From NCBI RefSeq assembly GCF_000022485.1, contig NC_012623.1, forward strand, positions 2,072,501-2,136,500: a stretch of 64,000 bases of DNA. The letters run 5' to 3'. Below, piece after piece: positions 1 to 64,000 of this stretch; within the stretch, counting starts at the first letter, position 1, and the number at the start of each line of letters is the position of its first letter. The stretch comes from Sulfolobus islandicus Y.N.15.51 (GTDB lineage: Archaea > Thermoproteota > Thermoprotei_A > Sulfolobales > Sulfolobaceae). The position numbers and the translations under genes are program-made. The notes below the pieces were generated by a model. It had not been told where the DNA came from, made no database searches, and worked only from the letters and a program-made list of their open reading frames with translations.

Positions 1-2
1 CT

Positions 3-155
3 ATAGAATCCCTTAAGGAACTAAAGGATATAAAGACTTCTCTTCAAATAATAATCTTCTATCTTATTTGGAGTTTTATAAATGGATTAGCAGTCTTCGC
101 TGGAATATTCAAATTTCTAATAGCTTATGATAAAGTGAAATTATCTGCTCAATAA
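3..155 (+). CDS. C-terminal end of a membrane protein (5'-partial)
   Basis: An open frame runs in from the left edge and stops at 153-155. The visible 50 residues begin with a charged helical stretch (IESLKELKDIKTS) followed by a hydrophobic segment of about 25 residues (IIIFYLIWSFINGLAVFAGI), typical of a coiled or amphipathic linker leading into a membrane helix. It converges on the next gene and overlaps its 3' end by 47 bases. The function cannot be inferred from this fragment. Confidence 0.5.
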   Translation: MESLKELKDIKTSLQIIIFYLIWSFINGLAVFAGIFKFLIAYDKVKLSAQ

Positions 156-1311
156 TTTTTTTATTATCATATTTTTTCATAATATTCTCTCTAGCTATTT
201 TTCCCATTTCCTCTATTTTGCTTCTAGGAAGCTGAGAAATATTATACAAGGATAATGCAAAATCATTTAAATCGTAAACGTTAACATGAAAACCGTCTAT
301 ACCATCAGTTACTTGTTCCACTAGGCCACCATTACCCTTAGTAACTATTACGGGCCTTCCAGCTAACATTGACTCAGTCACAACTCTAGCCCACGTATCG
401 GGGACTAAAGTAGGTACTACAACAACATCCACATCTAAAAGCATATCTCTTATTTTACTAACGTATTCCGAGTAAGGAAACCTTCTAGTCACTACTACTC
501 TGTCCTCTATTCTAAGTGACTTTACCATCTCTATTACCCTAGGCTCTTCTAGTCCTCCTAGTATTTTCAATTTCATATTTCTATTATATTTTAGAGCAAT
601 TGAAAATGCTTTAAGTAATTGAAAAATACCTTTTCCTTCGTCTGGATAACTAAGATAGCCAAATGTAAAATTATTGGAAGGATGATATTCAACATAATCA
701 ATTGGTAGAGTTATAGCATTTACATTTATAACTCGAATTTTATCTTCTGGAAATCCTCTAGATATAAGAATATCTCTCACAATATTACTTACTGCTAAAA
801 TTATTGAGGCTTTGGATACATATTCTTTTATCTTATTTAACTTGTTTATCGCATAAATTGCTTCTATAGGTGATAATAATTTATTAAAATAGTTATCCCT
901 CTTATTATATATACATTGAGCAATCTTTGTAAAGCTCTTACAATCACAATATGGATTTTCCATAGAGTTAAAATAGCATGTGGGCCACCAATATTGAATA
1001 TTTATTATGGTTTTGGCATTATTTTTTTCAGCTATCGGTAAGATTCCATACATGGCGTTAGCAATATGTATTATAGTATCTTTAGATTCATAAATAATCC
1101 CAAATATTTTTTCAGCATATTTTTCATTATTTACCATTTTCTCGTAACCAAAAATTCTACTCTTGTTAGGATAGGGCAAAACATTATATTCTGAATTAAA
1201 CGTGGTATATATTTTAGCATCTATCCCAATTTCAAGTAATTTTTTATATAATAATAACATTGTTGCAAATGTTCCTCGTTGTTGCGTTTCAGTCAAAATT
1301 CTTACTTTCAT
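109..1311 (-). CDS. Glycosyltransferase, GT4/GT-B type
   Basis: A 400-residue protein with the layout of retaining GT-B glycosyltransferases (family GT4), which move a sugar from a nucleotide-sugar or lipid-linked donor to a glycan at the cytoplasmic membrane face. The C-terminal half carries the donor-site signature: FGYLSYPDEGKGIF (start of the second Rossmann fold), KILGGLEEPRV, and the acidic motif TESMLAGRPVIVTKGNGG. A Cys cluster (C-x10-C-x-C-x8-C, about residues 112-135) may bind metal or form disulfides. There is no signal peptide. It stands alone on the minus strand but belongs to a run of five glycosyltransferases in the first 18 kb, suggesting a role in S-layer or surface-protein N-glycan assembly. 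The sugar specificity cannot be read from sequence. Confidence 0.85.
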   Translation of the reverse strand: MKVRILTETQQRGTFATMLLLYKKLLEIGIDAKIYTTFNSEYNVLPYPNKSRIFGYEKMVNNEKYAEKIFGIIYESKDTIIHIANAMYGILPIAEKNNAKTIINIQYWWPTCYFNSMENPYCDCKSFTKIAQCIYNKRDNYFNKLLSPIEAIYAINKLNKIKEYVSKASIILAVSNIVRDILISRGFPEDKIRVINVNAITLPIDYVEYHPSNNFTFGYLSYPDEGKGIFQLLKAFSIALKYNRNMKLKILGGLEEPRVIEMVKSLRIEDRVVVTRRFPYSEYVSKIRDMLLDVDVVVVPTLVPDTWARVVTESMLAGRPVIVTKGNGGLVEQVTDGIDGFHVNVYDLNDFALSLYNISQLPRSKIEEMGKIARENIMKKYDNKKIIEQIISLYHKLLEI

Positions 1312-1695
1312 TAGTTACGTATAACTAATTTAAGAGTTAAAAACTTTATAGAAATACATCAAACTAGCTACCCATGTAAATTAGCTATTGAAACTCCTTT
1401 TCTTCTAAGGTCTAATATTTAAAGATTTTATAAAATTTTTGTGAAAAGAATTCTTAATATTAGTTTTATTTTATCTAAAATATCGAGAAAATATTAATTT
1501 TAGCTTAAGTTAGCTAAATATTAACACAAGCGATATAATAGTTGCCAAATTTATAGTCTTTTTCATAATAGTTGCAACAGGCTTTTAACTTCTCTCAATA
1601 CAAAATATAGAAAAACATTGAGAAAAGCTTGTATTATTGTGAGATAAAACCTGTTAACAGATAATAAATTAAATATGAGAAAAATTTTCCCATAC

Positions 1696-2606
1696 TTATA
1701 CCTTCCTCAAGCACGTCATGAAACTTATTAATCCAATACCTAGTATAATTACCCTTAGAAACCAAATAATAGAACTCATCCTCAATTCTAGAGTATAACA
1801 CGAGTGATAATAAATATTAACCCAACGCTTCAAATCCTTCCAAACCAACTCAATTGGGTTTAAATCCGGAGAATAGGGAGGCAAGAATAGCAAAGTAATG
1901 TTAAGCCTAGAAGCAGTAGCGAGAACATAAGAAGACTTGTGAAACTTAGCATTATCAAGAATCAACACGACATTACCAGAATTCCTAACCCTAAGCAAGT
2001 AAAGAAAATTAGCGAAAACCCTAGAATCAACATTGTGAGCATAAAACAAGGCTTACCATCAAACAAGGGAATACAAGCTAGAATATTAACACTTGGATAA
2101 TCAACCCTAACAACATACAAACCCTAGAGGGATCATGACGAATACCAGACTCATCCATGAAAAACACTTTTACACCCTTCTTAATAACGCCCTTCAACCT
2201 CTCCCTAAGTCAGCATCTATTGGTCTCTTCTTGTCGATCTTGTAGGGTTTTATGTAGGGAATTTTCAGTCTTTTTCTCGCTATTCTCCAAGCTGTAGCTT
2301 ATTTTTACGTTGAACTTCTCCTCTATGTTTTTGCTTCCCATATTTTTCCTTGTATTTCTTCTACCTTTATTTCCCTCTCGTTTACCTTCTTTTTTCTTCC
2401 TTTTCTTTCCTTGTGGAATAGGCATTTTTCTCCCTCTCTCTGGAATTCGTTAATCCATCTATATACTGTGCTCTTGTGAACTTGTAGTATTTTTGCTATT
2501 TCGCTAATTTTCATTCCTTCCAAGTATTGCCCTAGCTTTTGTCTCGTTTAGGTTCTTGGGCTTCTTGCTAATTAGCTTCCTTTTTAAGGTCCTTAGCACA
2601 CTCATT
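1696..2606 (-). pseudogene. IS630-family transposase, broken into at least three frames
   Basis: Reading from about 2606 downward, an N-terminal piece starting MSVLRTLKRKL runs out of frame. A helix-turn-helix segment follows in another frame (2523-2323: MKISEIAKILQVHKSTVYRW), and the C-terminal catalytic half follows at 2049-1696. The last piece contains ILDNAKFHKS and LPPYSPDLNPIELVW, the second Asp and the Glu regions of the IS630 DDE domain. Several indels and the missing middle part show that the enzyme is not made as one protein. Mobilisation would need a transposase in trans. Confidence 0.8.
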
Positions 2607-2640
2607 TAGTTTTAATAGTGCATTTTGTCTAATATATCTT

Positions 2641-2700
2641 GGGGGCTGTTGGGTTCAAAGCGAATTAAGGTCCTCAACACGCTCAGCCCAACAGCTCCCC
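2641..2700. repeat. Long hairpin inside the IS630 relic
   Basis: The 5' arm GGGGGCTGTTGGG and the 3' arm CCCAACAGCTCCCC pair over 13 bp with one bulged base, and AGCG/CGCT pairs again further in. The loop repeats part of the sequence just upstream (AAGGTCCT.A.CAC at 2585 and 2667). It lies before the transposase start and could act as a leader hairpin, as an IS end, or as a separate small palindromic insertion. Confidence 0.5.
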
Positions 2701-2762
2701 ATTACTAACACTAGATTTACTAATTTTAGCCCCCCGTTGCAGCTATTATGAAAAAGACTATA

Positions 2763-3289
2763 TACTGTCATAATATTTAATGAAAATTAAAGTATACAAT
2801 AGGCTAGACTTATTAGGAAAAGGGAAGATCTCTGGCATATGACTAGTTCTAAATAACTAAGTTTCTAACTATTAACTCATATCAAAATGGTTTATTATAT
2901 TCCCTACTAATAGATATCAAATCGGTTATAGCATATTTAAAATAATTCTTTAGCATATATAAAATAGGCTAAAAGTTATATCATAATAACAGTCTTATCC
3001 CTAGCTTTAGTAAAGAAATTATATATTATATTTAGCGGAATCGACATATATGATGGAGCTATAAGAATATATTAAAACAGAATTAGTAGTCTATAATTTA
3101 ATAATTAAATATTTATCATCACATGTATACCTATTTTCGTAGAACGCATAATTAATATGAAAATTGTTAAACGTTAAGGTACTACTGGTTAAGCTCTAGA
3201 ATTAAGACTGTTAGCTAGGAGGACCGAACTCTTTCTCATGCATTTCTTTCATTCAGATTATTTTGGAGCTCTAATCTATCTTATCCAAT
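2763..3289. other. A+T-rich intergenic stretch
   Basis: No ORF, RNA gene or clear repeat is seen between the IS630 relic and the small element at 3290. Stop codons are frequent in all frames. Confidence 0.5.
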
Positions 3290-3420
3290 GGTTTGTGGGT
3301 TACTTCAAATTTTATCAAAGCTGGCATTAAACTTTCTTTTAATATAACGTTTGATTTCAAATTTTAGGAAATTCAATGAGCTTAACATATAAGAAAATTG
3401 AAGAAGTTCCCATAAAGCAC
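3290..3420 (-). mobile_element. MITE-like repeat, copy 1
   Basis: This 131-bp sequence is, in reverse complement, nearly identical to 6193-6325 and related to 19402-19530. Its ends are imperfect inverted repeats of the form GTGCTTTRTGGG..ACTTC, the same end found at 20430 at the start of the IS5 element, so it is probably a non-autonomous derivative of that IS. It ends 75 bp before the start codon of a large surface-protein gene. Confidence 0.7.
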
Positions 3421-3495
3421 TTATCCAGAGAAAAATTAAAAACTACCTAGGAAAAAGGGATAAAAATTTTATATGCCTAGATAAATAGATAAGTT

Positions 3496-5289
3496 GTGGA
3501 TAATGTAGTAATATATCTTGGGATAATAGTTGCAGGTTTCTTAATAGGCATACTATCCAATATTATACTAAAAAGAAATTCCCTATTAAAGTCATTCTAT
3601 ATAGTATCTGTGGCAGCTATTAACTTGATTATATTATCATTAATTTTAATTACATCGTTATTAATGAGAACCAATTTAAGTAATACACTTATACTTCTAT
3701 CACTCTTATTTCTCTCAATATTCTTTTCATTTTATATAAACGCCTATAGGAATATACTAAGTGATATAAATGTTTCAGCATTTGGACTAATTACGATAGT
3801 TATTCTATTATTAGCTATATCTCCCTTTTATATTTCGACAGATAGAAATACATCATATTTACCATCTTATGTAACTAATCCAAAAATCTCTACATCTCCC
3901 TTATTCCAAGATTATATAAAAATCTTAGGTAACCCTTATTACTATAATGTATATCGTCCTAATCCGATTTTATCGAGGAGTTTGGAAATATATTCGAACA
4001 TGGTATATAATTTATTAGGCAACTTTATTAATCAGTCACTAAGTATCAGAAATTTTTCTAATTATATATACATATCATTACATTCTGGAAATACTAGTGG
4101 AGCTATACAATATTATTCTGAATTATTGGAAACATTTGATAATCTTACAATCATAAAAAATAATATCACATATTACGCAAGCATTTTAGGTGAGTACTCA
4201 GATAGTTTAAGTTTTGGACAATTTCTACATATATTAAATAAAAATTATACCGCAATTAAAAACATTGTTAATAATTATTATATCATAATGAGTTTTATTT
4301 ATAAACTACCCAAAACCTCCCATATACCAGTAGAAATAAAGATTACCAAGTTAATAATTCCGTTTAATAAGACGGTAAATATAACTGGATTTCTTATTTC
4401 ACGTTCTAACTATTCGATAAATGGTACTTTATTTGTAAAATTTCTTAATACCTATAAGGTTGTTAATTTAACTAATTGTAGATTCTCTTTCCCAATTCGC
4501 TTAACTAATTACAGTAATCCTATTTATATAACTATATTATTTACGGGAAATAATATTTTCTTACCAAATATAACAACATTCGTAGTATATACCAATGTGA
4601 CGTTTACTAAACTATTTGTTAAGGCAATACCATACAATCCGTATGTAGGAGGTGATATGAATATAGTAGGATATGTTACTGGGTATAATAGAACGCTTGT
4701 AATTTCTTTGTTAAACTATACTAAAACATATATAGTTGGCGGTAACTTTAGTATTAAATTCCCTCTACCTTATAATCTAACTAATACTACATATCTCTTA
4801 AATTTTACTGTCTTACCTAAGAGTTATTTATCTCCAGCTGTTAAATATATAGTTATTACTCCTAAATTATACTATGAAAATCTTAGCGTTAATGTTATAG
4901 ATAAATGGATAATTCCTTTTCCATTAAAAATAACCGGAAAGATATATTATAATAATACACCTCTAAACAATGTGAAAATTTTCGTCTTCATTGGAAACTC
5001 TAGATATGAAACTATTTCGCATAATGGATATTTTTCTATTGAAGCAAAGCCTAAGCTTAGCGTTATATATGGAAATCAAATAATATATGTGGAATCTGAC
5101 CCTCAATATGCTTATTATAGAGAAGTAGCCGAAGTTCATACTACAGTGTATAACTTTATGATGTTCATTATATTACCTTTGATTTCATTATTTATAGTCA
5201 TATTGCTTAGAAAAAGATCTAAAGCAAATAAGCTTAAACAATTCAAATTAAAGGAGATTCCAATACAAGGTGTAAAAAATGAAAAATAA
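3496..5289 (+). CDS. Large membrane-anchored glycoprotein-like protein
   Basis: A 597-residue protein starting at GTG. The N-terminal 120 residues contain about four hydrophobic membrane helices (for example ILSNIILKRN preceded by YLGIIVAGFLIG). Residues of about 120-560 are extracytoplasmic in character, rich in Asn, Tyr and Ile with many N-x-S/T sequons, and contain strand-rich repeats that look like Ig or carboxypeptidase-regulatory modules (ITGFLISRSNYSINGTLFV; LKITGKIYYNNTPLNNVKIF). A final helix (MMFIILPLISLFIVILL) is followed by a basic tail. It overlaps the next gene by 11 bases, so the two are probably co-translated. The layout resembles archaeal multi-domain membrane proteins that pair with DUF4350-type proteins. 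No enzymatic motif is visible, and the function is unknown. Confidence 0.75.
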   Translation: MDNVVIYLGIIVAGFLIGILSNIILKRNSLLKSFYIVSVAAINLIILSLILITSLLMRTNLSNTLILLSLLFLSIFFSFYINAYRNILSDINVSAFGLITIVILLLAISPFYISTDRNTSYLPSYVTNPKISTSPLFQDYIKILGNPYYYNVYRPNPILSRSLEIYSNMVYNLLGNFINQSLSIRNFSNYIYISLHSGNTSGAIQYYSELLETFDNLTIIKNNITYYASILGEYSDSLSFGQFLHILNKNYTAIKNIVNNYYIIMSFIYKLPKTSHIPVEIKITKLIIPFNKTVNITGFLISRSNYSINGTLFVKFLNTYKVVNLTNCRFSFPIRLTNYSNPIYITILFTGNNIFLPNITTFVVYTNVTFTKLFVKAIPYNPYVGGDMNIVGYVTGYNRTLVISLLNYTKTYIVGGNFSIKFPLPYNLTNTTYLLNFTVLPKSYLSPAVKYIVITPKLYYENLSVNVIDKWIIPFPLKITGKIYYNNTPLNNVKIFVFIGNSRYETISHNGYFSIEAKPKLSVIYGNQIIYVESDPQYAYYREVAEVHTTVYNFMMFIILPLISLFIVILLRKRSKANKLKQFKLKEIPIQGVKNEK

Positions 5290-5932
5290 GGTATCAATAG
5301 TTTTGTCAATATGCATATTACTTTTACTTCCGATAATTTTCCCAGACACCTATCCTTTTTCCCCTTTTAATATAGGGAGTCAGGGTATATCTTATTTCTA
5401 TAATAATTTTGAGAATATTACTTCATCTAACGTTACTATCTTAATATTAATGGAGAATATCAATAACGTTAATCCTTATTTAATCTATCTACTTGAAGGA
5501 AACACAATTATTATAACTGGAAATTATAGTAATGTAAACAATTTTCTGCATAAGTTAAATGCAGACGTTATTATAGCTCCAATAGTTTTAACGAATAATT
5601 TAGATTATTATATGAATAACAAGATAATAATAGTAAATGAAAGTAATTATACATTAATATTTCCTTACGCACATCCAATTATCGGAGGAATACCATTAGT
5701 AGAAGTAGATAATAATAGCATTATAGCTTATTATCACTATGGATCAGGAAAAATTATAATTATATCTACTCCATATTTCTTTTTAAATAGCTATTATAAA
5801 TTGTTTAATAATTCTGAGTATCTACATGAAATAACTGGCACAAATAAGATAAGAATCGTCATATATACTCAAGTCTCTCCATTGTCAGAATTTAAGGAAT
5901 TTTTACAATCTCTTAAATCTTTACATTTATAA
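5279..5932 (+). CDS. Secreted DUF4350-like protein
   Basis: A 217-residue protein with an N-terminal signal or anchor (VSIVLSICILLLLPIIF) and an exposed alpha/beta domain. PFSPFNIGSQGISYFYNNF near the N-terminus, followed by strand ILILMENINN and the block GSGKIIIISTPYFF, resembles the DUF4350 fold (a Rossmann-like class I glutamine-amidotransferase relative without catalytic residues). It has many N-glycosylation sequons, as expected for an extracellular face. It overlaps the preceding membrane protein by 11 bases, so the two probably form one surface complex. The family call is a recollection of pattern and not a search result. Confidence 0.6.
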   Translation: MKNKVSIVLSICILLLLPIIFPDTYPFSPFNIGSQGISYFYNNFENITSSNVTILILMENINNVNPYLIYLLEGNTIIITGNYSNVNNFLHKLNADVIIAPIVLTNNLDYYMNNKIIIVNESNYTLIFPYAHPIIGGIPLVEVDNNSIIAYYHYGSGKIIIISTPYFFLNSYYKLFNNSEYLHEITGTNKIRIVIYTQVSPLSEFKEFLQSLKSLHL

Positions 5933-6063
5933 ACAAATTCATTAATTAATTTTTGGTAAATTAGCAGAGGAAACAAAACATGTCCTTATTTAACTACGAC
6001 TTACTTTGTGTTCAAACTTTTTATGTAGTTCAAATACAAAGAGAATTTTATCGCTAATAATAA

Positions 6064-6162
6064 TATAGTCTCTTTGATATTAACTGCAACGCTACTACTC
6101 AATTAAACTATTGATAAGATTCTTACTAGACCTTCTCGATTAGACTGCGTTCCCAATTCAAT
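6064..6162 (+). repeat. 99-bp inverted repeat, left copy
   Basis: Identical in reverse complement to 12982-13080 except for one base (G versus C near the outer end). The outer end (TATAGTCTCTTTGATATTAA) resembles the IS630 terminal repeat at 1553. The pair encloses 6.8 kb that carries a surface protein, a glycosyltransferase, the UDP-xylose operon and a winged-helix gene. Confidence 0.85.
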
Positions 6163-6192
6163 GAAAACCACTATAGAAGAAATTCCACACAA

Positions 6193-6325
6193 GTACTTTA
6201 TAGGAACTTCTTCAATTTTCTTATATGTTAAGCTCATTGAATTTCCTAAAATTTGAAATCAAACGTTATATTAAAAGAAAGTTTAATGCCAGCTTTGATA
6301 AAATTTGAAGTAACCCACAAAGCAC
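6193..6325 (+). mobile_element. MITE-like repeat, copy 2
   Basis: A 133-bp copy of the element at 3290-3420 in the opposite orientation, with almost no differences over 130 bp. It ends 48 bp before the start codon of the surface protein at 6374, and the TATA-like box of that gene (about 6342-6352) lies immediately beyond it. Copies 1 and 2 flank the 3496-5932 gene pair as inverted repeats. Confidence 0.75.
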
Positions 6326-6373
6326 ACAAAAGAATAATAATCTTTAAATATATAAATGTAAGTAAGTCTATCT

Positions 6374-8113
6374 ATGAAATTGATACTGCTGAGCATATTA
6401 CTTGGGCTAATTATACTGTTGTTTATTCCGGTTTTTAATGGAGGCAGCCAATTTTACGTGCTTGAAGTGTCAAGTATATTTCCATTTGAGATAAACGGTG
6501 TATCTTATCCCCCTGGCAATTACTATCTAATGTATAGAGGAATAGTAAATATAACCTTTTTCAATTTATATTATCAATCAAATACATCAAGATTACATCT
6601 TATAGGAATAAACTTTAATGGCACTTTCCTTAATTCTTCATCAGAAATTATAGGCATATTAAAAATTTATAGTAAAAATAATTTCACATCTGTAATAGTT
6701 AACACTACTGAGCTATTTTATACCCATATTTCTTCTCTTTATGACAAAGAATTTTATGTTATAGTTAATGCTAGGCATGGTTCTCCAATAAGTAGCGGTT
6801 GGTATGCTTCTGGTGAGTTACTTACAATACCTTTAGGTGATACCTATCAAAATGGTTCAATAAGGTACATAATATCTCATGTATTGGTTAACGGCACACA
6901 GAAAACCTCTTTTAATGTTAATTCGCCTTTGATAGTCAATGTTACATATCTTGTAGAATATTTGGTTAACTTTTCTAAACCTACGTATGCCTATATGAAT
7001 GGCAGTTTAGAAATAATGAGCTCCCAATGGTTACCTAATGATACTCAACTAGCTATTCCAAAATATATTAATCTAACTAGAGATACCAGAATATTTACTA
7101 CTGGAAATCTTACTGGCGTAGTATATATCAATAAGCCGATAATTATAAATGATACTCAAATTTTTCAATATTATGTTAACGTTAAGGACCCAGTAATAGC
7201 TAAAATTAATGGAAACTATACTAATTTTACTTCAAATTGGTACAACGCAGGAACACAGATATTTATCCCCCCATATTTTCCTTTAATTAATGATTATAGA
7301 ATAGCCATATATGGAAATCTTACTGGGATGTTTACTATAGAGTCTCCACTTATAATAAATGATAGAGAAAACATCCAATACTATTTGCAATTTCCATTCC
7401 CTTTACAAATAAGTCTATCTAATGGTACATTATACTATGGAACAAATATATGGATTAATAATGGTACTTATGCGATAATATATTCTCAAATACGTTATAT
7501 AAATAACGTAACTAGAGCAATAGTAATACAACAAGTCTTTAATTCTCCAAATTTTGGGAAATTAAATTATATCTTACAATATTTTGTTACTTCAAATCTA
7601 CCGTTACCCGTTTCCATAAATGGAACTAACACTACATTAACTAATGGCTGGTTTAACCAAAGTACAGAATTTTACGTCTATCCTGTCTATTATGTGAACT
7701 CTACCGAGAGAATAGTAATCTTATACATTAATTATAGAAATATTACTCTACTCTCGCCACTATATTTTAACGTATATTATATTAAAGAATATTTAGTTAA
7801 CATAGAGGGATATTATTCACATTTAGTTATATTAGACGAGAAACTCTGGGAACCTTACGGTTCTATTGTGCAAATACCATTGCAATATGAATATGAAGGT
7901 ATCTATTTTGAATCCAATTCAACTACTAATCAATATTATATATTTGGTCCTTCAAACATTACGATTTATTATAAGCCGATAGATATTACAACTTCAGTCT
8001 ATACTCCAGTAATTGCAGGATTACCTATAGAAGCATTCGTAATAACTATAATTATAATAATCGTCTTAGCGTTAGTTTTACTTATATTTAACAGAAGTAG
8101 AGTTAATAAATAA
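6374..8113 (+). CDS. Secreted, membrane-anchored repeat surface protein
   Basis: A 579-residue protein with a cleavable-looking signal (LILLSILLGLIILLFIPVF), a long extracellular region and a C-terminal membrane anchor (AFVITIIIIIVLALVLLIF) followed by a short basic tail. The ectodomain is made of about four units of 70-80 residues. Each has a sequence of the type YMNGSLEIMSSQWLPNDTQ or NFTSNWYNAGTQIFIPPY followed by GNLTGV/M and IIINDTQIFQYY, similar to repeat modules found in thermopsin-like and other Sulfolobales surface proteins. N-x-S/T sequons are very frequent. No Asp protease motif (D-T/S-G) is seen, so it is probably structural or adhesive. The gene follows a MITE copy that sits directly upstream of its promoter. 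Confidence 0.75.
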   Translation: MKLILLSILLGLIILLFIPVFNGGSQFYVLEVSSIFPFEINGVSYPPGNYYLMYRGIVNITFFNLYYQSNTSRLHLIGINFNGTFLNSSSEIIGILKIYSKNNFTSVIVNTTELFYTHISSLYDKEFYVIVNARHGSPISSGWYASGELLTIPLGDTYQNGSIRYIISHVLVNGTQKTSFNVNSPLIVNVTYLVEYLVNFSKPTYAYMNGSLEIMSSQWLPNDTQLAIPKYINLTRDTRIFTTGNLTGVVYINKPIIINDTQIFQYYVNVKDPVIAKINGNYTNFTSNWYNAGTQIFIPPYFPLINDYRIAIYGNLTGMFTIESPLIINDRENIQYYLQFPFPLQISLSNGTLYYGTNIWINNGTYAIIYSQIRYINNVTRAIVIQQVFNSPNFGKLNYILQYFVTSNLPLPVSINGTNTTLTNGWFNQSTEFYVYPVYYVNSTERIVILYINYRNITLLSPLYFNVYYIKEYLVNIEGYYSHLVILDEKLWEPYGSIVQIPLQYEYEGIYFESNSTTNQYYIFGPSNITIYYKPIDITTSVYTPVIAGLPIEAFVITIIIIIVLALVLLIFNRSRVNK

Positions 8114-8269
8114 ATGATTTTAACAAATAATGTGCCTCATAATCAATGAATCAAATATTGATGTTGTTTATAGAGTTAAAAACGGCTTACTCATTTTACT
8201 TTTTAGTATTTTTTGAGAAAAACTCTTTAGGTCTTACTACTTCCTTAATTTCATCAGTCCTTCTCGACA

Positions 8270-8371
8270 TCAAACTTCACTCGTTAAAATTCTGTTATTC
8301 CTAACGCTTTTAATCCTCTCCAAAACTTCATCAGGTAAAGTTCTTTCAATTGTTAGAGTCTTAGTAGTGAT
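8270..8371 (-). pseudogene. Relic of a small antitoxin-like gene
   Basis: The minus strand reads TKTLTIERTLPDEVLERIKS and on to a stop at 8270-8272, without any usable start codon. Its stop overlaps an ATG (8270-8268) of a second short frame beginning MSRRTDEIKEV that ends after 24 codons. The composition and the 1-base stop/start overlap resemble a VapB-type antitoxin followed by the beginning of a toxin gene, both decayed. This reading is tentative. Confidence 0.3.
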
Positions 8372-8394
8372 GTATAATAATTAGATTAAATACA

Positions 8395-8402
8395 TTTATA
8401 TA
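8395..8402 (+). promoter_or_regulatory. TATA box of the GT2 gene
   Basis: TTTATATA centred about 25 bases before the ATG at 8424. The spacing places transcription start at or next to the start codon, so the mRNA is probably leaderless. Confidence 0.5.
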
Positions 8403-8423
8403 GTATAGTAGCAATTTTATACT

Positions 8424-9272
8424 ATGGTACTCTTAAGTATTACAATAACAGCTAAAAATGAAGCTCCAGTAATAGATAAGGTATTAAATAACTTGATTAA
8501 ACAGCTAAATGATATAAACTATGAAATGATTTTAATAGATAATTGGAGTAGCGATAATACTTTTCAGATATTAAAGAAGTATGAAAATAATCACATTAAA
8601 GTTTTTCGATACAAAGGAAGTAAAGGCTCTGCAAGAAATTTTGCTCTTAAGAAAGCCGATGGAAAATACGTAATGGCATTAGATGCCGATCAAGTTTATC
8701 TCAATTTGGATAAATTTCTTAGAGATTATTTTTCAAGATATTCTTCATATGCAGTAAAAATTGGTAGAAGTTCATTTCCAATAATATCTCCCAAAGAATT
8801 ACTAATGAATGTAGGAGGATGGAGAGATCTGCAGTTCGCAGAAGATTGGGACTTATGGTTTAGACTAGCGGAGGCATGTAAATATATTTATCTTATTGAT
8901 TATGATTGGGTATTTGGAGAACATATTAGAAGTCATAAAAATAATTATAGCATACTATCAAAAATACTAAAATACATGCTAAAATATAGAGATTTATATA
9001 TAGTTGGGTTACCAATCCGTCCACAAAATATTTATAATAAGTTTTTTTATCAGTTAGGGATGGTGCTATCATTCTTCAAGAACGAAAAGAAAATAGTATA
9101 CAATTGCACTAAATACTTAGAAATACCCACTGATAAAATTGAAAGCGAAATGGATTGGGATTTGCAGTTTCACTATAATTTAATTAGATATCAACTTTTA
9201 ACATGTAAAAATAAGCCTATATTTTTAGAAGTATTATCTAAATTTGAGAATTATTTTAAAAAGAAATTGTAG
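8424..9272 (+). CDS. Glycosyltransferase, GT2/GT-A type
   Basis: A 282-residue GT-A glycosyltransferase. It begins SITITAKNEAPVIDKVLNNL, followed by ILIDNWSSDNT (nucleotide-binding strand and Asp) and the metal-binding motif ALDADQ near residue 90. GWRDLQFAEDWDLWFRLAE corresponds to the acceptor/catalytic ED-D/W region of the family. There is no C-terminal membrane helix, so it would act at the cytoplasmic membrane surface. A TATA box lies about 25 bases upstream. Its neighbours (surface glycoproteins on one side, nucleotide-sugar synthesis on the other) suggest that it builds the glycan of these proteins. Confidence 0.85.
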   Translation: MVLLSITITAKNEAPVIDKVLNNLIKQLNDINYEMILIDNWSSDNTFQILKKYENNHIKVFRYKGSKGSARNFALKKADGKYVMALDADQVYLNLDKFLRDYFSRYSSYAVKIGRSSFPIISPKELLMNVGGWRDLQFAEDWDLWFRLAEACKYIYLIDYDWVFGEHIRSHKNNYSILSKILKYMLKYRDLYIVGLPIRPQNIYNKFFYQLGMVLSFFKNEKKIVYNCTKYLEIPTDKIESEMDWDLQFHYNLIRYQLLTCKNKPIFLEVLSKFENYFKKKL

Positions 9273-9561
9273 CCTATAATATATAAATCACATCATTGAT
9301 TCTAATCTTTCCATGATTTTTAGAAAGCTAAATTTTCCCTTTTATATTTATAGAATCTAAAAGATTAACGAGAAGTTGACGTATTAATGCGTAAGATTCC
9401 ATTATCATCTGCTCCAATAAAAATGCTATCATGTACTTGTTTTTCTTCTTCAATGCTAGCAAAAAGTATTATCTATCAAAATTTTTTTCTATCTGGAAAT
9501 TTTTATTATATCTAAATAATTCAAAGCAAAGTTTATCTTATACTTAACATATGTATATTTA

Positions 9562-10485
9562 ATGAAGTTTCTTATAAGTGGCGGTGCTGGATTTCTAGGC
9601 TCTCATCTTATAGAAAACTTGGCTAATGAACATGAAATAACAATAGTAGACGATTTATCAACTACAAAATATATACAACTACCAAAAAATGTGAAATTGA
9701 TAAAAGACAAAATAGAGAATTTTAAAACAAATGAAAAATTTGACTACATCCTACATTTAGCGGCAAGGCCATCACCAGAAGATTACATGAACAATCCAAT
9801 AGAAACATTGTTATCAAACTCCATAGGGACATGGAATGCATTAGAAATAGCTAGAAAGAGTGATGCAATATTTATGTATACTTCTTCCTCAGAAATTTAC
9901 GGCAATGCAGAAGTATTACCAATACCAGAAGAATATTGGGGAAAAGTAAACCCTATTGGAGTTAGAAGTTGTTATGATGAAGGAAAAAGATTCTCGGAAG
10001 CATTAACAATGGCATATTATAGGGAATATGGATTAGACGTTAGAATACAGAGACCATTTAACGTTTATGGGCCTAGATTGAGAGAAGATGGAAACTATGG
10101 AAGAGTAATATCACGTTTTATATATCAAGCATTAAGAGGAGAAGACATTACAGTCTTTGGAGATGGTAAACAAACTAGGGCATTCTTATACGTTACAGAT
10201 TGGGTTGAAGCTACGAAAAAGCTTTTATTTAGCAAGGGAATAAAGGGCATAGTGTTAAATATTGGCTCAGATAAAGAGGTTAAGATAATAGAGTTAGCTA
10301 GAATGATAATAAATCTAACTAATAGTAAATCTAATATAAAATTCCTTCCACCAAGACCAGATGATCCTTCAAGAAGGGCTGCAGATATAACAAAAGCTAA
10401 AAAGTTGCTAAATTGGGAGCCTAAAGTATCCTTAGAAGAAGGGTTAAGGAAAACAATAGATTGGTTTAGGGGTGTAATTGAATGA
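9562..10485 (+). CDS. UDP-glucuronate decarboxylase-like (UDP-xylose synthase) SDR
   Basis: A 307-residue extended SDR enzyme. The NAD site is GGAGFLGSHLIE, the Ser region YTSSSEIYG, and the catalytic Tyr/Lys lie in SCYDEGKR (YxxxK). The blocks YWGKVNPIGVRSCYDEGKR, RPFNVYGPRL and RPDDPSRRAADITKAKKLL match the pattern of UDP-glucuronate decarboxylases more closely than that of UDP-glucose 4-epimerases or dTDP-glucose dehydratases. The predicted reaction is oxidation at C4, loss of C6 as CO2 and re-reduction, giving UDP-xylose. The stop overlaps the next start by 4 bases (ATGA), and the next two genes supply its substrate, which supports the call. An epimerase or dehydratase remains possible. 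Confidence 0.75.
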   Translation: MKFLISGGAGFLGSHLIENLANEHEITIVDDLSTTKYIQLPKNVKLIKDKIENFKTNEKFDYILHLAARPSPEDYMNNPIETLLSNSIGTWNALEIARKSDAIFMYTSSSEIYGNAEVLPIPEEYWGKVNPIGVRSCYDEGKRFSEALTMAYYREYGLDVRIQRPFNVYGPRLREDGNYGRVISRFIYQALRGEDITVFGDGKQTRAFLYVTDWVEATKKLLFSKGIKGIVLNIGSDKEVKIIELARMIINLTNSKSNIKFLPPRPDDPSRRAADITKAKKLLNWEPKVSLEEGLRKTIDWFRGVIE

Positions 10486-11696
10486 TAATAGGTATAGTAG
10501 GCTTAGGCTATGTAGGATTAGTAACTGGTGCAGTTTTAGCTGATCAAGGACATTACGTAATAGGTGTCGATATAGACGAGAAAAAGGTAAATGGATTAAA
10601 TTGTAATAGAATACCAATTTATGAACCCGGTTTAGATGAGTTAATAATGAAAAATAAGAAAAAAATACAATTTACTACAAACTATTCTGATCTATCTGAT
10701 GCTAATATAGTTTTTATAGCAGTTTCTACACCAACAATAAATGGAAAAATTTTTCTACATTATATTTACTCAGCAGGAGAAAATTTACAAAAAATCTTGA
10801 ATAAAGAATCCGTAATAGTAATAAAAAGTACAGTGGTTCCAGGAACTTCAAGAAAGGTTAAGGAAATAACTAAGAGAGAAGTAATAGTGAATCCAGAATT
10901 TTTAAGGGAAGGGAGTGCTATTACTGATACTAAACATCCTGAAAGGATAGTTATAGGTGGAGATGATGAAAAAGCGATTAAGTTAATAGAAGATTTATGG
11001 TCATTTACTAATTCGCCGATAATAAAAACTTCAATGGAAGAGGCTGAGTTAATAAAATACGCAGCAAATTCTTTTCTCGCTGTAAAGATTTCATTTATAA
11101 ATGAGATTGCTAACCTATGTGAAAAAATCCCAAATTGTGATATAAATAATATAGCAAAGGCAATCGGCATGGATAAGCGCATATCACCATATTTTTTAAA
11201 CGCAGGACTAGGTTTCGGCGGATCATGTTTCCCTAAGGATACATTAGCTATTACCTCTTTTGCTAAAGATTTAGGAGAGAGACTACATATCGTAGAAGCT
11301 GCAATCGAGGTTAATAATGAAAGGCCCTTTAGAGCAGTCAAAATGATGGAAGATTTAATTGGAAAATTAGAGAACAAGAGTATTTGTATATTAGGAATAG
11401 CATTCAAGCCAAATACTGATGATACTAGAGAAAGTGTAGGTCTAAAAATAGCTAAATTGATTAGAGAAAAAGGAGGTAAGGTTATAGTATACGATCCAAA
11501 AGCTAAAGCTGATTTAGAGATGGTCTCACTTGATGAGTGTATAAATAAAGCTGATGGGATAATAATTGCTACTGAATGGGATGAATTCAGAGGATTAGAG
11601 GATAGATTAAAAGGAAAATATGTAGTAGATGGAAGGAGAATCCTAAACTATAAAAAGTTAGAGAAAGGTAAATTTAAGGCAATAGGTGTTAGTTAA
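10482..11696 (+). CDS. ugd: UDP-glucose 6-dehydrogenase
   Basis: A 404-residue dehydrogenase that oxidises UDP-glucose twice to UDP-glucuronate with NAD+. The N-terminal Rossmann motif is GIVGLGYVGLVTGAVLADQG. The catalytic Cys is in GLGFGGSCFPKDTLAI (about residue 250), and the conserved Lys/Asn helix is KYAANSFLAVKISFINEI. The C-terminal UDP-binding Rossmann domain starts at ICILGIAFKPNTDDTRES. Length and domain order are normal for the family (AglM/Ugd). It is translationally coupled to both neighbours (4-base overlap before, TAATG junction after), so GalU, Ugd and the decarboxylase would be made together. Confidence 0.93.
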   Translation: MIIGIVGLGYVGLVTGAVLADQGHYVIGVDIDEKKVNGLNCNRIPIYEPGLDELIMKNKKKIQFTTNYSDLSDANIVFIAVSTPTINGKIFLHYIYSAGENLQKILNKESVIVIKSTVVPGTSRKVKEITKREVIVNPEFLREGSAITDTKHPERIVIGGDDEKAIKLIEDLWSFTNSPIIKTSMEEAELIKYAANSFLAVKISFINEIANLCEKIPNCDINNIAKAIGMDKRISPYFLNAGLGFGGSCFPKDTLAITSFAKDLGERLHIVEAAIEVNNERPFRAVKMMEDLIGKLENKSICILGIAFKPNTDDTRESVGLKIAKLIREKGGKVIVYDPKAKADLEMVSLDECINKADGIIIATEWDEFRGLEDRLKGKYVVDGRRILNYKKLEKGKFKAIGVS

Positions 11697-12448
11697 TGCA
11701 TGCAGTAATAACTGCAGCTGGATTAGGCACTCGAATGTTACCCGCTTCTAAAGAAATTCCTAAGGAGATGTTTCCAATTCCCTTTAACAATGGATTTAAG
11801 CCAATTATACAAATAATCTTTGAGCAACTTTATAATAAGGGTATAAGGGATTTCGTTATAGTTGTTGGTAGGGGTAAGAGGGTAATTGAAGATCATTTTA
11901 CACCAGATTACGATTTTGTCTCTTACCTTGAAAAAGTAGGTAAAGAAAAGCAGGCAAGGGAGTTATTAACATTTTACTCTAAAATAGAGAAAAGCAATAT
12001 AGCATTTGTAAATCAGCCTGAACCAAAAGGATTTGGAGATGCGGTACTGAGAGTAGAACCTTTTATTAATGATAAATTCATTGTAGTAGCAGCAGACACT
12101 CTATTAAGAGAGATTCCAGATTTAATACCTAACTCTTTTCTAGTTACTGAAGTAGAAGATCCTAGACCATATGGTGTAGTAATATTAGAGGGAGATAGAG
12201 TTATAGATGTCGAGGAAAAACCTAAGAATCCTAAATCCCGTTTTATAATAGTTCCTTACTATATGTTTACATATGATATATTTCACGCCTTAAGAGAAGT
12301 TAAGTGTAACGGAGAATTACAACTTACTGAAGGGATAAAAATATTGCTGAAAAAAGGTGTGGAATTTATTGCAAAAAGAGTAAATGATGTTTATGATCTG
12401 GGTAGTATAGAGAATTATATTGCATCTATAAAGAAAATTATTGGATAA
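11696..12448 (+). CDS. galU: UTP-glucose-1-phosphate uridylyltransferase
   Basis: A 250-residue nucleotidyltransferase making UDP-glucose from glucose-1-phosphate and UTP. The signature is ITAAGLGTRMLPASKEIPKE at the N-terminus, followed by the sugar-binding Asp in VVAADTLL and VEDPRPYGVVILEGDRVIDVEEKP. It is somewhat shorter than bacterial GalU (about 290-300) but complete. Its start shares one base with the stop of ugd (TAATG). It is the first step of the UDP-xylose route encoded by this operon, although it is the last gene in the transcript. Confidence 0.9.
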   Translation: MHAVITAAGLGTRMLPASKEIPKEMFPIPFNNGFKPIIQIIFEQLYNKGIRDFVIVVGRGKRVIEDHFTPDYDFVSYLEKVGKEKQARELLTFYSKIEKSNIAFVNQPEPKGFGDAVLRVEPFINDKFIVVAADTLLREIPDLIPNSFLVTEVEDPRPYGVVILEGDRVIDVEEKPKNPKSRFIIVPYYMFTYDIFHALREVKCNGELQLTEGIKILLKKGVEFIAKRVNDVYDLGSIENYIASIKKIIG

Positions 12449-12538
12449 CAAGTAATTTAGTTTATATTATCCTAAATTATAATAAAAACTTTATATCTAA
12501 CTTCATTTAAATTCTATTTAATGGTATAAAATAATATT

Positions 12539-12850
12539 TTAAGATTCAGTCTGCATTAGCTCTTCCAATTTCATTCTAACTTCATTAAGCTTGCTATACA
12601 TCTCCATGTATTTATCCAACAATTCTAGTACTCTTTTCCCCTTATCTGTCAAAACACATTTTCCCTCATTAAATTCCATTAAATTCATTTCTTTCATATT
12701 ATAAATATATTTCATAAAAACTGAATAGTTCAACTTAGCAAGATACATTAATCTAGTCTTCTTACTTCCTTCACTACAACCTCTTAAAATGCTGTAAATT
12801 ATTTCAGTCTTAGTCCTTCTTCTATTCTCAATCATTATCTGTACTATCAA
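12539..12850 (-). CDS. Winged-helix transcriptional regulator (HTH_45-like)
   Basis: A 103-residue protein. Residues of about 10-75 form a winged helix (TEIIYSILRGCSEGSKKTRL, then MKEMNLMEFNEGKCVLTDKGK), and the rest is a coiled-coil tail (LLDKYMEMYSKLNEVRMKL). It is clearly a paralogue of the protein at 24441-24743: both share KKTRLMY followed by LxYxxFxKY. Such proteins bind DNA as dimers through the C-terminal helix. It lies convergent to galU and inside the segment bounded by the 99-bp inverted repeats. The target genes are unknown, with the adjacent surface and glycan genes as candidates. Confidence 0.75.
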   Translation of the reverse strand: MIVQIMIENRRRTKTEIIYSILRGCSEGSKKTRLMYLAKLNYSVFMKYIYNMKEMNLMEFNEGKCVLTDKGKRVLELLDKYMEMYSKLNEVRMKLEELMQTES

Positions 12851-12981
12851 TATTCATTGTTAAAAAATTTTCTCGAAATTTAGAAGATTATCTTAAATTT
12901 TTTGAGTGATTAAATTTTTTATTTATCTAATAAACTTCATAAAGATTTAATAGAAGGGAAATTTTCCATTTAATAGTTTTT

Positions 12982-13080
12982 ATTGAATTGGGAACGCAGT
13001 CTAATCGAGAAGGTCTAGTAAGAATCTTATCAATAGTTTAATTGAGTAGTAGCGTTGCAGTTAATATGAAAGAGACTATA
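12982..13080 (-). repeat. 99-bp inverted repeat, right copy
   Basis: Reverse complement of 6064-6162 with 98 of 99 bases identical. It lies between the winged-helix gene and a glycosyltransferase and contains no ORF. The near identity contrasts with the decayed IS remnants around it, so the duplication is recent or the copies are kept identical by recombination. Confidence 0.85.
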
Positions 13081-13148
13081 TGGGGAAAAGCTAGATTTCA
13101 TGTTTTTCTTTTTTTACATAAAATTTAAAAAATCTACATTAATAATCT

Positions 13149-14147
13149 TTACATATCTTTAATTATTTTCTCAAGAATATCTCCAGCGACAAATGAGGTA
13201 TGATTTTTTAATATTATATCTTTATTTTCAGTAAAATTTAAGTCTATTTTACCGCTCAAGATTTCTACTATTCCATTTATAAATTCGTCTTCTGTCTCAG
13301 CATTAATATATTTTATATTATCTATACCTTCTACGGCCTTTTTTGTGGCTATTATTGGCTTTCCAGCTGCCATATATTCCAAAACTTTAAGCTTTACTCC
13401 TCCCCCTCGTTTTAGAGGGGCTATACAAATATCAGCTGATAATATAAATGGAATAGTGGATTCTACATATTCTGTAGTGTAAACTGGTGGGCTAACCTTA
13501 GGTGGTGATGGCCCAACTAAATAAAAATTTACATATTTCCCCATATTCTTCAGTTTTTCAGAAATCCTAACTATAAACTCAGCTGCCTCTCTATTAGGTG
13601 GATATCCCATGCCTCCTACAAATACTACTGCAGGCCTTTTTAGTTCTATAGGTTTATATAAATTGAAAGCTTCTATATCAATAATATTAGGCAATATTTT
13701 TACTTTACTACTTTTCAATAGTTTTTGTTCTATCTTCGAGGGAACCAGTATAATATCACAGAAAACTGATAATTTTTCAAAGAAAGTTATTATGCTTTTT
13801 CCTAATAAACTTAAACCGACATCTTGCTTAGATTCAATAGAATGCAAATGTAAAATGCATTTTTTATGAAAGATTTTACTAGATATTAATGATGGTATGA
13901 TAGGCCAAGCAGTTTCAGAAATTACTATATCGTGTTTAGATATTTTGGAAATAAAAGCTGGAGAGTTTTGTCTTAACCATAGAAGCCTTCTTCCTTTCTG
14001 ATCTACATTTCTTTTTGAATATGCCACTATTTCTGCGTCATAACCACGTCTATGTAATTCTCTTAACAATAAATATACTTGTTCATGAATACCACCTCTT
14101 TGAGGATAAATGCTCTCCATCATTACAAAGCCGATTTTCATTTTCAT
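13149..14147 (-). CDS. Glycosyltransferase, GT4/GT-B type
   Basis: A 332-residue GT-B enzyme. The N-terminal acceptor domain begins with GFVMMESIYPQRGGIHEQVY. The C-terminal donor domain shows VFVGGMGYPPNREAAEF, VNFYLVGPSPPK and APLKRGGGVKLKVLEYMAAG with the conserved Glu of the E-x7-E region. No membrane segment is seen. It is monocistronic, with the 99-bp repeat on its 3' side and the long spacer 14148-15366 upstream. It is likely another transferase of the surface-glycan pathway, with unknown specificity. Confidence 0.85.
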   Translation of the reverse strand: MKMKIGFVMMESIYPQRGGIHEQVYLLLRELHRRGYDAEIVAYSKRNVDQKGRRLLWLRQNSPAFISKISKHDIVISETAWPIIPSLISSKIFHKKCILHLHSIESKQDVGLSLLGKSIITFFEKLSVFCDIILVPSKIEQKLLKSSKVKILPNIIDIEAFNLYKPIELKRPAVVFVGGMGYPPNREAAEFIVRISEKLKNMGKYVNFYLVGPSPPKVSPPVYTTEYVESTIPFILSADICIAPLKRGGGVKLKVLEYMAAGKPIIATKKAVEGIDNIKYINAETEDEFINGIVEILSGKIDLNFTENKDIILKNHTSFVAGDILEKIIKDM

Positions 14148-15366
14148 GAATTATATATGACTTAAGGTATAAATAACTTATGTTTCATTTTTTATCAAGA
14201 ACAAGAATATATATTATATTAAATCGATTTGATATGATAACTCTGTTATAAGTTCTTAATGAACTAATTCTTTTTTATAATATGACGTATAACTAGATAG
14301 AAATTATTAACTATCGTTAAAGCACTATTAGTATTTAGCGTCTGGGTTTAATAGTGCAACTTCTAACGAATGTATTGTCTGAAAAGTTAATATTTTCGTA
14401 AAATTCTAGCTTTTTTCTGTTGCAGAATCCTACCAGCAGAAAGCTAGAAGCCTATCAGATTTACTAACATTAAGTTAAAAAGAGCTAATGTGAGATCGCT
14501 TATAATATGTTATTTACGGGAAACAGTTACTAAGAAACTAATAATACTGCGTAAAAACTCATATTAACACCTCTGACTATCATGATTTAGTCTAACCTCT
14601 AATATAAACTATGATATATCTAAAAGCTCTTATATTGATTTAAGATAGTTATATCTAATGTTAAGGTGTGAACATATTTATTACAACCTTTTAAAAGTTT
14701 TTAACATTTCTGTCAATTAGATATGTATTACTATAATTTAGCATATATTAGTATGATTAAATATTATATATAAATTTTCATTCTAGTATATCCTTTATAA
14801 TCATCACTAATCTTCTACATTATCTATAAATTTTCCATTACTTAGTATAGATTTCAGCTCTATACTAGAGTGTGTAGATAGTGCTCTCATTTAGGTATAA
14901 ATTCTGTCTTTAACGTAAAAGGTACTCCGAGAATCTTAGCTAGACTATACTCCATTTAGAGGACTCCTCATTTAACAATTTGTAACTGAATGATAACACT
15001 TTCTTACATAAAACATTTTAGTCAGATCCGACTGGGGTGTAGGCCGTTGAGAATACTGAGCGTAAAGCCCATCGAGGAACTTCACACTCAATTTTAAGGC
15101 GATACCTAACATAAGATCCTATAACTACTATTAGATGAATGTTTATCTTAAAAATAAATATATATCTGAAAGCTAGTTGCATCTTAATTTTATTTAATAT
15201 TTCTCTATATAGAAGTAATAAAGTAAATACTATAATGTTATTGAAATCTATATAAGCCTTAAGTGACTTTTGAAAAATTTAACTATATAATTTGACGTTT
15301 TTGATACATAAAATCTATTTCTTTTTACACAAAATGCTTAAATGTTAAGGCTTATATTTATATCTG
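14148..15366. other. 1.2-kb intergenic stretch with dispersed repeat remnants
   Basis: No intact gene is seen. It contains a dispersed repeat (14896-15000). Just after it, 15020-15100 is a more GC-balanced patch ending GGAACTTCACACTCAATTTT that resembles the motif TTCACACTC at about 43600, possibly a transposon 3' end. The rest is A+T-rich and blocked by stops in all frames. Confidence 0.45.
14896..15000 (+). repeat. Dispersed repeat, copy 1
   Basis: About 105 bp similar in the same orientation to 43843-43950. Shared blocks are TATAAATT, CTTTAACGTAAAA, GAGAATCT, TATACTC and TTTGTAACT.AATGA.GATA. No coding frame is conserved between the two. It may be the decayed end of an insertion sequence. 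Confidence 0.5.
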
Positions 15367-16290
15367 ATGTCGAAAGAAGGATCTAGTAATGAGAATATAG
15401 AGACAAATATATCTAAAGATTTAGTTACCGTTGTTTTATGTACTTTAAATGAGGAGGAAGGAATAGGGAAAGTTTTAGATGATCTGAAAGCTAATGGGTA
15501 TAAAAATATTTTAGTGATAGACGGATACTCAACTGATACTACTGTAAAAATAGCTAGAGAAAGGGGAGCTAGAGTAATTTATCAACATTGGTCTGGAAAA
15601 GCAGGTGCAGTAAAAACGGCTCTTGATTACGTCGACACACCATATGTAGCATTTTTAGATGCAGATGCAACTTATCCTCCTAAAGAGTTAGATAAGCTGA
15701 TTCTACACGTTCCAAAATACGTTGAAGTAATAGGTAAGAGATCTAAAGAAAATATTCCATTATTACATAGATTTGGAAATGCGCTAATTAATAAGTTATT
15801 TGCCTTGATATTCTCAGTTGATGTAGGGGATGTTCTTTCTGGTATGTATGTTCTTCATACTAATTTAGCTAAAACACTTAATCTGAATTCTAAAGGGTTT
15901 GAAATAGAAATCGAAATAGTGTCTCAGATGATACAGAGAGGGAAAGTAACATATGTGGATATAAGATATGAGAAGAGAAGAGGGAAAAGAAAACTATCTA
16001 GCTTTAAAGACGGTATGAAAATAATATCTTATCTTATAAAGATGGCAAAAGATTATAACCCAATCTTATTCTTTTCTATAATTGCAAGCATATTCTTATT
16101 TCCAGGATTAATAACTTTAGGATACACATTCATAGACTATTTACTCCACGGTATTTTCCATAGTGGATATGCACTTATGGGAACAGCACTAACATTAGTT
16201 GGAGTTCAAGGATTTTTAACTGCGGGAACAGCAACTATATTAAAACGAATAGAATATCATATTTTACATAATAATAGTAGAGTACAATAA
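15367..16290 (+). CDS. Dolichol-phosphate sugar synthase-like GT2 with membrane anchor
   Basis: A 307-residue GT-A enzyme of the polyprenyl-phosphate mannose/glucose synthase type (AglD/AglJ-like), which transfers a sugar from a nucleotide-sugar to dolichyl phosphate. Motifs are VVLCTLNEEEGIGKVLDDL, VIDGYSTDTT, the DxD-like FLDADATYPP and DVLSGMYVLHT. The C-terminal 90 residues form two membrane helices (ILFFSIIASIFLFPGLITLG and ALMGTALTLVGVQGFLTAG). A TATA-like box (CTTATATTTATA) lies about 25 bases before the ATG. This enzyme would link the soluble nucleotide-sugar pathway to membrane-bound glycan assembly. Confidence 0.85.
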   Translation: MSKEGSSNENIETNISKDLVTVVLCTLNEEEGIGKVLDDLKANGYKNILVIDGYSTDTTVKIARERGARVIYQHWSGKAGAVKTALDYVDTPYVAFLDADATYPPKELDKLILHVPKYVEVIGKRSKENIPLLHRFGNALINKLFALIFSVDVGDVLSGMYVLHTNLAKTLNLNSKGFEIEIEIVSQMIQRGKVTYVDIRYEKRRGKRKLSSFKDGMKIISYLIKMAKDYNPILFFSIIASIFLFPGLITLGYTFIDYLLHGIFHSGYALMGTALTLVGVQGFLTAGTATILKRIEYHILHNNSRVQ

Positions 16291-16481
16291 TATAATTCTA
16301 CTATTAAGTTAGAGTGGAACATTAGCTCATACCCAGTTATAACATTTTGTGCTCTTGTAAAACATCAAACAAGAAAAATTTATTTCAATTATGTTTCAAG
16401 GGCGATAAGTGGTATCATCTTGATCTTGTTATCCATAAAGTTAATTAGTTATACATTTTAACATTTTAGATACTACACATG

Positions 16482-17534
16482 TTAATAACTACATTTTATA
16501 CTATTATTATATAATAATTCGTTATAATGCTTATATGCAAAATATACATAATTAGCAAAATTTCTGAAATTTCTAGATATTCCCATATTATTTATACCTA
16601 CTCCAAGACTTCTGCCCTTATAGGAGCCTTTTCTATATCTTATTACTTTTACCGGTACCTTTTCTATCATAAGTTTAAAAGAGAGATCATAATTTTCAAC
16701 CCCATTTATAAAAGTTTCATCAAAAATTACGCTATTATTCTTGTTCAAAAAAGTTCTGCTAAATCCTCCAAAATCACCAAATTTTTTAATAATAAACGTA
16801 TTTATGTATTCATTGAATAAATTTTCAATTATTTGTCTTATTTTATATGTTAATTTCTTATCAACTACTCTTAAATCAACGTAAGGCAAGTTAAATCTTC
16901 TTAGCAATTTATTATAGTAAATTTGAGCCCTAGCTAAAAGTAATATCAAAGATATATCAATATTCTTAGTTGACTTTCTAAATATCTCACCATATAGCAA
17001 TGATAAAGAACCGAGGAAAAAACTCCTATAACCTTTTATAAATGTTGGTTTCAAAATTCTAAGTTCATTATAATGAAACTGATAATTTCTATCAGAAGGA
17101 AGAATTGCAGATACGACCTTATAATCTAGTTTTTTTAGTTCATTTCGCAAAATATAAGGTTCATCAATCTTGTATACATCATCATTCGAAAAGATAACCC
17201 ATTCTGGATTATATTTCATTGCTTCCTTAACACATATATTAATGCTATGAGCATAATTAAAATATCTTCCAGAACTCTCACAGAAAATTATTTGAAATCC
17301 TTTATATATGTTCAAATCCATTTTAGCATAATCACTATTAACATTTGCGGTAGGAATTACAATTACTATATCAGTATCACCTTCCACTTCATAAATATTA
17401 ACATCAGCCTTAGGTCTTCTTTTCATCCAGTCTATTAACTCTTCTGCTGAATCAAACATTTCATAAAAACGTAATACGTTCCTAGGATCATTTGAGTAAT
17501 ATAACTCGTCGAGTTCTAAATGAATAGTACACAT
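16482..17534 (-). CDS. Putative GT2-like glycosyltransferase
   Basis: A 350-residue protein. The central part resembles a GT-A fold: IVIVIPTANVNSDYAKMDLN, IIFCESSGRYFNYAHSIN, and WVIFSNDDVYKIDEP, where the NDD would be the metal-binding motif. The region VIFDETFINGVENYDLSFKL looks like the family's acidic acceptor motif. There are no membrane helices. The first 50 residues (with EMFDSAEELIDWMKRR) are not typical of the family. It is isolated on the minus strand, and an IS5-type end lies just upstream. Assignment to glycosyltransferases is by motif only. Confidence 0.65.
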   Translation of the reverse strand: MCTIHLELDELYYSNDPRNVLRFYEMFDSAEELIDWMKRRPKADVNIYEVEGDTDIVIVIPTANVNSDYAKMDLNIYKGFQIIFCESSGRYFNYAHSINICVKEAMKYNPEWVIFSNDDVYKIDEPYILRNELKKLDYKVVSAILPSDRNYQFHYNELRILKPTFIKGYRSFFLGSLSLLYGEIFRKSTKNIDISLILLLARAQIYYNKLLRRFNLPYVDLRVVDKKLTYKIRQIIENLFNEYINTFIIKKFGDFGGFSRTFLNKNNSVIFDETFINGVENYDLSFKLMIEKVPVKVIRYRKGSYKGRSLGVGINNMGISRNFRNFANYVYFAYKHYNELLYNNSIKCSY

Positions 17535-17580
17535 TTGCGATTACATATCTTTTAACAAGATAATAAGTATTATCCTAGAT

Positions 17581-17790
17581 TTTGTTTGTTGATTTTTTCA
17601 ATTTATTTCATAAGTATAATACAACATAAGGAGAATTTTCAGTAATTAATATTTATTTCAACGTTATTCGCAAGCTCACACCCTAATACCCGGAGCTCTA
17701 CCGACTAAAGAATTAGCCAAGTGAACCATCCATGCGTAAGCCCAGAACTTGGCCTCAACCACTTGCCCTAAAAAACTTGTAGCCCTAACT
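17581..17790 (-). mobile_element. Relic of an IS5-type element, 3' end
   Basis: In reverse complement this matches 22760-22960 over about 200 bp. On the minus strand it encodes SFLGQVVEAKFWAYAWMVHL and on to RAPGIRV then stop, the C-terminus of the IS5-type transposase, followed by the non-coding IS end. It supplies the sequence VRATSFLGQ that is interrupted by the IS110 insertion in the other copy and so defines that insertion point. Confidence 0.7.
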
Positions 17791-18010
17791 TGTATGTGGT
17801 TCATTTTTCTTGTATCTTTCGAAATACACTAGTTTTAAATACAACAGTTATTAAGTTTTTACCTTGATTTTTAAGGCAATACTTAACGAAAAAATCCCAT
17901 AATAATTGCTACTTTCATATTAAAATGGTTATTCGACTAATATATAACCATTATAATTGAGGCTAAAATAGTAGATATATTTTTAAGCTTAATCAAGTAA
18001 GGGATAGATA

Positions 18011-19135
18011 ATGGTAAAACTTAAAAGAAGGGATTTTATAGGCTTAACTATAGCAGGAGGCACAATTGCTGGATTAGTAAACTTCTTAGAAAACAAACCT
18101 AAAAGTAATCTAGTGCAAATAACTAATAAGAAAGCTTTTTTATATGAGTATTTTGCCATAGTCTACGGCAATCCTGAGATAGGTTACAAAGCAATTGACA
18201 ATAACGGAAAAATATTATTTAATGGAAAATGTAGTGATGGAACAGGAACTTGCGGTATATATGAAGCATTAGAGTATGTAGAATCGAATTATGGATATGG
18301 AAAAATAACTATTTTTGGTAATTTCTATCCAGTCAACTCACCACCTTCTATTTCAAGTGATGTAGAAATTGAAGGAAACGCAACTATCTACGTTAATCCC
18401 AATAGTCTCCCATTTGTCTTATCCTTACGACTAAGAAAGATAAGAGTATTATGGTATAAAAATATAGGCATAATAAACAATATGTTAGCTAAAAGAAACA
18501 TATTTTCTCTGAACCCCTATGTACTCTTTACCAATACATATGAAAGTCTCCTATTAAGTAATGGAGAACAAACTATTGGTGAGCCTAGTTCATTTACTAT
18601 CTCAGTATGGGTATATGGAGAACAAAACCCTTATGGAGGATATATCTTGTCGTATGGCTCTCTCGAAAGGGGAATAGTATGGACTCTGCAAAGCACTCAA
18701 AACTCTATAATTTTTAGCGGAAGTTCAGGGAAAGTTTCCAGCATTGCTCCTCAATCTACGCCTTTTCACATAGGTATAACATGGAATAACGGATATACAG
18801 AGTTATATATTAATGGAAAAATGGTTAACTCAGCTGAAATTCAAATAGAATATAAAAGTCCTGCTTACATATGGATTAATAATTTTCCAATTCAGTCACA
18901 ACAAAGTGGACTTAATTTACCTTCCTGGTTTTCATATGTAGAGAATATACAATTATATAATTCAGTATTATCAGAGTCACAAATATCACAATTAGCTTCA
19001 TCGCCAATCCAAGATCCAGTAGATCAATCAATTATTTTATGGGCCCTTTATAGATATGTAATGTATTTAGGTGATCTTATAACCGGTAAAGGTTTTCAGA
19101 GAATAGGTGCCCTATTTTATAATGGTCCTATGTAG
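18011..19135 (+). CDS. Tat-exported LamG/concanavalin-like surface protein
   Basis: A 374-residue protein. The N-terminus carries a twin-arginine type signal (KRRDFIGLTIAGGTIAG), so it is probably exported folded. Residues of about 170-330 resemble a LamG or concanavalin A-like lectin/glucanase domain: SFTISVWVYGEQNPYGGYIL, FHIGITWNNGYTELYINGKM, and NIQLYNSVLSESQISQLASS, the typical closing strand of LamG modules. Part of the N-terminal domain (FAIVYGNPEIGYKAIDNNGK) suggests a pectate-lyase-like beta segment. It is likely a carbohydrate-binding or adhesion protein on the cell surface. It has its own TATA box (about 17977) and lies in the segment between the IS5 relic and the IS5 element. Confidence 0.7.
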   Translation: MVKLKRRDFIGLTIAGGTIAGLVNFLENKPKSNLVQITNKKAFLYEYFAIVYGNPEIGYKAIDNNGKILFNGKCSDGTGTCGIYEALEYVESNYGYGKITIFGNFYPVNSPPSISSDVEIEGNATIYVNPNSLPFVLSLRLRKIRVLWYKNIGIINNMLAKRNIFSLNPYVLFTNTYESLLLSNGEQTIGEPSSFTISVWVYGEQNPYGGYILSYGSLERGIVWTLQSTQNSIIFSGSSGKVSSIAPQSTPFHIGITWNNGYTELYINGKMVNSAEIQIEYKSPAYIWINNFPIQSQQSGLNLPSWFSYVENIQLYNSVLSESQISQLASSPIQDPVDQSIILWALYRYVMYLGDLITGKGFQRIGALFYNGPM

Positions 19136-19401
19136 CAATTTGTTAAAAATCCAATTTTTATATCTTCTGATAAGACTGCTTTGAATTTTCTTAAGATATT
19201 CTACAAAGTATAAAATACCTAATTAACGTACAAAATATTTTTTAGGTAAATTTAAACTATACTTTCTAGATAAAAAGTAAAAATTTTCGAGCAATAATTA
19301 GCAATATATGGAAATTTGAAGAACTAATACTATCCTTTATTTCAATATGTATTTTTTAATGTTAGTTATAGAGATAATATATAAATTAGTATGCTAGATT
19401 A
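19136..19401. other. Non-coding spacer
   Basis: No ORF and no recognisable RNA gene or repeat. It is A+T-rich and precedes the diverged MITE copy. Confidence 0.4.
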
Positions 19402-19530
19402 TACTTTGTTGAATATCTCAATTTTCTTAGATATTAAGCTCATTAAATTTTCTTAAATTCAAAAATTAAGCGTTTATTTGAAAGTAAGTTTCACGTTAGT
19501 TTTGATAAAAATTAAAACAATCCACAAAGT
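19402..19530 (+). mobile_element. MITE-like repeat, copy 3 (diverged)
   Basis: About 129 bp related to 6193-6325 in the same orientation. Shared blocks are TCAATTTTCTTA.ATATTAAGCTCATT.AATTTTC and TTAGTTTTGATAAAA with the end CCACAAAG. It is more diverged than copies 1 and 2. It again lies a short distance (118 bp) before a surface-protein gene. Confidence 0.6.
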
Positions 19531-19648
19531 AACAATTATATATATATCTATAAATTGCTTAATATCGTTAAATTTTTATAATGAAATATGATAGTTAGAC
19601 CTAGTCTTCTAATGAATTCGAAGAAAAACAATATGTTAAAATTTTCAA

Positions 19649-20407
19649 ATGTACACTAGATTTAAAAATACTAGAAACTTACGTAAAATTAGTGAGAGCG
19701 TGAATACAAAACTCATAGCTGCAATCTCAATAGCTACAGCACTAGCGACTCTATTAGTCTATCAAGCATTTGTAGTAGGTTTCGTAGTAAGCAATCAAAC
19801 TACTGGATCAGTAGTTCAAATAAACGCTGAAAATGCCTTATTACAGATAGATCCAATAGAATTTACTACATTCTCTGGAAATGGAGGCCTTACTATAACA
19901 TTACCTCCGATAGCACCAGGTACTGCAGATTATGCTGCAGAAATAGATCCAGGTGATTCCACTCCGACAGTGATGTATTCAGCAGCCTATTTGTTTGCAA
20001 TAGCTGAAGTACAATTCAATTATCCTGGTAACAGCAATGCACAAGCAGCACTGTTCGCAAGCTTAGAAGATGTTCAAGCAAACAACTTGCCAATAACAAT
20101 ACTAGTATTAGCAAATCCAAGCAATAACCTAATACAAAAATTAGCAAACTTCCCTAATAACGAGATCCAAATTCAAGTAGTTAGTCCTGGTAAGGTTAAT
20201 ATTAATGGCCAGCAATTTTGGGTATTAGCAGCTTATGGTTTACCAAGTAATATTGCAAGCAAGATAGGAACTACATCAATTACTATAGGATCTGAGGGTG
20301 CTGGTGCAAACATTTACTTCTTAATATTGCTAGGAAGTTCTGGCACATTACCACCTCAAGGCGTAACATTTAGCGCAGCTCTAAACCTATATGGCTATCA
20401 AAGCTAG
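19649..20407 (+). CDS. Small secreted strand-rich surface (possible filament) protein
   Basis: A 252-residue protein. The first 20 residues are basic, then one hydrophobic segment follows (LIAAISIATALATLLVYQAFVVG, split here by the family pattern), and the rest is Ala/Asn/Gln-rich beta sequence with few charges and no Cys. The composition and layout (short signal, then a single beta-sandwich-sized domain starting SNQTTGSVVQINAENALLQI) resemble Sulfolobales thread or pilus-like subunits that polymerise by donor-strand exchange. That is a suggestion from architecture only. The third MITE copy lies upstream and an IS5 element follows 22 bases after its stop. Its GC content is noticeably higher than the flanks, as expected for a highly expressed structural gene. 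Confidence 0.6.
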   Translation: MYTRFKNTRNLRKISESVNTKLIAAISIATALATLLVYQAFVVGFVVSNQTTGSVVQINAENALLQIDPIEFTTFSGNGGLTITLPPIAPGTADYAAEIDPGDSTPTVMYSAAYLFAIAEVQFNYPGNSNAQAALFASLEDVQANNLPITILVLANPSNNLIQKLANFPNNEIQIQVVSPGKVNINGQQFWVLAAYGLPSNIASKIGTTSITIGSEGAGANIYFLILLGSSGTLPPQGVTFSAALNLYGYQS

Positions 20408-21305
20408 TTAGGAGGTTAGGAGTCGTTAAGTGCTTTGTGGGCTACTTCAGAATTATACAAAGATTTATAACTAATTATATCGAGTATTACCCATGGGAAA
20501 GAGTAAGTACAAGAGGGATTGGCACAAGTACGACGAGAACGTCATAACGAGATATACCCTAATGTTCCCCTTCTACGTCTTCGAACACTGGTTAACTAGC
20601 AGAGGAGAATAGGAATGCCAAGAAAACCTACAAGGCACCAAAGGAGTTCAACGAATTCCTAGCATTCCTCCACACCTACCTTATAGGGCCATAGAAGGAG
20701 TATTGAGAGCATTAGAAAGACTGAAAATCATCCCAACAAGCCTAGACTACTCAACAATATGGGAAAGAGTAAGAAACACGAACATAACATTCCCAGAGGC
20801 AAATGACGAACTTGAAGTAATAGCAGATACAACGGGAATAAGCACAAACAAGGGAGGACAATACATTATTGCCAAGTGGGGAAAAACCAAGGACTCAAAA
20901 TTCCTCAAGATTGAAATAGTAATTGATAAGGACCAATTCAACGTAATAAACGCTGAAGTAACCAGCAACGAGGTTCAGACTGCAGTTAAGACGGTTAAGG
21001 ATTTACAAGATAAGGGAAAGAAGGTCAAGAAGTTTTATGGAGATAAAGCTTATGATGCTAATGAGGTTTACAAGACCGGGGTTGAGGTTGTTGCCCCACC
21101 TAGGAAGAACGCTTCTACTAGGCGTGGCCATCCTGCTAGGAGAAAGGCTGTAAGGGAGTTCAAGAAGTTGGGTTATAATCTTTGGAGGGAGGAGAAGGGT
21201 TATGGTGTTAGGTGGAGGATTGAGTCCTTGTTCTCTGCTGTGAAGCGTACTTTTGGGGAATCTGTTAGGGCTACAAGGCACTACATGCTGACGCCTCTAA
21301 CAAAC

Positions 21306-22466
21306 CTATGGGGATAACGAGTCTAGCGCGTCTCCCACGTCGAAGTCCTTGACATTAACTTCCTTACCCCTAGGAATCCTAAAACTCTTCTTGACAACTC
21401 CCTTGTAAACACCGTCCTTTATAACATGATAACAAATGCTTGCAAGCTTTCCGGCAAGAGCACAAGTAGCTTGAGTAACACTCTTCCCCCTAGCAATAAG
21501 CCTCTCATAATACCCTTTAAAAGGCTCAAGACCCCTAGCAACCTTGGCAACCAAGTAGAGAGCTCTACGCAAATACTTATTACCCCTAATCATACCGGAG
21601 TGAGACTCGCTATCACCACTCTGCTTAGTTTTGGGTGCAAAGCTTGCATAAGCCCTAGCAGCCTTAGAACTGGAAAAACGGGAAACATCACCGAACTCAG
21701 CGTAAATAGTTGCAGCACTAATCAAACCAATTCCGGGGATCTTACTCAACTCAATTACTGGTTTTGGAATCTTGGAAATTATCATATCCTCAACCTCCTT
21801 AATCATTTTCTCCAAGTTTTTTAACAGTTCAACTAATTGTTTTAACGCTAGTTTTTCCGCGTCGTTTAAGTTTCTCCCTAGTTTTTCTTTTAGTTCCTCC
21901 TTCTCTTCCTTGCTTAGTCCCTCCCCCTTTACTAGCTTTTCAAGTAGTTTTCTTCCCTTCTTGTCGAATGGTTGTATTTTATATCCCGCGAATTCTAATA
22001 TTTTCCTTATCTCGTTCTTTACTTGTGTTGTCTTCTCTACTAAGCTTTCCCTATATCTCGTTAGTTCTCTTAGCTCCATTATTTCTCCTGTTGGTATGTA
22101 TGATCCCTTGATTACTCCGGTCATGTGTGCTACTAGTAACCTTTGTGCGTCGAGTTTGTCTGTCTTTTTCCCTAGTATTTCTGTTAGGTGTAGTGGGTTT
22201 ATTACTGTTACCTTGTATCCTTTTTCCGTTAGTTTTTCGTGTAGGTAGAAGTAATATATTCCAGTTGCCTCTATTATTCCTTCCTTATATTCTCCTAGGA
22301 ATTTAATTAGTTCCTCTATTCCCTCGTTGTCGTGGTTGAATTCCTTTACCTCCTTGACGTATACTGCTGATTTTTCTTGTTCTACTACTAGTTCTCCCTT
22401 TGCTGCTGTTAGTTTGCTTTGTGAAATATCAATTGCGAAGGCCTTGTTTGTAACTTTTAATTCCAT
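21306..22466 (-). CDS. IS110-family DEDD recombinase
   Basis: A 386-residue recombinase. The N-terminal RuvC-like domain has the first Asp in AFAIDISQSKLT, the Glu in IIEATGIYYFYL and two Asp in KTDKLDAQRLLVAH (DEDD set complete). A coiled-coil follows (about 185-225). The C-terminal Tnp20 domain shows the helix-hairpin-helix IPGIGLISAATIYAEFG and the nucleophile region KQSGDSESHSGMIRGNKYLR, where a Ser is the expected catalytic residue. The frame is intact and the gene looks functional. The enzyme family excises and inserts its element with a structured guide (bridge) RNA encoded in the leader. Confidence 0.92.
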   Translation of the reverse strand: MELKVTNKAFAIDISQSKLTAAKGELVVEQEKSAVYVKEVKEFNHDNEGIEELIKFLGEYKEGIIEATGIYYFYLHEKLTEKGYKVTVINPLHLTEILGKKTDKLDAQRLLVAHMTGVIKGSYIPTGEIMELRELTRYRESLVEKTTQVKNEIRKILEFAGYKIQPFDKKGRKLLEKLVKGEGLSKEEKEELKEKLGRNLNDAEKLALKQLVELLKNLEKMIKEVEDMIISKIPKPVIELSKIPGIGLISAATIYAEFGDVSRFSSSKAARAYASFAPKTKQSGDSESHSGMIRGNKYLRRALYLVAKVARGLEPFKGYYERLIARGKSVTQATCALAGKLASICYHVIKDGVYKGVVKKSFRIPRGKEVNVKDFDVGDALDSLSP

Positions 22467-22760
22467 GCTTGTGTATTACGCGTTTCTCGAGATATTTTTT
22501 GTTCTCATAATACCTTGTTTTCTTTGCATAGTGTTAAGTGTTTCAGCCCCTAGAGTATTTTGTTACAACCTCCTACTCGGGGGTTTTTATCCCCTCTTGT
22601 TAGATCGTTCTAGGGGCTTCACAGCTAGCCTTGTAGATGGGGTTTTATCCCCATGTTTTCTATGAGCTTATGTTGTTTTTCTCCTTACTTGTTTATTTCC
22701 TTTTCTCTTGTAATACTTGGTTTTATTCGTTCTCTTGTTTTGCGTGGATTGCCCCGTAGG
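22467..22760 (-). ncRNA. Candidate bridge RNA leader of the IS110 element
   Basis: 294 non-coding bases between the IS right boundary and the recombinase start, the position of bridge RNA in IS110-group elements. Predicted stems are AGCCCCTAG (22545-22553) with CTAGGGGCT (22610-22618), enclosing GGGGGTTTTTATCCCC, and ATGGGG (22637-22642) with CCCCAT (22649-22654). Directly beside the last stem, 22636-22628 reads CTACAAGGC on the minus strand, identical to the left insertion junction at 21271-21279. That is what a target-binding loop would show. Exact RNA ends are unknown. Confidence 0.6.
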
Positions 22761-23008
22761 AGTTTTTTAGGACAAGTGGTTGAGGCTAAGCTCAAGTTCT
22801 GGGCTTATGCATGGATGGTCCACTTGGCTAATTCTTTAGTTGGTAGAGCTCCGGGTATTAGGGTGTGAGCTTGCGAATAACGTTGAAATAAATATTAATT
22901 ACTGAAAAATTCTCAGTGTATCATATCATGCTTATGAAATAAATTGAAGAGGTCAACAAAGCATGGTCAAAGAGCTTAGGAAGTTCGGAGGGAGTATTAA
23001 AGAAAGAA

Positions 23009-23562
23009 ATGACTATATTTATACCTAATTTTAATTATTATGAAAAATTGATAAATATTACTGATAAACAATTGCAAATTCAAACGGGGGGTTATACTAT
23101 AATATTAAATATTAGTTTTAATGGTATCATGAGTTATCCTTATGGTAACATACCTTTTAATGCTAATAATTCAATTCTAATATATATATATATATAGGAT
23201 ATCCTAACATAACTGTTAATGTAGTTAATGATCCTAAGATATCAGGTAATTTCTATAAACAAGTATATGTTAATCTTGAAAGTGGATATAATTACGCCTA
23301 TTTCTATTTTGGTGGATTTCTTTTACTTCTAGGTATTGCTGCAGTTTTTATCAGATTACCCAGTATTTACGATGTTATAAGGAGGCAATCAGTAAGAGGA
23401 CCTTCACCACCATCTACAAACATGTTAATAGAGATAAACAATTTGGAAGATTTCCTCAGAGTAGTTAAGCAATATGGTAAAGTTCCAATAGCTTTTGACA
23501 ACGGATTTTATATAATTGATAATGACGTTGTTTATGTGTATTATAATAAAAAATCTAATTAA
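23009..23562 (+). pseudogene. Truncated surface protein gene, frame broken at a (TA)8 tract
   Basis: The upstream frame (23009-23197, from MTIFIPNFNYYEKL to NANNSILIYIYI) runs into a stop inside a TA repeat. The downstream frame continues without a break from the repeat to 23562: GYPNITVNVVNDPKISGNFY, a membrane helix (YAYFYFGGFLLLLGIAAVFI) and a cytoplasmic tail (INNLEDFLRVVKQYG). Removal of one TA unit (or addition of two) joins them in one frame. The 5' part, including any signal peptide, is missing because the IS5 element ends at 22964. It was probably an extracellular beta-domain protein with a single anchor. Confidence 0.65.
23181..23196 (+). repeat. (TA)8 microsatellite at the frame break
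   Basis: Eight TA units exactly where the reading frame of the surface-protein remnant changes. The codon phase is 2 (mod 3) before and 1 (mod 3) after, so a change from 8 to 7 units restores the frame. Confidence 0.8.
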
Positions 23563-24440
23563 TATTTTAAATATTAAATAATTTTTCTAATAAATAAAGA
23601 TATTATAGCTTTTAATCTAATATGATTATTATAATTCTTTAAAATATTTATTTTCTATTAATATTTTCTTAATTTAATCTTAAACTTTAATATTCTTTAT
23701 GAATTTGGCCTAATATGTAAAGCCAACTTTAAATGTAGTCAGTAACCTATAATATAGTAAGTCAAAACGATCTTCAGACAAAATATAATAAGATGAAGGT
23801 TGAGCACATTGTGAATTGCGTTTAAACCGTTACACTGAAGTTAGCGGAAATATCTTGACTCATAATTTATATACATTTCAGTTAGTAGGAAATTGACTTT
23901 TGCATTCGAACGTATATAAACTTACAAGTTATACTATAAAAAAGGAATTCATGAGTAAAACATTTATACATTTCAATTTTTTAGGGCTCAAGATAAATCC
24001 TCAACGGGAAAATTTCTTTCTGGTTGTTAGGGGAAATAAATGGTAACGCCAAACAGTTAATTTAAAACCATTAGAGGATTAACGTTACCTTCTACAAATG
24101 ATCTAACAATTCTAACGTTAAGATAGTAACGCACTAATTAGCGAGTACAGTACATCCTAAAAATTAGCATTAAAAAGCTCAATATCACTCACTCTATTGA
24201 AAGAAAGGATAACATTTCAGACACAAATTAACACATTATTAAACTGAAAAAAAATGCATACAAGCCTTTCTAATCTTTTTTTCTTTTTTTTTTCTTCAAT
24301 TCTATATAAATTCACTGAATATAAACTTTACTCTTTTCCGATACTTTTATACTAGCCTACTATTAGCTTGTATCAACCTGCTATACAATGGTAATATAGG
24401 AGCAGAAATCTATTTATAAAAATAAAGCGTTTTATACTAT
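23563..24440. other. Long A+T-rich spacer
   Basis: No ORF longer than a few dozen codons and no recognised repeat. Short inverted motifs occur near GGTAACG (24040) and CGTTACC (24084), too weak to name. The last 40 bases hold a TATA-like sequence for the next gene. Confidence 0.4.
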
Positions 24441-24743
24441 ATGAGTCGAAAGAGAAATAGAATGGAGATAATAGCCAATATTTTAGAAGAATGTAAAGGA
24501 GGAATTAAGAAGACTAGATTAATGTATAAAACTAACTTAAGCTATGGACTATTCTGTAAATATACTAGATTACTAGAAAAAAAGGGTTTAATAACTTTTG
24601 TTGATAATGAATATAGGCTGACCGCTAAGGGATATGATTACCTAAATAGAGTAAAAGAATATATTAATCTCTTGAAAAAGCTTAAGGAGATGAGGGAATC
24701 TTTAGAGGATTTAAAGGATGAAAAACAATTAATTAAGAGATGA
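24441..24743 (+). CDS. Winged-helix transcriptional regulator (HTH_45-like)
   Basis: A 100-residue paralogue of the protein at 12539-12850. The winged helix covers about residues 8-72 (MEIIANILEECKGGIKKTRL, LLEKKGLITFVDNEYRLTAK) and a C-terminal coiled coil follows (EYINLLKKLKEMRESLEDLK). TTTTATACTATATG just before the start suggests a leaderless transcript. A membrane protein gene follows after 24 bases in the same direction and is probably co-transcribed, so the pair may act as regulator plus membrane partner. Confidence 0.75.
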   Translation: MSRKRNRMEIIANILEECKGGIKKTRLMYKTNLSYGLFCKYTRLLEKKGLITFVDNEYRLTAKGYDYLNRVKEYINLLKKLKEMRESLEDLKDEKQLIKR

Positions 24744-24767
24744 TATATAGTAAAGAGGCTAAAAATT

Positions 24768-25391
24768 TTGTTTAATATATTACCTCTGACTACTTTTTTG
24801 CTTGCAATTATTTTTGGAATATTAACAGAGATAGCTATGAGAAAATATACAAAACAGATAGATAGAAAACAAAAGGAAATCAGCATGAAAAAGACTTTAG
24901 ATTTTTTGATTTTCTTAACAGAGTTAGTAAGTGATAGCAACGTTACTGATTTACTCCAAGAAATAATGATATATATTACTAGTATGAAGGGAAAAGATTG
25001 GGATCAAATATATAATGCTACAATGAAAAAACTAAAACCAATTCAAGATCAATTGAATCAAATTTTAAATCAAATTGAAGAACTAATGAATATACAAAGA
25101 ATAGCAAGAAAGATAAGATTTTACAATAGATTATTTAGAGAATTGCTTATCTTATTAATCTTAACTATTGCTATTTTAATACCCTTTTCAATAATTAGGA
25201 GCTTACTAAACTTCTATTTCTATGCAATATTATTAGCTATTGGTGAGTTCATAATTACATTAATAATATTTTTATTATTAATAATTAACTATAATAAATT
25301 AAATATAAATATAATTAAGGAAAATTCTAAGAAAAACACTACAATGGTATACAAGAACAGCAGTAATAATATATCATATTTTATGAATTAA
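24768..25391 (+). CDS. Membrane protein of unknown function
   Basis: A 207-residue protein starting at TTG. There is one N-terminal membrane helix (ILPLTTFLLAIIFGILTEIA), a cytoplasmic helical region of about 90 residues with coiled-coil character (IQDQLNQILNQIEELMNIQR), and two closely spaced helices near the C-terminus (LLILLILTIAILIPFSIIRS and YAILLAIGEFIITLIIFLLL). No family was recognised. It follows the winged-helix gene closely. Confidence 0.6.
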   Translation: MFNILPLTTFLLAIIFGILTEIAMRKYTKQIDRKQKEISMKKTLDFLIFLTELVSDSNVTDLLQEIMIYITSMKGKDWDQIYNATMKKLKPIQDQLNQILNQIEELMNIQRIARKIRFYNRLFRELLILLILTIAILIPFSIIRSLLNFYFYAILLAIGEFIITLIIFLLLIINYNKLNINIIKENSKKNTTMVYKNSSNNISYFMN

Positions 25392-25986
25392 ATTCATTTT
25401 TCATATTTAGAATCAACACTGGAGCATAGAGTAGGAAAATAAATTAATACGCCATTCCAACTTTCCTTATGCTTTCATTTTTCACGTAATTATTCAGATA
25501 GAACCCTAATTAGTGTTACCTTCCAACTCTTTTACCTCTGTAACTATAATGAAATATATCTGGAGAAGATAAGGCAATCTTACGTACTAGGAATCTAACT
25601 CCTCGTTAATCTTCCAGAACGTTAGTTTAAAATGAGAATTTTACCTTAGGAAAATAGTAATACTACGAAATATCAATTATCGGAAATACAATTCCTTTTA
25701 CTTCGTTTTTCTAGAACATAAAAGCTGACTTCTCATTTTAAGACTTTATAATCCTAATATTTCAGGAAAGTTATTAGACTTAACTAAACTCTTCATAGCC
25801 CTAGACACAGTTGTTATATAGAATCTGATCTAGGTGGAGTCCTTCAATTAATAATGATAATAAGGCTTAAGAAATTGCTGGAAATACTAACATAAATTAT
25901 CTTAACACACACAAAAAACCTAACCGTTTACGAAAGGTAATACTAACCTTTTAGGATGGTATACGAATTAAAATTTATTGAATCAA
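25392..25986. other. A+T-rich spacer between convergent genes
   Basis: Nothing recognisable: no ORF, no tRNA-like cloverleaf, no match to the repeats elsewhere in the window. Confidence 0.4.
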
Positions 25987-26664
25987 TTATTTCCATTTAA
26001 CAGAGTAATGTCCAGTGCTAAACGGAAAGGATAGATTTAACTTAAGTGTATTATTGCTATTAAATGGACATTTTATTCTCGTATCTTCCCCATTTATTGA
26101 ATAAAATATTCCATAGTCTTTGGGATTAAAATGAAATTTAACATTAAGACTAAAATTGAATATATTCGGATATAGATTATATTTTATAAATTTCCAATTA
26201 TTATCTGATTCAATCAAATGAAAATATTTACTTTTAACCGATACTGTATTCCACGATGGTAAATCGTGATCTAAGCTAAAATTTTTAGTATACTTAGAAT
26301 AGTTTATAATAGATTCCTTAATTCTTATTTTCTCATATCCTATTACTCTTGCTAAGATCTCCTTCACTTCTACTAGATATAATTTAGTTGTTGTGGGTAT
26401 TATATTTATTAAGATTTCAGATTGAGCCCCTTCATGATCATTGGTAATATTGGTTAGTATTGAAATGTTGTATACAAAGTACTTAGGAAAATCACCTAGA
26501 AGTAATAAACGATTTCTTCTTCTTTTAACTATCTCATTCCTCGTCAAGAATTGAATAAATTTATGTATATTCTTAAGATTTTTTTCTTTAAGTTCAGAAA
26601 TATCTAAATAGCCTCTCATTTTTAATTCTTCAATTGTTAGTGCACAATCATAGAGGTTCACCAT
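25987..26664 (-). CDS. Protein of unknown function with possible N-terminal winged helix
   Basis: A 225-residue protein that was not recognised. The first 55 residues are helical with a basic strand (ALTIEELKMRGYLDISELKE, FIQFLTRNEIVKRRRNRLLL), consistent with a small winged helix. The rest is predicted mostly beta (LYLVEVKEILARVIGYEKI; FSLNVKFHFNPKDYGIFYS) without membrane helices. The layout resembles the next ORF (27150-27911), although no close sequence similarity is evident. Base composition is as A+T-rich as the surrounding non-coding DNA, typical of integrated accessory DNA. Confidence 0.5.
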   Translation of the reverse strand: MVNLYDCALTIEELKMRGYLDISELKEKNLKNIHKFIQFLTRNEIVKRRRNRLLLLGDFPKYFVYNISILTNITNDHEGAQSEILINIIPTTTKLYLVEVKEILARVIGYEKIRIKESIINYSKYTKNFSLDHDLPSWNTVSVKSKYFHLIESDNNWKFIKYNLYPNIFNFSLNVKFHFNPKDYGIFYSINGEDTRIKCPFNSNNTLKLNLSFPFSTGHYSVKWK

Positions 26665-27149
26665 AACTATATCTACTCTCGAAATATTATAAGCAATATA
26701 GTAAAACTGTCCAGAAATAGTTTATACCAAATCTCAAAATCATACATGTAATCTATTATTACATGATATAGCTTTCTATCTAGTAAAGCCAGAATATTAT
26801 AAAGCAGTTATATATAGAATTTTTATTAATGAAATAAATAATTTTGGCTGTCATGCGTATACTATCTTAAAATGTAGTTAGCTTTTTCAGAAACATCTTA
26901 GCATTATTTTTAACACTGGTCCTTAGATATTATCTCCCATTTATTTATGATAATACAGGGCTTAACAATTTAGATTTTTATTACAAATTATATCTAGTTG
27001 ATAAAAATAATTATAAGCAAAACGACGTTAATGTTCTTGTATAGTTCCATTAAACTACTGTTAAAAAGAGTAAATTCGAAATGAAACAAGAATTGGCTCT
27101 TCCTTTATTATTTTATCTAAATATATTAATGTAAAATTTTGTTATAAAA
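26665..27149. other. Spacer without recognised features
   Basis: 485 A+T-rich bases between two minus-strand ORFs. No repeat or RNA gene was seen. Promoter elements for the 25987-26664 ORF are expected in its left part. Confidence 0.4.
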
Positions 27150-27911
27150 TTATATATGAAACCAGAATTTAATTGATCTACAACTTGACAATTTGATAAT
27201 CTTCACTTCATGAAATGTTTTTCCTTGCTTTTCTTCTATTATTTCGACATCAGGTGGATACTCTAGCCTAACTGATTTTATTACTCTTTTCTCGTTTTTA
27301 GTTAAGTAAGTTTTAGCACTATATGTCATAACATAATTTATAGATTCTGTGATAAAGTAATCCATAGGAGGAAAATACTTTAGATAGAACTCATATTCAT
27401 AATTATAAGTTTCTCCTGGCTTAATCTCAATATCACTATCAAGGTAAAATATATAGTACTTATCTGAAATATTCTTAGTTAAATCTATTTCATAATTATT
27501 CCTGCCCTTAAATATAAACGGCATATCTAAAAGTACGTCTCCGAAAATTTTGACTATAATCCCTTTTAAAGGTAATATCGAGTTGTTATATAGCCTATTC
27601 TTGATTAAATGCTTCATTATTATATGATTATCAGTAATTTTAATTATTTCATTTATAACGCTATATTCTAAAGAAACTACAGTATTTTGTAATATTGTAT
27701 AACCATTTTCTCCAAGACCCAAATCTTTACACTCAGCTATCAAACCAATTGTTTTCCCTTTTTCCAATAAGTTTGTAAGAGTTTGAGGATGAAACATTGT
27801 CTCCCTTCTTATTTGGGAAAAGGTCACACATAACGAACCATTACGATAAATTAATTTACTAATTACCTCAGCTACTTTCATCAGATTTGGCTCAACCTTT
27901 ACGTAGCTCAT
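27150..27911 (-). CDS. Protein of unknown function with winged helix and beta domain
   Basis: A 253-residue protein that was not recognised. Residues of about 8-75 look like a winged helix (MKVAEVISKLIYRNGSLCVT, FSQIRRETMFHPQTLTNLLE). Residues 105-253 are strand-rich with the sandwich-like blocks IKPGETYNYEYEFYLKYFPP and TKNEKRVIKSVRLEYPPDVE. No signal peptide or membrane helix is seen, so it is probably a cytoplasmic DNA-binding protein with a ligand or partner domain. Confidence 0.5.
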   Translation of the reverse strand: MSYVKVEPNLMKVAEVISKLIYRNGSLCVTFSQIRRETMFHPQTLTNLLEKGKTIGLIAECKDLGLGENGYTILQNTVVSLEYSVINEIIKITDNHIIMKHLIKNRLYNNSILPLKGIIVKIFGDVLLDMPFIFKGRNNYEIDLTKNISDKYYIFYLDSDIEIKPGETYNYEYEFYLKYFPPMDYFITESINYVMTYSAKTYLTKNEKRVIKSVRLEYPPDVEIIEEKQGKTFHEVKIIKLSSCRSIKFWFHI

Positions 27912-29452
27912 AAATATTAATTTGTTAACTGACTATTTTTAATTTTTCGGTTATTAGGGTTTTTCTGATTGTTGATTAATCATTTTGCTATGTGACTCAA
28001 TTTACCGTCTTTAAGATTGGCAACTATCTGTACAATAATCAATTTCTTGGTAATAAGAGTTAAGTTTTTATTATAAAAGTAATTTTCCAAAGATATATGA
28101 TATTTCGAATTTTCTTAAAAGCAATAAATTAAACTTATTGGTAGTGTAATTATTACGCTATACATTTTGTTTTTATTTACAGGGTATATAGAAATCTTAT
28201 TTTACACTTATATACTGAGAATTTATACAATAAATATATAGCTAAATGCTAAACGCTATCAAAATCAATAGTAAAATTCGCCTTATCTATACTTTTTATG
28301 GCCTACATGTTTCAGTTATAAAAATACGTACTATTATCGTTAAAGGTAATAACACGTTATTTAAAATCCTAGTTTATAACGACTTATGGTTGATTACTAA
28401 CTGGTAGTACATAATATCTGAAGAATTAACGTTGCTATTCATTTTGATAAATTAATTGATATTAAGCTTTTTAGTGATAGTTCTAGAGATACTACGTACT
28501 AAGTAATTGTAGCACATTAATTTTTCCTTGAATTAGATATATATATTATTAAGTCAAAAGTATAATCTAGCTGGTAACAATTACATGATGTACTTACTAT
28601 CAAATCTTTAAGGCTTCATGCGAACGCCTCTAGCAAATGTGAGGATTTGTCACCGTAGGAGTAAGTCTAAACTTCCCTACATATTCTCGTCAATAATTCA
28701 CCTAAATCGAGAGGAGATATTTTATTCTAATAGCTAACGGAATTGCGTATACACTCTTGACTAATAAAGTATAAATATTTAACTAAATCTATATCCTTTT
28801 ACGCTAGATTATATATGCTTAAGAGAGTCTTTGAAATATATATTATAGGAGGAAACATGTAGGTAATAAGTGGTTAAGATCTCTATTAATCAAGCTATTG
28901 ATTGCTTCTATCAATCTAGTAATAGAATCGTAATAATAGTGAGATCTGGTGAATTTCAAATGAGTTCTTAGGTAATGGTATTAGAATAGTACCTATTAGT
29001 TAATATTTGGTCTAAGAAATTTCAACAATAAGACTAATTAACTTAGTGTATATTTTTATCTACATGCTTTCATCTTAGATATTTATTGGTAGTATATTCG
29101 AATCTACATGTTTGAAATACATAGCATTATAAATTGGGAGTGTTCTCATTTAGTTATCCTATTCGATATCTTATAGTAAAATTATAACAGGTTAGGAATT
29201 CTGATATTAAGAGAGCCTAAAGATGTAGACCTTAGGCGAGAAGAAACTAAAGTCTAAATTCAATTTTAATTTTTATTTAAGGGTAAAGGATTAAGTGTGA
29301 TTTCATGAAAAGATGAAACCCAAATCCCTAATTTATATACCTTATAATATATTCCATTATGTAAATATATGCACATAACTAAGATAATTCTATATTTTAA
29401 AATAAAAATGTTAATTAAGTTAATATGTGTGGAAGACCTCTTATCTAACCTT
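27912..29452. other. 1.5-kb gene-free stretch
   Basis: The longest gap in the window. All frames are interrupted, and none of the repeats named elsewhere match. A slightly GC-richer patch at about 28615-28690 (CGAACGCCTCTAGC..) could be a remnant, but no structure or reading frame stands out. Confidence 0.4.
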
Positions 29453-30766
29453 TTATTTCAATACTTTCTGTTTTGCCTCTACAAACTGTTCAGCTTCAGT
29501 AGAACCTTCCATTGCAGTAGTGGACGCTTCTCCCCCAGATGCTATTGTTAACACTAGGTCGAAGTAATCTGTTCCAACCTCTCTCTGATGACTTACGGCC
29601 GTATATCCTTCTGCTTGAGCCTGGAACTCTGACTCCTGTAGTCTTACATATGCTGGCATTCCTTCGTTTCTATATGCTCTCGCCAATTTGAATGTATGGT
29701 AGTTAATTAAGTGCCAACCTGCAAGGGTTATGAATTGGAATTTATAGCCCATTTCTCCTAATTCGTTCATGAACCTACTGATTTTGGAATCATCCATAAA
29801 TTTCTTCCAGTTAAATGAGGGGGATAGGTTATACGCTAACAACTTACCGGGGTAATGAGTGTGGATAGCCTCTGCAAATTGTCTAGCCTCTTCCAAATCT
29901 GGCTTAGAAGTCTCAAACCATAATAGGTCCGCATAGGGTGCATAAGCTAATCCTCTGGCAATAGCGTATTCGATACCTCCCCTAATCTCATAATATCCCT
30001 CTGATGTTCTTTTTCCAGTTAAGAATTGATTATCAGTCTCATCTACATCGTTAGATAAGTATTTCGCATTTAGTGCGTCTGTCCTTGCTATTAGTATTGT
30101 GGGTACTCCTAATACGTCAGATGCTAGTCTTGCAGCGTTTAGTACTCTTATAAATGCACTTATTGGAATTAGAACTTTTCCTCCTAAATGTCCACATTTT
30201 TTCTCCGATGCTAATTGATCTTCAAAATGTACGCCCGCAGCCCCTGCCTCTATTAAGGCTTTTGTTAGTTCGAAAGCGTGAATTGGACCACCGAAACCAG
30301 CTTCAGCATCTGCAACAATAGGCAGTAAGTAATCGATATCGCGTTTACCCTCACTCCAAGATATTTGGTCAGCCCTTAAAAGAGCGTTATTTAACCTCTT
30401 TACTAAGTTTGGAACACTGTTAGATGGATATAAGCTCAAGTCTGGATAAGTTTGATTTGATAAATTGTTATCAGCAGCTACTTGCCATCCACTTACGTAA
30501 ATTGCTTTAAGGCCCGCTTTTGCCATTTCAACTGCTTGGGAACCCGTTAATGCCCCAAATGTTGCTATATAGGGCTCAGTATTTAGCAAGTTCCAAAGTT
30601 TATGAGAGGCTAATTTAGCTATACTATACTCAATTCTGATAGATCCCCTTAATTTTACCACATCCGAGGGCTTATAATTTCTCTTTATTCCTTTCCACCT
30701 TGGATCTTCGGACCACTCGTATTCAAGTCTTTTTTCCTCTTCACTCCATTTATCTCGGATGTTCAT
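29453..30766 (-). CDS. aceA: Isocitrate lyase
   Basis: A 437-residue enzyme that cleaves isocitrate to succinate and glyoxylate, the first step of the glyoxylate bypass. The catalytic loop is [14 protein letters not shown] (nucleophilic Cys in KKCGH), and other family blocks are [24 protein letters not shown] (Mg site), [16 protein letters not shown] and [12 protein letters not shown]. Length is normal. Malate synthase, the second step, lies 460 bases upstream on the same strand with its own region in between, so the two may be separately transcribed but belong to one pathway for growth on C2 or fatty-acid-derived acetyl-CoA. Confidence 0.95.
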
Positions 30767-31226
30767 TTTTATATCCTAATCTATATACACATATTTTAAT
30801 ATATAAACTTTAACGTTAAAAGTATATATTCTCACGTATTTTGTTTAAAGATATTTTATTAACTTCCTGACATAGTTTAAAAAGTTTTCATATTAAAAGG
30901 GATTCATAGTTGACGTTTCCATGTAAAATTGTCAGGAAAAAAAATTTTATTACGCCCTAAAAACTGAAATTAACCCGAAGTTTTTAGCGTGATTATTAGA
31001 ATTTTCTTTATCTCCAAGTGTGAAAATTAAACAGTTTTTAACTGGCTTAAAGTCATAACATGTGTCAGTCTTAACTTATGAATTTCCTTAACATAAAATT
31101 AGGGAAAATAAAAAGTATTCAAATCAAGAAGTAATGCACTAAGATAGACTTATGTAGATTTCAAACTTTATTAAAAATTATATTTACTTTAAAAAGAAAG
31201 AAAAGAAAGAGAAATTAAACTGCTTA
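30767..31226. other. Upstream region of aceA
   Basis: 460 bases with no ORF. A promoter for aceA is expected near 30790-30830, where TATA-like ATATTTTAATATATAAA is seen on the plus strand. No other feature was recognised. Confidence 0.4.
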
Positions 31227-33704
31227 TCAGTAATTATCATAAACATAGTCATATAACTCCAATACCCACTTATCTAGTTCTCCTTTTCTTACCTTATCTT
31301 CAACCATTTTTCTAAACGAGAATATACTATCCATGACCTTTGACCTCCTCTCTGGATCTAACGGCGATAGTATGAAGAGAATCTTCCCACTATTCATAAT
31401 GTACTTGGGATATAGCATCTGTTTCATTAAAATTTCCATTATTACTGGAGCCATAGCTCTGTCAAACCTTGGGGCTAAATTAATAAGCTCTTCCTCGATC
31501 TCAGAGGCGTCAGCGTTAAGAATTTTTGCCAACTTCTGTGCAGCTTCTTTAGCCGACATTTCTCTAAACGGACCTGACCTATAAGCCTCGGAAACTACCT
31601 TATATACCTCTTCTACTGTGGAAGTATTATTTGTCTTTCCAAAGGTTTCCGCTATTTTCCTAGCTGCTCTCATATCTTGTTCTTTGTAAAACTCATATGT
31701 CCAATCTAAGTGTAACTCCCATAACTTCTCGAATATGTCCTTTATCTTAGTCCCCTTTGTAACCTTTAGAACATCTTCAGCTGGAATTACACCGTCCTTA
31801 GTTAACTTTGATCCCTTAATATATCCATCCTTTGTGAAGCTAGCGTCTCTATTTATCACACTCCATAGCCAAGAAGTGAATATTCTATAGGTAGCTAGAT
31901 CATTCATGAATCTTTGCTTTAATTCATAATCATCTATTGCTGCAGCTAAGTTACCATTAAGCAATTGGAAACCATAATTTGCTGCCATATAGAATGCGTG
32001 TTGAACATGCTCCGGTGTAATGTCTCCCTCTGGGATGTCATATAACGAATGCCATAGGTCTTTTCCACCCCATAATTCCTTATTAAATAGTAACTTTTCG
32101 GGAGTGTTAATCATTTCCTTAGTTATAACCCAAGGTGTTATTTTTCCTCTTTCATTAATTAGACCAAGTTTTTGGAATAATGCTCTCTCCTCTGGTGTTA
32201 GTCCACTATCCACAGTAGGTAATTTGGTTCCCTCTACTTCAATATAGTTAACTGGTGCATCAATTATTTTCTGTAATTCCTCTAGGCTTACCCTTAAAGG
32301 TTTACTCCCCGCCTCTACGTAAGCCTCTTCCTTGGTTGCAACCCAACTCTGTCTAAACATATCATAAAGTTTACCCTTTACTTTGCCATTAATTACCTCC
32401 TCTAAAGTAACTTTACCTTCAACTTTATCCTCTGCTACAAAAATAAGCCCTATTAGCCTCTCTCTTAACTTATCTAACTTCATTCCCCTTAATGCCTTTA
32501 AGTTGTATCTATTTCTCCCGAACGGATCAGTTTGAGGATAAAGCATTACTGCTGCCATACCACCTACTGGAGCTGAATCGGCTTCACCATTCTTTGCCCC
32601 AGCCAATAGCATCATAAGTGCGTTATACTTTTGATAAGCCATCATGTTTGGTGAGGTCATGGTAATGTTTTGGGGATCGGGAAGTACTTTCTCTTGTAAC
32701 CACATCTCAATTAAACTTCCCAAGTAGTCCCATCTACCGTTATTTGATTTAATGAGCCTCTCACGAAATATCCACAGTATTATAGGGAAAAATCTTCCCG
32801 CATTAACCTCTTCGTAAAGGAGAGCGATCTTAAGTGTACCTATCTTAAGCCCTAGTTTAGACTCAATTCTTCTCAAGATCTTTTCTATTACCAATGCCTC
32901 ATCCGGTGTCTGTGTTTTAGGCAGATAGAAATATACCCCAGAGCCTGCGCTCTTTAGGCTATTGTAATTATTTAGGGTATATATGACGGCAGAAACAATT
33001 ATAGCCGGTACTGGTTTACCATTTAGCGTTATGTCAAAATCCAAGAGGTGCAATCCAGGAAGTCTGTGAAAAATCACAGGCCACTTATCTCTAGGTTTGT
33101 TTAGGCTATACGTTTTCCCCTTCTCGTAGTAAGGATTTGGAGCCTTACCGGAGAGAAAGAGTTTTACGTTCTTTCTTCCCTCCCATACGTCAGCAGTTGT
33201 TTTACCAGAACCAAAGGGAATATACCATGCGGGTGAAGCATCTTCCTCATCTTCCATAACACATGCCACGTCTGAATTTATTTGATTATATGCCCTACTT
33301 AGAGGATACCAAGGTCCAGTGATTTCTAATCCCGGGTTATTAAGGGGGTGTGCGTCTTTTGGTATAGGTACATTTTCATTTAACCTCCACCTCAGCTTCG
33401 ACTGTACTCCTAGGAAATTGTCTATCATCCCTTGAATGATTTCCCTAAAGGTTCTCTTATTTCCATCAGCGTCTACAAAAACTTCGTCGAAGGATGGGAA
33501 AGCACCCTTAGAGGTAACGGGATCTTTTGATTCTAACCATTGTCTCCTTTTATTAATAACCCTTCTTATCTCATCCGAGAACTCAACTGCAAGCTCTTCA
33601 ATGAGTTTTTCGACACTTACAATCCTATCGTTTATGGTCTTTTCTCCGAAGAGGTCACTATACTTTTGATATACCTCTTCAGAGATTTTAAGGCCAAAAG
33701 ACAT
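31227..33704 (-). CDS. Malate synthase (long archaeal form)
   Basis: An 825-residue enzyme condensing glyoxylate with acetyl-CoA to malate. Family blocks include HPLNNPGLEITGPWYPLSRA, CVMEDEEDASPAWY, KWPVIFHRLPGLHLLDFDI, TLKIALLYEEVNAGRFFPII and MTSPNMMAYQKYNALMMLL. It is about 100 residues longer than bacterial malate synthase G. The extra length is in a helical C-terminal part (from about residue 690). An upstream in-frame TTG at 33716 is possible, but the ATG at 33704 is preferred because a GGGGGATC ribosome-binding-like sequence lies just before it. It pairs with aceA for the glyoxylate bypass. Confidence 0.9.
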   Translation of the reverse strand: MSFGLKISEEVYQKYSDLFGEKTINDRIVSVEKLIEELAVEFSDEIRRVINKRRQWLESKDPVTSKGAFPSFDEVFVDADGNKRTFREIIQGMIDNFLGVQSKLRWRLNENVPIPKDAHPLNNPGLEITGPWYPLSRAYNQINSDVACVMEDEEDASPAWYIPFGSGKTTADVWEGRKNVKLFLSGKAPNPYYEKGKTYSLNKPRDKWPVIFHRLPGLHLLDFDITLNGKPVPAIIVSAVIYTLNNYNSLKSAGSGVYFYLPKTQTPDEALVIEKILRRIESKLGLKIGTLKIALLYEEVNAGRFFPIILWIFRERLIKSNNGRWDYLGSLIEMWLQEKVLPDPQNITMTSPNMMAYQKYNALMMLLAGAKNGEADSAPVGGMAAVMLYPQTDPFGRNRYNLKALRGMKLDKLRERLIGLIFVAEDKVEGKVTLEEVINGKVKGKLYDMFRQSWVATKEEAYVEAGSKPLRVSLEELQKIIDAPVNYIEVEGTKLPTVDSGLTPEERALFQKLGLINERGKITPWVITKEMINTPEKLLFNKELWGGKDLWHSLYDIPEGDITPEHVQHAFYMAANYGFQLLNGNLAAAIDDYELKQRFMNDLATYRIFTSWLWSVINRDASFTKDGYIKGSKLTKDGVIPAEDVLKVTKGTKIKDIFEKLWELHLDWTYEFYKEQDMRAARKIAETFGKTNNTSTVEEVYKVVSEAYRSGPFREMSAKEAAQKLAKILNADASEIEEELINLAPRFDRAMAPVIMEILMKQMLYPKYIMNSGKILFILSPLDPERRSKVMDSIFSFRKMVEDKVRKGELDKWVLELYDYVYDNY

Positions 33705-33947
33705 TTGATCCCCCAAATTTCAAAAGTTAGAGTATACTATTAAATTTTTCTAAAAAAGTTTCAATTAGACATATGAAGTACTTTGTGGAAGGATTTATCT
33801 CCTTTTTAAATGCGCTTCTTAAGTTTTAAAGTAAAAATTGTATCTTGCAATCTGAAGAAAACACTTTTCCTTATCGTTTGGTTTTATGCTAGCTAAATAA
33901 ATTAAGAGGAAAATGGCTTCCTTGTTATCATAATTATTTATTTGGGA

Positions 33948-34089
33948 TTTGGGCTTCATAGGATTTCATAATATTTAATATCAATCCTCAACCCTTGGGC
34001 TTCACCAAAGTCACGGGAAAACCCGCACATACTCCTCCACCTCTTTAGCGGGATAACCCCAACCCACACCCGTGGTATTTCACGGATGT
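33948..34089 (-). mobile_element. IS607-type relic, 3' end (interrupted by a second IS607)
   Basis: The minus strand encodes VGVIPLKRWRSMCGFSRDFG then EAQGLRI, the C-terminal tail of the TnpB at 44155 (GVIPLKGRRGMNGALPRDSG), followed by the shared end GGGCTTCAT. The preceding part of the same gene is found at 36093-36190, so the element 34090-36008 sits within this older tnpB relic. Confidence 0.7.
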
Positions 34090-34152
34090 GGGCTGAATCC
34101 TTTCTCACGTTAATAGAAATCTTTTTATATTTATTTATTATCAACTAATCTT

Positions 34153-34794
34153 GTGGAGAGACTACTGAGACCTAAGGAGGCTTGCCAACTACTCAGCATT
34201 TCATACTCAACACTCCTACGGTGGATTAGAGAAGGAAAAATAAAGGTGGTAACGACTGAAGGAGGGAAGTATAGGATACCTTACAGCGAGATAAAGAAGT
34301 ACTTAGAGAAGAGGGAAGAGACGAGGGCTGTAATTTACACTAGGGTCTCCTCTACCGATCAAAAAGAGGACTTGGAGAGACAAATAAACTACCTAACAAA
34401 TTACGCAACGGCAAAAGGTTACAAAGTGGTTGAAGTACTGAAAGATATTGCAAGCGGGTTAAACACACAAAGAAAAGGATTGCTTAAGTTATTCAAACTT
34501 GTTGAGGGAAGGAGCGTAGACGTCGTATTAATAACATACAAAGATAGGTTAACAAGATTTGGATTTGAGTACATTGAAGAGTTCTTCTCAACCATGGGAG
34601 TTAAGATTGAAGTAGTTTTCGGTGAGGAGCCCAAAGATGACGCACAAGAGCTAGTTGAGGACTTAATTTCCGTCGTTACATCATTCGCAGGGAAAATTTA
34701 CGGAATGAGGAGTCACAAGAAAACACTCCTAGTTCAAGGCGTAAAAAAGCTAATAGGTGAGTTGAGTGGAGAGGACAGTGAAGTTAAGGGTTAG
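34153..34794 (+). CDS. tnpA: IS607 serine recombinase TnpA
   Basis: A 213-residue serine recombinase that moves the element. A MerR-like helix-turn-helix (RPKEACQLLSISYSTLLRWI) is followed by the catalytic domain: AVIYTRVSSTDQKEDLERQI with the nucleophilic Ser in RVSS, and YKDRLTRFGFEYIEEFF with the conserved Arg residues. Starting at GTG (34153) places the domain at the normal N-terminus. It is upstream of and overlaps tnpB. The frame is intact, so transposition competence is plausible. Confidence 0.93.
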   Translation: MERLLRPKEACQLLSISYSTLLRWIREGKIKVVTTEGGKYRIPYSEIKKYLEKREETRAVIYTRVSSTDQKEDLERQINYLTNYATAKGYKVVEVLKDIASGLNTQRKGLLKLFKLVEGRSVDVVLITYKDRLTRFGFEYIEEFFSTMGVKIEVVFGEEPKDDAQELVEDLISVVTSFAGKIYGMRSHKKTLLVQGVKKLIGELSGEDSEVKG

Positions 34795-35998
34795 GGTTGA
34801 CTATTCTACATACTCAGCACTTAAGGAGGTCGAGGAGGAGTACAGAGAGGTTCTAGAGGAGGCAATAAATTATGGGCTGTCAAACAAAACTACCTCCTTC
34901 ACCAGGATTAAAGCGGGAGTTTACAAGACTGAGAGGGAGAAGCATAAGAACTTACCCTCACACTACATCTACACAGCTTGTGAGGATGCAAGCGAGAGAT
35001 TAGAGAGTTTTGAGAAGTTGAAGAAGAGAGGGAGGAGTTACACTGAGAAACCGTCAGTGAGGAGAGTTACTATTCACCTCGACGATCATCTGTGGAAGTT
35101 CAGCCTCGACACGATTTCAATTTCCACAAAGAGGAGTAGGGTTTTCATTTCACCAACCTTCCCTAAGATCTTCTGGAGATATTATAACAAGGGCTGGAGG
35201 ATTGCGAGTGAGGCCAGGTTTAAATTGTTGAAGGGGAATGTTGTAGAGTTCTACGTCATTTTTAAGAAGGATGAGCCTAAACCTTACGAGCCTAAGGGTT
35301 TCATCCCAGTTGATCTCAACGAGAATTCAGTCTCTGTATTAGTTGATGGAAAACCGATGCTTTTAGAGACTAACACTAAGAAAATTACTCTGGGCTATGA
35401 GTATAGGAGGAAGGCAATAACTACTGGTAAGTCAACTAAGGATAGGGAAGTGAGGAGGAAGTTAAAGAGGCTGAGGGAGAGGGATAAGAAAGTAGACATT
35501 AGGAGGAAATTAGCCAAGCTGATCGTTAAAGAGGCTTTTGAAAGTAGGAGTGTCATAGTTTTAGAGGACTTGCCAAGGAGAGCTCCGGAGCATATGATAA
35601 AGGACGTGAAGGATAAACAACTTAGGTTGAGGATTTATAGATCTGCATTTTCCTCAATGAAGAATGCTATTATTGAGAAGGCTAGGGAGTTTGGTGTCCC
35701 CGTGGTCTTAGTTAACCCATCTTATACTTCTACTGTTTGCCCAATTCATGGGGCGAAGATCGTTTACCAACTCGATGGGGGCGATGCCCCAAGGGTTGGT
35801 GTTTGTGAGAAGGGGAAGGAAAAGTGGCATAGGGATGTAGTTGCACTGTACAACTTAGCGAGGAGAGCTGGAGATGTGAGCCCCGTGCCGTTGGGCTCGA
35901 AGGAGTCCCATGACCCACCTACAGTAAGTGGGTGGTTGAGGGCTAAGTCCCTACACTCGATCATGAATGAACATAAAATGATTGAAATGAAAGTGTAG
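34766..35998 (+). CDS. tnpB: TnpB RNA-guided nuclease (variant zinc motif)
   Basis: A 410-residue TnpB starting at GTG within tnpA. The RuvC-like acids are present: Asp in FIPVDLNENSVSVLV, Glu in VIVLEDLPRRAPEH and the final Asp in WHRDVVALYNLARRAG. The zinc ribbon is unusual: the first knuckle is C-P-x-H (STVCPIHGAKI) and the second keeps only one Cys (VCEKGKEKW), unlike the C-x2-C pairs of the other TnpB in this window. TnpB cuts the empty donor site using a guide RNA whose scaffold overlaps the 3' end of its own gene and the element's right end. A short tail after the RuvC motif (residues 375-410) lies in that overlap. Confidence 0.9.
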   Translation: MERTVKLRVRVDYSTYSALKEVEEEYREVLEEAINYGLSNKTTSFTRIKAGVYKTEREKHKNLPSHYIYTACEDASERLESFEKLKKRGRSYTEKPSVRRVTIHLDDHLWKFSLDTISISTKRSRVFISPTFPKIFWRYYNKGWRIASEARFKLLKGNVVEFYVIFKKDEPKPYEPKGFIPVDLNENSVSVLVDGKPMLLETNTKKITLGYEYRRKAITTGKSTKDREVRRKLKRLRERDKKVDIRRKLAKLIVKEAFESRSVIVLEDLPRRAPEHMIKDVKDKQLRLRIYRSAFSSMKNAIIEKAREFGVPVVLVNPSYTSTVCPIHGAKIVYQLDGGDAPRVGVCEKGKEKWHRDVVALYNLARRAGDVSPVPLGSKESHDPPTVSGWLRAKSLHSIMNEHKMIEMKV

Positions 35999-36092
35999 GG
36001 ACAAACGGAAACCCTAGTACTTCCAGTAAGTTTTTGTATTATTACTTCTTATTTTATGATATCCAAACGAATAAGAACTTTGTGGAATTATT

Positions 36093-36190
36093 ACCGCACG
36101 TCTTGAGGAAAATATTAAGGGATACGTTCAATTGTCTATCCAGAGTTAACCCACACTTCTCATACCTAAAAGTCCTACCTACCTTTCGGC
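36093..36190 (-). mobile_element. IS607-type tnpB relic, upstream part
   Basis: In reverse complement this matches 44313-44400, the region of TnpB around the RuvC-III block (DRQLNASLNIYLKMC in the intact copy). Together with 33948-34089 it represents one older tnpB split by the insertion of the 34090-36008 element. The bases 36009-36092 between are unexplained. Confidence 0.65.
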
Positions 36191-36299
36191 TTAAGATTTA
36201 GGGGAATAACTTCATCATTGCCTAAAATTGTTGTGAACACAATAAATTTGTCTTAACAGTTGAATTCCATTTCAAGTTTTTCGTCGGGAAACATAAGTA

Positions 36300-36310
36300 T
36301 TTAAATTTTA
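36300..36310 (+). promoter_or_regulatory. TATA box of the MFS transporter gene
   Basis: TTTAAATTTTA about 25 bases before the ATG at 36331, consistent with a leaderless or nearly leaderless mRNA. Confidence 0.45.
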
Positions 36311-36330
36311 AAATAATATATTTATTTACC

Positions 36331-37620
36331 ATGTCAAATAGTGGAGGAAAGGACTGGAGAACAGCACTAAAGGTAGCAATATCAGCCAATTTGGGTTGGG
36401 GATTTGAACTATTTGATTTAGTAGTTTACCTATATGTTGCAACTACAATATCTCCTCTATTCTTTCCTTCTTCAAGCAAAATAGCTAGCTTATTGCTTTT
36501 TTTATTAACTATAGTTATTGGATATTTTGCTAGACCTTTAGGAGGTATATTCTTTGGACACTATGGAGATAAGATAGGAAGGAAGCGAATATGGTTTGTT
36601 TCACTGCTTGGAATGGGTATTGCCACTACGCTAATAGGATTTTTGCCCACTTATAATCAAGCTGGTATACTTGCCACCTTATTACTGATTTTGTTACGAA
36701 TATTACAAGGCTTTTTCTTGGCAGGAGAATGGGGAGGAGGAATGACGTTAGTTAATGAGTTTTCTCCAAGTAATTTAAGGGGATTAATGAGTGGTATACA
36801 GCAAGGAGGAGCAGCCTTGGGTTTAATATTTGCAGTAATTGCTAGTGAAATAGCTTCATCTTTAGCTCCTGGTGCTGCCTTTACTAAATATGGTTGGAGA
36901 ATTATGTTCTGGTTTGGTATTATTCCATTAATAATAGCTTTAACTGTAAGATGGAAGGTTGGGGAAAGTATTGAATGGCTAACTAAGGTAGCAGATAAAC
37001 CTGAAAAAATTCCTATTGCAACTGTTCTTAAGAAATGGTGGAAGCTGGTTATAATAGCTGCTGTAGTGCTGTTTAGTAGTGGATCCATATATTACGGAAT
37101 TATAGCTTATATGCCCACGTTTTTTGAACTTTACACACATTTATCGATATATGAAATAGATAATATTGTATTGGCAACCAATTTAATATGGTTATTCCTA
37201 TCTCCATTGACTGGTTATTTGAGCGATGTATTGAAGATGAGAAAAATACTAATAGCAATACTAGGATTCGTAATTGGTATCCTAATATATCCAATAATAA
37301 ATTTGCTTTATACCGGCTCATATATCTTAAGCATCTTAGTTGGTATGCTAGTAGGATTTTTATTCGCATTTCAATATTCAATATTTCCTGCTTGGTTATC
37401 TGAAAACATAACTACTAATGTGAGATATTCATACATAGCTTTCTCAATCAATTTAGGAGTAGCACTTTCGTCTTTTGCACCGTACATAGTAACAGCGCTA
37501 GGGTTAATTTTTCATAATCCAGTTTTAGGTATTGCAATTTTTGATATATCTGCCTCAATATTGGGAGGAATAGCTGCCTTACTATCGCCCCAAGATAAAG
37601 TGGGAATGCAACTTAGTTGA
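36331..37620 (+). CDS. MFS transporter, metabolite:proton symporter type
   Basis: A 429-residue protein with 12 predicted membrane helices. The MFS signature between helices 2 and 3 is HYGDKIGRKRIW (G-x3-D-x2-G-R-K/R), preceded by the family block FARPLGGIFFG. AGEWGGGMTLVNEFSP is characteristic of the metabolite:H+ symporter (MHS/ShiA-like) branch, whose members import organic acids or amino acids. It ends five bases from the 3' end of the convergent acyl-CoA synthetase gene, and a CoA transferase lies just beyond. This suggests uptake of a carboxylic acid that is then activated to a CoA thioester. The substrate cannot be named. Confidence 0.85.
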   Translation: MSNSGGKDWRTALKVAISANLGWGFELFDLVVYLYVATTISPLFFPSSSKIASLLLFLLTIVIGYFARPLGGIFFGHYGDKIGRKRIWFVSLLGMGIATTLIGFLPTYNQAGILATLLLILLRILQGFFLAGEWGGGMTLVNEFSPSNLRGLMSGIQQGGAALGLIFAVIASEIASSLAPGAAFTKYGWRIMFWFGIIPLIIALTVRWKVGESIEWLTKVADKPEKIPIATVLKKWWKLVIIAAVVLFSSGSIYYGIIAYMPTFFELYTHLSIYEIDNIVLATNLIWLFLSPLTGYLSDVLKMRKILIAILGFVIGILIYPIINLLYTGSYILSILVGMLVGFLFAFQYSIFPAWLSENITTNVRYSYIAFSINLGVALSSFAPYIVTALGLIFHNPVLGIAIFDISASILGGIAALLSPQDKVGMQLS

Positions 37621-37625
37621 AAAAG

Positions 37626-39260
37626 TCAACTTTTTTCTTCTTCTTTTTTTCTTAGCTCAAATCTCTTTAATTTACCAGTCTCGGTTCTAGGTAATTCCTT
37701 AACGAATTCTATTTCTCTAGGATATGCATATAAAGCTAGTCTATTTTTGACAAATTCCTGAATTTCTTGTACTAAGTTATCAGATGGCAAATATCCATCC
37801 TTTAGTACTATAAATGCCTTAATTATATTTCCTCTCAACTTATCTTGCTTACCTATTACCGCAACTTCTTGAACTGCGGAATGTTGTAATATTACGCTCT
37901 CTATCTCCTCCGGTCCTAATCTATATCCAGAAACCTTTATTACGTCGTCTCCTCTCCCTTTAAACCAAATATACCCATTTTGATCCATTAAACCTAGATC
38001 TCCCATTAAGAACCAATATCCCCTAAACTTCTTAGCAGTAGCTTCTGGATCCTTGTAATATCCTAGAAACAATACTGGGTCTTCCATCCTTACTGCTATT
38101 TCTCCCACTTGATTTATTACCTTATTGCCTTTTTCATCAATAACTGCTATCTCATGACCAGGAGTAGCTTTGCCTATAGATCCTATCTTACGCCACATGG
38201 AGTTATTTACGGTAACTAAATTAGCCTCTGTACAGCCATAAAATTCATTAACATTAGGAGACAATTTTTTGATTGCCCACTCAAGCAGATCCTCTCCCAC
38301 AGCCTCTCCAGCACTACTAATTGCCCTTAATCTTAAGTCATAATCTCTCCTTGGATTAATAACTTCCCTTCTAATCATTCTTAAAGCAGTAGGAGGGATG
38401 AAAGCACAAGTAACTTTATATTTCTGCATTATGGCTAGTGCGTCTTTAGGTGAGAATTTCCCTAGCCGTCTATATGCTACTATTGGCTTCCCAAAATAGA
38501 GGCTAGGCAATAGCACGTCACCTATAGCTCCAATCCAACCCCAATCTGCGGGCGTGTAAAATACATCCTCTTCTTTTGGTGCCATTTCAAAATAGAGCTG
38601 ATAAGCTGGAATATGTCCCAACAGAAACCTGTGAGCATGAAGGACTCCCTTTGGTGCCCCAGTACTACCAGATGTATAAAAGAGCTGGGCTGGTTCATCG
38701 CTCTTAGTATCTACCGCATAGTACACTCCAGAGGTCCTTTTAACCTCATCGAAATTAATTTCACTTTCATCTCTAGCACTATCAGCGACTATGATCTTAG
38801 TTATATTCCTTAATTTCTGTCTAACCTCTCTTCTTGAACCTTCAATTATTATGGCCTTGGCATCACTTTGCCTTATTCTATATTCAACAGACTCTACACC
38901 CATTAATGGTGAAATCGACAAACTAATTGCTCCAAGTCTATATAGCGATAAAATACTTATTACAGTTTCCACCCTAGGCTGTAAGTAAATACCAACGACA
39001 TCCCCTCTTTTTACTCCTATTTCTCTTAAAATTGTTATTAAAGAATCGCTAAGATTCTTCAATTGAGTGAAAGTATAAGCAAAATGATTACCTTCCTCGT
39101 CTTCATAGTATATTGCGATGTTATCTCCTAACCCTTCCTTAATCTTTCTGTCTAATATCGATTCTCCTATATTAAAGTGTGATGGAATATTCCATTTGAA
39201 TGTTCTTACGAGCTCATCATAACTATGAAATCTAATTTCTCTCAAATCTACCTCGAGCAT
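37626..39260 (-). CDS. AMP-forming acyl-CoA synthetase
   Basis: A 544-residue adenylating enzyme that activates a carboxylic acid with ATP and CoA. Motifs are LFYTSGSTGAPKGVLH (P-loop-like A3), EFYGCTEAN (A5), YWFLMGDLGLMDQNGYIWFK (A7), GRGDDVIKVSGYRLGP (A8) and the C-terminal catalytic Lys in LPRTETGKLKRFEL (A10). It resembles medium-chain or acetyl/propionyl-type synthetases. It is divergent from the CoA transferase gene with 100 bases between starts, so the promoters face each other. Confidence 0.9.
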   Translation of the reverse strand: MLEVDLREIRFHSYDELVRTFKWNIPSHFNIGESILDRKIKEGLGDNIAIYYEDEEGNHFAYTFTQLKNLSDSLITILREIGVKRGDVVGIYLQPRVETVISILSLYRLGAISLSISPLMGVESVEYRIRQSDAKAIIIEGSRREVRQKLRNITKIIVADSARDESEINFDEVKRTSGVYYAVDTKSDEPAQLFYTSGSTGAPKGVLHAHRFLLGHIPAYQLYFEMAPKEEDVFYTPADWGWIGAIGDVLLPSLYFGKPIVAYRRLGKFSPKDALAIMQKYKVTCAFIPPTALRMIRREVINPRRDYDLRLRAISSAGEAVGEDLLEWAIKKLSPNVNEFYGCTEANLVTVNNSMWRKIGSIGKATPGHEIAVIDEKGNKVINQVGEIAVRMEDPVLFLGYYKDPEATAKKFRGYWFLMGDLGLMDQNGYIWFKGRGDDVIKVSGYRLGPEEIESVILQHSAVQEVAVIGKQDKLRGNIIKAFIVLKDGYLPSDNLVQEIQEFVKNRLALYAYPREIEFVKELPRTETGKLKRFELRKKEEEKS

Positions 39261-39360
39261 AAGAAGATTATCTCAATTCCAGTATATAACTATTATTATT
39301 TATGATAGTATTAAATTGATGGCAAGTTAAGTTTATAAATATAAATTGGGAAAAGGCTTT

Positions 39361-40476
39361 ATGTATAGGGTTATTGAGTTAGGACATGTAATTTCAGTAC
39401 CATTTGCAGGAGAGATTTTGAGGCATTTAGGATTTGAGGTAATAAAGGTGGAACCACTACTAGGTGATCCAAGCAGGGCAGATGATGTTTTAGGAGATTC
39501 GATGTTTATCTTCAATAATAGAGGTAAAAGATCCATTTCCATAGATTTAAAAAAGGATAAGGGAAGGGAAGTTTTCCTAAAACTAATAGAGAACTCCCAC
39601 GTTTTGATAGAGAACTTATCTCCTTATGCCATGGATAGACTAGGATTATCGGATGATGTTATATTTTCAACTAATCCTTCCTTAATATATTGCTCTGTGA
39701 AGGGATATCCTAAGGGAAAATACGAAAACTTGCCTGCTTTTGGTACTGTAATTGAAGCGGAAAGCGGAATCATGGATGCTAATGGAAAAGCTAGACTACC
39801 GGCTTCAATAACCGATATGAATGCGTCCACATATTGTGTAATTACGATTTTATGGGCACTGCTTATGAAGAAACCCGGACACTATAGGGTAGACATTATT
39901 CAAACCAATACAGTTTGGTTAGGATATTATTTCATAGCATTTCAGAAATATGGTAAGCTCTTTGAAGGAGGAAAAGACGAACTTCCCTTCTGGGCTCCTT
40001 ACGAGCTATTCAAGAGTTCTGAGGGAAAGGAATTTTATCTAGCCGTAAATGACAATATAAAATTTACAAAACTTTGTAAGGCATTAGGATTAGACGATCT
40101 ATTAGTTGATGGAAGGTTTAAAACTAATGCGGATAGGGTTACGAATAGAAAAATATTACATGAAAAGCTTCAACAGAAATTCAGCTCAATGAAACTGGAA
40201 GAGATAATAAACATTTTACGCTATAATGATATACCCATAGGTAAACTAAATAATGTAAAAGATCTAGTTAGTAATGAATTAGTGGAATGGGATATATTTG
40301 GAAACGTTAAGATTCCTAGCCTTCCTCTACCGGGGAGTCTGAATAACCAAGATGTACCATATTTAGGGGAAGATACTTTAAATATATTAAAGGAGCTTGA
40401 GTATTCAGAAAATGAAATAGAAGATATGATTAAGGAAAATATAATTATGCCAAATAGAGGAGAAAAGAAAGCATAA
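39361..40476 (+). CDS. Class III CoA transferase (CaiB/BaiF family)
   Basis: A 371-residue enzyme that transfers CoA between carboxylates. The family start is RVIELGHVISVPFAGEILRH, followed by FEVIKVEPLLGDPSR, FNNRGKRSISIDLKKDKG, NSHVLIENLSPYAMDRLGLS and LIYCSVKGY. The position where the family usually has the nucleophilic Asp (YDxxxQAxSG) reads AFGTVIEAESG, so the Asp is replaced. The ATG at 39361 is preferred over the upstream in-frame TTG at 39346, as it matches the usual N-terminus. Divergent from the acyl-CoA synthetase and probably part of the same acid-utilisation unit. Confidence 0.85.
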   Translation: MYRVIELGHVISVPFAGEILRHLGFEVIKVEPLLGDPSRADDVLGDSMFIFNNRGKRSISIDLKKDKGREVFLKLIENSHVLIENLSPYAMDRLGLSDDVIFSTNPSLIYCSVKGYPKGKYENLPAFGTVIEAESGIMDANGKARLPASITDMNASTYCVITILWALLMKKPGHYRVDIIQTNTVWLGYYFIAFQKYGKLFEGGKDELPFWAPYELFKSSEGKEFYLAVNDNIKFTKLCKALGLDDLLVDGRFKTNADRVTNRKILHEKLQQKFSSMKLEEIINILRYNDIPIGKLNNVKDLVSNELVEWDIFGNVKIPSLPLPGSLNNQDVPYLGEDTLNILKELEYSENEIEDMIKENIIMPNRGEKKA

Positions 40477-40722
40477 GCTAGCCAAGATGAAATCTAGGCT
40501 ACAGACAAAAGGAACGTCATTTCAAGATACCCAGAAGTCAGTAGTTTCAAATAAATCGTAAGGTTTAAATTAGTTCATCACAAATTTTTATAAAATATGA
40601 AACGTAAAGAAATACGAATACGTTTAGGAATCTCATACTTACTGCTGAGAGAATACGTTAAGAAAGCTCACATAAAACCAGTTATTATCTTAAACTTTCA
40701 CTTTCCAGTAGATGTAAATCCA
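40477..40722. other. Spacer with a short uncertain frame
   Basis: A frame from 40598 (MKRKEIRIRLGISYLLLREY) remains open into the IS derivative and ends after about 55 codons. It could be the start of a small gene cut by the insertion, but nothing supports expression. The rest is non-coding. Confidence 0.3.
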
Positions 40723-40978
40723 CCGTTTGTCCCTACACTTTCATTTCAATCATTTTATGATCATTCATGATCGAGTATAGGGACTTAGCCCTCAACCACC
40801 TTATAGGTGGGTCATGGGACTCATTTGAGCCCAACGGCACGGGGCTCACATCTCCGTAATCCCCTCACCCTTTTGGGCATAACCCACATCGGCGTGAGAG
40901 ATCATCATTTATCAATAATTTTTTGTTATAAACAGATATAAAAAGATTTCTATTAACGTGAAAAAGGATTCAGCCCGA
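40723..40978 (-). mobile_element. Internally deleted IS607 derivative keeping both ends
   Basis: A 256-bp element on the minus strand. Its right part matches the left end of the IS607 at 34090 (GGCTGAATCC..TCACGTTAATAGAAATC), and its left part matches the last 130 bp of that element, including the 3' end of tnpB and the terminus GTGTAGGGACAAACGG. Everything between, including tnpA and the RuvC domain, is gone. The region that in TnpB elements encodes the guide-RNA scaffold is retained. Confidence 0.8.
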
Positions 40979-41105
40979 CTAATAAAACCTATATAGGTAT
41001 TAGGGGATATTGTTGAAATCAAGAATAGAAGTGAATGTAGAGAAGAAATAAGGAAACCTATTATGGTTTAATTATGCAAAACGCTAGATCAATAGAATTT
41101 GAAAT

Positions 41106-41432
41106 TTAAATTTGTATGAAAATGTCTTTGTTCTTTACCTCAACTTTGTAAATCCTTAAATTGGATGAAAAGTACCATCCTGACGACTTTCCGTAAGGAT
41201 TTAATACTAATTTCCCGTTTTCAAGACTATACTCATATCCATGTAAATCACATCTTATTTTATATCCGTCCACATCTCCATACTCCATATTTCTTCCCTT
41301 ATGAGGGCAATAGGCATCAATAGCAAACACTTTATCACCAACCCTTACTATGGCTACTTCTATGCCATTTATTGAGAATTTTCTGGGTTTTTTATCTTCT
41401 AAGTCTAATAAGCTACAGACTCTCACTAACAT
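41106..41432 (-). CDS. Rieske-type ferredoxin
   Basis: A 108-residue soluble [2Fe-2S] protein. The cluster ligands are C-x-H in AYCPHKGRNMEYGD and C-x2-H in IRCDLHGYEYSLENG. The spacing and the single small domain match Rieske ferredoxins of the dioxygenase or nitrite reductase small-subunit type and not the membrane cytochrome bc proteins (no anchor). It lies 53 bases downstream of the Dps-like gene in the same direction and may pass electrons in iron or oxidant handling. Confidence 0.88.
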   Translation of the reverse strand: MLVRVCSLLDLEDKKPRKFSINGIEVAIVRVGDKVFAIDAYCPHKGRNMEYGDVDGYKIRCDLHGYEYSLENGKLVLNPYGKSSGWYFSSNLRIYKVEVKNKDIFIQI

Positions 41433-41485
41433 TAAATAATCACCAATGTGGAAATAGAAACGAGAAAAAACAGTTATTATACCTT

Positions 41486-42052
41486 TTATTTTTTAGAATA
41501 TGGAGCGTTACCTGGTGAGCTTCTTCTGAAGTGACCCGATGGCCTTCCGTATAGTAATTCTAAGAACCACGCTTCGTGTTCTATTTCCTCCTGAAGTATT
41601 CTCTGCGCTAGATCATAAGTTCTAGGATCTTTTCCGTAGGTCATATCGCACACTTCTTTCCAAGTTCTTATCGCACACTGTTCGGCTTCTAACAAAACCT
41701 TTAATATTTCTTTAGGGTCTTTCCAATTCTCTGGTAGATATGCATCAGAACAAGCCGAAATATCGGCAAGCTGCCTTATGTCTCTAGGTAAACCCCCTCC
41801 TAGTTCATAAAGCCTTTGAGTCATTAGTTCGAAGTGAAGCCTATCCTCAAGCCTAGCATCCTCAGCTATTTCCTTAAGACCCTCTCCTTCCATACCAGTT
41901 AGGTGCATTCTCAATATGGTATAGTAGTAATATGTAGTGAACTCTGCAGCTGTTGCTTTAACAAGTTTATCTACTAACTTTTTCACATCTAATCCAGATT
42001 TTTCCAGTATTTCTACTCCGACTACCTTTGGTTCTTGGGGTTTTTCTTGCAT
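41486..42052 (-). CDS. Dps-like ferritin-family protein (DPSL)
   Basis: A 188-residue four-helix protein of the Dps-like branch found in Sulfolobus. These form 12-subunit shells that use hydrogen peroxide to oxidise iron. Metal ligands lie in [32 protein letters not shown] and [15 protein letters not shown]. Two Cys near the ferroxidase site (SACSDAYL and [13 protein letters not shown]) fit the thioferritin feature of this branch. The C-terminus ([13 protein letters not shown]) is basic. Adjacent to the Rieske gene downstream; an oxidative-stress pair is likely. Confidence 0.88.
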
Positions 42053-42429
42053 ACAGACATCATCCTAATAGACTATACTCACTTCAAATTTATAAAGCTT
42101 TCTATTTGATACTAATTATAACTTGTAGTTAGAAATAACTTTAAAGTTAACTAAGCCAAATCAGAGTCTTACCTCTTAAGGTGTAGAGAAAAGATCTAGC
42201 AAAGACTCTATGAAGAAGCTACTAATTAAGAATTACTTTGAAATCAAAATCTTTATAAGTTAGGGCTCATTAGAGTATAACAGTGGTTACATAATGAATA
42301 CAGCTTTTACGTTTAATCTTCATTATAATAGCTTTTTACCCAAAAAAAGAATTTATAATTACTTATGCGAGGTGTTTTGAGACGAGTATAAGAGATTCTG
42401 CAAAACTCTTTGGACCAGCCTGGATAGCA
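42053..42429. other. Region before the NRAMP-related gene
   Basis: Non-coding up to about 42365. From there the frame of the following transporter is already open (SIRDSAKLFGPAW precedes the annotated start), but it has no ATG, GTG or TTG. An ATG in another frame (42365, MRGVLRRV) stops after eight codons. Confidence 0.5.
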
Positions 42430-43554
42430 TTGTTGGCAGATGCTGATGCTGCGAGTATATTAGGAGGGTTATCCACCGGAGAGGAATATGGATACAAACT
42501 AATATGGTTTGTGATGCTATTATCTCTTCCTCTCTTCATAATACAAGAGGCTTCAGGGAGATTAGGTGCCATATCTGGGAAGGGTATTGGAGAACTTATC
42601 AGAGAATACTACTCTAGGAAAGTATCAATTTTATCTATTTTCCCAATATTTTTCGTTGATTTCTTTACATATCTAAGTGAGTATGCGGGAATTGCAATTG
42701 GATGTTACTTAATTGGTATCATTCCCCTATTCGGCCTGGTAATATTTTTCATCCTTCACGTTATAATAGTGTTAACTAAAAATTACGAAATAACTGAAAG
42801 ATATCTAGTAGTAGTTTCCGTAATTCTATTATTGTCAGCCTTAATTATAGTTGGGCCTAAGCTGAACTTTACCGGACAAGAAGTCTTATACTTCTCTACC
42901 TCAAAGAACTTCCTATTCTTCATTGCTGTAAACATTGGTGCAGTAGTAACTCCACCTTGTATGTTGATTTATCAAAGTTCTGCTACAGCAATTAAATATC
43001 CTAAGATAGATATTAATAATTCTAAAAAGATATCATGGATAACCATAGAGACGTTACTAGGAGCTATAATAACTGAATTGATAATAGTATTATCTGAGAT
43101 GATAGGAACTTCAATTGGTAATATAGATCCTACTGATCCAGCTCAGTTACTATATATTTTAGGAAATTTTCATTATATATTTGGAATAACGTTAATAAGT
43201 GCCGGGTTCTTAACGCTTATAGTTGTATCTCTAAGTAGTGCATGGGGTCTACTAGAAGCTTTAGGGAAAAATAACTACAAAAACTCCGTGAAGATCTACA
43301 TTATGGAGTCAATACCAGCTATGTTAATAGTTTCCTTAATGCTGGGTAACTATTCTTCCGTTATTAACTTCGCTTTAACTCTATTATCATTATCACCTAT
43401 AGTGATTGCCATACCGGCAGTAATGGTGGGTATATTGATAAGCAATAAAAAGATCATGGGTAAATACACTTATACTAGGACTAGATTAGTAGCGTATTTC
43501 TTTACAATAGTTATGATTGTAGTAGGAGGATTTGTGGGAACACTACACTTGTAG
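42430..43554 (+). CDS. NRAMP-related metal transporter (NRMT-like)
   Basis: A 374-residue protein with about 11 membrane helices. The start of helix 1, LLADADAASILGGLSTGEEY, and the block QEASGRLG match NRAMP-related transporters. The canonical NRAMP metal-site DPGN is replaced by DAD-A, and the helix-6 MPH motif by VTPPCMLIYQSSA. The same replacements characterise NRAMP-related Mg transporters (NRMT), so Mg2+ or a similar hard cation is the likely substrate. The TTG start used here leaves out half of helix 1. The true protein probably begins further upstream, and a frameshift near 42380 is possible. Confidence 0.75.
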   Translation: MLADADAASILGGLSTGEEYGYKLIWFVMLLSLPLFIIQEASGRLGAISGKGIGELIREYYSRKVSILSIFPIFFVDFFTYLSEYAGIAIGCYLIGIIPLFGLVIFFILHVIIVLTKNYEITERYLVVVSVILLLSALIIVGPKLNFTGQEVLYFSTSKNFLFFIAVNIGAVVTPPCMLIYQSSATAIKYPKIDINNSKKISWITIETLLGAIITELIIVLSEMIGTSIGNIDPTDPAQLLYILGNFHYIFGITLISAGFLTLIVVSLSSAWGLLEALGKNNYKNSVKIYIMESIPAMLIVSLMLGNYSSVINFALTLLSLSPIVIAIPAVMVGILISNKKIMGKYTYTRTRLVAYFFTIVMIVVGGFVGTLHL

Positions 43555-44146
43555 ACAATATAACTAATAGTTTAGCCCAATTATCTGAATGGCTGAAAGA
43601 GTAGAGTGTGAACTACTTCCCATTAAGGGGCATCTCCACCTCACGATAGAGATTTCCTGCTTCTCAGAGAGATCTTGATTCGTAGCTGAGGTTCCATCGA
43701 ACGGAACCGTTCTTTAATGTCCCTTGTGGAAGAGAGGTTACGGAGGGGCGTTCAGTAATAAATCTTTCGATTAATTTTCAAGCATAGTGACAGTTAAGAT
43801 TGGCACGTGACGTTATTCAATTTGATAGTGTCATTATTAAGCTATAAATTTATACTTTAACGTAAAAAAGGCGTCTCTGAGAATCTGAACTAGGTTATAC
43901 TCTATCGGAGAATTTCTCTATTTAATAAATTTGTAACTTAATGACGATACTGTCTCCATACTCATCTTTCTTCACAATTCTCATAAGTATATGTTTGCTA
44001 CTGGAGTTACAGAGGATATGCTAATTCCTCGTCATTGAATTTTGGAAAATTATAATGAGCGGAGGAATTGCACTTATGTTAGAATTTCGTTGGGCGATTC
44101 ACGGATCCTAGATAAGTTTAAAGGTTTATTTCCTTGCTATACGGGG
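43555..44146. other. Spacer with transposon remnants
   Basis: No intact gene. On the minus strand, 43745-43600 has a broken frame (GSVRWNLSYESRSL) and a terminal stem (GCCCCTTAATGGG) followed by TTCACACTC, resembling the 3' end of a TnpB-type element. A dispersed repeat lies at 43843-43950 and a MITE-end-like sequence at 44081-44108 (TTGGGCGATTCACGGATCC). Confidence 0.4.
43843..43950 (+). repeat. Dispersed repeat, copy 2
   Basis: Similar in the same orientation to 14896-15000 (see there). It is diverged, with small indels, and non-coding. Confidence 0.5.
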
Positions 44147-44154
44147 TTTGGGCT

Positions 44155-45456
44155 TCATTGAATTTTCATGAATTTGTATCCAATCCTCAGCCCTTGGGCT
44201 TCACCAGAGTCGCGGGGCAACGCCCCGTTCATACCCCTCCGCCCCTTTAGCGGGATAACCCCAATCCACCTACTCCCAGTGGGAGTAAGAAAGAGGTGGG
44301 GAAACCCGCACATCTTGAGGTAAATATTGAGAGATGCGTTTAGTTGCCTATCTAGAGTGAACCCACACCTCTCACACTTGAAAATCCTGCCGACCTTTCG
44401 GGAAACCCATCCACATCTGGGGCAGGACTTAGATGTGAGGTGTGGGTTCACCTCCTTAACGAAAGAACCATAAAGGGGAGCCTTGTATTTAAGCACGCGG
44501 TGTATAGTCCTCCATACAGTCCTTGAAACCTTCTTAGACAGCTTATCATCAGCGTCTTGGAACATTGACTGCTTATTCAACTTCTCGACAGCAAACATAG
44601 TGAGAGGATACATTCCCAACAGTTTGTTCACAAACTTGTGAACATAATCAAGCACGCGGTTCCTTTCACGGTGGGAGTACTTCCTCAACAATACCTTCCC
44701 CTTCCTACCGTGTTTAGAAGCGAAGGACTGTATTTTACTCCTCTTCAACTCCATACCGAACTTCAAACTATACAACTCCTTCAAAGAAAATGTGACGAAC
44801 TTCTCCCCATCGTAAGCGTCTAATGTGTACAAGTTACTATCAATAGATAGAAAGTCAAGGGGAGTAAACCAAGGTAACTTATAACGAAATGGTAGGTGAA
44901 CTTTATCCTCCTTTATTACTGGCTCACCCAACTCAAGCCCTTCAACCCTCCTTGAAAACCATTTGTGAGACCATGAGAAGGTGACGTATTCGTAAGGTCT
45001 TACTGTAATCCTTACACTCTCACCCTCAACCTTTCTAAGTGTCGACTTTACCCTAACGTAAACCTTCTTCAATCTAGGTTTCCTTAATGACGCTTGTCCT
45101 TTTTCAGCCCTCCTCCTCCAACTATTCAAGATTGAGTAAGCATCATTTATTGCTTTGTCAACGTAATGTGAAGCTAGATTGTTAACCTTCTCTAACTCAT
45201 CCCTCAACACCTTGTAAACTTCCTTTTTCTTTGGCAAGGTTACTTTAACCTTAGCGAAAATTTTCTTGCCCTTCTTGACCTCCTTCCTCTCTATCTTAGT
45301 CCTCTCCCATAACCAGTCTAAAGCCTTCTGTAGTAGGTGTTTATAGTTCTCTAGTAATATCTTGCTCTTCACCTTCTTATTATTCTTCAGGGAGTAAGTT
45401 AGGTAAACGTATTCCTCCTCCGGTTGGAATGATTTAAGCCTTAAGCTCTTCGACAC
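44155..45456 (-). CDS. tnpB: TnpB RNA-guided nuclease
   Basis: A 433-residue TnpB with all hallmarks. The RuvC acids are in LSIDSNLYTLDAYDG (Asp), MFAVEKLNKQSMFQ (Glu) and TLDRQLNASLNIYLKM (Asp). A canonical zinc ribbon, CPRCGWVSRK and FKCERCGF, lies between the last two. The N-terminal half is the RNA- and DNA-binding wedge domain. A long tail after the RuvC motif (about 45 residues ending KFMKIQ) lies over the expected guide-RNA scaffold. It overlaps tnpA and is probably translated by coupling. The frame is intact, and it can serve as reference for the relic at 33948-36190. Confidence 0.93.
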   Translation of the reverse strand: MSKSLRLKSFQPEEEYVYLTYSLKNNKKVKSKILLENYKHLLQKALDWLWERTKIERKEVKKGKKIFAKVKVTLPKKKEVYKVLRDELEKVNNLASHYVDKAINDAYSILNSWRRRAEKGQASLRKPRLKKVYVRVKSTLRKVEGESVRITVRPYEYVTFSWSHKWFSRRVEGLELGEPVIKEDKVHLPFRYKLPWFTPLDFLSIDSNLYTLDAYDGEKFVTFSLKELYSLKFGMELKRSKIQSFASKHGRKGKVLLRKYSHRERNRVLDYVHKFVNKLLGMYPLTMFAVEKLNKQSMFQDADDKLSKKVSRTVWRTIHRVLKYKAPLYGSFVKEVNPHLTSKSCPRCGWVSRKVGRIFKCERCGFTLDRQLNASLNIYLKMCGFPHLFLTPTGSRWIGVIPLKGRRGMNGALPRDSGEAQGLRIGYKFMKIQ

Positions 45457-46039
45457 ACTTCTTCACCTTCTCATATTTATGGCTCCTCATACCATACAAC
45501 TTTCCGCTAAATGATACCAGTATAGAGATCAAATCTTCGATTAGTTCCTGCTCTGGTGTTTTGTCCTCCTTATTTAATACCACGAGCTCGCAGTTGTGTG
45601 CTTTGCATGCCTCCTCTATTATTTCAAAGCCGAACCTAACTAGTCTGTCTGGGTAGGCTATGACAACTTTCGATACTTCGTTGTTTAGTATCATTCTCAA
45701 TAGCTTGAGGAATCCTTTTCTCTTCATGTTCAACCCAGAACCAATGTCTGTTATTACTTGGTCGTAGTCCTTAACGTTCTCCTCCAGGTACTTAACTTGG
45801 TTTATTAAGTCGTCTTTCTGTGTGTTTGATGATACCCTAGCGTATAATACTACTTTCCTCTTCCTAACAACCCCCATGAGTCTTTCGACATCCTCTTCTT
45901 TAAACCTCCATTTTCCACTCTGTAGTATCACGGGTTTTATGTAACCCTTCTTAACATAGCTCTGTAGTGTGCGGTATGATATTCCTAGTTTTTGGCACAC
46001 TTCCTTAGGTTTCAGCATTGTAGTTAAACTTACATACAA
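45434..46039 (-). CDS. tnpA: IS607 serine recombinase TnpA
   Basis: A 201-residue serine recombinase. It has a MerR-like helix-turn-helix (KPKEVCQKLGISYRTLQSYV), a catalytic domain with the nucleophilic Ser in VVLYARVSSNTQKDDL, and YPDRLVRFGFEIIEEACK. It is about 35-40% similar by eye to the TnpA at 34153 and clearly of a different subtype. The gene is intact and is the first of the two-gene element. Confidence 0.93.
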   Translation of the reverse strand: MYVSLTTMLKPKEVCQKLGISYRTLQSYVKKGYIKPVILQSGKWRFKEEDVERLMGVVRKRKVVLYARVSSNTQKDDLINQVKYLEENVKDYDQVITDIGSGLNMKRKGFLKLLRMILNNEVSKVVIAYPDRLVRFGFEIIEEACKAHNCELVVLNKEDKTPEQELIEDLISILVSFSGKLYGMRSHKYEKVKKCVEELKA

Positions 46040-46108
46040 AGTATATAAACTTCACGGTTTATCGGAAACTGTTGACGACGGCGTAAATCTATTTGTGGAT
46101 ATAAGAGA

Positions 46109-47206
46109 TTAAGATCTTGCTACTAGTAAGAGAGCTACAACTTGCAATATCCCTACTATCAATAAAGTATAATCGTATCCATAAAACGAGTAAAGTAACG
46201 GTAGTAATAAGCCAGCCACACCATAGCCACTATCCCTATATAATCTGTAATAGCCTAACGCTTTTCCTCTTACACTCTCGTTAATCCTATCATTAACAAA
46301 AGCTATTAAATTAGGATAAATCATCCCCATACCAATACCTTCTACTATTGAAAATAAAATCGGAAATTCGGAATATTTTATGAAACCTAAAAACATCAAC
46401 AAAAAACCTATTACAAGTATTAGTCTTCTTTTATTGTAAGCATCTGCTAGGTACCCGAATAATGGTTGGGAAAGTGACCAAGTAAACGTATAGCTAGATA
46501 CGGTTATTCCTATCAAAAATAGTGTATAATGTTGTAATAATAGGAATGTGGGTATCAAGATAAAGAACGCAGAATCTACAAACTTCTCTAAAAGTCCTGC
46601 TATGCTTATTTTAGTAATAGAAAAGTAATTTATACGATTATTTTCCTTTTTTGATAAACCGAAATTTGATATTAATAATTTAGTCTCCATTACGTTGAAG
46701 GAAGAAATTAGCGCTATCAAGCAAATTATTCCAATGAAAATATAACTTAGCTTAAACAAATAGCTAGCGAAAAGACTTCCAAAGGAGACTCCCAAATATC
46801 CAGACATTTCATTTATTCCAGTAGCTAAGCCTGCTCTCAATTTACCGCTAATGTCTATTTGTGAAGTCATAGTAGTAGTCCACGTCAAAGCTTGAATTAT
46901 TGCAAGTAAAATCGATATTATGACCACAGTATATATGTTAATTGATAAAAATAACGGGACTGACATCAACGCCACTATCCAGCCTATTATGAGTACTCTT
47001 TTTCTTCCCAAGTCATCAGAGAGTTTTCCAGCGAGAAAGTTAAACGCACCTTTTACAAACCCAAAGGCTACTAAGGGTAATAATAGGCTAAGTGTTATTG
47101 AAATGTTTAGTTGCTTCTCCAGTACCGGAATAACTATTCTTAGAGTTCCCAGATATAATCCTGTAAAAAAGACCAATATTGTAAACATAACAAATTGTCT
47201 GTTCAT
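46109..47206 (-). CDS. MFS transporter (drug/sugar efflux type)
   Basis: A 365-residue protein with about 11-12 membrane helices. The MFS loop 2-3 motif is AGKLSDDLGRKRVLIIGW. The second copy, FGYLADAYNKRRLILVIGF, lies between helices 8 and 9. Short loops and length (about 365) resemble drug or sugar exporters. It is divergently transcribed from the TrmB-like regulator with 44 bases between the start codons, so regulation by that protein is plausible. The substrate is unknown. Confidence 0.8.
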   Translation of the reverse strand: MNRQFVMFTILVFFTGLYLGTLRIVIPVLEKQLNISITLSLLLPLVAFGFVKGAFNFLAGKLSDDLGRKRVLIIGWIVALMSVPLFLSINIYTVVIISILLAIIQALTWTTTMTSQIDISGKLRAGLATGINEMSGYLGVSFGSLFASYLFKLSYIFIGIICLIALISSFNVMETKLLISNFGLSKKENNRINYFSITKISIAGLLEKFVDSAFFILIPTFLLLQHYTLFLIGITVSSYTFTWSLSQPLFGYLADAYNKRRLILVIGFLLMFLGFIKYSEFPILFSIVEGIGMGMIYPNLIAFVNDRINESVRGKALGYYRLYRDSGYGVAGLLLPLLYSFYGYDYTLLIVGILQVVALLLVARS

Positions 47207-47250
47207 TAATAGCTACTAAGATTTAAAAGTAATAAAAACGATTATTCACT

Positions 47251-47922
47251 GTGGATAGTGAATTGGAAATTAATTTGAGAAAGTTAGGGTTTTCAGTGTA
47301 TGAGGCTAAAGTTTACCTAACATTATTAAATCTTTGCAATTCCACGATGAAAGAGCTTTCAGAGAAGGCTCAAATACCTTATCAGAAGGTTTATGAAGTT
47401 GTAAAGTCTTTAGAAGATAAGGGTTTAGTTAGGGTAATTGAAGGAAGGCCGAAAAAGGTCAAACTAATAGATCCGTCAATGTCTTTAAAGGTATATAGGG
47501 ACAAAATTGTAAGTGAATTAGATTATGCAATAGGTAATATTATTTCATTCTGGAATGAAAAGAGAAAAGGAGAAGCTGATCGTAGCTTGCACATCAAGGG
47601 TAAAAAGACTGTAATAAGGATGATAAGGGAGTTGACAGAGAAAAGCAACAAGATGAAGGTAGTCTGGGATAATTTGCCAGAGTGGTTAATTAAGACTCTT
47701 AAAAAGTATAAGGGTAGTTTAACTTTGATAACTTCTTCCAATAATTTAAATCTAAATGGCGATATTAGATACGTAAAAGACATGAAATCTAAGTTTATTA
47801 TATTTGATGATTCAGTATTGGTTACTTTCAATAATGAATATGAGATTGTTGTGGATTCATGTAGAGGATGTGTACTCCAAGCGGAAGAGCACTTCGAGTT
47901 ATTAACTTATAAGAGTGAATAA
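47251..47922 (+). CDS. TrmB-family transcriptional regulator
   Basis: A 223-residue protein. The N-terminal winged helix of the TrmB family (EINLRKLGFSVYEAKVYLTL, LSEKAQIPYQKVYEVVKSLE, DKGLVRVIEGRPKKVKL) is followed by a linker helix and an effector-like domain (about 110-223, including KTVIRMIRELTEKSNKMKVV). Members often sense sugars. It shares a 44-base divergent promoter region with the MFS transporter and is followed after 30 bases by the metallo-hydrolase gene in the same direction. Confidence 0.85.
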   Translation: MDSELEINLRKLGFSVYEAKVYLTLLNLCNSTMKELSEKAQIPYQKVYEVVKSLEDKGLVRVIEGRPKKVKLIDPSMSLKVYRDKIVSELDYAIGNIISFWNEKRKGEADRSLHIKGKKTVIRMIRELTEKSNKMKVVWDNLPEWLIKTLKKYKGSLTLITSSNNLNLNGDIRYVKDMKSKFIIFDDSVLVTFNNEYEIVVDSCRGCVLQAEEHFELLTYKSE

Positions 47923-47952
47923 CTCTTATATCTAATTATTTATTTAAAGTAA

Positions 47953-48696
47953 ATGATGATATTCAGGCAAATTATAAGCAAAAGTGGTGGTTGTGCTACT
48001 TATATCTTTGGCTGTACTCAAGCTGGAGAATTGTTTGTAGTCGATCCTAGGTACGAGATGGTAGATGAAATAGTTAGATTAGCTCAAGACTTAGGTAATA
48101 TGAAGATAGCTTATATAATAGACACACACACTCACGCTGATCACTTATCTGGTGTAAAGAAATTGCAAGCATTAACTAACGCTAACATTTACTATCATGA
48201 GGAGTCACAAGTCAAATTTAAGGTAGAGAGGATTAAGGATGGAGAGGAGATAAAGGCAGGAAATGTGAAGATAAAGGTAATTCATACTCCTGGACATACT
48301 CCAGATAGCATTTCAGTTCTAGTATATGATAAAAGGAGGGATGAGAGTTGGAATGAGCCGTGGGCTGTATTAACTGGGGATACTTTGTTCGTAGGAGGTG
48401 TTGGAAGAATTGATATAGGTGGGGAAAATGCCGAGGAGAATTTATACTATAGTCTAGCCAAGCTGAAAGGATTGCCAGATTATGTTGAAATTTACCCAAC
48501 ACATACTGCCGGTTCAGTATGTGGTGTTGGGATAAGTGGAAAACCTAGTTCCACAATAGGCTTTGAAAAGAGATTCAATACTTTATTTAGAATAAACGAA
48601 AAAGACGAGTTCATAAATAGAGTTAGAGAAGTTAAAATTTCTAAGCCCAAAGAGTTTGATGAGTATATAAGGAAGAATTTAGAAGGTGTAATTTGA
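47953..48696 (+). CDS. Metallo-beta-lactamase fold hydrolase, ETHE1/glyoxalase II-like
   Basis: A 247-residue metallo-hydrolase. The metal-binding motif is DTHTHADHLSG (H-x-H-x-D-H), with further ligands in VIHTPGHTPDS, LTGDTLF and EIYPTHTAGS. The end SVCGVGISGKPSSTIGFEKR is typical of persulfide dioxygenase (ETHE1) or rhodanese-associated hydrolases and not of hydroxyacylglutathione hydrolase. It is likely to oxidise persulfides or hydrolyse a thioester. The gene follows trmB-like after 30 bases. Confidence 0.85.
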   Translation: MMIFRQIISKSGGCATYIFGCTQAGELFVVDPRYEMVDEIVRLAQDLGNMKIAYIIDTHTHADHLSGVKKLQALTNANIYYHEESQVKFKVERIKDGEEIKAGNVKIKVIHTPGHTPDSISVLVYDKRRDESWNEPWAVLTGDTLFVGGVGRIDIGGENAEENLYYSLAKLKGLPDYVEIYPTHTAGSVCGVGISGKPSSTIGFEKRFNTLFRINEKDEFINRVREVKISKPKEFDEYIRKNLEGVI

Positions 48697-49038
48697 GAGG
48701 AAAATATTTTAAAATCATTAAAAATATTTTTTAAATTATACTTATAACAGCACCTTTTGCCGGTCCAGTATCATTTCCTCTTCTTATAATAAAGGCAAAT
48801 TGCCATTTAGATTAGAAAACTCTTGCAAGACCAATAAAATGGGTTGATGCAATTCTGGACTAAATACAATTAATAGGTTGGAATTGGAAAGAGCTAAGAA
48901 CGTTTATGAAAGAGTAAAACTTGAATTAAGTGAGTTGGACATAGGAGTCAATCTCTAAGTGAAATTCTTTCTCAAACTATGTAAAATTAGAAAAATTTAT
49001 AAGATAATCTTTTTACCACAATTAGATATATCTTATTT
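48697..49038. other. Spacer with a short open remnant
   Basis: No complete gene. A stretch of about 40 codons near 48845-48957 (RLELERAKNVYERVKLELSE) is open, but it lacks a start and has a stop on each side, so it is probably a remnant. A TATA-like sequence (ATCTTTTTACC) lies near 49005 before bcp. Confidence 0.4.
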
Positions 49039-49500
49039 ATGGTTAAAGTCGGAGATAAGGCACCTCTTTTTGAGGGAATAGCGGATAATGGTGAGAGGAT
49101 TTCCCTATCCCATTTCATAGGGAAACATAATATAGTCCTTTATTTCTACCCTAAAGACGATACACCAGGCTGTACGAGGGAAGCTTGTGCTTTTAGAGAT
49201 AATTGGGATCTCCTCAAGGATTACGACGTTGTAGTAATAGGAGTTAGTTCGGATGATATCAACTCTCACAAGAAGTTTAAAGAAAAATACAAGTTACCCT
49301 TTATTCTAGTTAGCGATCCGGATAAGAAAATAAGAGAACTTTATGGTGCTAAAGGATTCATATTACCAGCAAGGATTACTTTCGTTATTGATAAGAAGGG
49401 GATAATAAGGCATATTTATAATTCGCAAACTAATCCAGCCAATCACGTTAATGAGGCTCTTAAGACATTAAAGCAAATAAAAGCGGAAGAGATCAGCTAA
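49039..49500 (+). CDS. bcp: Peroxiredoxin, Bcp/PrxQ type
   Basis: A 153-residue thiol peroxidase. The peroxidatic Cys is in [18 protein letters not shown]; a second Cys five residues later gives the atypical two-Cys arrangement of PrxQ. The opening [16 protein letters not shown] and the block [16 protein letters not shown] are standard. It reduces peroxides with electrons from a thioredoxin-like partner. Its 3' end overlaps the convergent acyl-CoA synthetase by 8 bases. Confidence 0.93.
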
Positions 49501-51316
49501 TCAAGGCCCTCTTTATTTCCTCTAAAGCTGATGGATTTTCTAGTGAGGAGATATCCCCTAAGGGTTTATTTAAGTATACTGCCCTTATCAGTCTTCTCAT
49601 TATTTTTGCATTTCTAGTTTTAGGTAACTCCTTAACGATCTTTATTTCTGATGGTGCAAATGCTTTACCCAGTTTATCCTCTGTATATCTTATCAAGTCC
49701 TTTTCAATATCGCCAACCTTTGAGACTACGAAACAAACTATTTTCTCTCCCTTCATTGGATCTGGAACTCCGACACATGCTGATTCAACTACATTTGGAA
49801 AGGAATTTAACATACTTTCAATTTCAGCTGGACCTACTCTCTTTCCAGCGACCTTTATCGTATCATCACTTCTTCCAACAATATAAAAATACCCTTCTTC
49901 ATCTCTATAAGCCAAATCTCCGTGAACCCATATATCCTTCCAAATTGACCAATAAGTCTCAATATACCTCTCGGGATTGCTCCAAAATCCCCTGGTCATA
50001 CCTGGCCAAACACTCAATATAACCAATTCCCCCTCAACATTTGGTGGAGCTTCTTTTCCTTCCTCATTAAATACTGAAGCATTAATTCCCGGGGAAGGAC
50101 CATTAAATGAAGATGGCTTTATTTTCTTTATAACGTAATTCCCTAAAATACCTCCAGAGATTTCAGTACCTCCAGAATAGTTTATAATGGGGTTCTTTCC
50201 ACTAGCGTTAAATAGCCAATACCAGCTTTCTGGATCAATTGGTTCTCCAGTATTTCCTGTTAGCCTAACGTTTAGTTTAACTTCACCTTGACTTCTTAAC
50301 GCTCTAACCAGACTAGCTGAGACTCCTAAAACATCAACCTTCATATCTTCAACGAATTTCTGTAGGACTTCCCCACCCGTATACCCTTCAATCATCCCCA
50401 TTTTAGCATCTAGTAAGAGTGACCCAAATACCATCCACGGTCCCATCATCCACCCCATGTCGGTAACCCACATCAAGGTCTCATCTTTTTTCAGATCGAA
50501 CTGAAAGTAAATGTCAGCAGATGCCTTTATTGGAAATCCATCGTGAGTATGAACACATCCCTTGGGTTTTCCAGTAGTTCCAGAAGTGTAAATTATCATC
50601 ATTGGGTCTTCAGTACCAGTATTTTCTACATAGTCTCCACTAGTTCTTATTACATCCTTATAGTCATAAAAATCACCCTTAGTACCTCCCCTATTCAATA
50701 CTACTTTAGCTATATTTAGTCCTTCCAGATTTCTCAACATACCAACTTCTTTTCCCCTTCTAATGCTCTTATCGACCGTGAAGATTACTTTAGCCTCACT
50801 ATCCTCTATTCTAACTCTTATTGGCTCTGGGCCAAACCCAGAAAATAGAGGTACGAGTATCATCCCTGCTCTAACTGCACCTAACATTACCGATACTATT
50901 TCCGGTATCATTGGCATGTAAATGGCAACCCTATCTCCTTTCTTTAAACCTATTCTCTTTAACCAACTTGCAATTGACTTGCTCTCATTTAGTATTTGAG
51001 AATAGGTTACCGTTCTAGTGTTGAAGCTCTCATCCATCCACTTAATAAACACATCAGAACTATCGCGTAATTGGTCACCAATGTTTAACTTTCCCCCTAT
51101 GAACCATTGAGGCCATTGCTTTCCCCTACTTAGATCTAGAACCTTCGTGTAAGGTTCTGGAAATTTCACGTTTATTAACTTTACAAACTCATCCCAAAAT
51201 TCTGAATTCTCGTATGTATATTTAATGAAGTCTTCTAGCTTATCGAGGTTCTTTTCAACCATGAACTTGTATACATTGCTATTCTCTATCCATTCCTTAT
51301 CTGGATTAAATACCAT
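49493..51316 (-). CDS. Acyl-CoA synthetase (AMP-forming), likely arylacetate type
   Basis: A 607-residue adenylating enzyme. Motifs are [20 protein letters not shown] (A3), [16 protein letters not shown] (A5), [20 protein letters not shown] (A7/A8), [15 protein letters not shown] and the catalytic Lys region [14 protein letters not shown]. The size and N-terminal extension match the acetyl-CoA synthetase superfamily. It overlaps iorB by 11 bases and is the last gene of the iorA-iorB operon, so it probably activates the arylacetate (indole-, phenyl- or hydroxyphenylacetate) produced from, or needed for, aromatic amino acid metabolism. Confidence 0.88.
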
Positions 51317-51902
51317 TAATATCTATCCCATTAATTTTTATAACTTGGGCAATTTTAAACGCTTTTATATTGCTCTCGTATTTTAAGGCTTTGATGAAAG
51401 ATTCCTCGTTTATTAGACCCTCAAACGCTCCCAGTGAGTATAAAAACCCTAGGATTGCAGCATTTGCAGCCTTAATATTTCCAGCATTTACGGCTATTTG
51501 ATTAGCGTCAATTACGTAAACTTTGCACCCTTTTAATTTATCGAGAACCTCTTGCAAACTAAGTAACCTAACTTTAGGTAAAACTGGCCTTACCACGTAG
51601 TTATTTATAATGATAGTGGTATGTTTTCTTGAAGCATAGTTTAAGTTTCTTAAAACCTCAGTAGCCTCTAAACCAACTAGGTAATCAGCCTTTCCTAATG
51701 GTATTAATGGAGAGTTAACGTCGCCTATCCTCACATGAATATTAACTCCTCCGCCTCTCTGCGCTAAACCATGGGTTTCTGCTATTAAGACCTTAGTATT
51801 GGAGTAGTTTCCAGCCTCAGCTATTATCTTACCAGCAGTTATTATACCTTGCCCTCCCACACCTGCTATCAGAATGTTTACCCTAGCCATAATTCGTCCC
51901 AT
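51306..51902 (-). CDS. iorB: Indolepyruvate ferredoxin oxidoreductase, beta subunit
   Basis: A 198-residue gamma-type domain of 2-oxoacid oxidoreductases. The signature is [20 protein letters not shown] followed by [20 protein letters not shown]. It partners IorA in the oxidative decarboxylation of arylpyruvates to arylacetyl-CoA with reduction of ferredoxin. It overlaps iorA by 25 bases and the synthetase by 11, showing a coupled operon. Confidence 0.92.
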
Positions 51903-53716
51903 TTTTCTGGTTTGTTACCCTTTAAGGATATTGCCTTAAATGGACAAACTGGTATACATGCCCCACAGCCTATGCACGTATAATTATCTATCTCAGCCTT
52001 CTTATCCTTTCTAGGAATTATGGCGGGGCAGGTAAAGTAGTCATAGCATATGCTGCAACCGGTACATATCTCTAGATCAACTATGGCCTTTGGTAGATTG
52101 TTCTCCTCTACGTTATCCATAACTAACAACGCACAAGCTCTTTTAGCTATGACAACTGCCGGTTGCTTATTTTCCCTAACCCACTTTAATGCATTTGATA
52201 ATTCCTTTATTGAAGAATTAACGTCAAAAGGATCAACGTACTTTACATACTTTACTCCTAAACCCTTAGCAACCTCTCCTATATCTATTTCCTTAGATGG
52301 GCTTGGCTGTTGTCCGGTCATCGCAGTAGACCTATTATCTAAGACAAGCACGAGCATAGGAGTTTGAGTATAGACAGCATTTGCAAGCGCTGAAATCCCG
52401 CTGTGGAAGAAAGTAGAATCTCCAATAACTGCTATCGGTATATTTCCAGTGGCCCTATAAACGCCGTTGGCAATCCCAATACTAGAACCCATATCGGTAG
52501 AAGAGTCTTGAGTGTCGAAGGGTGGTAACAATCCTAATGTATAACATCCGATATCACCAGAGATGAACGTTTCATTAGGCTTAAAGGAAGCCATTGTAAT
52601 TGCCTTCTTTAAGTCTATGAATGAACTTCTGTGTGGACATCCTGGGCATAGTGCTGGAGGTCTTGGTGGTATATCTTGGGGAACTTCTAAGTATTCCGTT
52701 ACAAGGTCTAACCCAAAGAATTTGCTAAAAGCATAGTATACCTTGTCTAATGTCATCTCTCCAACTCTACTTACTAGATCCTTTCCATGTAATTCAACTC
52801 TTATCCCCTGATCATACAGCAGATCCTTTATTTGATATTCAACAATTGGCTCACCTTCCTCTACTATTAGAACCCTCTTGGAGTTGCTTACAGCCTTGAG
52901 AAACAGTCTTTTAGGTATAGGGACGGGGGTGGATAACCTTAATACATTTGCCTTAATGTCCAACTCTTTCATGGCATCAATTACGTAACCGAATGAAATA
53001 CCCGAGGCAATTATTAGATTTTCACTATCGTTGTCAATTAGCCCATTTAAACCCTCTACCTCTTCTTCAATTTTTTCCCATCTCTTTAACTGTTCAACTC
53101 TATTTCTTCTAGCGTTCTCTGGGACTAACACGTAACGTTTAGGGTCTTTGATAAGTTTACCCAGGATTGGTCGAGATGGAGGCTTAAGTTCTACTGGTCC
53201 TCTAATGTGACCTATTCTGGTAGTTGATCTAAGAATTACTGGATGTTTAACTTTGTTACTTAGCTTAAAGGCCTCTATGGTTAAGTCATGAGCAGATTGT
53301 GGATCATATGGCTCTATAACTGGGATTAACGCATGTAAACCGTAGTATCTGTTATCTTGTTCGTTTTGTGATGACCACATGGAAGGATCATCGGCAGAAA
53401 CTATGACTAATGCTCCTTCGACTCCAGTATATGATGAGCTCATTAAAGGATCAGCTGCCACGTTTAACCCCACATGTTTCATTGTAGTTAGGGCAAAAGC
53501 TCCGTTGATAGCCGCTCCATAAGCCGTTTCAAACGCCACTTTTTCGTTAGCACTCCATTCGGTATATATTTTTCCATATGCCATTAAAGTTTCTATTATT
53601 TCTGTAGATGGTGTGCCTGGATATCCTGCAGCTATGGATACTCCAGCACTTAATGCACCAAAAGCTATTGCCTCATTTCCCAAAATTACTCTCTTAGTTG
53701 TAGAAAGTTCAATCAC
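51878..53716 (-). CDS. iorA: Indolepyruvate ferredoxin oxidoreductase, alpha subunit
   Basis: A 612-residue subunit with a pyrimidine-binding domain first ([32 protein letters not shown]), then the TPP pyrophosphate domain ([35 protein letters not shown]). Two [4Fe-4S] motifs form the C-terminal ferredoxin domain ([15 protein letters not shown] and [16 protein letters not shown]). It oxidises aromatic 2-oxoacids formed by transamination of Trp, Phe or Tyr. It is the first gene of the operon with iorB and an acyl-CoA synthetase. Confidence 0.93.
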
Positions 53717-53884
53717 ATTTATAATTATAGTTCAAACATTAATAAGCGTTACTTTCTAAAGTTTAAGATCTTAATAATTTGATTAAACTTCAGAAGTAAA
53801 GTTTATTTTAGTACATATATGGTTTAATCTTTTTAATCTATCTTTGCATAATATATTGCATGGTTCAAACTCACGAAATACTAG

Positions 53885-54066
53885 AGAAATTCTGGGCGAT
53901 TCAGGTCTCTTTTGCGAATTGTAATTTGTGAATAAGATGGATAAAACAAAGTAAACTACTGAGCGTGGATCTCCACCTAGTCAGAGCGGCGATATTTAAT
54001 TAAATTCATTACGATTCTTTAAATAAACTGAATTCGCAAAGGATGCGTGAATGACCCAAATTCTTG
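53885..54066. mobile_element. MITE-like palindromic element
   Basis: Imperfect inverted repeats of 36 bp lie at 53885-53920 and 54031-54066 (GAAATTCTGGGCGATTCAGG.. against its complement), with about 110 bp between, total 182 bp. There is no ORF inside. Its end resembles a sequence at 44091 (TGGGCGATTCACGGATCC). The length is in the range of Sulfolobus non-autonomous elements. Confidence 0.6.
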
Positions 54067-54090
54067 AATAGCCTTCCTAAATTAATAATA

Positions 54091-54204
54091 GTGAGCGAAT
54101 TATTGAATATTGAGATCGATGCAAATAACTTGGAAAAGCTTGTAAAAGTATCAAATGATATTGCAGTAGATCTATCCATAGGAATTACAAAAATTGGAGG
54201 TTAA
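54091..54204 (+). CDS. Possible 37-residue small protein
   Basis: GTG-started frame reading MSELLNIEIDANNLEKLVKV then SNDIAVDLSIGITKIGG and a stop. The composition is protein-like (charged helix, then a small hydrophobic strand), but it has no recognised family and could be the end of a decayed gene. It is followed at once by the GC-rich patch. Confidence 0.25.
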   Translation: MSELLNIEIDANNLEKLVKVSNDIAVDLSIGITKIGG

Positions 54205-54470
54205 GGGGGCGAAAAGCCTCGCCAGCGGGGATGGATAGCCCCCTTATATTTAAATAATCCTTTTTTCTGAAATTCTTTTAGTGATGCTAGCGGTGCTCCT
54301 CGCCAGCTCGATTGAGGGCTTAATGGGACTGTGGGAGGAGCATCTAGTATCTCTTCCCTTTAAGGGACTAGACGTTATGGATGAAAGTCCCCTTCTATTC
54401 AGATGGGAGTGGATCTCTGATCCACTCGACTGCCCACCAGATGAGAGAGTGTCCGGAATGTAAAAAACTG
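54205..54470. other. GC-rich structured patch, possible RNA or transposon end
   Basis: A 266-base stretch near 50% G+C in a region close to 35%. It starts with GGGGGC (54205-54210) that pairs with GCCCCC (54237-54242). A later hairpin is GTGGATC/GATCCAC around 54410-54426, and TGGATGAAAGTCCCC occurs at about 54379. A 60-codon frame is open through 54281-54463 but has an unusual Leu/Met/Trp/Pro composition, so RNA or the 3' end of an IS (with its structured end) is more likely. The strand is undetermined. Confidence 0.4.
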
Positions 54471-54541
54471 AATTTTAATTTTTGAGAATAAATTGATTCT
54501 TAGCGTTATCTTGGATTAAATTGTAGTAATACTTAAGTTAT

Positions 54542-54613
54542 GGGAGGAGAGAGTAGTACCATGGCACGTACACTAAGACGCATCCCAAACTTAGTGTACT
54601 ATTCTCTCCCCCC
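54542..54613. repeat. Long double hairpin next to a 17-bp repeat
   Basis: Outer arms GGGAGGAGAGAGTAG (54542-54556) and CTATTCTCTCCCCCC (54599-54613) enclose a perfect inner stem GTACACTAAG (54568-54577) with CTTAGTGTAC (54590-54599). It is immediately followed by the repeat at 54615. A comparable hairpin (GGTGAGGGAGA) covers the start of the ISH3-type transposase, suggesting related IS ends. Confidence 0.6.
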
Positions 54614-55081
54614 AACGGTAGACCCAAAATCACCTCCTTAAAAATAAATCTATAGTGTAAATAAGTGTATCTACTAGATTAAATGTAAAATTCTCTGGAT
54701 TGAATAAATCAGGAAATAAAAGAATTAATAATAATCTAAACTCCTCTCTCCCCACCTCCCCCTTGACGGTAGACCCAAAATCTAATTAGTAAAAATAATT
54801 TTTATTCATTATTAGTAGTTCGTAACGATTTAATGTAATTAGTTAGATAATTATATGATAATTTTTATAAATTTCCAAGTTCCATATTAGATTTTTTATA
54901 TTTCTACACAATTAACTGAGGAATATTATTATAATATTAGAAAATGATAAAGATGTATATGATAGAATCTGTTTTATTTACATTGATTATTTAATACATT
55001 ATTCTTAATGCTCTTGATTATGAGTATAATAAAATATATTCTTTTATTTATTAAGAAAAAATATGAGGTTTAATGTTGAAT

Positions 55082-56017
55082 TTATATTTGTAATATGATT
55101 TTGGGTCTACCGTTGAATATGGTATATAAGGAGTAGAGTACAAGGGCCAGCACGAAGATCAACGTGCGAAAAACAAACTTGGTGGAACTGGTGAATGGGA
55201 GAAAAGCCTTAATGTTCCTATAAGAGGTCTCTATGGGACCCCTTACCTTATTGTACAAATCCAACACTTCCCTCTTGGATAGGTCTAGGTTAGTAGCCCT
55301 AGCAAAATAAACAAGACTCTTTCTCCTCACTTCTTCCTTGCTGTACACGAGAAGCCTGAACTTGACCTGCTCATCCCTCCTATGCCTCTTACTATTAGTT
55401 GTGTAATCCCCGTCAAACTCCTCATACACCTTAACATCCCCAACAGGCACAGCAACTATATACTTAAACTGTGAAATGAAATTGAGCACATCAACAGTGT
55501 AGAAACCAGCGTCAAGAGTTATCAACCTTATCTTGAATCCCATTGCCATTACTTGCTCCACAAGAACCTTCACTATGTCGTCCTTAGTCATACCGTTCAC
55601 TTGCGGAATAAAGGCAAGTAAAAGTACTTTCCCCTTATACTTGGTTGTTGCGTAGTTCCACGAGTTTCCTTTTTCAGAGCTCCCTTTCACTGGTTTCCCA
55701 TACCACGTCTTGGTTGTCCAGTCTATTGAAAGATCTATCTCCTTTACCCCCTTTAATATCTCCAAGGATATTTTCCTAGCTCTTTCCAATAGCTTTTCAA
55801 TCACTTCCATCCCTTGTTTCTCTACGTAATTCCTCACGGTCTGTGGGGATACGTCATACGCTCTGGACTTGTTCTCTACAGAGTCGTTCCACAAACACGC
55901 GGAGATGAGAGTTTTCGCTACCTTCTCTACCTTCTCTCCTTGGAAGTTCAGCATGGAAAGTAATTTATATCCTATTTGTTGAATGTTATTTTGGTGAGGG
56001 AGACCGGGTGTTACCAT
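55082..56017 (-). CDS. ISH3-family (IS4-like) transposase
   Basis: A 311-residue DDE transposase. The first Asp is in EIDLSIDWTTKTWYGKP, the second in IRLITLDAGFYTVDV, and the Glu in RGPIETSYRNIKAFLP (E-x-S-Y-R-N-I-K), so the catalytic set is complete. The N-terminal 90 residues are helical and DNA-binding in type (SPQTVRNYVEKQG). It ends in NGRPKIILQI, which contains the repeated 17-bp motif. Its start codon lies inside a long hairpin that could limit translation read through from neighbouring genes. The frame is intact. It is similar in type to the ISC1225 group. Confidence 0.88.
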   Translation of the reverse strand: MVTPGLPHQNNIQQIGYKLLSMLNFQGEKVEKVAKTLISACLWNDSVENKSRAYDVSPQTVRNYVEKQGMEVIEKLLERARKISLEILKGVKEIDLSIDWTTKTWYGKPVKGSSEKGNSWNYATTKYKGKVLLLAFIPQVNGMTKDDIVKVLVEQVMAMGFKIRLITLDAGFYTVDVLNFISQFKYIVAVPVGDVKVYEEFDGDYTTNSKRHRRDEQVKFRLLVYSKEEVRRKSLVYFARATNLDLSKREVLDLYNKVRGPIETSYRNIKAFLPFTSSTKFVFRTLIFVLALVLYSLYTIFNGRPKIILQI

Positions 56018-56055
56018 CTTCCTATGTCACGTGGTAATACTCCATCTCCCTCACC
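55993..56055. repeat. Hairpin over the transposase start codon
   Basis: GGTGAGGGAGA (55993-56003) pairs with TCTCCCTCACC (56045-56055), and GTTACCA (56010-56016) pairs with TGGTAAT (56032-56038). The start codon (56017-56015) is within the stem. Such a structure in read-through transcripts would hide the start and lower transposase synthesis. Confidence 0.55.
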
Positions 56056-56348
56056 TTAAACCCTTTCTTCAATTGAATTCTTTATACTCTTATAAATTTC
56101 TTTATCTTTTATAAATTCGATATTATCCTACCAGAAATATTTTTCTAATATGATTTTGGGTCTACCGTTCAGGGCGGTGAGAAAGTCAGTGACCATCTCG
56201 TCTACCACCAAATAAAAGCTGAATTGATGATAGGGCGATAAGCTCTCTGGAGGAAATCTTAGCCCTTTTAAGACGTGAGGAAGCCGTAAAACCTATCAGT
56301 TAGTTTACGTTAACTTTTATATTTAAGCCCTTTTTTAAATAATATGTA

Positions 56349-57413
56349 ATGTTTACTATCGCTTTAAGGGTTTTATGGAACGGAGGAGTTGCCAGAATTG
56401 CAGTGGAACAGGCTAGGAACGCTAAGGCTAAGTTATTAGTATATAGAGAATCCTTTTACAATTACGATCTCAGTGGAATATACGTTGAGTTCTTGAGAAG
56501 GAAAGGAGAGAAAGGATTCCTCACACCTCTCTTTAGGAAGATAACGGAAATTTACGCTAAAAATAGGGGTGATGAAGCAACTGTGGATTTAGATCTTATA
56601 GTTAAGGCATCTAGAATTATTAAGGAACCCGCGTTGTTTCACGATCAATTTGCTGGGATTACTGGTTATTTACGTAAGGTATTTCATGGAGAAGATTACG
56701 CGATATATCTTCATGAGACTTCTTTAACTTTAAAGGGTATTAAATATCTAATACCTAAGGTAATGGAAAGAAAAGTATTAGAAGGTGCTAAAATCATACT
56801 TACAAATTCACAATGGAACAAAAGAGTTCTAGAGGATAAAGGTACGGGAGCTGAAGTGTTATATCCAGGTTGTTACACAATAGATGAGGTTGAAGAAGAT
56901 AAGGAAAATTTCGTTTTAGCGGTATCAATGTGGGATGAGGGGAGGAGACCAGAAATTTACGGTGAGATAGCTAAAAGAATAAAGGGAAGGTTAATAATGG
57001 CGGGATCCTGGGCAAGAAGGGATACTATGGAGGAGTTTAAAAGAAAATACCCAGAAGTTATAGTAACTGGTAGGATTAGTGAAGATAAACTGAGGGAACT
57101 TTATAAAAAAGCTTCCTTAACTATACGCTTTGGATTCGATGAAAGAGGACCTGGTATGGCTGTTTTGGAGTCCCTATGTAATGGTACGGCTGTAATAGTA
57201 AATGACGGAATAGGAGGAAAGGAGTTCGTAATTGAAGGGGAAAACGGTTATGTGGTAAAAGACTGGAAGGAGGCTGTAGACAGAATAAACGAGGTTTTAG
57301 AGAATCATAAGCTTAGAAGAAGTCTTTCAATTAACGCTTTAGAAACAGGTAAGAAATACTCTTGGAGAAACCACGCAATTAAGCTAACGGAAATTATGGA
57401 AAAGTTAGCTTAA
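56349..57413 (+). CDS. Glycosyltransferase, GT4/GT-B type
   Basis: A 354-residue GT-B enzyme. The N-terminus, RVLWNGGVARIAVEQARNA, gives the usual Gly-rich loop. KIILTNSQWNKRVLEDKG precedes the interdomain linker, and the donor domain shows ENFVLAVSMWDEGRRPEIYG, LIMAGSWARRD, VTGRISEDKLRELYKKA and the acidic motif FDERGPGMAVLESLCNG (E-x7-E type). There are no membrane helices. A TATA box (CTTTTATATTTAA) lies about 35 bases upstream. It is not obviously linked to the neighbouring CRISPR-type module. Confidence 0.85.
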   Translation: MFTIALRVLWNGGVARIAVEQARNAKAKLLVYRESFYNYDLSGIYVEFLRRKGEKGFLTPLFRKITEIYAKNRGDEATVDLDLIVKASRIIKEPALFHDQFAGITGYLRKVFHGEDYAIYLHETSLTLKGIKYLIPKVMERKVLEGAKIILTNSQWNKRVLEDKGTGAEVLYPGCYTIDEVEEDKENFVLAVSMWDEGRRPEIYGEIAKRIKGRLIMAGSWARRDTMEEFKRKYPEVIVTGRISEDKLRELYKKASLTIRFGFDERGPGMAVLESLCNGTAVIVNDGIGGKEFVIEGENGYVVKDWKEAVDRINEVLENHKLRRSLSINALETGKKYSWRNHAIKLTEIMEKLA

Positions 57414-57634
57414 CTCCACGGTCTCAAACTTTTCTCCAAAAATTAGCATAAACCAGAATTTTTATGTATTTTATTCATCTCGTTTTTTACGTGAAAAAAG
57501 AGATTCTCATACTGACGAGCAGTTTTAAGGTAATTTCAAATAAATGAACATTATTGGACATAAAAAGAGTGACATGAAAAACATTAAATTATGAAGTTCT
57601 TCGTATGATTGGCATTCTATATCAGTTGTTAATC

Positions 57635-57643
57635 CTTTTAAAC
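57635..57643 (+). promoter_or_regulatory. TATA box of the cas10-like operon
   Basis: CTTTTAAAC lies 24-32 bases before the ATG at 57667, the usual distance for a leaderless transcript. It would drive the three overlapping plus-strand genes. Confidence 0.5.
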
Positions 57644-57666
57644 ATTAAACCCAGTTATATATTTAC

Positions 57667-60168
57667 ATGGGAAGTATTAATCATGATGAGATACTTAGAA
57701 AATATCTTAAGGAATTTATTAATAATAATTATTTATCTTGTTATCTTCATGATCTCTTTAAAAGTATTATAGTGAGGGTGGACAAGAGAGAAGAGACTGT
57801 GATATTACAGCTAGTATTAGTGAGCAAACTAGTGAATTTGCTAAAAAATGTGCGTCTTAGAGACAGTCTTGAAAAACTACCCTCAATAATTTTAAATCCG
57901 ATCACCTTATCTCCGATATTTTATATAGATAGTGAGGGAAACCTTTTTGTTGTTAATTTTACAGAACAATTTGAGAAACAAGCCGAGGAATATGTGAAGT
58001 ACTTTCTAAACTATAAATACGGAAACAAAATATATGATAGGATTAAAGAGAAAATTATTAGATGTGCTAAAGAGAATATTAACAAATGTGAGAAGTTAAG
58101 TAGTGATGAATTCGTTGCATTAATAGACGCTAATAGGTTTATGGCTCAAAGGAGCTGGATCTCTGCAAACGATATAAGTATACATGCTCATCTGCGAGGT
58201 GCTTTATTAGCTTTACTGGATAATGTTGTATTAATTCGCTTGTATAATCCGTTTTATTCTGATTATAAGACCCTAAAGGATTTAGAGGGAGTTTATGCTA
58301 TAACTAAAATATTTTTATATTATTTAAATGATTGTTTATTAAGAAAATTAGCAAATGTAAGTCTTAATGATGCTATAGAAAGAATTGCTAATGATTTACC
58401 GAAGGATAAGTATAATACACCATTAATAGATTTTTATACACCGTTTATTTTTGATGTCGATGATAAGAGTATACTATTATTTTATGTTAAAGATAGGTTA
58501 AACGATATAAGAGAGTGTGCTAGGCTGTCGTTTGTAAATACTATTAATGAGGTTATTGGTAGTTTATCCCACTCTAAAGTAAAGGAGACAATAACTCTTA
58601 GAGTGGATTTGCTTAAGGAACGTGAAAAAATACTGAGTGATCCAGAAGCTTTGAATGATTTTCTCAATATCCCAAGTTCCATTTCATTAATTGAAATAGA
58701 GAATCTAGAAGTCGAATTTAATGGTCTGGATACAACTGATGAGCTATGCAGTGTATGTAAGTTAAGGAAAGGTATTAAGGAAGAGCTAATTCCAAATGTA
58801 GTTAGCAAAAAAGACGACGAAAAGTTATGCAACATGTGTCTTACAGTCAGACTTGCACCGCATGTCGTAGGAAGGACTTCAGCATCAAAAAGAGGTGATA
58901 TAGAAAACGTAGATATAAAAAATGAAGGTTGGTATAGCTTATTTAAAAAAGAAGATAGTAGTGTGGGAAGAAGTATAGATGAGTTGACTGAGGGGTACGG
59001 AGATGATGTGGTATTTCTAGGCATAAGATTAGATTTAGAAAATTGGAAGGATTTATCAATCTCTTTATTTAAAGCCTATAATGTTGATCTTAACACTTTA
59101 TACAGTTTAGTTGATAATTATCTAAGAGACCTCATTAAAAAATCTTTAGATTATTTTTCAAACTTTCAAAATAATACTAGAAAAGAGAACTTAATTACGA
59201 GTATAAATATCATATTGGAATGCTATAAACAATTAAAAACTAATTCTGAAATGTTAAAGAAATTAGAAGACTCCTTCATAGACTTACTCGCAGATGCGGT
59301 TAATAGCAACAAGATAGATATAAATAGACTTGCTGAAAAGATCTTAAATACGTGCGGAAATGTAAATGATGAAAAGAGCAAACTACATAATATTATAAAA
59401 AAATCGATTACTAATCTTACGAATGATCTTAATAATTTCTTGAATAAGATAAGGTCAAATAACAGCACTTTATTAAATGCTATTTATGTAAAGAATAATA
59501 TAATAAATCATGATTCGTTAGCAATTCCTAGATCATTAGACAGACAGTTCTCTATTAAACAAAGCTTTTCTATGATAATCGAATATATTATGGCTTCGTT
59601 ATACATCAAAAAAGTGGATCACATAACTTTAATAGTGCCTTCGATCACTACGCCACTCTTTTTAGCGGTAATTCGTAAGAGGGATTTTAAGAAGTTATTC
59701 GAAGAAGTCTTATATCCTGTTTTCAAGATGCTTTTAGAGAACTCTAAAGCTGGCATACCAAATGCTATTTTAACATACTTCATTAAGGCTAAAGCATATA
59801 CACCTATTCATATAATTAAGGAAGTTATAAATATAAAACCTAGACCTATAAAGGAATCCAGCGTATTATTAGTTCCAGTAATAGTTAATAGAAATAATTT
59901 ACCTATCACAGAGTTAATAGGAGTCAATATTGATAGTTTTAAGGAAATTGCAGATTTTGTAGAAAGGGAGGTTCAAGATAAAGAATCCTTAATAAGTCTC
60001 TTAAGATCTTCTGCTGAGGATTTACCTTATCCAGCTTTTGAAGGTTGTAGTAAGTTACCAGTGATTTGCAACGATATAATAAATAAGTGGAAAAGAGGAA
60101 AAGCATTTTCTATTCATTACGACGATGATACGAAATTAAAGGGATATGTAGCGAGGTTATTACAATGA
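57667..60168 (+). CDS. cas10: Cas10-like large subunit of a type III-like CRISPR effector, no GGDD
   Basis: An 833-residue protein with Cas10 architecture. An HD-type N-terminal domain is suggested by YLHDLFK (H28, D29) and DISIHAHLRGALLALL (about 169-184), the counterpart of the family's S-L-x-D-H motif. A zinc ribbon, C361-x2-C364 and C388-x2-C391, is followed by the first palm strand VVFLGIRLDLENW (about 448-460). The second palm, which normally carries G-G-D-D, reads YIKKVDHITLIVPS (about 646-659), so cyclic-oligoadenylate synthesis is not expected. The C-terminus is helical as in the D4 domain. It overlaps the Cas5-like gene by 4 bases (ATGA). Divergence from known Cas10 is large; the call rests on motif order and gene context. 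Confidence 0.75.
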   Translation: MGSINHDEILRKYLKEFINNNYLSCYLHDLFKSIIVRVDKREETVILQLVLVSKLVNLLKNVRLRDSLEKLPSIILNPITLSPIFYIDSEGNLFVVNFTEQFEKQAEEYVKYFLNYKYGNKIYDRIKEKIIRCAKENINKCEKLSSDEFVALIDANRFMAQRSWISANDISIHAHLRGALLALLDNVVLIRLYNPFYSDYKTLKDLEGVYAITKIFLYYLNDCLLRKLANVSLNDAIERIANDLPKDKYNTPLIDFYTPFIFDVDDKSILLFYVKDRLNDIRECARLSFVNTINEVIGSLSHSKVKETITLRVDLLKEREKILSDPEALNDFLNIPSSISLIEIENLEVEFNGLDTTDELCSVCKLRKGIKEELIPNVVSKKDDEKLCNMCLTVRLAPHVVGRTSASKRGDIENVDIKNEGWYSLFKKEDSSVGRSIDELTEGYGDDVVFLGIRLDLENWKDLSISLFKAYNVDLNTLYSLVDNYLRDLIKKSLDYFSNFQNNTRKENLITSINIILECYKQLKTNSEMLKKLEDSFIDLLADAVNSNKIDINRLAEKILNTCGNVNDEKSKLHNIIKKSITNLTNDLNNFLNKIRSNNSTLLNAIYVKNNIINHDSLAIPRSLDRQFSIKQSFSMIIEYIMASLYIKKVDHITLIVPSITTPLFLAVIRKRDFKKLFEEVLYPVFKMLLENSKAGIPNAILTYFIKAKAYTPIHIIKEVINIKPRPIKESSVLLVPVIVNRNNLPITELIGVNIDSFKEIADFVEREVQDKESLISLLRSSAEDLPYPAFEGCSKLPVICNDIINKWKRGKAFSIHYDDDTKLKGYVARLLQ

Positions 60169-60866
60169 AAGTGTTTAGAATAAAATTACGTGCTTATAAC
60201 GGTTTTAATAAGGAAATTTTACCATCTACGACGATTGCTGGAGGAATTACTTATGGTGCTTATCTTAATAAACATGAATTACATACTAACGTAGGTTTTA
60301 CCAATTTTTATAAAAGTAATGATAGCTATAAATTATATCTCTCCAGAATTAAATTAAATAGAATTGTAAATGAATCCGAGCCGTTTTATTCCTTTAAATA
60401 TGTAAACAAAGGAGAGTACTATTTAATTTATACTGGTTATGCGGTTGCAGATAAAGAAGATGATTTAATTGACCTCATTAACAAATATGGCACATATATT
60501 GGCAACTGGAACACTGTGTTTGTTTTAGATAGTATTTCTGAAGTTAATAATATTAATGATTTATGTGTTTATAATCTACCTATTACTGATCTTTCCGAGC
60601 TATTGCTGAAATATAAAGAAATAAAAGTAGAAGTTCATAAATATGTAAATTCTAATTATATTAATCTAACGCCTTGCAAGATATATTATGATCCCGTAGA
60701 AAGAAAGTTTAAAATAACTCGAGATCGTAATGTTTACCTCGCTACTTTCAAAGTTGGTGAAATGAATATAGGACATTATTACGATGAATCGGCATTAGAT
60801 AATTTAAGTATATTTGATAAGATTTATGTGAAAACGGGATTCGGAGTTGTAGGTCCATGTCTATAA
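60165..60866 (+). CDS. Cas5-like RAMP protein (Csm4/Cmr3/Csx10 type)
   Basis: A 233-residue protein. The N-terminal strand and helix (VFRIKLRAYNGFNKEILPST, TIAGGITYGAYL) match the P-S-x-T-x-x-G-A-I start of Cas5-type proteins. The C-terminus ends in a Gly-rich loop, YVKTGFGVVGPCL, as in RAMP folds. It would cap the crRNA 5' end next to Cas10. It overlaps its neighbours on both sides (4 and 10 bases). Confidence 0.65.
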   Translation: MKVFRIKLRAYNGFNKEILPSTTIAGGITYGAYLNKHELHTNVGFTNFYKSNDSYKLYLSRIKLNRIVNESEPFYSFKYVNKGEYYLIYTGYAVADKEDDLIDLINKYGTYIGNWNTVFVLDSISEVNNINDLCVYNLPITDLSELLLKYKEIKVEVHKYVNSNYINLTPCKIYYDPVERKFKITRDRNVYLATFKVGEMNIGHYYDESALDNLSIFDKIYVKTGFGVVGPCL

Positions 60867-61225
60867 AGTATATTATCAATTTTAATCCTAAACGCTTTAA
60901 AATGAGATCCTACGATATGCCTAACAAAATAGAAGAGGATAAGATCGTGAATTACCTTTGGTACCTTAAAACTTTATTAAGATGCTTATTAAAGCTAAAA
61001 AACCTACAAGAAAGATACGTTTTAGGAAGTGGTAAGAGTAGTATTCCTTATATATCTAGAATATCACTTAATATTAACCAGAATAAATTAATTGTGATAT
61101 GTCTTTTAGAGGATGATAGCACATGCGATTTGATATTCAAGGTTATTGAGGACGAATTTATAAGAAATAATAAATTAACTGACATGATAAGCGGGGATGA
61201 AATAATTAGGAAATGCGCTAAATAA
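60857..61225 (+). CDS. Small protein of the type III-like module, unknown
   Basis: A 122-residue protein, alpha plus beta (KIVNYLWYLKTLLRCLLKLK; NQNKLIVICLLEDDSTCDLI). It starts 10 bases inside the cas5-like gene, so it is translated with it. It could be a small subunit or an accessory factor; no family is recognised. Its 3' end overlaps the convergent RAMP gene by 8 bases. Confidence 0.5.
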   Translation: MSIKYIINFNPKRFKMRSYDMPNKIEEDKIVNYLWYLKTLLRCLLKLKNLQERYVLGSGKSSIPYISRISLNINQNKLIVICLLEDDSTCDLIFKVIEDEFIRNNKLTDMISGDEIIRKCAK

Positions 61226-61910
61226 CTTCATATTCAGCCCTAATTATGCCAAACCCTCTAGATTTAAATCTACCTAATCTCACCATACCATTATTTATCT
61301 GCTCTAAGGCCTTAATTATTACATCTTTACACTCATCATCTTCACAAAGTACATCAAACTCTATCTGATCTTTACTTACCTCAACGTCTAACCCCTTACT
61401 ATTTGTCTTAATATCATAACTGAACCTCAAATTACCTATCAAGTACGTATTAACGTTTTTATGGCCCATAACTATTCTCATCTTCGCTCTAGCATTTTCA
61501 CTACCAAAAACTCTACATACTATACAAGGACTTGAGAATTTATCAATAATACTTTCTAAAACACTAGCATACACTTTACTCTCACAATCCTTACTTTCCC
61601 TTAGCTTCTGAAGCTCAGCACAAACAAAAGACTGCCTCACAAATTTTACACCATTTTCACACTTTTTTAGTTCCTCTTCTATTTTTTCCCCATTTAAAAT
61701 AAGTATCTTTGCAGTTACCGTCTCACATACACTTTCAAAAAATGCGTAACATGCAGCAGTCCTCAAAATACCTTTAATTGATGTAGGAGGAATAAATTTA
61801 AACGAAGGATCAATACCAAAATAAAACACCACTTTTCTTTCTCTCGTCCTTAAACTGGAAGAAATATTATATGGTGTTAATGGAGTTAATTTAACGTGAA
61901 TCCTAATCAA
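61218..61910 (-). CDS. Cas7-like RAMP protein (Csm3/Cmr4/Cmr6 type)
   Basis: A 230-residue RAMP. The N-terminal strand is IRIHVKLTPLTPYNI, followed by KFIPPTSIKGILRTAACYAF (the P-x-S-x-K-G-x-L-R block). CIVCRVFGSENARAKMRI is the C-x2-C-x-L-F-G-S motif, and the Gly-rich loop near the end is RLGRFKSRGFGIIRA. The start codon is TTG (61910), overlapping the protease stop (TTGA). It is the last gene of the minus-strand operon. As a backbone subunit it would bind crRNA and, if a loop Asp is present, cut target RNA; the catalytic Asp cannot be assigned safely. Confidence 0.8.
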   Translation of the reverse strand: MIRIHVKLTPLTPYNISSSLRTRERKVVFYFGIDPSFKFIPPTSIKGILRTAACYAFFESVCETVTAKILILNGEKIEEELKKCENGVKFVRQSFVCAELQKLRESKDCESKVYASVLESIIDKFSSPCIVCRVFGSENARAKMRIVMGHKNVNTYLIGNLRFSYDIKTNSKGLDVEVSKDQIEFDVLCEDDECKDVIIKALEQINNGMVRLGRFKSRGFGIIRAEYEVI

Positions 61911-62224
61911 GGATCTTTCACTTGTAAATTCTTATAATCTAAAATTACTTGCAACCTTTCTAGCAATTTCTCACCAATTAGATTTTTATTTATAAAGGAA
62001 TTGGCAATACATATTGCATAACTTTCCTTTCCAAGAAATTTTATTTTTACCGTTTTCATCATAGTAACATACATATTACCATCTGAAAGCCTTACTGGCG
62101 GTCCTTCAAACTCTTCCCTTGGTAAAGACCTAAATATATCATAACTTACTAGACACTCGCCGTCAAACCCCGAATCTATTTTAAACTTAACAGTAACACC
62201 CTCAACCTCTAAATCAAGATTCAT
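61907..62224 (-). CDS. Retropepsin-like aspartic protease inside a CRISPR effector operon
   Basis: A 105-residue protein starting at ATG (62224), which overlaps the stop of the upstream RAMP by 4 bases (ATGA). The active-site motif is FKIDSGFDG (Asp17-Ser18-Gly19), and the second hydrophobic-hydrophobic-Gly motif is NLIGEKLLERL. LSDGNMYV in between is the flap strand. Length and order match clan AA retropepsin-like proteases that work as dimers. A protease between two Cas7-like genes is unexpected. It may cut a partner or target protein when the complex binds RNA. Loss of the nuclease role is also possible, so the function is open. Confidence 0.75.
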   Translation of the reverse strand: MNLDLEVEGVTVKFKIDSGFDGECLVSYDIFRSLPREEFEGPPVRLSDGNMYVTMMKTVKIKFLGKESYAICIANSFINKNLIGEKLLERLQVILDYKNLQVKDP

Positions 62225-63375
62225 GATAAAGACCACACACCCTTGATCTTTATTTCATACTTCTTATCCTTTACCTTATCCAATACCTCCTTCAATTCCT
62301 CCCCGTTTTTAGCCTCATATTCCTCACCCGTCTCAACTTTTACGATAAACGTCACCTCTCCCTCAGTAACAAGATTTAAAGAGTTTATAAACGTTTCAGG
62401 GAAGAGTTTACATATAATTTTCCTCTCACACGCTAAACCCTCTCTGGGCTCAGAGATATTTAACGCAAACTTTCCCTTAAATATCACAGAGTTAAATTCC
62501 ATCACCTCCCCCGGTATGTAAAGCCTAAAGGTACCGTAGCCAGAACTCCCCCTACCGCCGATCCAAACTTCGCCTTTCCTCGCCTTGTCCCTTAATACTT
62601 TCAACATCTCGATAACCCTTTCAGTTAAAGAATCCTCTAAAACGGCAAGAAAGCCGAGGAATTTAACACCGGCAGGGATAATTTCCTCAGTAAATAGTTT
62701 TCCCTTTTCTGCGGTTCCGGTAATTCTATTTATTGCAACATGAGTGATCCTCTCCAGAAGTACTGGGAACGGGTCTACAGCTACCAAGTCGGTAAACTTT
62801 ACAAATCCCCTAACCCCGGAAGTTCCCAAAACCTTACAAACCTCACATAAGTTCTTCCTCCCGGTTAACTTAATCCAAGCTTCCTTTAACTTACGCTTTT
62901 TCTCATCCTCAATTAACGCTAAGTTCTCACACCTATCCAGATCGGAAGTTACGTAACAAGCTTTATCTATTCCGTATCCGGTAATTTCCAAATACTGTTT
63001 AAAAACTTCCTCCAAGTTCTCTCCTACCTTATCTATTAACCCGCTGTATACGTATTTCTCTAATTCCTCCTTGAGATTTTCGAAAATTAACGTCCTCTCT
63101 TCATAGTTGAGGTTTTTTATGTTTTCTAAGACCTTTTGGTTACCACTCCCGCTGACATTCCCCCTCTTCTCTTTCCTTAAATACCTCTCGTATACAGAAC
63201 GGAGTAATCCCTTAAAGCTAGTTGCGGATATTGCTGGAATGTAATAGTTCTCATCGTTTATTTGAAGGGGGATTTTATAAGTTACTAAATCTGCAGAAGA
63301 GTAATCGAAGTAAACTCCCGTAGTCCCTACTCTAGTTATTGAGAGTGTTTCTAATACTACAGGTAATATTTTCAC
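62221..63375 (-). CDS. Large Cas7-like RAMP protein
   Basis: A 384-residue RAMP starting at GTG. The N-terminal RRM-like strand LPVVLETLSITRVGTTG leads to YYIPAISATSFKGLLRSVYE. A helical insertion (about 70-140) precedes CEVCKVLGTSGVRGFVKFTD and THVAINRITGTAEKG. The Gly-rich loop is VWIGGRGSSGYGTFRLYI. The C-terminal 80 residues are an added strand-rich part. It is longer than typical Csm3 and may fuse or duplicate domains. It overlaps the upstream small gene (GTGA) and the protease gene (ATGA). Confidence 0.8.
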   Translation of the reverse strand: MKILPVVLETLSITRVGTTGVYFDYSSADLVTYKIPLQINDENYYIPAISATSFKGLLRSVYERYLRKEKRGNVSGSGNQKVLENIKNLNYEERTLIFENLKEELEKYVYSGLIDKVGENLEEVFKQYLEITGYGIDKACYVTSDLDRCENLALIEDEKKRKLKEAWIKLTGRKNLCEVCKVLGTSGVRGFVKFTDLVAVDPFPVLLERITHVAINRITGTAEKGKLFTEEIIPAGVKFLGFLAVLEDSLTERVIEMLKVLRDKARKGEVWIGGRGSSGYGTFRLYIPGEVMEFNSVIFKGKFALNISEPREGLACERKIICKLFPETFINSLNLVTEGEVTFIVKVETGEEYEAKNGEELKEVLDKVKDKKYEIKIKGVWSLS

Positions 63376-63590
63376 GACCTCAACACCCTTATTAACTCCT
63401 CCTTAGCCTTATTAACATCTCTATAATAAAGTGCTTTTATTACTCGCTCGACATCCAATCTCTTAAACGATCTGAGCGTGAGGATTAAGTTATTTATGAT
63501 CTTTTGATCGTCAATCCCAGAAATTATATACTGTTGCATGACATTTATTAAAATCTTTGCCTTTTCCATTTCATCTTCCTTACTTACCAT
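63372..63590 (-). CDS. Small helical protein, candidate Cas11-like subunit
   Basis: A 72-residue, all-helical, charged protein (MVSKEDEMEKAKILINVMQQ; ALYYRDVNKAKEELIRVLRS) that begins the minus-strand operon. Size and helix content fit the small-subunit (Csm2/Cmr5/Cas11) role, but no sequence signature is decisive. The stop overlaps the RAMP start by GTGA. Confidence 0.5.
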   Translation of the reverse strand: MVSKEDEMEKAKILINVMQQYIISGIDDQKIINNLILTLRSFKRLDVERVIKALYYRDVNKAKEELIRVLRS

Positions 63591-63625
63591 AAAATATTTT
63601 TCCTTATTGTATCTAATAACTTTTG

Positions 63626-63847
63626 ATGTATGAAGAGTTATTGGAATACTATGAGGCGTTAAAGCTTTGTGAGGACTGTAAGGAGATAACTACCAAGTTG
63701 AGGAGGTATTTAGAGTTAATTGAAAAGGATATGGGAGTTGCTGAGAAAGTTAGAATTATTAACACTAGAGATGAAGTTAATGTGATAAGAGAAACGCTCT
63801 TCCAATTAATATTTTATTTATGGGGGAAAGAGCAGATGGATGACTAG
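63626..63847 (+). CDS. Small helical protein divergent from the RAMP operon
   Basis: 73 residues from the ATG at 63626 (an in-frame TTG at 63623 is also possible). It is entirely helical (YEELLEYYEALKLCEDCKEI, VIRETLFQLIFYLWGKEQMD) with C-x2-C. Only 35 bases separate it from the divergent start of the minus-strand operon, so it probably belongs to the module. The function is unknown. Confidence 0.45.
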   Translation: MYEELLEYYEALKLCEDCKEITTKLRRYLELIEKDMGVAEKVRIINTRDEVNVIRETLFQLIFYLWGKEQMDD

Positions 63848-63951
63848 ATGAAGTTTTAGACAAGAGATTATTTATCTCCTTATATAAAACATATTAGTCA
63901 GATCTATGTAATACTGCGTGTTACCAATTAGCGGAAAAGTTTAATAAGAAA

Positions 63952-63964
63952 TTTTAATATATAT
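63952..63964 (+). promoter_or_regulatory. TATA box before the last gene start
   Basis: TTTTAATATATAT lies about 20 bases before the ATG at 63977. Confidence 0.4.
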
Positions 63965-63976
63965 ATATACTTACAG

Positions 63977-64000
63977 ATGTTATACCCCGCACTAATCAGT
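63977..64000 (+). CDS. Start of a further gene (3'-partial)
   Basis: The frame MLYPALIS runs off the window. With a TATA box at the right distance it is probably the next gene of the region. Whether it belongs to the CRISPR-type module cannot be told. Confidence 0.35.

Follow-up and report, generated by a model that had tools for sequence, protein, structure and literature searches.

The two 99-bp inverted repeats that bracket a block of surface-protein and sugar-nucleotide genes in Sulfolobus islandicus Y.N.15.51 are, in our reading, each the better-conserved stretch of a copy of an IS630-related MITE of about 112 bp, and the two copies inserted beside a gene block that was already there and fixed in its arrangement (probability roughly 0.9). 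The pair is ordinary debris of transposition, and nothing indicates a gene cassette that inverts or moves. The analysis concerns a stretch of 64,000 nucleotides, hereafter the window, and the features discussed below are collected in Table 1, where the two copies are called A-left and A-right and their family A.

Table 1. Positions of the repeats, the enclosed genes and the neighbouring elements in the window.
Feature	Position	Strand	Remarks
Decayed IS630-family insertion sequence	1552..2762	-	Related terminal repeats TATAGTCTTTTTCATAATAGYTGCAAC
Copy B' of MITE-like family B	3288..3420	-	Inverted relative to B, 98% identical
MITE copy A-left	6064..6175	+	112 bp including TA at each end; outer end TATAGTCTCTTTGATATTAACTGCAAC, inner end (reverse complement) TATAGTGGTTTTCATTGAATTGGGAAC
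MITE-like family B copy	6191..6325	+	Directly inside A-left; high-copy second family
Enclosed gene block	6374..12448	+	Membrane/surface-like protein (family unassigned), glycosyltransferase family 2, NAD-dependent epimerase/dehydratase, UDP-glucose/GDP-mannose dehydrogenase, nucleotidyltransferase
Sso10a-family / winged-helix DNA-binding protein gene	12539..12850	-	Inside the bracketed segment; assigned by family searches
MITE copy A-right	12972..13080	-	Inverted relative to A-left; placed by family alignment; none at this place in G002

Extent, ends and family of the repeats

The inverted match reported in the initial annotation was confirmed by direct comparison, in which 6064-6162 and the reverse complement of 12982-13080 were alike at 98 of 99 positions. 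The inverted pair is therefore real, although the word "exact" that had been applied to it is slightly off, the sole mismatch falling at 6076 (G in the left arm, C in the right). A genome-wide search recovered the right-arm partner with an E of about 3e-47, far above chance. Extended without gaps, the match covers 122 nt at 93% identity (6063-6184 against 12960-13081), and the homology reaches the other end of the element, at 6175 on the left and at about 12972 on the right; the 99 bp are only the best-conserved part of an element of about 112 bp. Where the two copies part is the inner tail, in which GAAAACCACTATA of the left copy is replaced in the right copy by AAAAACTATTA, through several clustered changes.

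The outer ends had also been likened to the terminal repeats of the IS630 element listed in Table 1, and this likeness is real. The outer end, TATAGTCTCTTTSATATTAACTGCAAC, agrees with the terminal repeats of that element at 22-24 of 27 bases and with those of the same kind of element in another genome, G001, at 24-25 of 27, against a best score of 19/27 among 500 random 135-bp stretches of the window, reached by a single one of them. Within A-left the IS630 terminal repeat is recognisable at both ends, in opposite orientations, the outer at 22/27 and the inner, read inward from the end, at 19/27. The bounds TATA...TATA are found in A-left, in a longer copy in the same genome and in the copies of G001, as is typical of insertion at TA with duplication of the dinucleotide.

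With terminal inverted repeats that match an IS630-family element, a short length, no transposase and three copies in its own genome, A bears the marks of an IS630-type MITE. The third copy (C1:2057933-2058101) lies 20.5 kb away and is longer, containing about 45-50 extra internal bases. Family A is thus rare in its own genome, and elsewhere we found diverged copies in G001 and in the close relative G002; G005 has a fragment, and a different genus yielded one partial copy. An exact-pattern scan of a public genome collection with a 28-mer from the repeat gave no match. MITE families SM1-SM4 have been described in S. solfataricus (PMC10969869), and SM3A and SMN1 in S. islandicus (PMC10969869, PMC3718332), whose variable regions abound in insertion sequences, MITEs and glycosyltransferase genes (PMC3718332). 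A resembles these Sulfolobus MITEs in being short and multi-copy, in having no open frame, in carrying terminal inverted repeats that match an insertion sequence, and in lying in a region rich in insertion sequences with glycosyltransferase genes. It differs from them in its rarity, and the likeness is one of general features. An RNA gene was considered as another reading of the repeats and rejected, since no Rfam family attained its gathering score at any point of the window and the folds of the A copies are no better than those of shuffled controls (z 0.5 and -0.5 with DNA parameters).

The IS630 element itself, together with its copies in this genome and in G001, shares with A the terminal repeat (22-25 of 27 bases alike) and the TA at the ends, whereas A lacks a transposase, and beyond the ends we recognised no internal sequence that the two have in common. 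A transposase fragment at 1696-2049 matches Pfam DDE_3 above cut-off and NCBIfam transpos_IS630 at 81.5 bits, which is below that model's whole-protein cut-off of 100. Long copies of the element occur elsewhere in the same genome at 92-97% identity, and none of the five longest of them showed an intact frame for the transposase. The element at 1552-2762 is a decayed member of the group that probably supplied the transposase for A.

The gene block and the insertion sites in related genomes

The relative G002, about 88-92% identical at the DNA level over the region, carries the enclosed genes in identical order and orientation, and no A copy was found there at either the left or the right site. 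The left site is a clean empty site in that relative: G002 has GCTAATTATAAT followed directly by GAAGAAATT, where the window has GCTAATAATAA, then the element (TATAGTC...CACTATA), then GAAGAAATT, and with longer flanks G002 reads GAATTTTCTTGCTAATTATAAT joined to GAAGAAATTTCACA against GAATTTTATCGCTAATAATAA, the same element and GAAGAAATTCCACA here. Homology to G002 breaks off and restarts exactly at the boundaries of A-left (6064 and 6175), and the flanks match one uninterrupted G002 site save for a 1-nt gap at the target, which leaves the site in agreement with insertion at TA, and a few substitutions. Because both left flanks match a single G002 site, A-left represents a simple insertion, and its inner flank has not been swapped with the one at A-right. 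On the right, too, the flanks map in order to G002, but about 0.5 kb of other DNA sits between them, and the site is not cleanly empty. The G002 DNA at this place is in L060 (G002:C2), at about 3130-3700, and part of it is a different multi-copy short repeat, with copies in our genome (G000), in G002 and in G003.

In the more distant G006, the genes for the surface protein, epimerase, dehydrogenase and nucleotidyltransferase likewise stand in the same order and orientation, the glycosyltransferase being the exception to the collinearity of the block, and no A copy was detected anywhere in that genome. Since the block is present in both relatives without the repeats, it is older than the repeats and was not delivered by them. 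The initial annotation had named, as the outcome that would speak against its own reading, a single orientation in all reads and in all strains with the repeats present elsewhere as simple MITEs, and as regards strains this is largely what we found: the block has one orientation across the assemblies G000, G002 and G006, and the repeat recurs as the third copy in the same genome and as the copies and the fragment in the other genomes listed above.

Two parts of the bracketed segment have relatives elsewhere. The sugar-nucleotide stretch at 9517-12450 of the window (genome from 2082017), 2.9 kb long, has a second copy, 71% identical, about 72 kb downstream at genome position 2156551, outside the window, and 12582-12827, in the Sso10a-family gene, is matched in inverted orientation by diverged sequence at 24443-24688 (62.5%). 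The label "UDP-xylose", given earlier to the block, is possible in view of the dehydrogenase and the epimerase/decarboxylase-like protein, but no curated UDP-xylose family was matched at cut-off.

Near-identity of the pair and alternative readings

Beside A-left lies family B, which has 37 matches in its own genome and occurs also in G001-G003. The copy directly inside A-left has an orthologue at the same place in G002, whereas the inverted copy B', 2.8 kb from it, has none at its site in G002 and lies between the two copies of a 7-bp direct repeat, TTATCCA (3281-3287 and 3421-3427), so that B' is probably a recent daughter. A survey of 384 kb, made up of the window and 320 kb around it, for pairs of 60-400 bp at an identity of at least 97% returned 15, three of them within 15 kb, where random placement would give about one (a fraction of 7.7%). 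The A-left/A-right pair is one of many near-identical short repeat pairs. A rule that near-identical short repeats in this region are inverted was rejected, inversion being seen in 8 of the 15 pairs. Two further inverted pairs lie in the window, at 17585-17777 / 22761-22960 (89%) and 35870-36008 / 40723-40855 (93%), and the repeats of both have additional copies in the 384 kb, in some cases with a higher identity.

Inverted arms of 99 bp with 98 identical positions are a possible substrate for homologous recombination, and the initial annotation had suggested that the 6.8-kb segment between them could invert. That the segment is a cassette switched by recombination between its arms is nevertheless very improbable: the genes have one orientation here, in G002, which has no arms, and in G006; the flanks of the left arm fit a single contiguous G002 site; and no recombinase gene is present among the enclosed proteins that were family-searched. 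The suggestion that the block is carried as a unit fares no better. A composite transposon moved by its two outer ends would agree with the IS630-like terminal repeats that both A copies present outward, in inverted orientation, but the genes are found at the same place in G002 and collinear in G006, both without repeats, and the left copy alone accounts for a simple insertion at its own site. As the origin of the block this reading is refuted, and we regard it as the least probable of those considered.

A less remote possibility, which we hold to be unlikely but which would add to the MITE reading instead of replacing it, is that gene conversion between the inverted arms homogenised the 99-bp part, leaving the final 13 bp of A-right different. 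The changes do cluster in those 13 bp, where at least 3 of some 4 events fall (P about 0.006); the derived form is that of A-right, other members of family A having the tail of A-left; and the neighbouring B and B' are 98% alike when the remaining B matches in the genome stand at about 81% or less, short fragments excepted. On the other hand, the events are few and the clustering test was made after the fact, abortive excision can also damage only one end of a transposon, and both A copies are missing from G002, which makes them young and conversion unneeded. The initial annotation had proposed recent duplication or gene conversion; of this the recency stands, the pair being nearly identical and absent from a close relative, and gene conversion retains some plausibility. 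Since the A pair arose after the split from G002, no special cause is needed for its near-identity.

Proposed course of events and implications

According to the reading we favour, that of two MITE insertions, a non-autonomous MITE with IS630-like terminal repeats, inserting at TA, would have been moved or copied by an IS630-family transposase acting in trans into two intergenic sites, in both cases after the lineage had split from that of G002. The left insertion would have landed upstream of the surface-protein gene and the right one between the winged-helix gene and a glycosyltransferase gene, with the intervening genes already in place and neither moved nor turned. At least one of the copies would descend recently from the other, or from a source common to both, and later gene conversion may have added to their near-identity. 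The comparisons show directly that the copies are present, how they end, that they are insertions relative to G002 and that the genes keep one orientation in the assemblies; the IS630 transposase as the mover and this order of events are what we infer.

The analysis removes a candidate invertible cassette from this region and places two MITE insertions later than the divergence from G002, a close relative; otherwise it adds little beyond annotation. One could also speculate, though we consider it rather doubtful, that the MITEs spread through local hops, or that gene conversion over short distances keeps them alike, so that near neighbours are the closest relatives: a 28-kb span of the 2.8-Mb chromosome holds all three A copies of this genome, and the members of the sole near-identical pair of family B are 2.8 kb apart. 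Local hopping, if true, would inform how IS630-type elements spread in these archaea.

What the first reader, a model, noticed from the sequence alone, without database searches (positions are those of the whole stretch)
40723..40978. 256-bp IS607 derivative that keeps only the ends and the presumed guide-RNA region
Seen: both ends match the 34090-36008 element, including the last 130 bp over the 3' end of tnpB; tnpA and the nuclease domain are absent. Knowledge: the TnpB guide-RNA scaffold lies at the right end, and the adjacent flank acts as guide. Inference: the derivative could supply a TnpB guide RNA with a new target (sequence next to 40722) to TnpB from the full copy, or be mobilised in trans.
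Basis: partly seen in the sequence, partly recalled or inferred. Interest (0 to 1): 0.6.

Follow-up and report, generated by a model that had tools for sequence, protein, structure and literature searches.

The report
Mobile stand-alone TnpB guide-RNA gene
A 254-base piece of jumping DNA in a hot-spring archaeon has lost both proteins of its parent but appears to keep a promoter and a complete guide RNA for the parent's DNA-cutting enzyme; relatives sit in many hot-spring archaea, on a plasmid and in a virus, and whether the RNA is made and used is untested.

Summary
The element is 40723-40976 (254 bp, minus strand). Its left 49 bp and right 133 bp match an ISC1926-type IS607 element (94% and 93% to the 34090-36008 copy). 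It is not a one-off: it is a copy of SMN2, a named MITE-like element (virus SMV1, 93%; plasmid pMGB1, 90%) that the literature assigned to an IS200 transposase. Six copies lie in this genome; I aligned 70 from 12 genomes, SMV1 and pMGB1.

It carries hairpin P1 of one guide-RNA-like fold: 55 pairs, 96.6% of cells paired, 53 compensatory cells against 11.9 in shuffles. In autonomous copies P1 lies inside the tnpB reading frame, where amino-acid changes covary with silent ones. SMN2 keeps P1-P5, lacks about 67 nt of coding linker, and retains the left-end TATA box. Similar tnpB-free RNA loci occur elsewhere in the class.

Best reading: a TnpA-mobilised element that supplies a TnpB guide RNA in trans. 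The structure is well supported; expression and cleavage are inferred. The window copy's guide matches only its own flank. The pMGB1 guide matches empty plrA sites on three plasmids with one mismatch each.

The parts
40723..40976 (-). SMN2-type non-autonomous IS607 (ISC1926-type) element, 254 bp
40975..40976 (-). left-end GG (exchange dinucleotide; could equally be 40974-40975)
   Evidence: GG exchange in ISC1926 as stated in PMC6188088
40723..40724 (-). right-end GG
40937..40944 (-). TATA-like box TTTTTATA (GAAATC, BRE-like, just upstream); start of transcript expected near 40914 (inference)
   Evidence: a TATA-like motif at this place in 60 of 70 copies; the same box lies 23 nt before the tnpA GTG of the full copy
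40862..40900 (-).
   Evidence: 8 of 14 pairs in P1/P1a have changes on both sides
40787..40846 (-). P2-P4 three-way junction of the scaffold (overlaps the former tnpB 3' end)
40729..40784 (-). P5, 11-bp stem GUCCCUAUACU/AGUGUAGGGAC just before the guide
40703..40722 (-). predicted guide, TGGATTTACATCTACTGGAA (flank)
   Evidence: position adjacent to the RE; unique in the window and in the genome
34090..36008 (+). autonomous ISC1926-type IS607 copy (relative; potential source of TnpA and TnpB)
34153..34794 (+). tnpA, IS607 serine transposase
   Evidence: NF033518 241 bits, cut-off 110; catalytic domain matches ISC1926 TnpA 6dgc, E 6e-85
34766..35998 (+). tnpB, RNA-guided nuclease, putative RuvC residues D183, E267, D357 present
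   Evidence: NF040570 104 bits, cut-off 100
35766..35800 (+). P1/P1a counterpart inside the tnpB reading frame (ACCAACTC...GGGTTGGT)

Best explanation
40723-40976 is a copy of SMN2, a non-autonomous IS607 element derived from an ISC1926-type transposon. It consists of the left end with a TATA promoter, a short A/T-rich spacer, and a complete, shortened TnpB guide RNA (P1-P5) that runs to the right end, so that transcription into the flank adds a guide. Shown by sequence: shared ends, GG insertion without target duplication in the family, one conserved fold on the sense strand, P1 retained although its parental counterpart is coding sequence, and intact tnpA/tnpB in the genome. Inferred: the RNA is transcribed from the left-end promoter, binds TnpB made by autonomous copies, and directs it to cut the empty site after excision, which favours retention or copying back of the element; TnpA moves it in trans.
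For: Ends and orientation shared with the autonomous element. 70 aligned copies with mostly unique flanks in 12 genomes, SMV1 and pMGB1. Covariation: 18 of 55 pairs and 53 cells changed on both sides against 6.5 and 11.9 in shuffles (0/500 for both); slid structures 36-48% paired against 96.6%. G-U cells exceed A-C cells 214:61, and 119:45 after collapsing by genome, so the sense strand is the structured one. P1 inside tnpB covaries too: 10 double-change cells against 2.0, 99.2% paired, with Gln/Arg/Pro codons matched by silent Val codons. In G018, other copies keep P1 with a different stem or with the tnpB-type P1. 12 of 20 sampled RNA-model hits outside the family have no tnpB beside them. 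12 intact tnpB in this genome with D, E, D kept. Empty plrA sites for the pMGB1 copy on three plasmids.
Against: No transcript or cleavage data. No fixed TAM: only GG, with T/A favoured before it. The RE itself ends in CGG before the guide, and the window copy also has C before its left GG, so it is unclear how self-cutting at the RE is avoided. Copies in genomes without intact tnpB of this type keep pairs as well, relative to random placement, as copies in genomes with it (ratio 0.62 against 0.63; 19 and 48 copies). The LE promoter may persist only because it overlaps sequence TnpA needs. RNAalifold with default scoring found only a weak consensus (-5.25 kcal/mol); the fold appears with RIBOSUM scoring and in single sequences. 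The 70 copies are related, and 26 come from one genome.
Confidence: 0.68

Rival explanations
1. A plain MITE: an internal-deletion derivative kept only because TnpA recognises its ends; the RNA fold is left over from the parent and has no present role.
For: IS607 transposition needs only TnpA (PMC6188088 passages). Copies exist in genomes without intact tnpB of this type (G012, G013, G018, G020, G029) and show the same pair-preservation ratio.
Against: P1 lies far from both ends (bases 79-117), and shows double compensatory changes within the SMN2 family; G018 copies keep P1 with other stem sequences; the sense-strand G-U asymmetry.
Confidence: 0.2
2. The RNA is expressed but acts as a decoy: it soaks up TnpB and so restrains the autonomous element or protects the host, instead of guiding useful cuts.
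For: High SMN2 copy number beside few tnpB in some genomes (G028: 10 aligned copies, 2 tnpB matches). The guide of the window copy has no second target.
Against: A decoy does not need to keep the RE/guide junction, which is kept (for example the second-last base is G in 68 of 70 copies); but TnpA needs the GG as well, so this is weak.
Confidence: 0.1
3. SMN2 is mobilised by an IS200/IS605 Y1 transposase, as published for the pMGB1 copies.
For: PMC3839810 says so (passages); an IS200/IS605 element lies beside the pMGB1 copy.
Against: Both ends are those of an IS607 element with 94% and 93% identity; GG exchange site without duplication.
Confidence: 0.02

Closest known systems
SMN2 (Sulfolobus miniature non-inverted-repeat element; SMV1, pMGB1)
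   Same: Full-length match: 93% in SMV1, 90% in pMGB1; no inverted repeats.
   Different: Published as related to SMN1 and mobilised by IS200; here IS607-derived and carrying a guide-RNA structure.
ISC1926 (IS607 family)
   Same: TnpA catalytic domain nearly identical (6dgc); GG exchange; shared ends with its relatives here.
   Different: SMN2 lacks tnpA and the tnpB nuclease; its P1 sits directly before P2 instead of about 67 nt upstream in the coding region.
SMN1 (ISC1733-dependent, IS200/IS605) and SM3A
   Same: Sulfolobus non-autonomous elements of 164-320 bp (PMC3718332 passages).
   Different: Other transposase families; not compared in sequence here.
RAGATH-18-derived reRNA with IS607 TnpB (ISFba1)
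   Same: IS607 TnpB with a guide RNA downstream of it (PMC11061315 abstract and passages).
   Different: Those RNAs lie outside the CDS and use TAM AGGAG or GAGGG; no Rfam family reaches its gathering score in the window.
SisTnpB1 of S. islandicus (IS200/IS605)
   Same: Sulfolobus TnpB with an RE-encoded guide RNA (PMC10640517 passages).
   Different: Another transposon family, TAM TTTAA, guide RNA with its tnpB in cis.
Trans-acting OMEGA RNAs and PATEs (recalled, not read here)
   Same: Guide RNAs or ends without the nuclease gene are known from IS200/IS605 systems.
   Different: Not IS607 of Thermoproteota; from recall only.

Membership tests
SMN2 | Full-length DNA similarity to annotated SMN2 copies | tested here: met
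   99% covered, 93.3% (SMV1) and 89.5% (pMGB1)
SMN2 | No terminal inverted repeats | tested here: met
   LE GGGCTGAATCC; reverse complement of the RE CCGTTTGTCCC (sequence shows directly)
Non-autonomous IS607 (ISC1926) element | Ends shared with an autonomous IS607 element | tested here: met
   TnpA NF033518 and 6dgc
Non-autonomous IS607 (ISC1926) element | Insertion at GG without target duplication | tested here: met
   69 copies; empty plrA sites for the pMGB1 copy, (G count ambiguous by one base). The window copy's own empty site was not found
Non-autonomous IS607 (ISC1926) element | Moves in trans with TnpA | not testable with these tools
   needs a transposition assay
TnpB guide RNA (omega RNA) | Structured RNA ending at the RE, next to variable flank | tested here: met
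TnpB guide RNA (omega RNA) | Same structure present at a tnpB of the same element family | tested here: met
   P2-P5 sequence in the RE, P1 in the CDS
TnpB guide RNA (omega RNA) | Transcribed, bound by TnpB, guides cleavage | not testable with these tools
   no RNA data at hand
TnpB guide RNA (omega RNA) | Defined TAM at the left flank | tested here: inconclusive
   only GG with T/A before it (T 35, A 17, C 9, G 8 of 69)
RAGATH-18 reRNA | Match to an Rfam model | tested here: not met
Classical MITE | Terminal inverted repeats and target duplication | tested here: not met

The most novel reading that the evidence does not exclude
SMN2-type elements are mobile stand-alone guide-RNA genes spread across Thermoproteia; those on plasmids and viruses arm resident TnpB against the empty sites of rival plasmids or viruses, so the element spreads between replicons by RNA-guided cutting and repair (homing without its own nuclease). 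The pMGB1 copy's guide matches intact plrA on three other plasmids with one mismatch each.
Probability: 0.3. Interest if true: 0.82.

Novelty: new variant of a known kind. Interest (0 to 1): 0.6.

Why it matters
It would turn a named but misassigned archaeal MITE into a guide-RNA gene that uses both proteins of its parent in trans, and give naturally shortened scaffolds for thermophilic IS607 TnpB. It also shows a guide-RNA helix written inside tnpB coding sequence. The question of whether non-autonomous elements profit from TnpB becomes testable in Sulfolobus strains.

Tried and rejected
Rejected: 'keeps only the ends' (the middle is conserved). Rejected: SMN1 as the name (SMN1 is tied to ISC1733 of IS200/IS605 in PMC3718332; its sequence was not compared). 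Rejected: a known Rfam RNA (one chance-level mir-611 match, E 0.41; none at gathering level in the window). Rejected: a second target of the window guide.

Led nowhere: the window copy's empty site in six congeneric genomes; only one flank at a time is conserved. A candidate cross-species empty site for copy L110 failed because only the right flank aligned. SMV1 flanks occur only in SMV1 and SMV1a or partly in relatives, and no empty site was seen. A dependence of pair conservation on resident tnpB was looked for and not found. Scanning 105 guides against about 1 Mb of held loci (both strands, up to 3 mismatches) gave mostly 2-3-mismatch hits, many in repeats; only the pMGB1 set looked like empty sites. 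TnpB had no PDB match by sequence. No structure prediction was run.

Limits: copy counts are lower bounds (one search scored at most 25 candidates per genome and cut its list). The 20 loci outside the family were picked from the strong model hits, not at random, and 'no tnpB' there means no tblastn match at 1e-8 to the window tnpB beyond its 3'-terminal residues within about 2-3 kb upstream (less for two loci cut by contig ends).

Full report
What is there. BLASTN confirms that the derivative shares its left 49 bp (46 identical) and right 133 bp (129/139 columns identical) with the 34090-36008 element. That element is IS607: tnpA scores 241 bits to NF033518 (cut-off 110) and its catalytic domain matches the solved ISC1926 TnpA (6dgc, E 6e-85); tnpB passes NF040570. 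The element proper is 40723-40976, because the two bases 40977-40978 vary between copies.

A family, with a name. The genome holds 6 full-length copies, 14 autonomous copies and one further left end. Of 31 genomes of the family, 20 have a match to the 256-bp query, at full length or to parts of it. The named relatives are SMN2 in virus SMV1 (93.3%, annotated as such) and a copy on plasmid pMGB1 (89.5%), which the paper calls SMN2. That paper (PMC3839810, passages read) links SMN2 to SMN1 and an IS200 transposase; the ends found here are those of IS607. I collected 72 places, dropped one duplicate and one copy with misplaced ends, and aligned 70 (A1).

Transposition. Flanks are unique at nearly every copy; a few M. 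yellowstonensis copies share flanks crosswise. Copies sit at GG, as stated for ISC1926 in PMC6188088 (passages). The pMGB1 copy interrupts plrA; pB12E5, pBEU9E1 and pHVE14 carry the uninterrupted sequence, and the joined pMGB1 flanks align across the junction at 77-81% identity, with no target duplication. The exact number of G at the junction is ambiguous by one.

The RNA fold. The window copy with 20 nt of flank folds at -85.5 kcal/mol, z -6.2, 0 of 200 shuffles as low. RNAalifold with default scoring gave only -5.25 kcal/mol for the alignment; with RIBOSUM scoring it gave a clear structure, with all 70 rows and with four diverged rows left out. Counted on all 70 rows, 55 pairs are 96.6% paired; 18 pairs and 53 cells show changes on both sides, against 6.5 and 11.9 in shuffles (0/500 reach either); slid versions are 36-48% paired with 9-22 double-change cells. 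Since the structure was derived from this alignment, percentage paired is biased; the double changes are the stronger part. G-U cells exceed A-C cells 214 to 61, or 119 to 45 after collapsing by genome and type, which points to the LE-to-RE strand.

Its counterpart in autonomous copies is inside tnpB, in the codons for YQLDGGDAPRVG, and covaries there as well: 28 sequences, 20 distinct, 99.2% paired, 10 double-change cells against 2.0, including A-U/G-C/C-G exchanges in which a Gln, Arg or Pro codon is matched by a silent Val change. Two other measures there do not exceed the shuffles (pairs with double change 2 against 1.4; further pair types 9 against 8.6). L183, out of register by one base, was left out of that count. 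In ISC1926-type tnpB a linker of about 67 nt separates P1 from P2; SMN2 lacks it. G018 holds copies with a tnpB-type P1 fused to the start of tnpA, and others with a wholly different P1 stem, most keeping the loop motif GAUG..GC-NNU-GC..AAG or close to it. I read these as further, probably independent, derivations that kept P1; independence was not tested with a tree.

Promoter. A TATA-like box lies at 40937-40944 on the minus strand, and at the same place in 60 of 70 copies; the same box stands 23 nt before the tnpA start of the full copy. This fits a transcript starting shortly before P1, but the left end is also needed by TnpA, so its conservation does not prove promoter use.

Is a nuclease present? 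Twelve of the autonomous copies in this genome have full-length tnpB without stops, and all twelve keep the putative catalytic D, E and D (D183, E267, D357 in the window copy). Catalytic residues were assigned by motif and by conservation with relatives at 43-48% identity, not by structure.

Guides and targets. The window guide TGGATTTACATCTACTGGAA is unique in the window with up to 3 mismatches; the 183-bp flank occurs once in the genome; GG plus 18 guide bases has no exact match in IMG/VR. The flank adjoins a remnant of another IS607 left end and tnpA start. By contrast the pMGB1 guide GATAATAGAGAGGAAGTGGC matches intact plrA on three plasmids with one mismatch each and GGGG before it.

Beyond the family. 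A covariance model of P1-P4 finds, in this genome, the six SMN2 copies, the autonomous copies and one weak partial hit. In the class, 91 of 229 genomes have a match. Of 20 loci outside the family chosen from the strong hits, 8 have a tnpB upstream (two of them interrupted) and 12 do not; the 12 keep P2-P5-like sequence and many have a TATA-like stretch 25-45 nt upstream by eye.

What speaks against a present role. There are no RNA data. There is no TAM beyond GG, and the element's own right end puts CGG before the guide. Copies in genomes without intact tnpB of this type keep pairs, relative to random placement, just as well (0.62 against 0.63). Several such genomes carry other IS607 tnpA, so the copies may still move there.

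Literature. Searches of an open-licence library found no paper that describes SMN2 or an ISC1926 derivative as a TnpB guide-RNA gene. The 2007 papers on archaeal IS and on SMN1 were not held, so this is not a claim of absence from print. Trans-acting OMEGA RNAs in other systems are known to me from recall only.

Verdict. The finding is real and larger than reported: a misassigned, widespread MITE family whose conserved content looks like a guide-RNA gene. The anatomy is well supported; the function is a testable inference.

Noticed in passing
33944-34067: Right-end remnant (82% identical) of the second IS607 element of the window (44143-46039), directly next to the 34090 insertion; SMN2 copy L006 sits in a similar remnant (85%).
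   Followed up: partly
40543-40685: Remnant of the left end and tnpA start of another IS607 group (58% over 31 aa to tnpA at 45434-46039); the SMN2 copy lies just beside it.
   Followed up: partly
L066, L071, L072: SMN2 copies in M. yellowstonensis share flanks crosswise, suggesting recombination between copies; ISC1926 copies L125/L128 and L137 show the same between two species.
   Followed up: no
L154: A contig of a Caldivirga MAG holds an exact match to the SMN2 P1 pattern: transfer or misbinning.
   Followed up: no
54201-54220: The predicted guide of autonomous copy L135 matches here with one mismatch and GG before it.
   Followed up: no
L107, L108, L115 (G030): SMN2 right ends are 99-100% identical to the resident autonomous copy but 93-95% to SMN2 of other genomes: local homogenisation of the scaffold.
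   Followed up: partly
L253: A genome of another family carries an ISC1926-type element with TnpA 86% and TnpB 79% identical: likely horizontal transfer.
   Followed up: no
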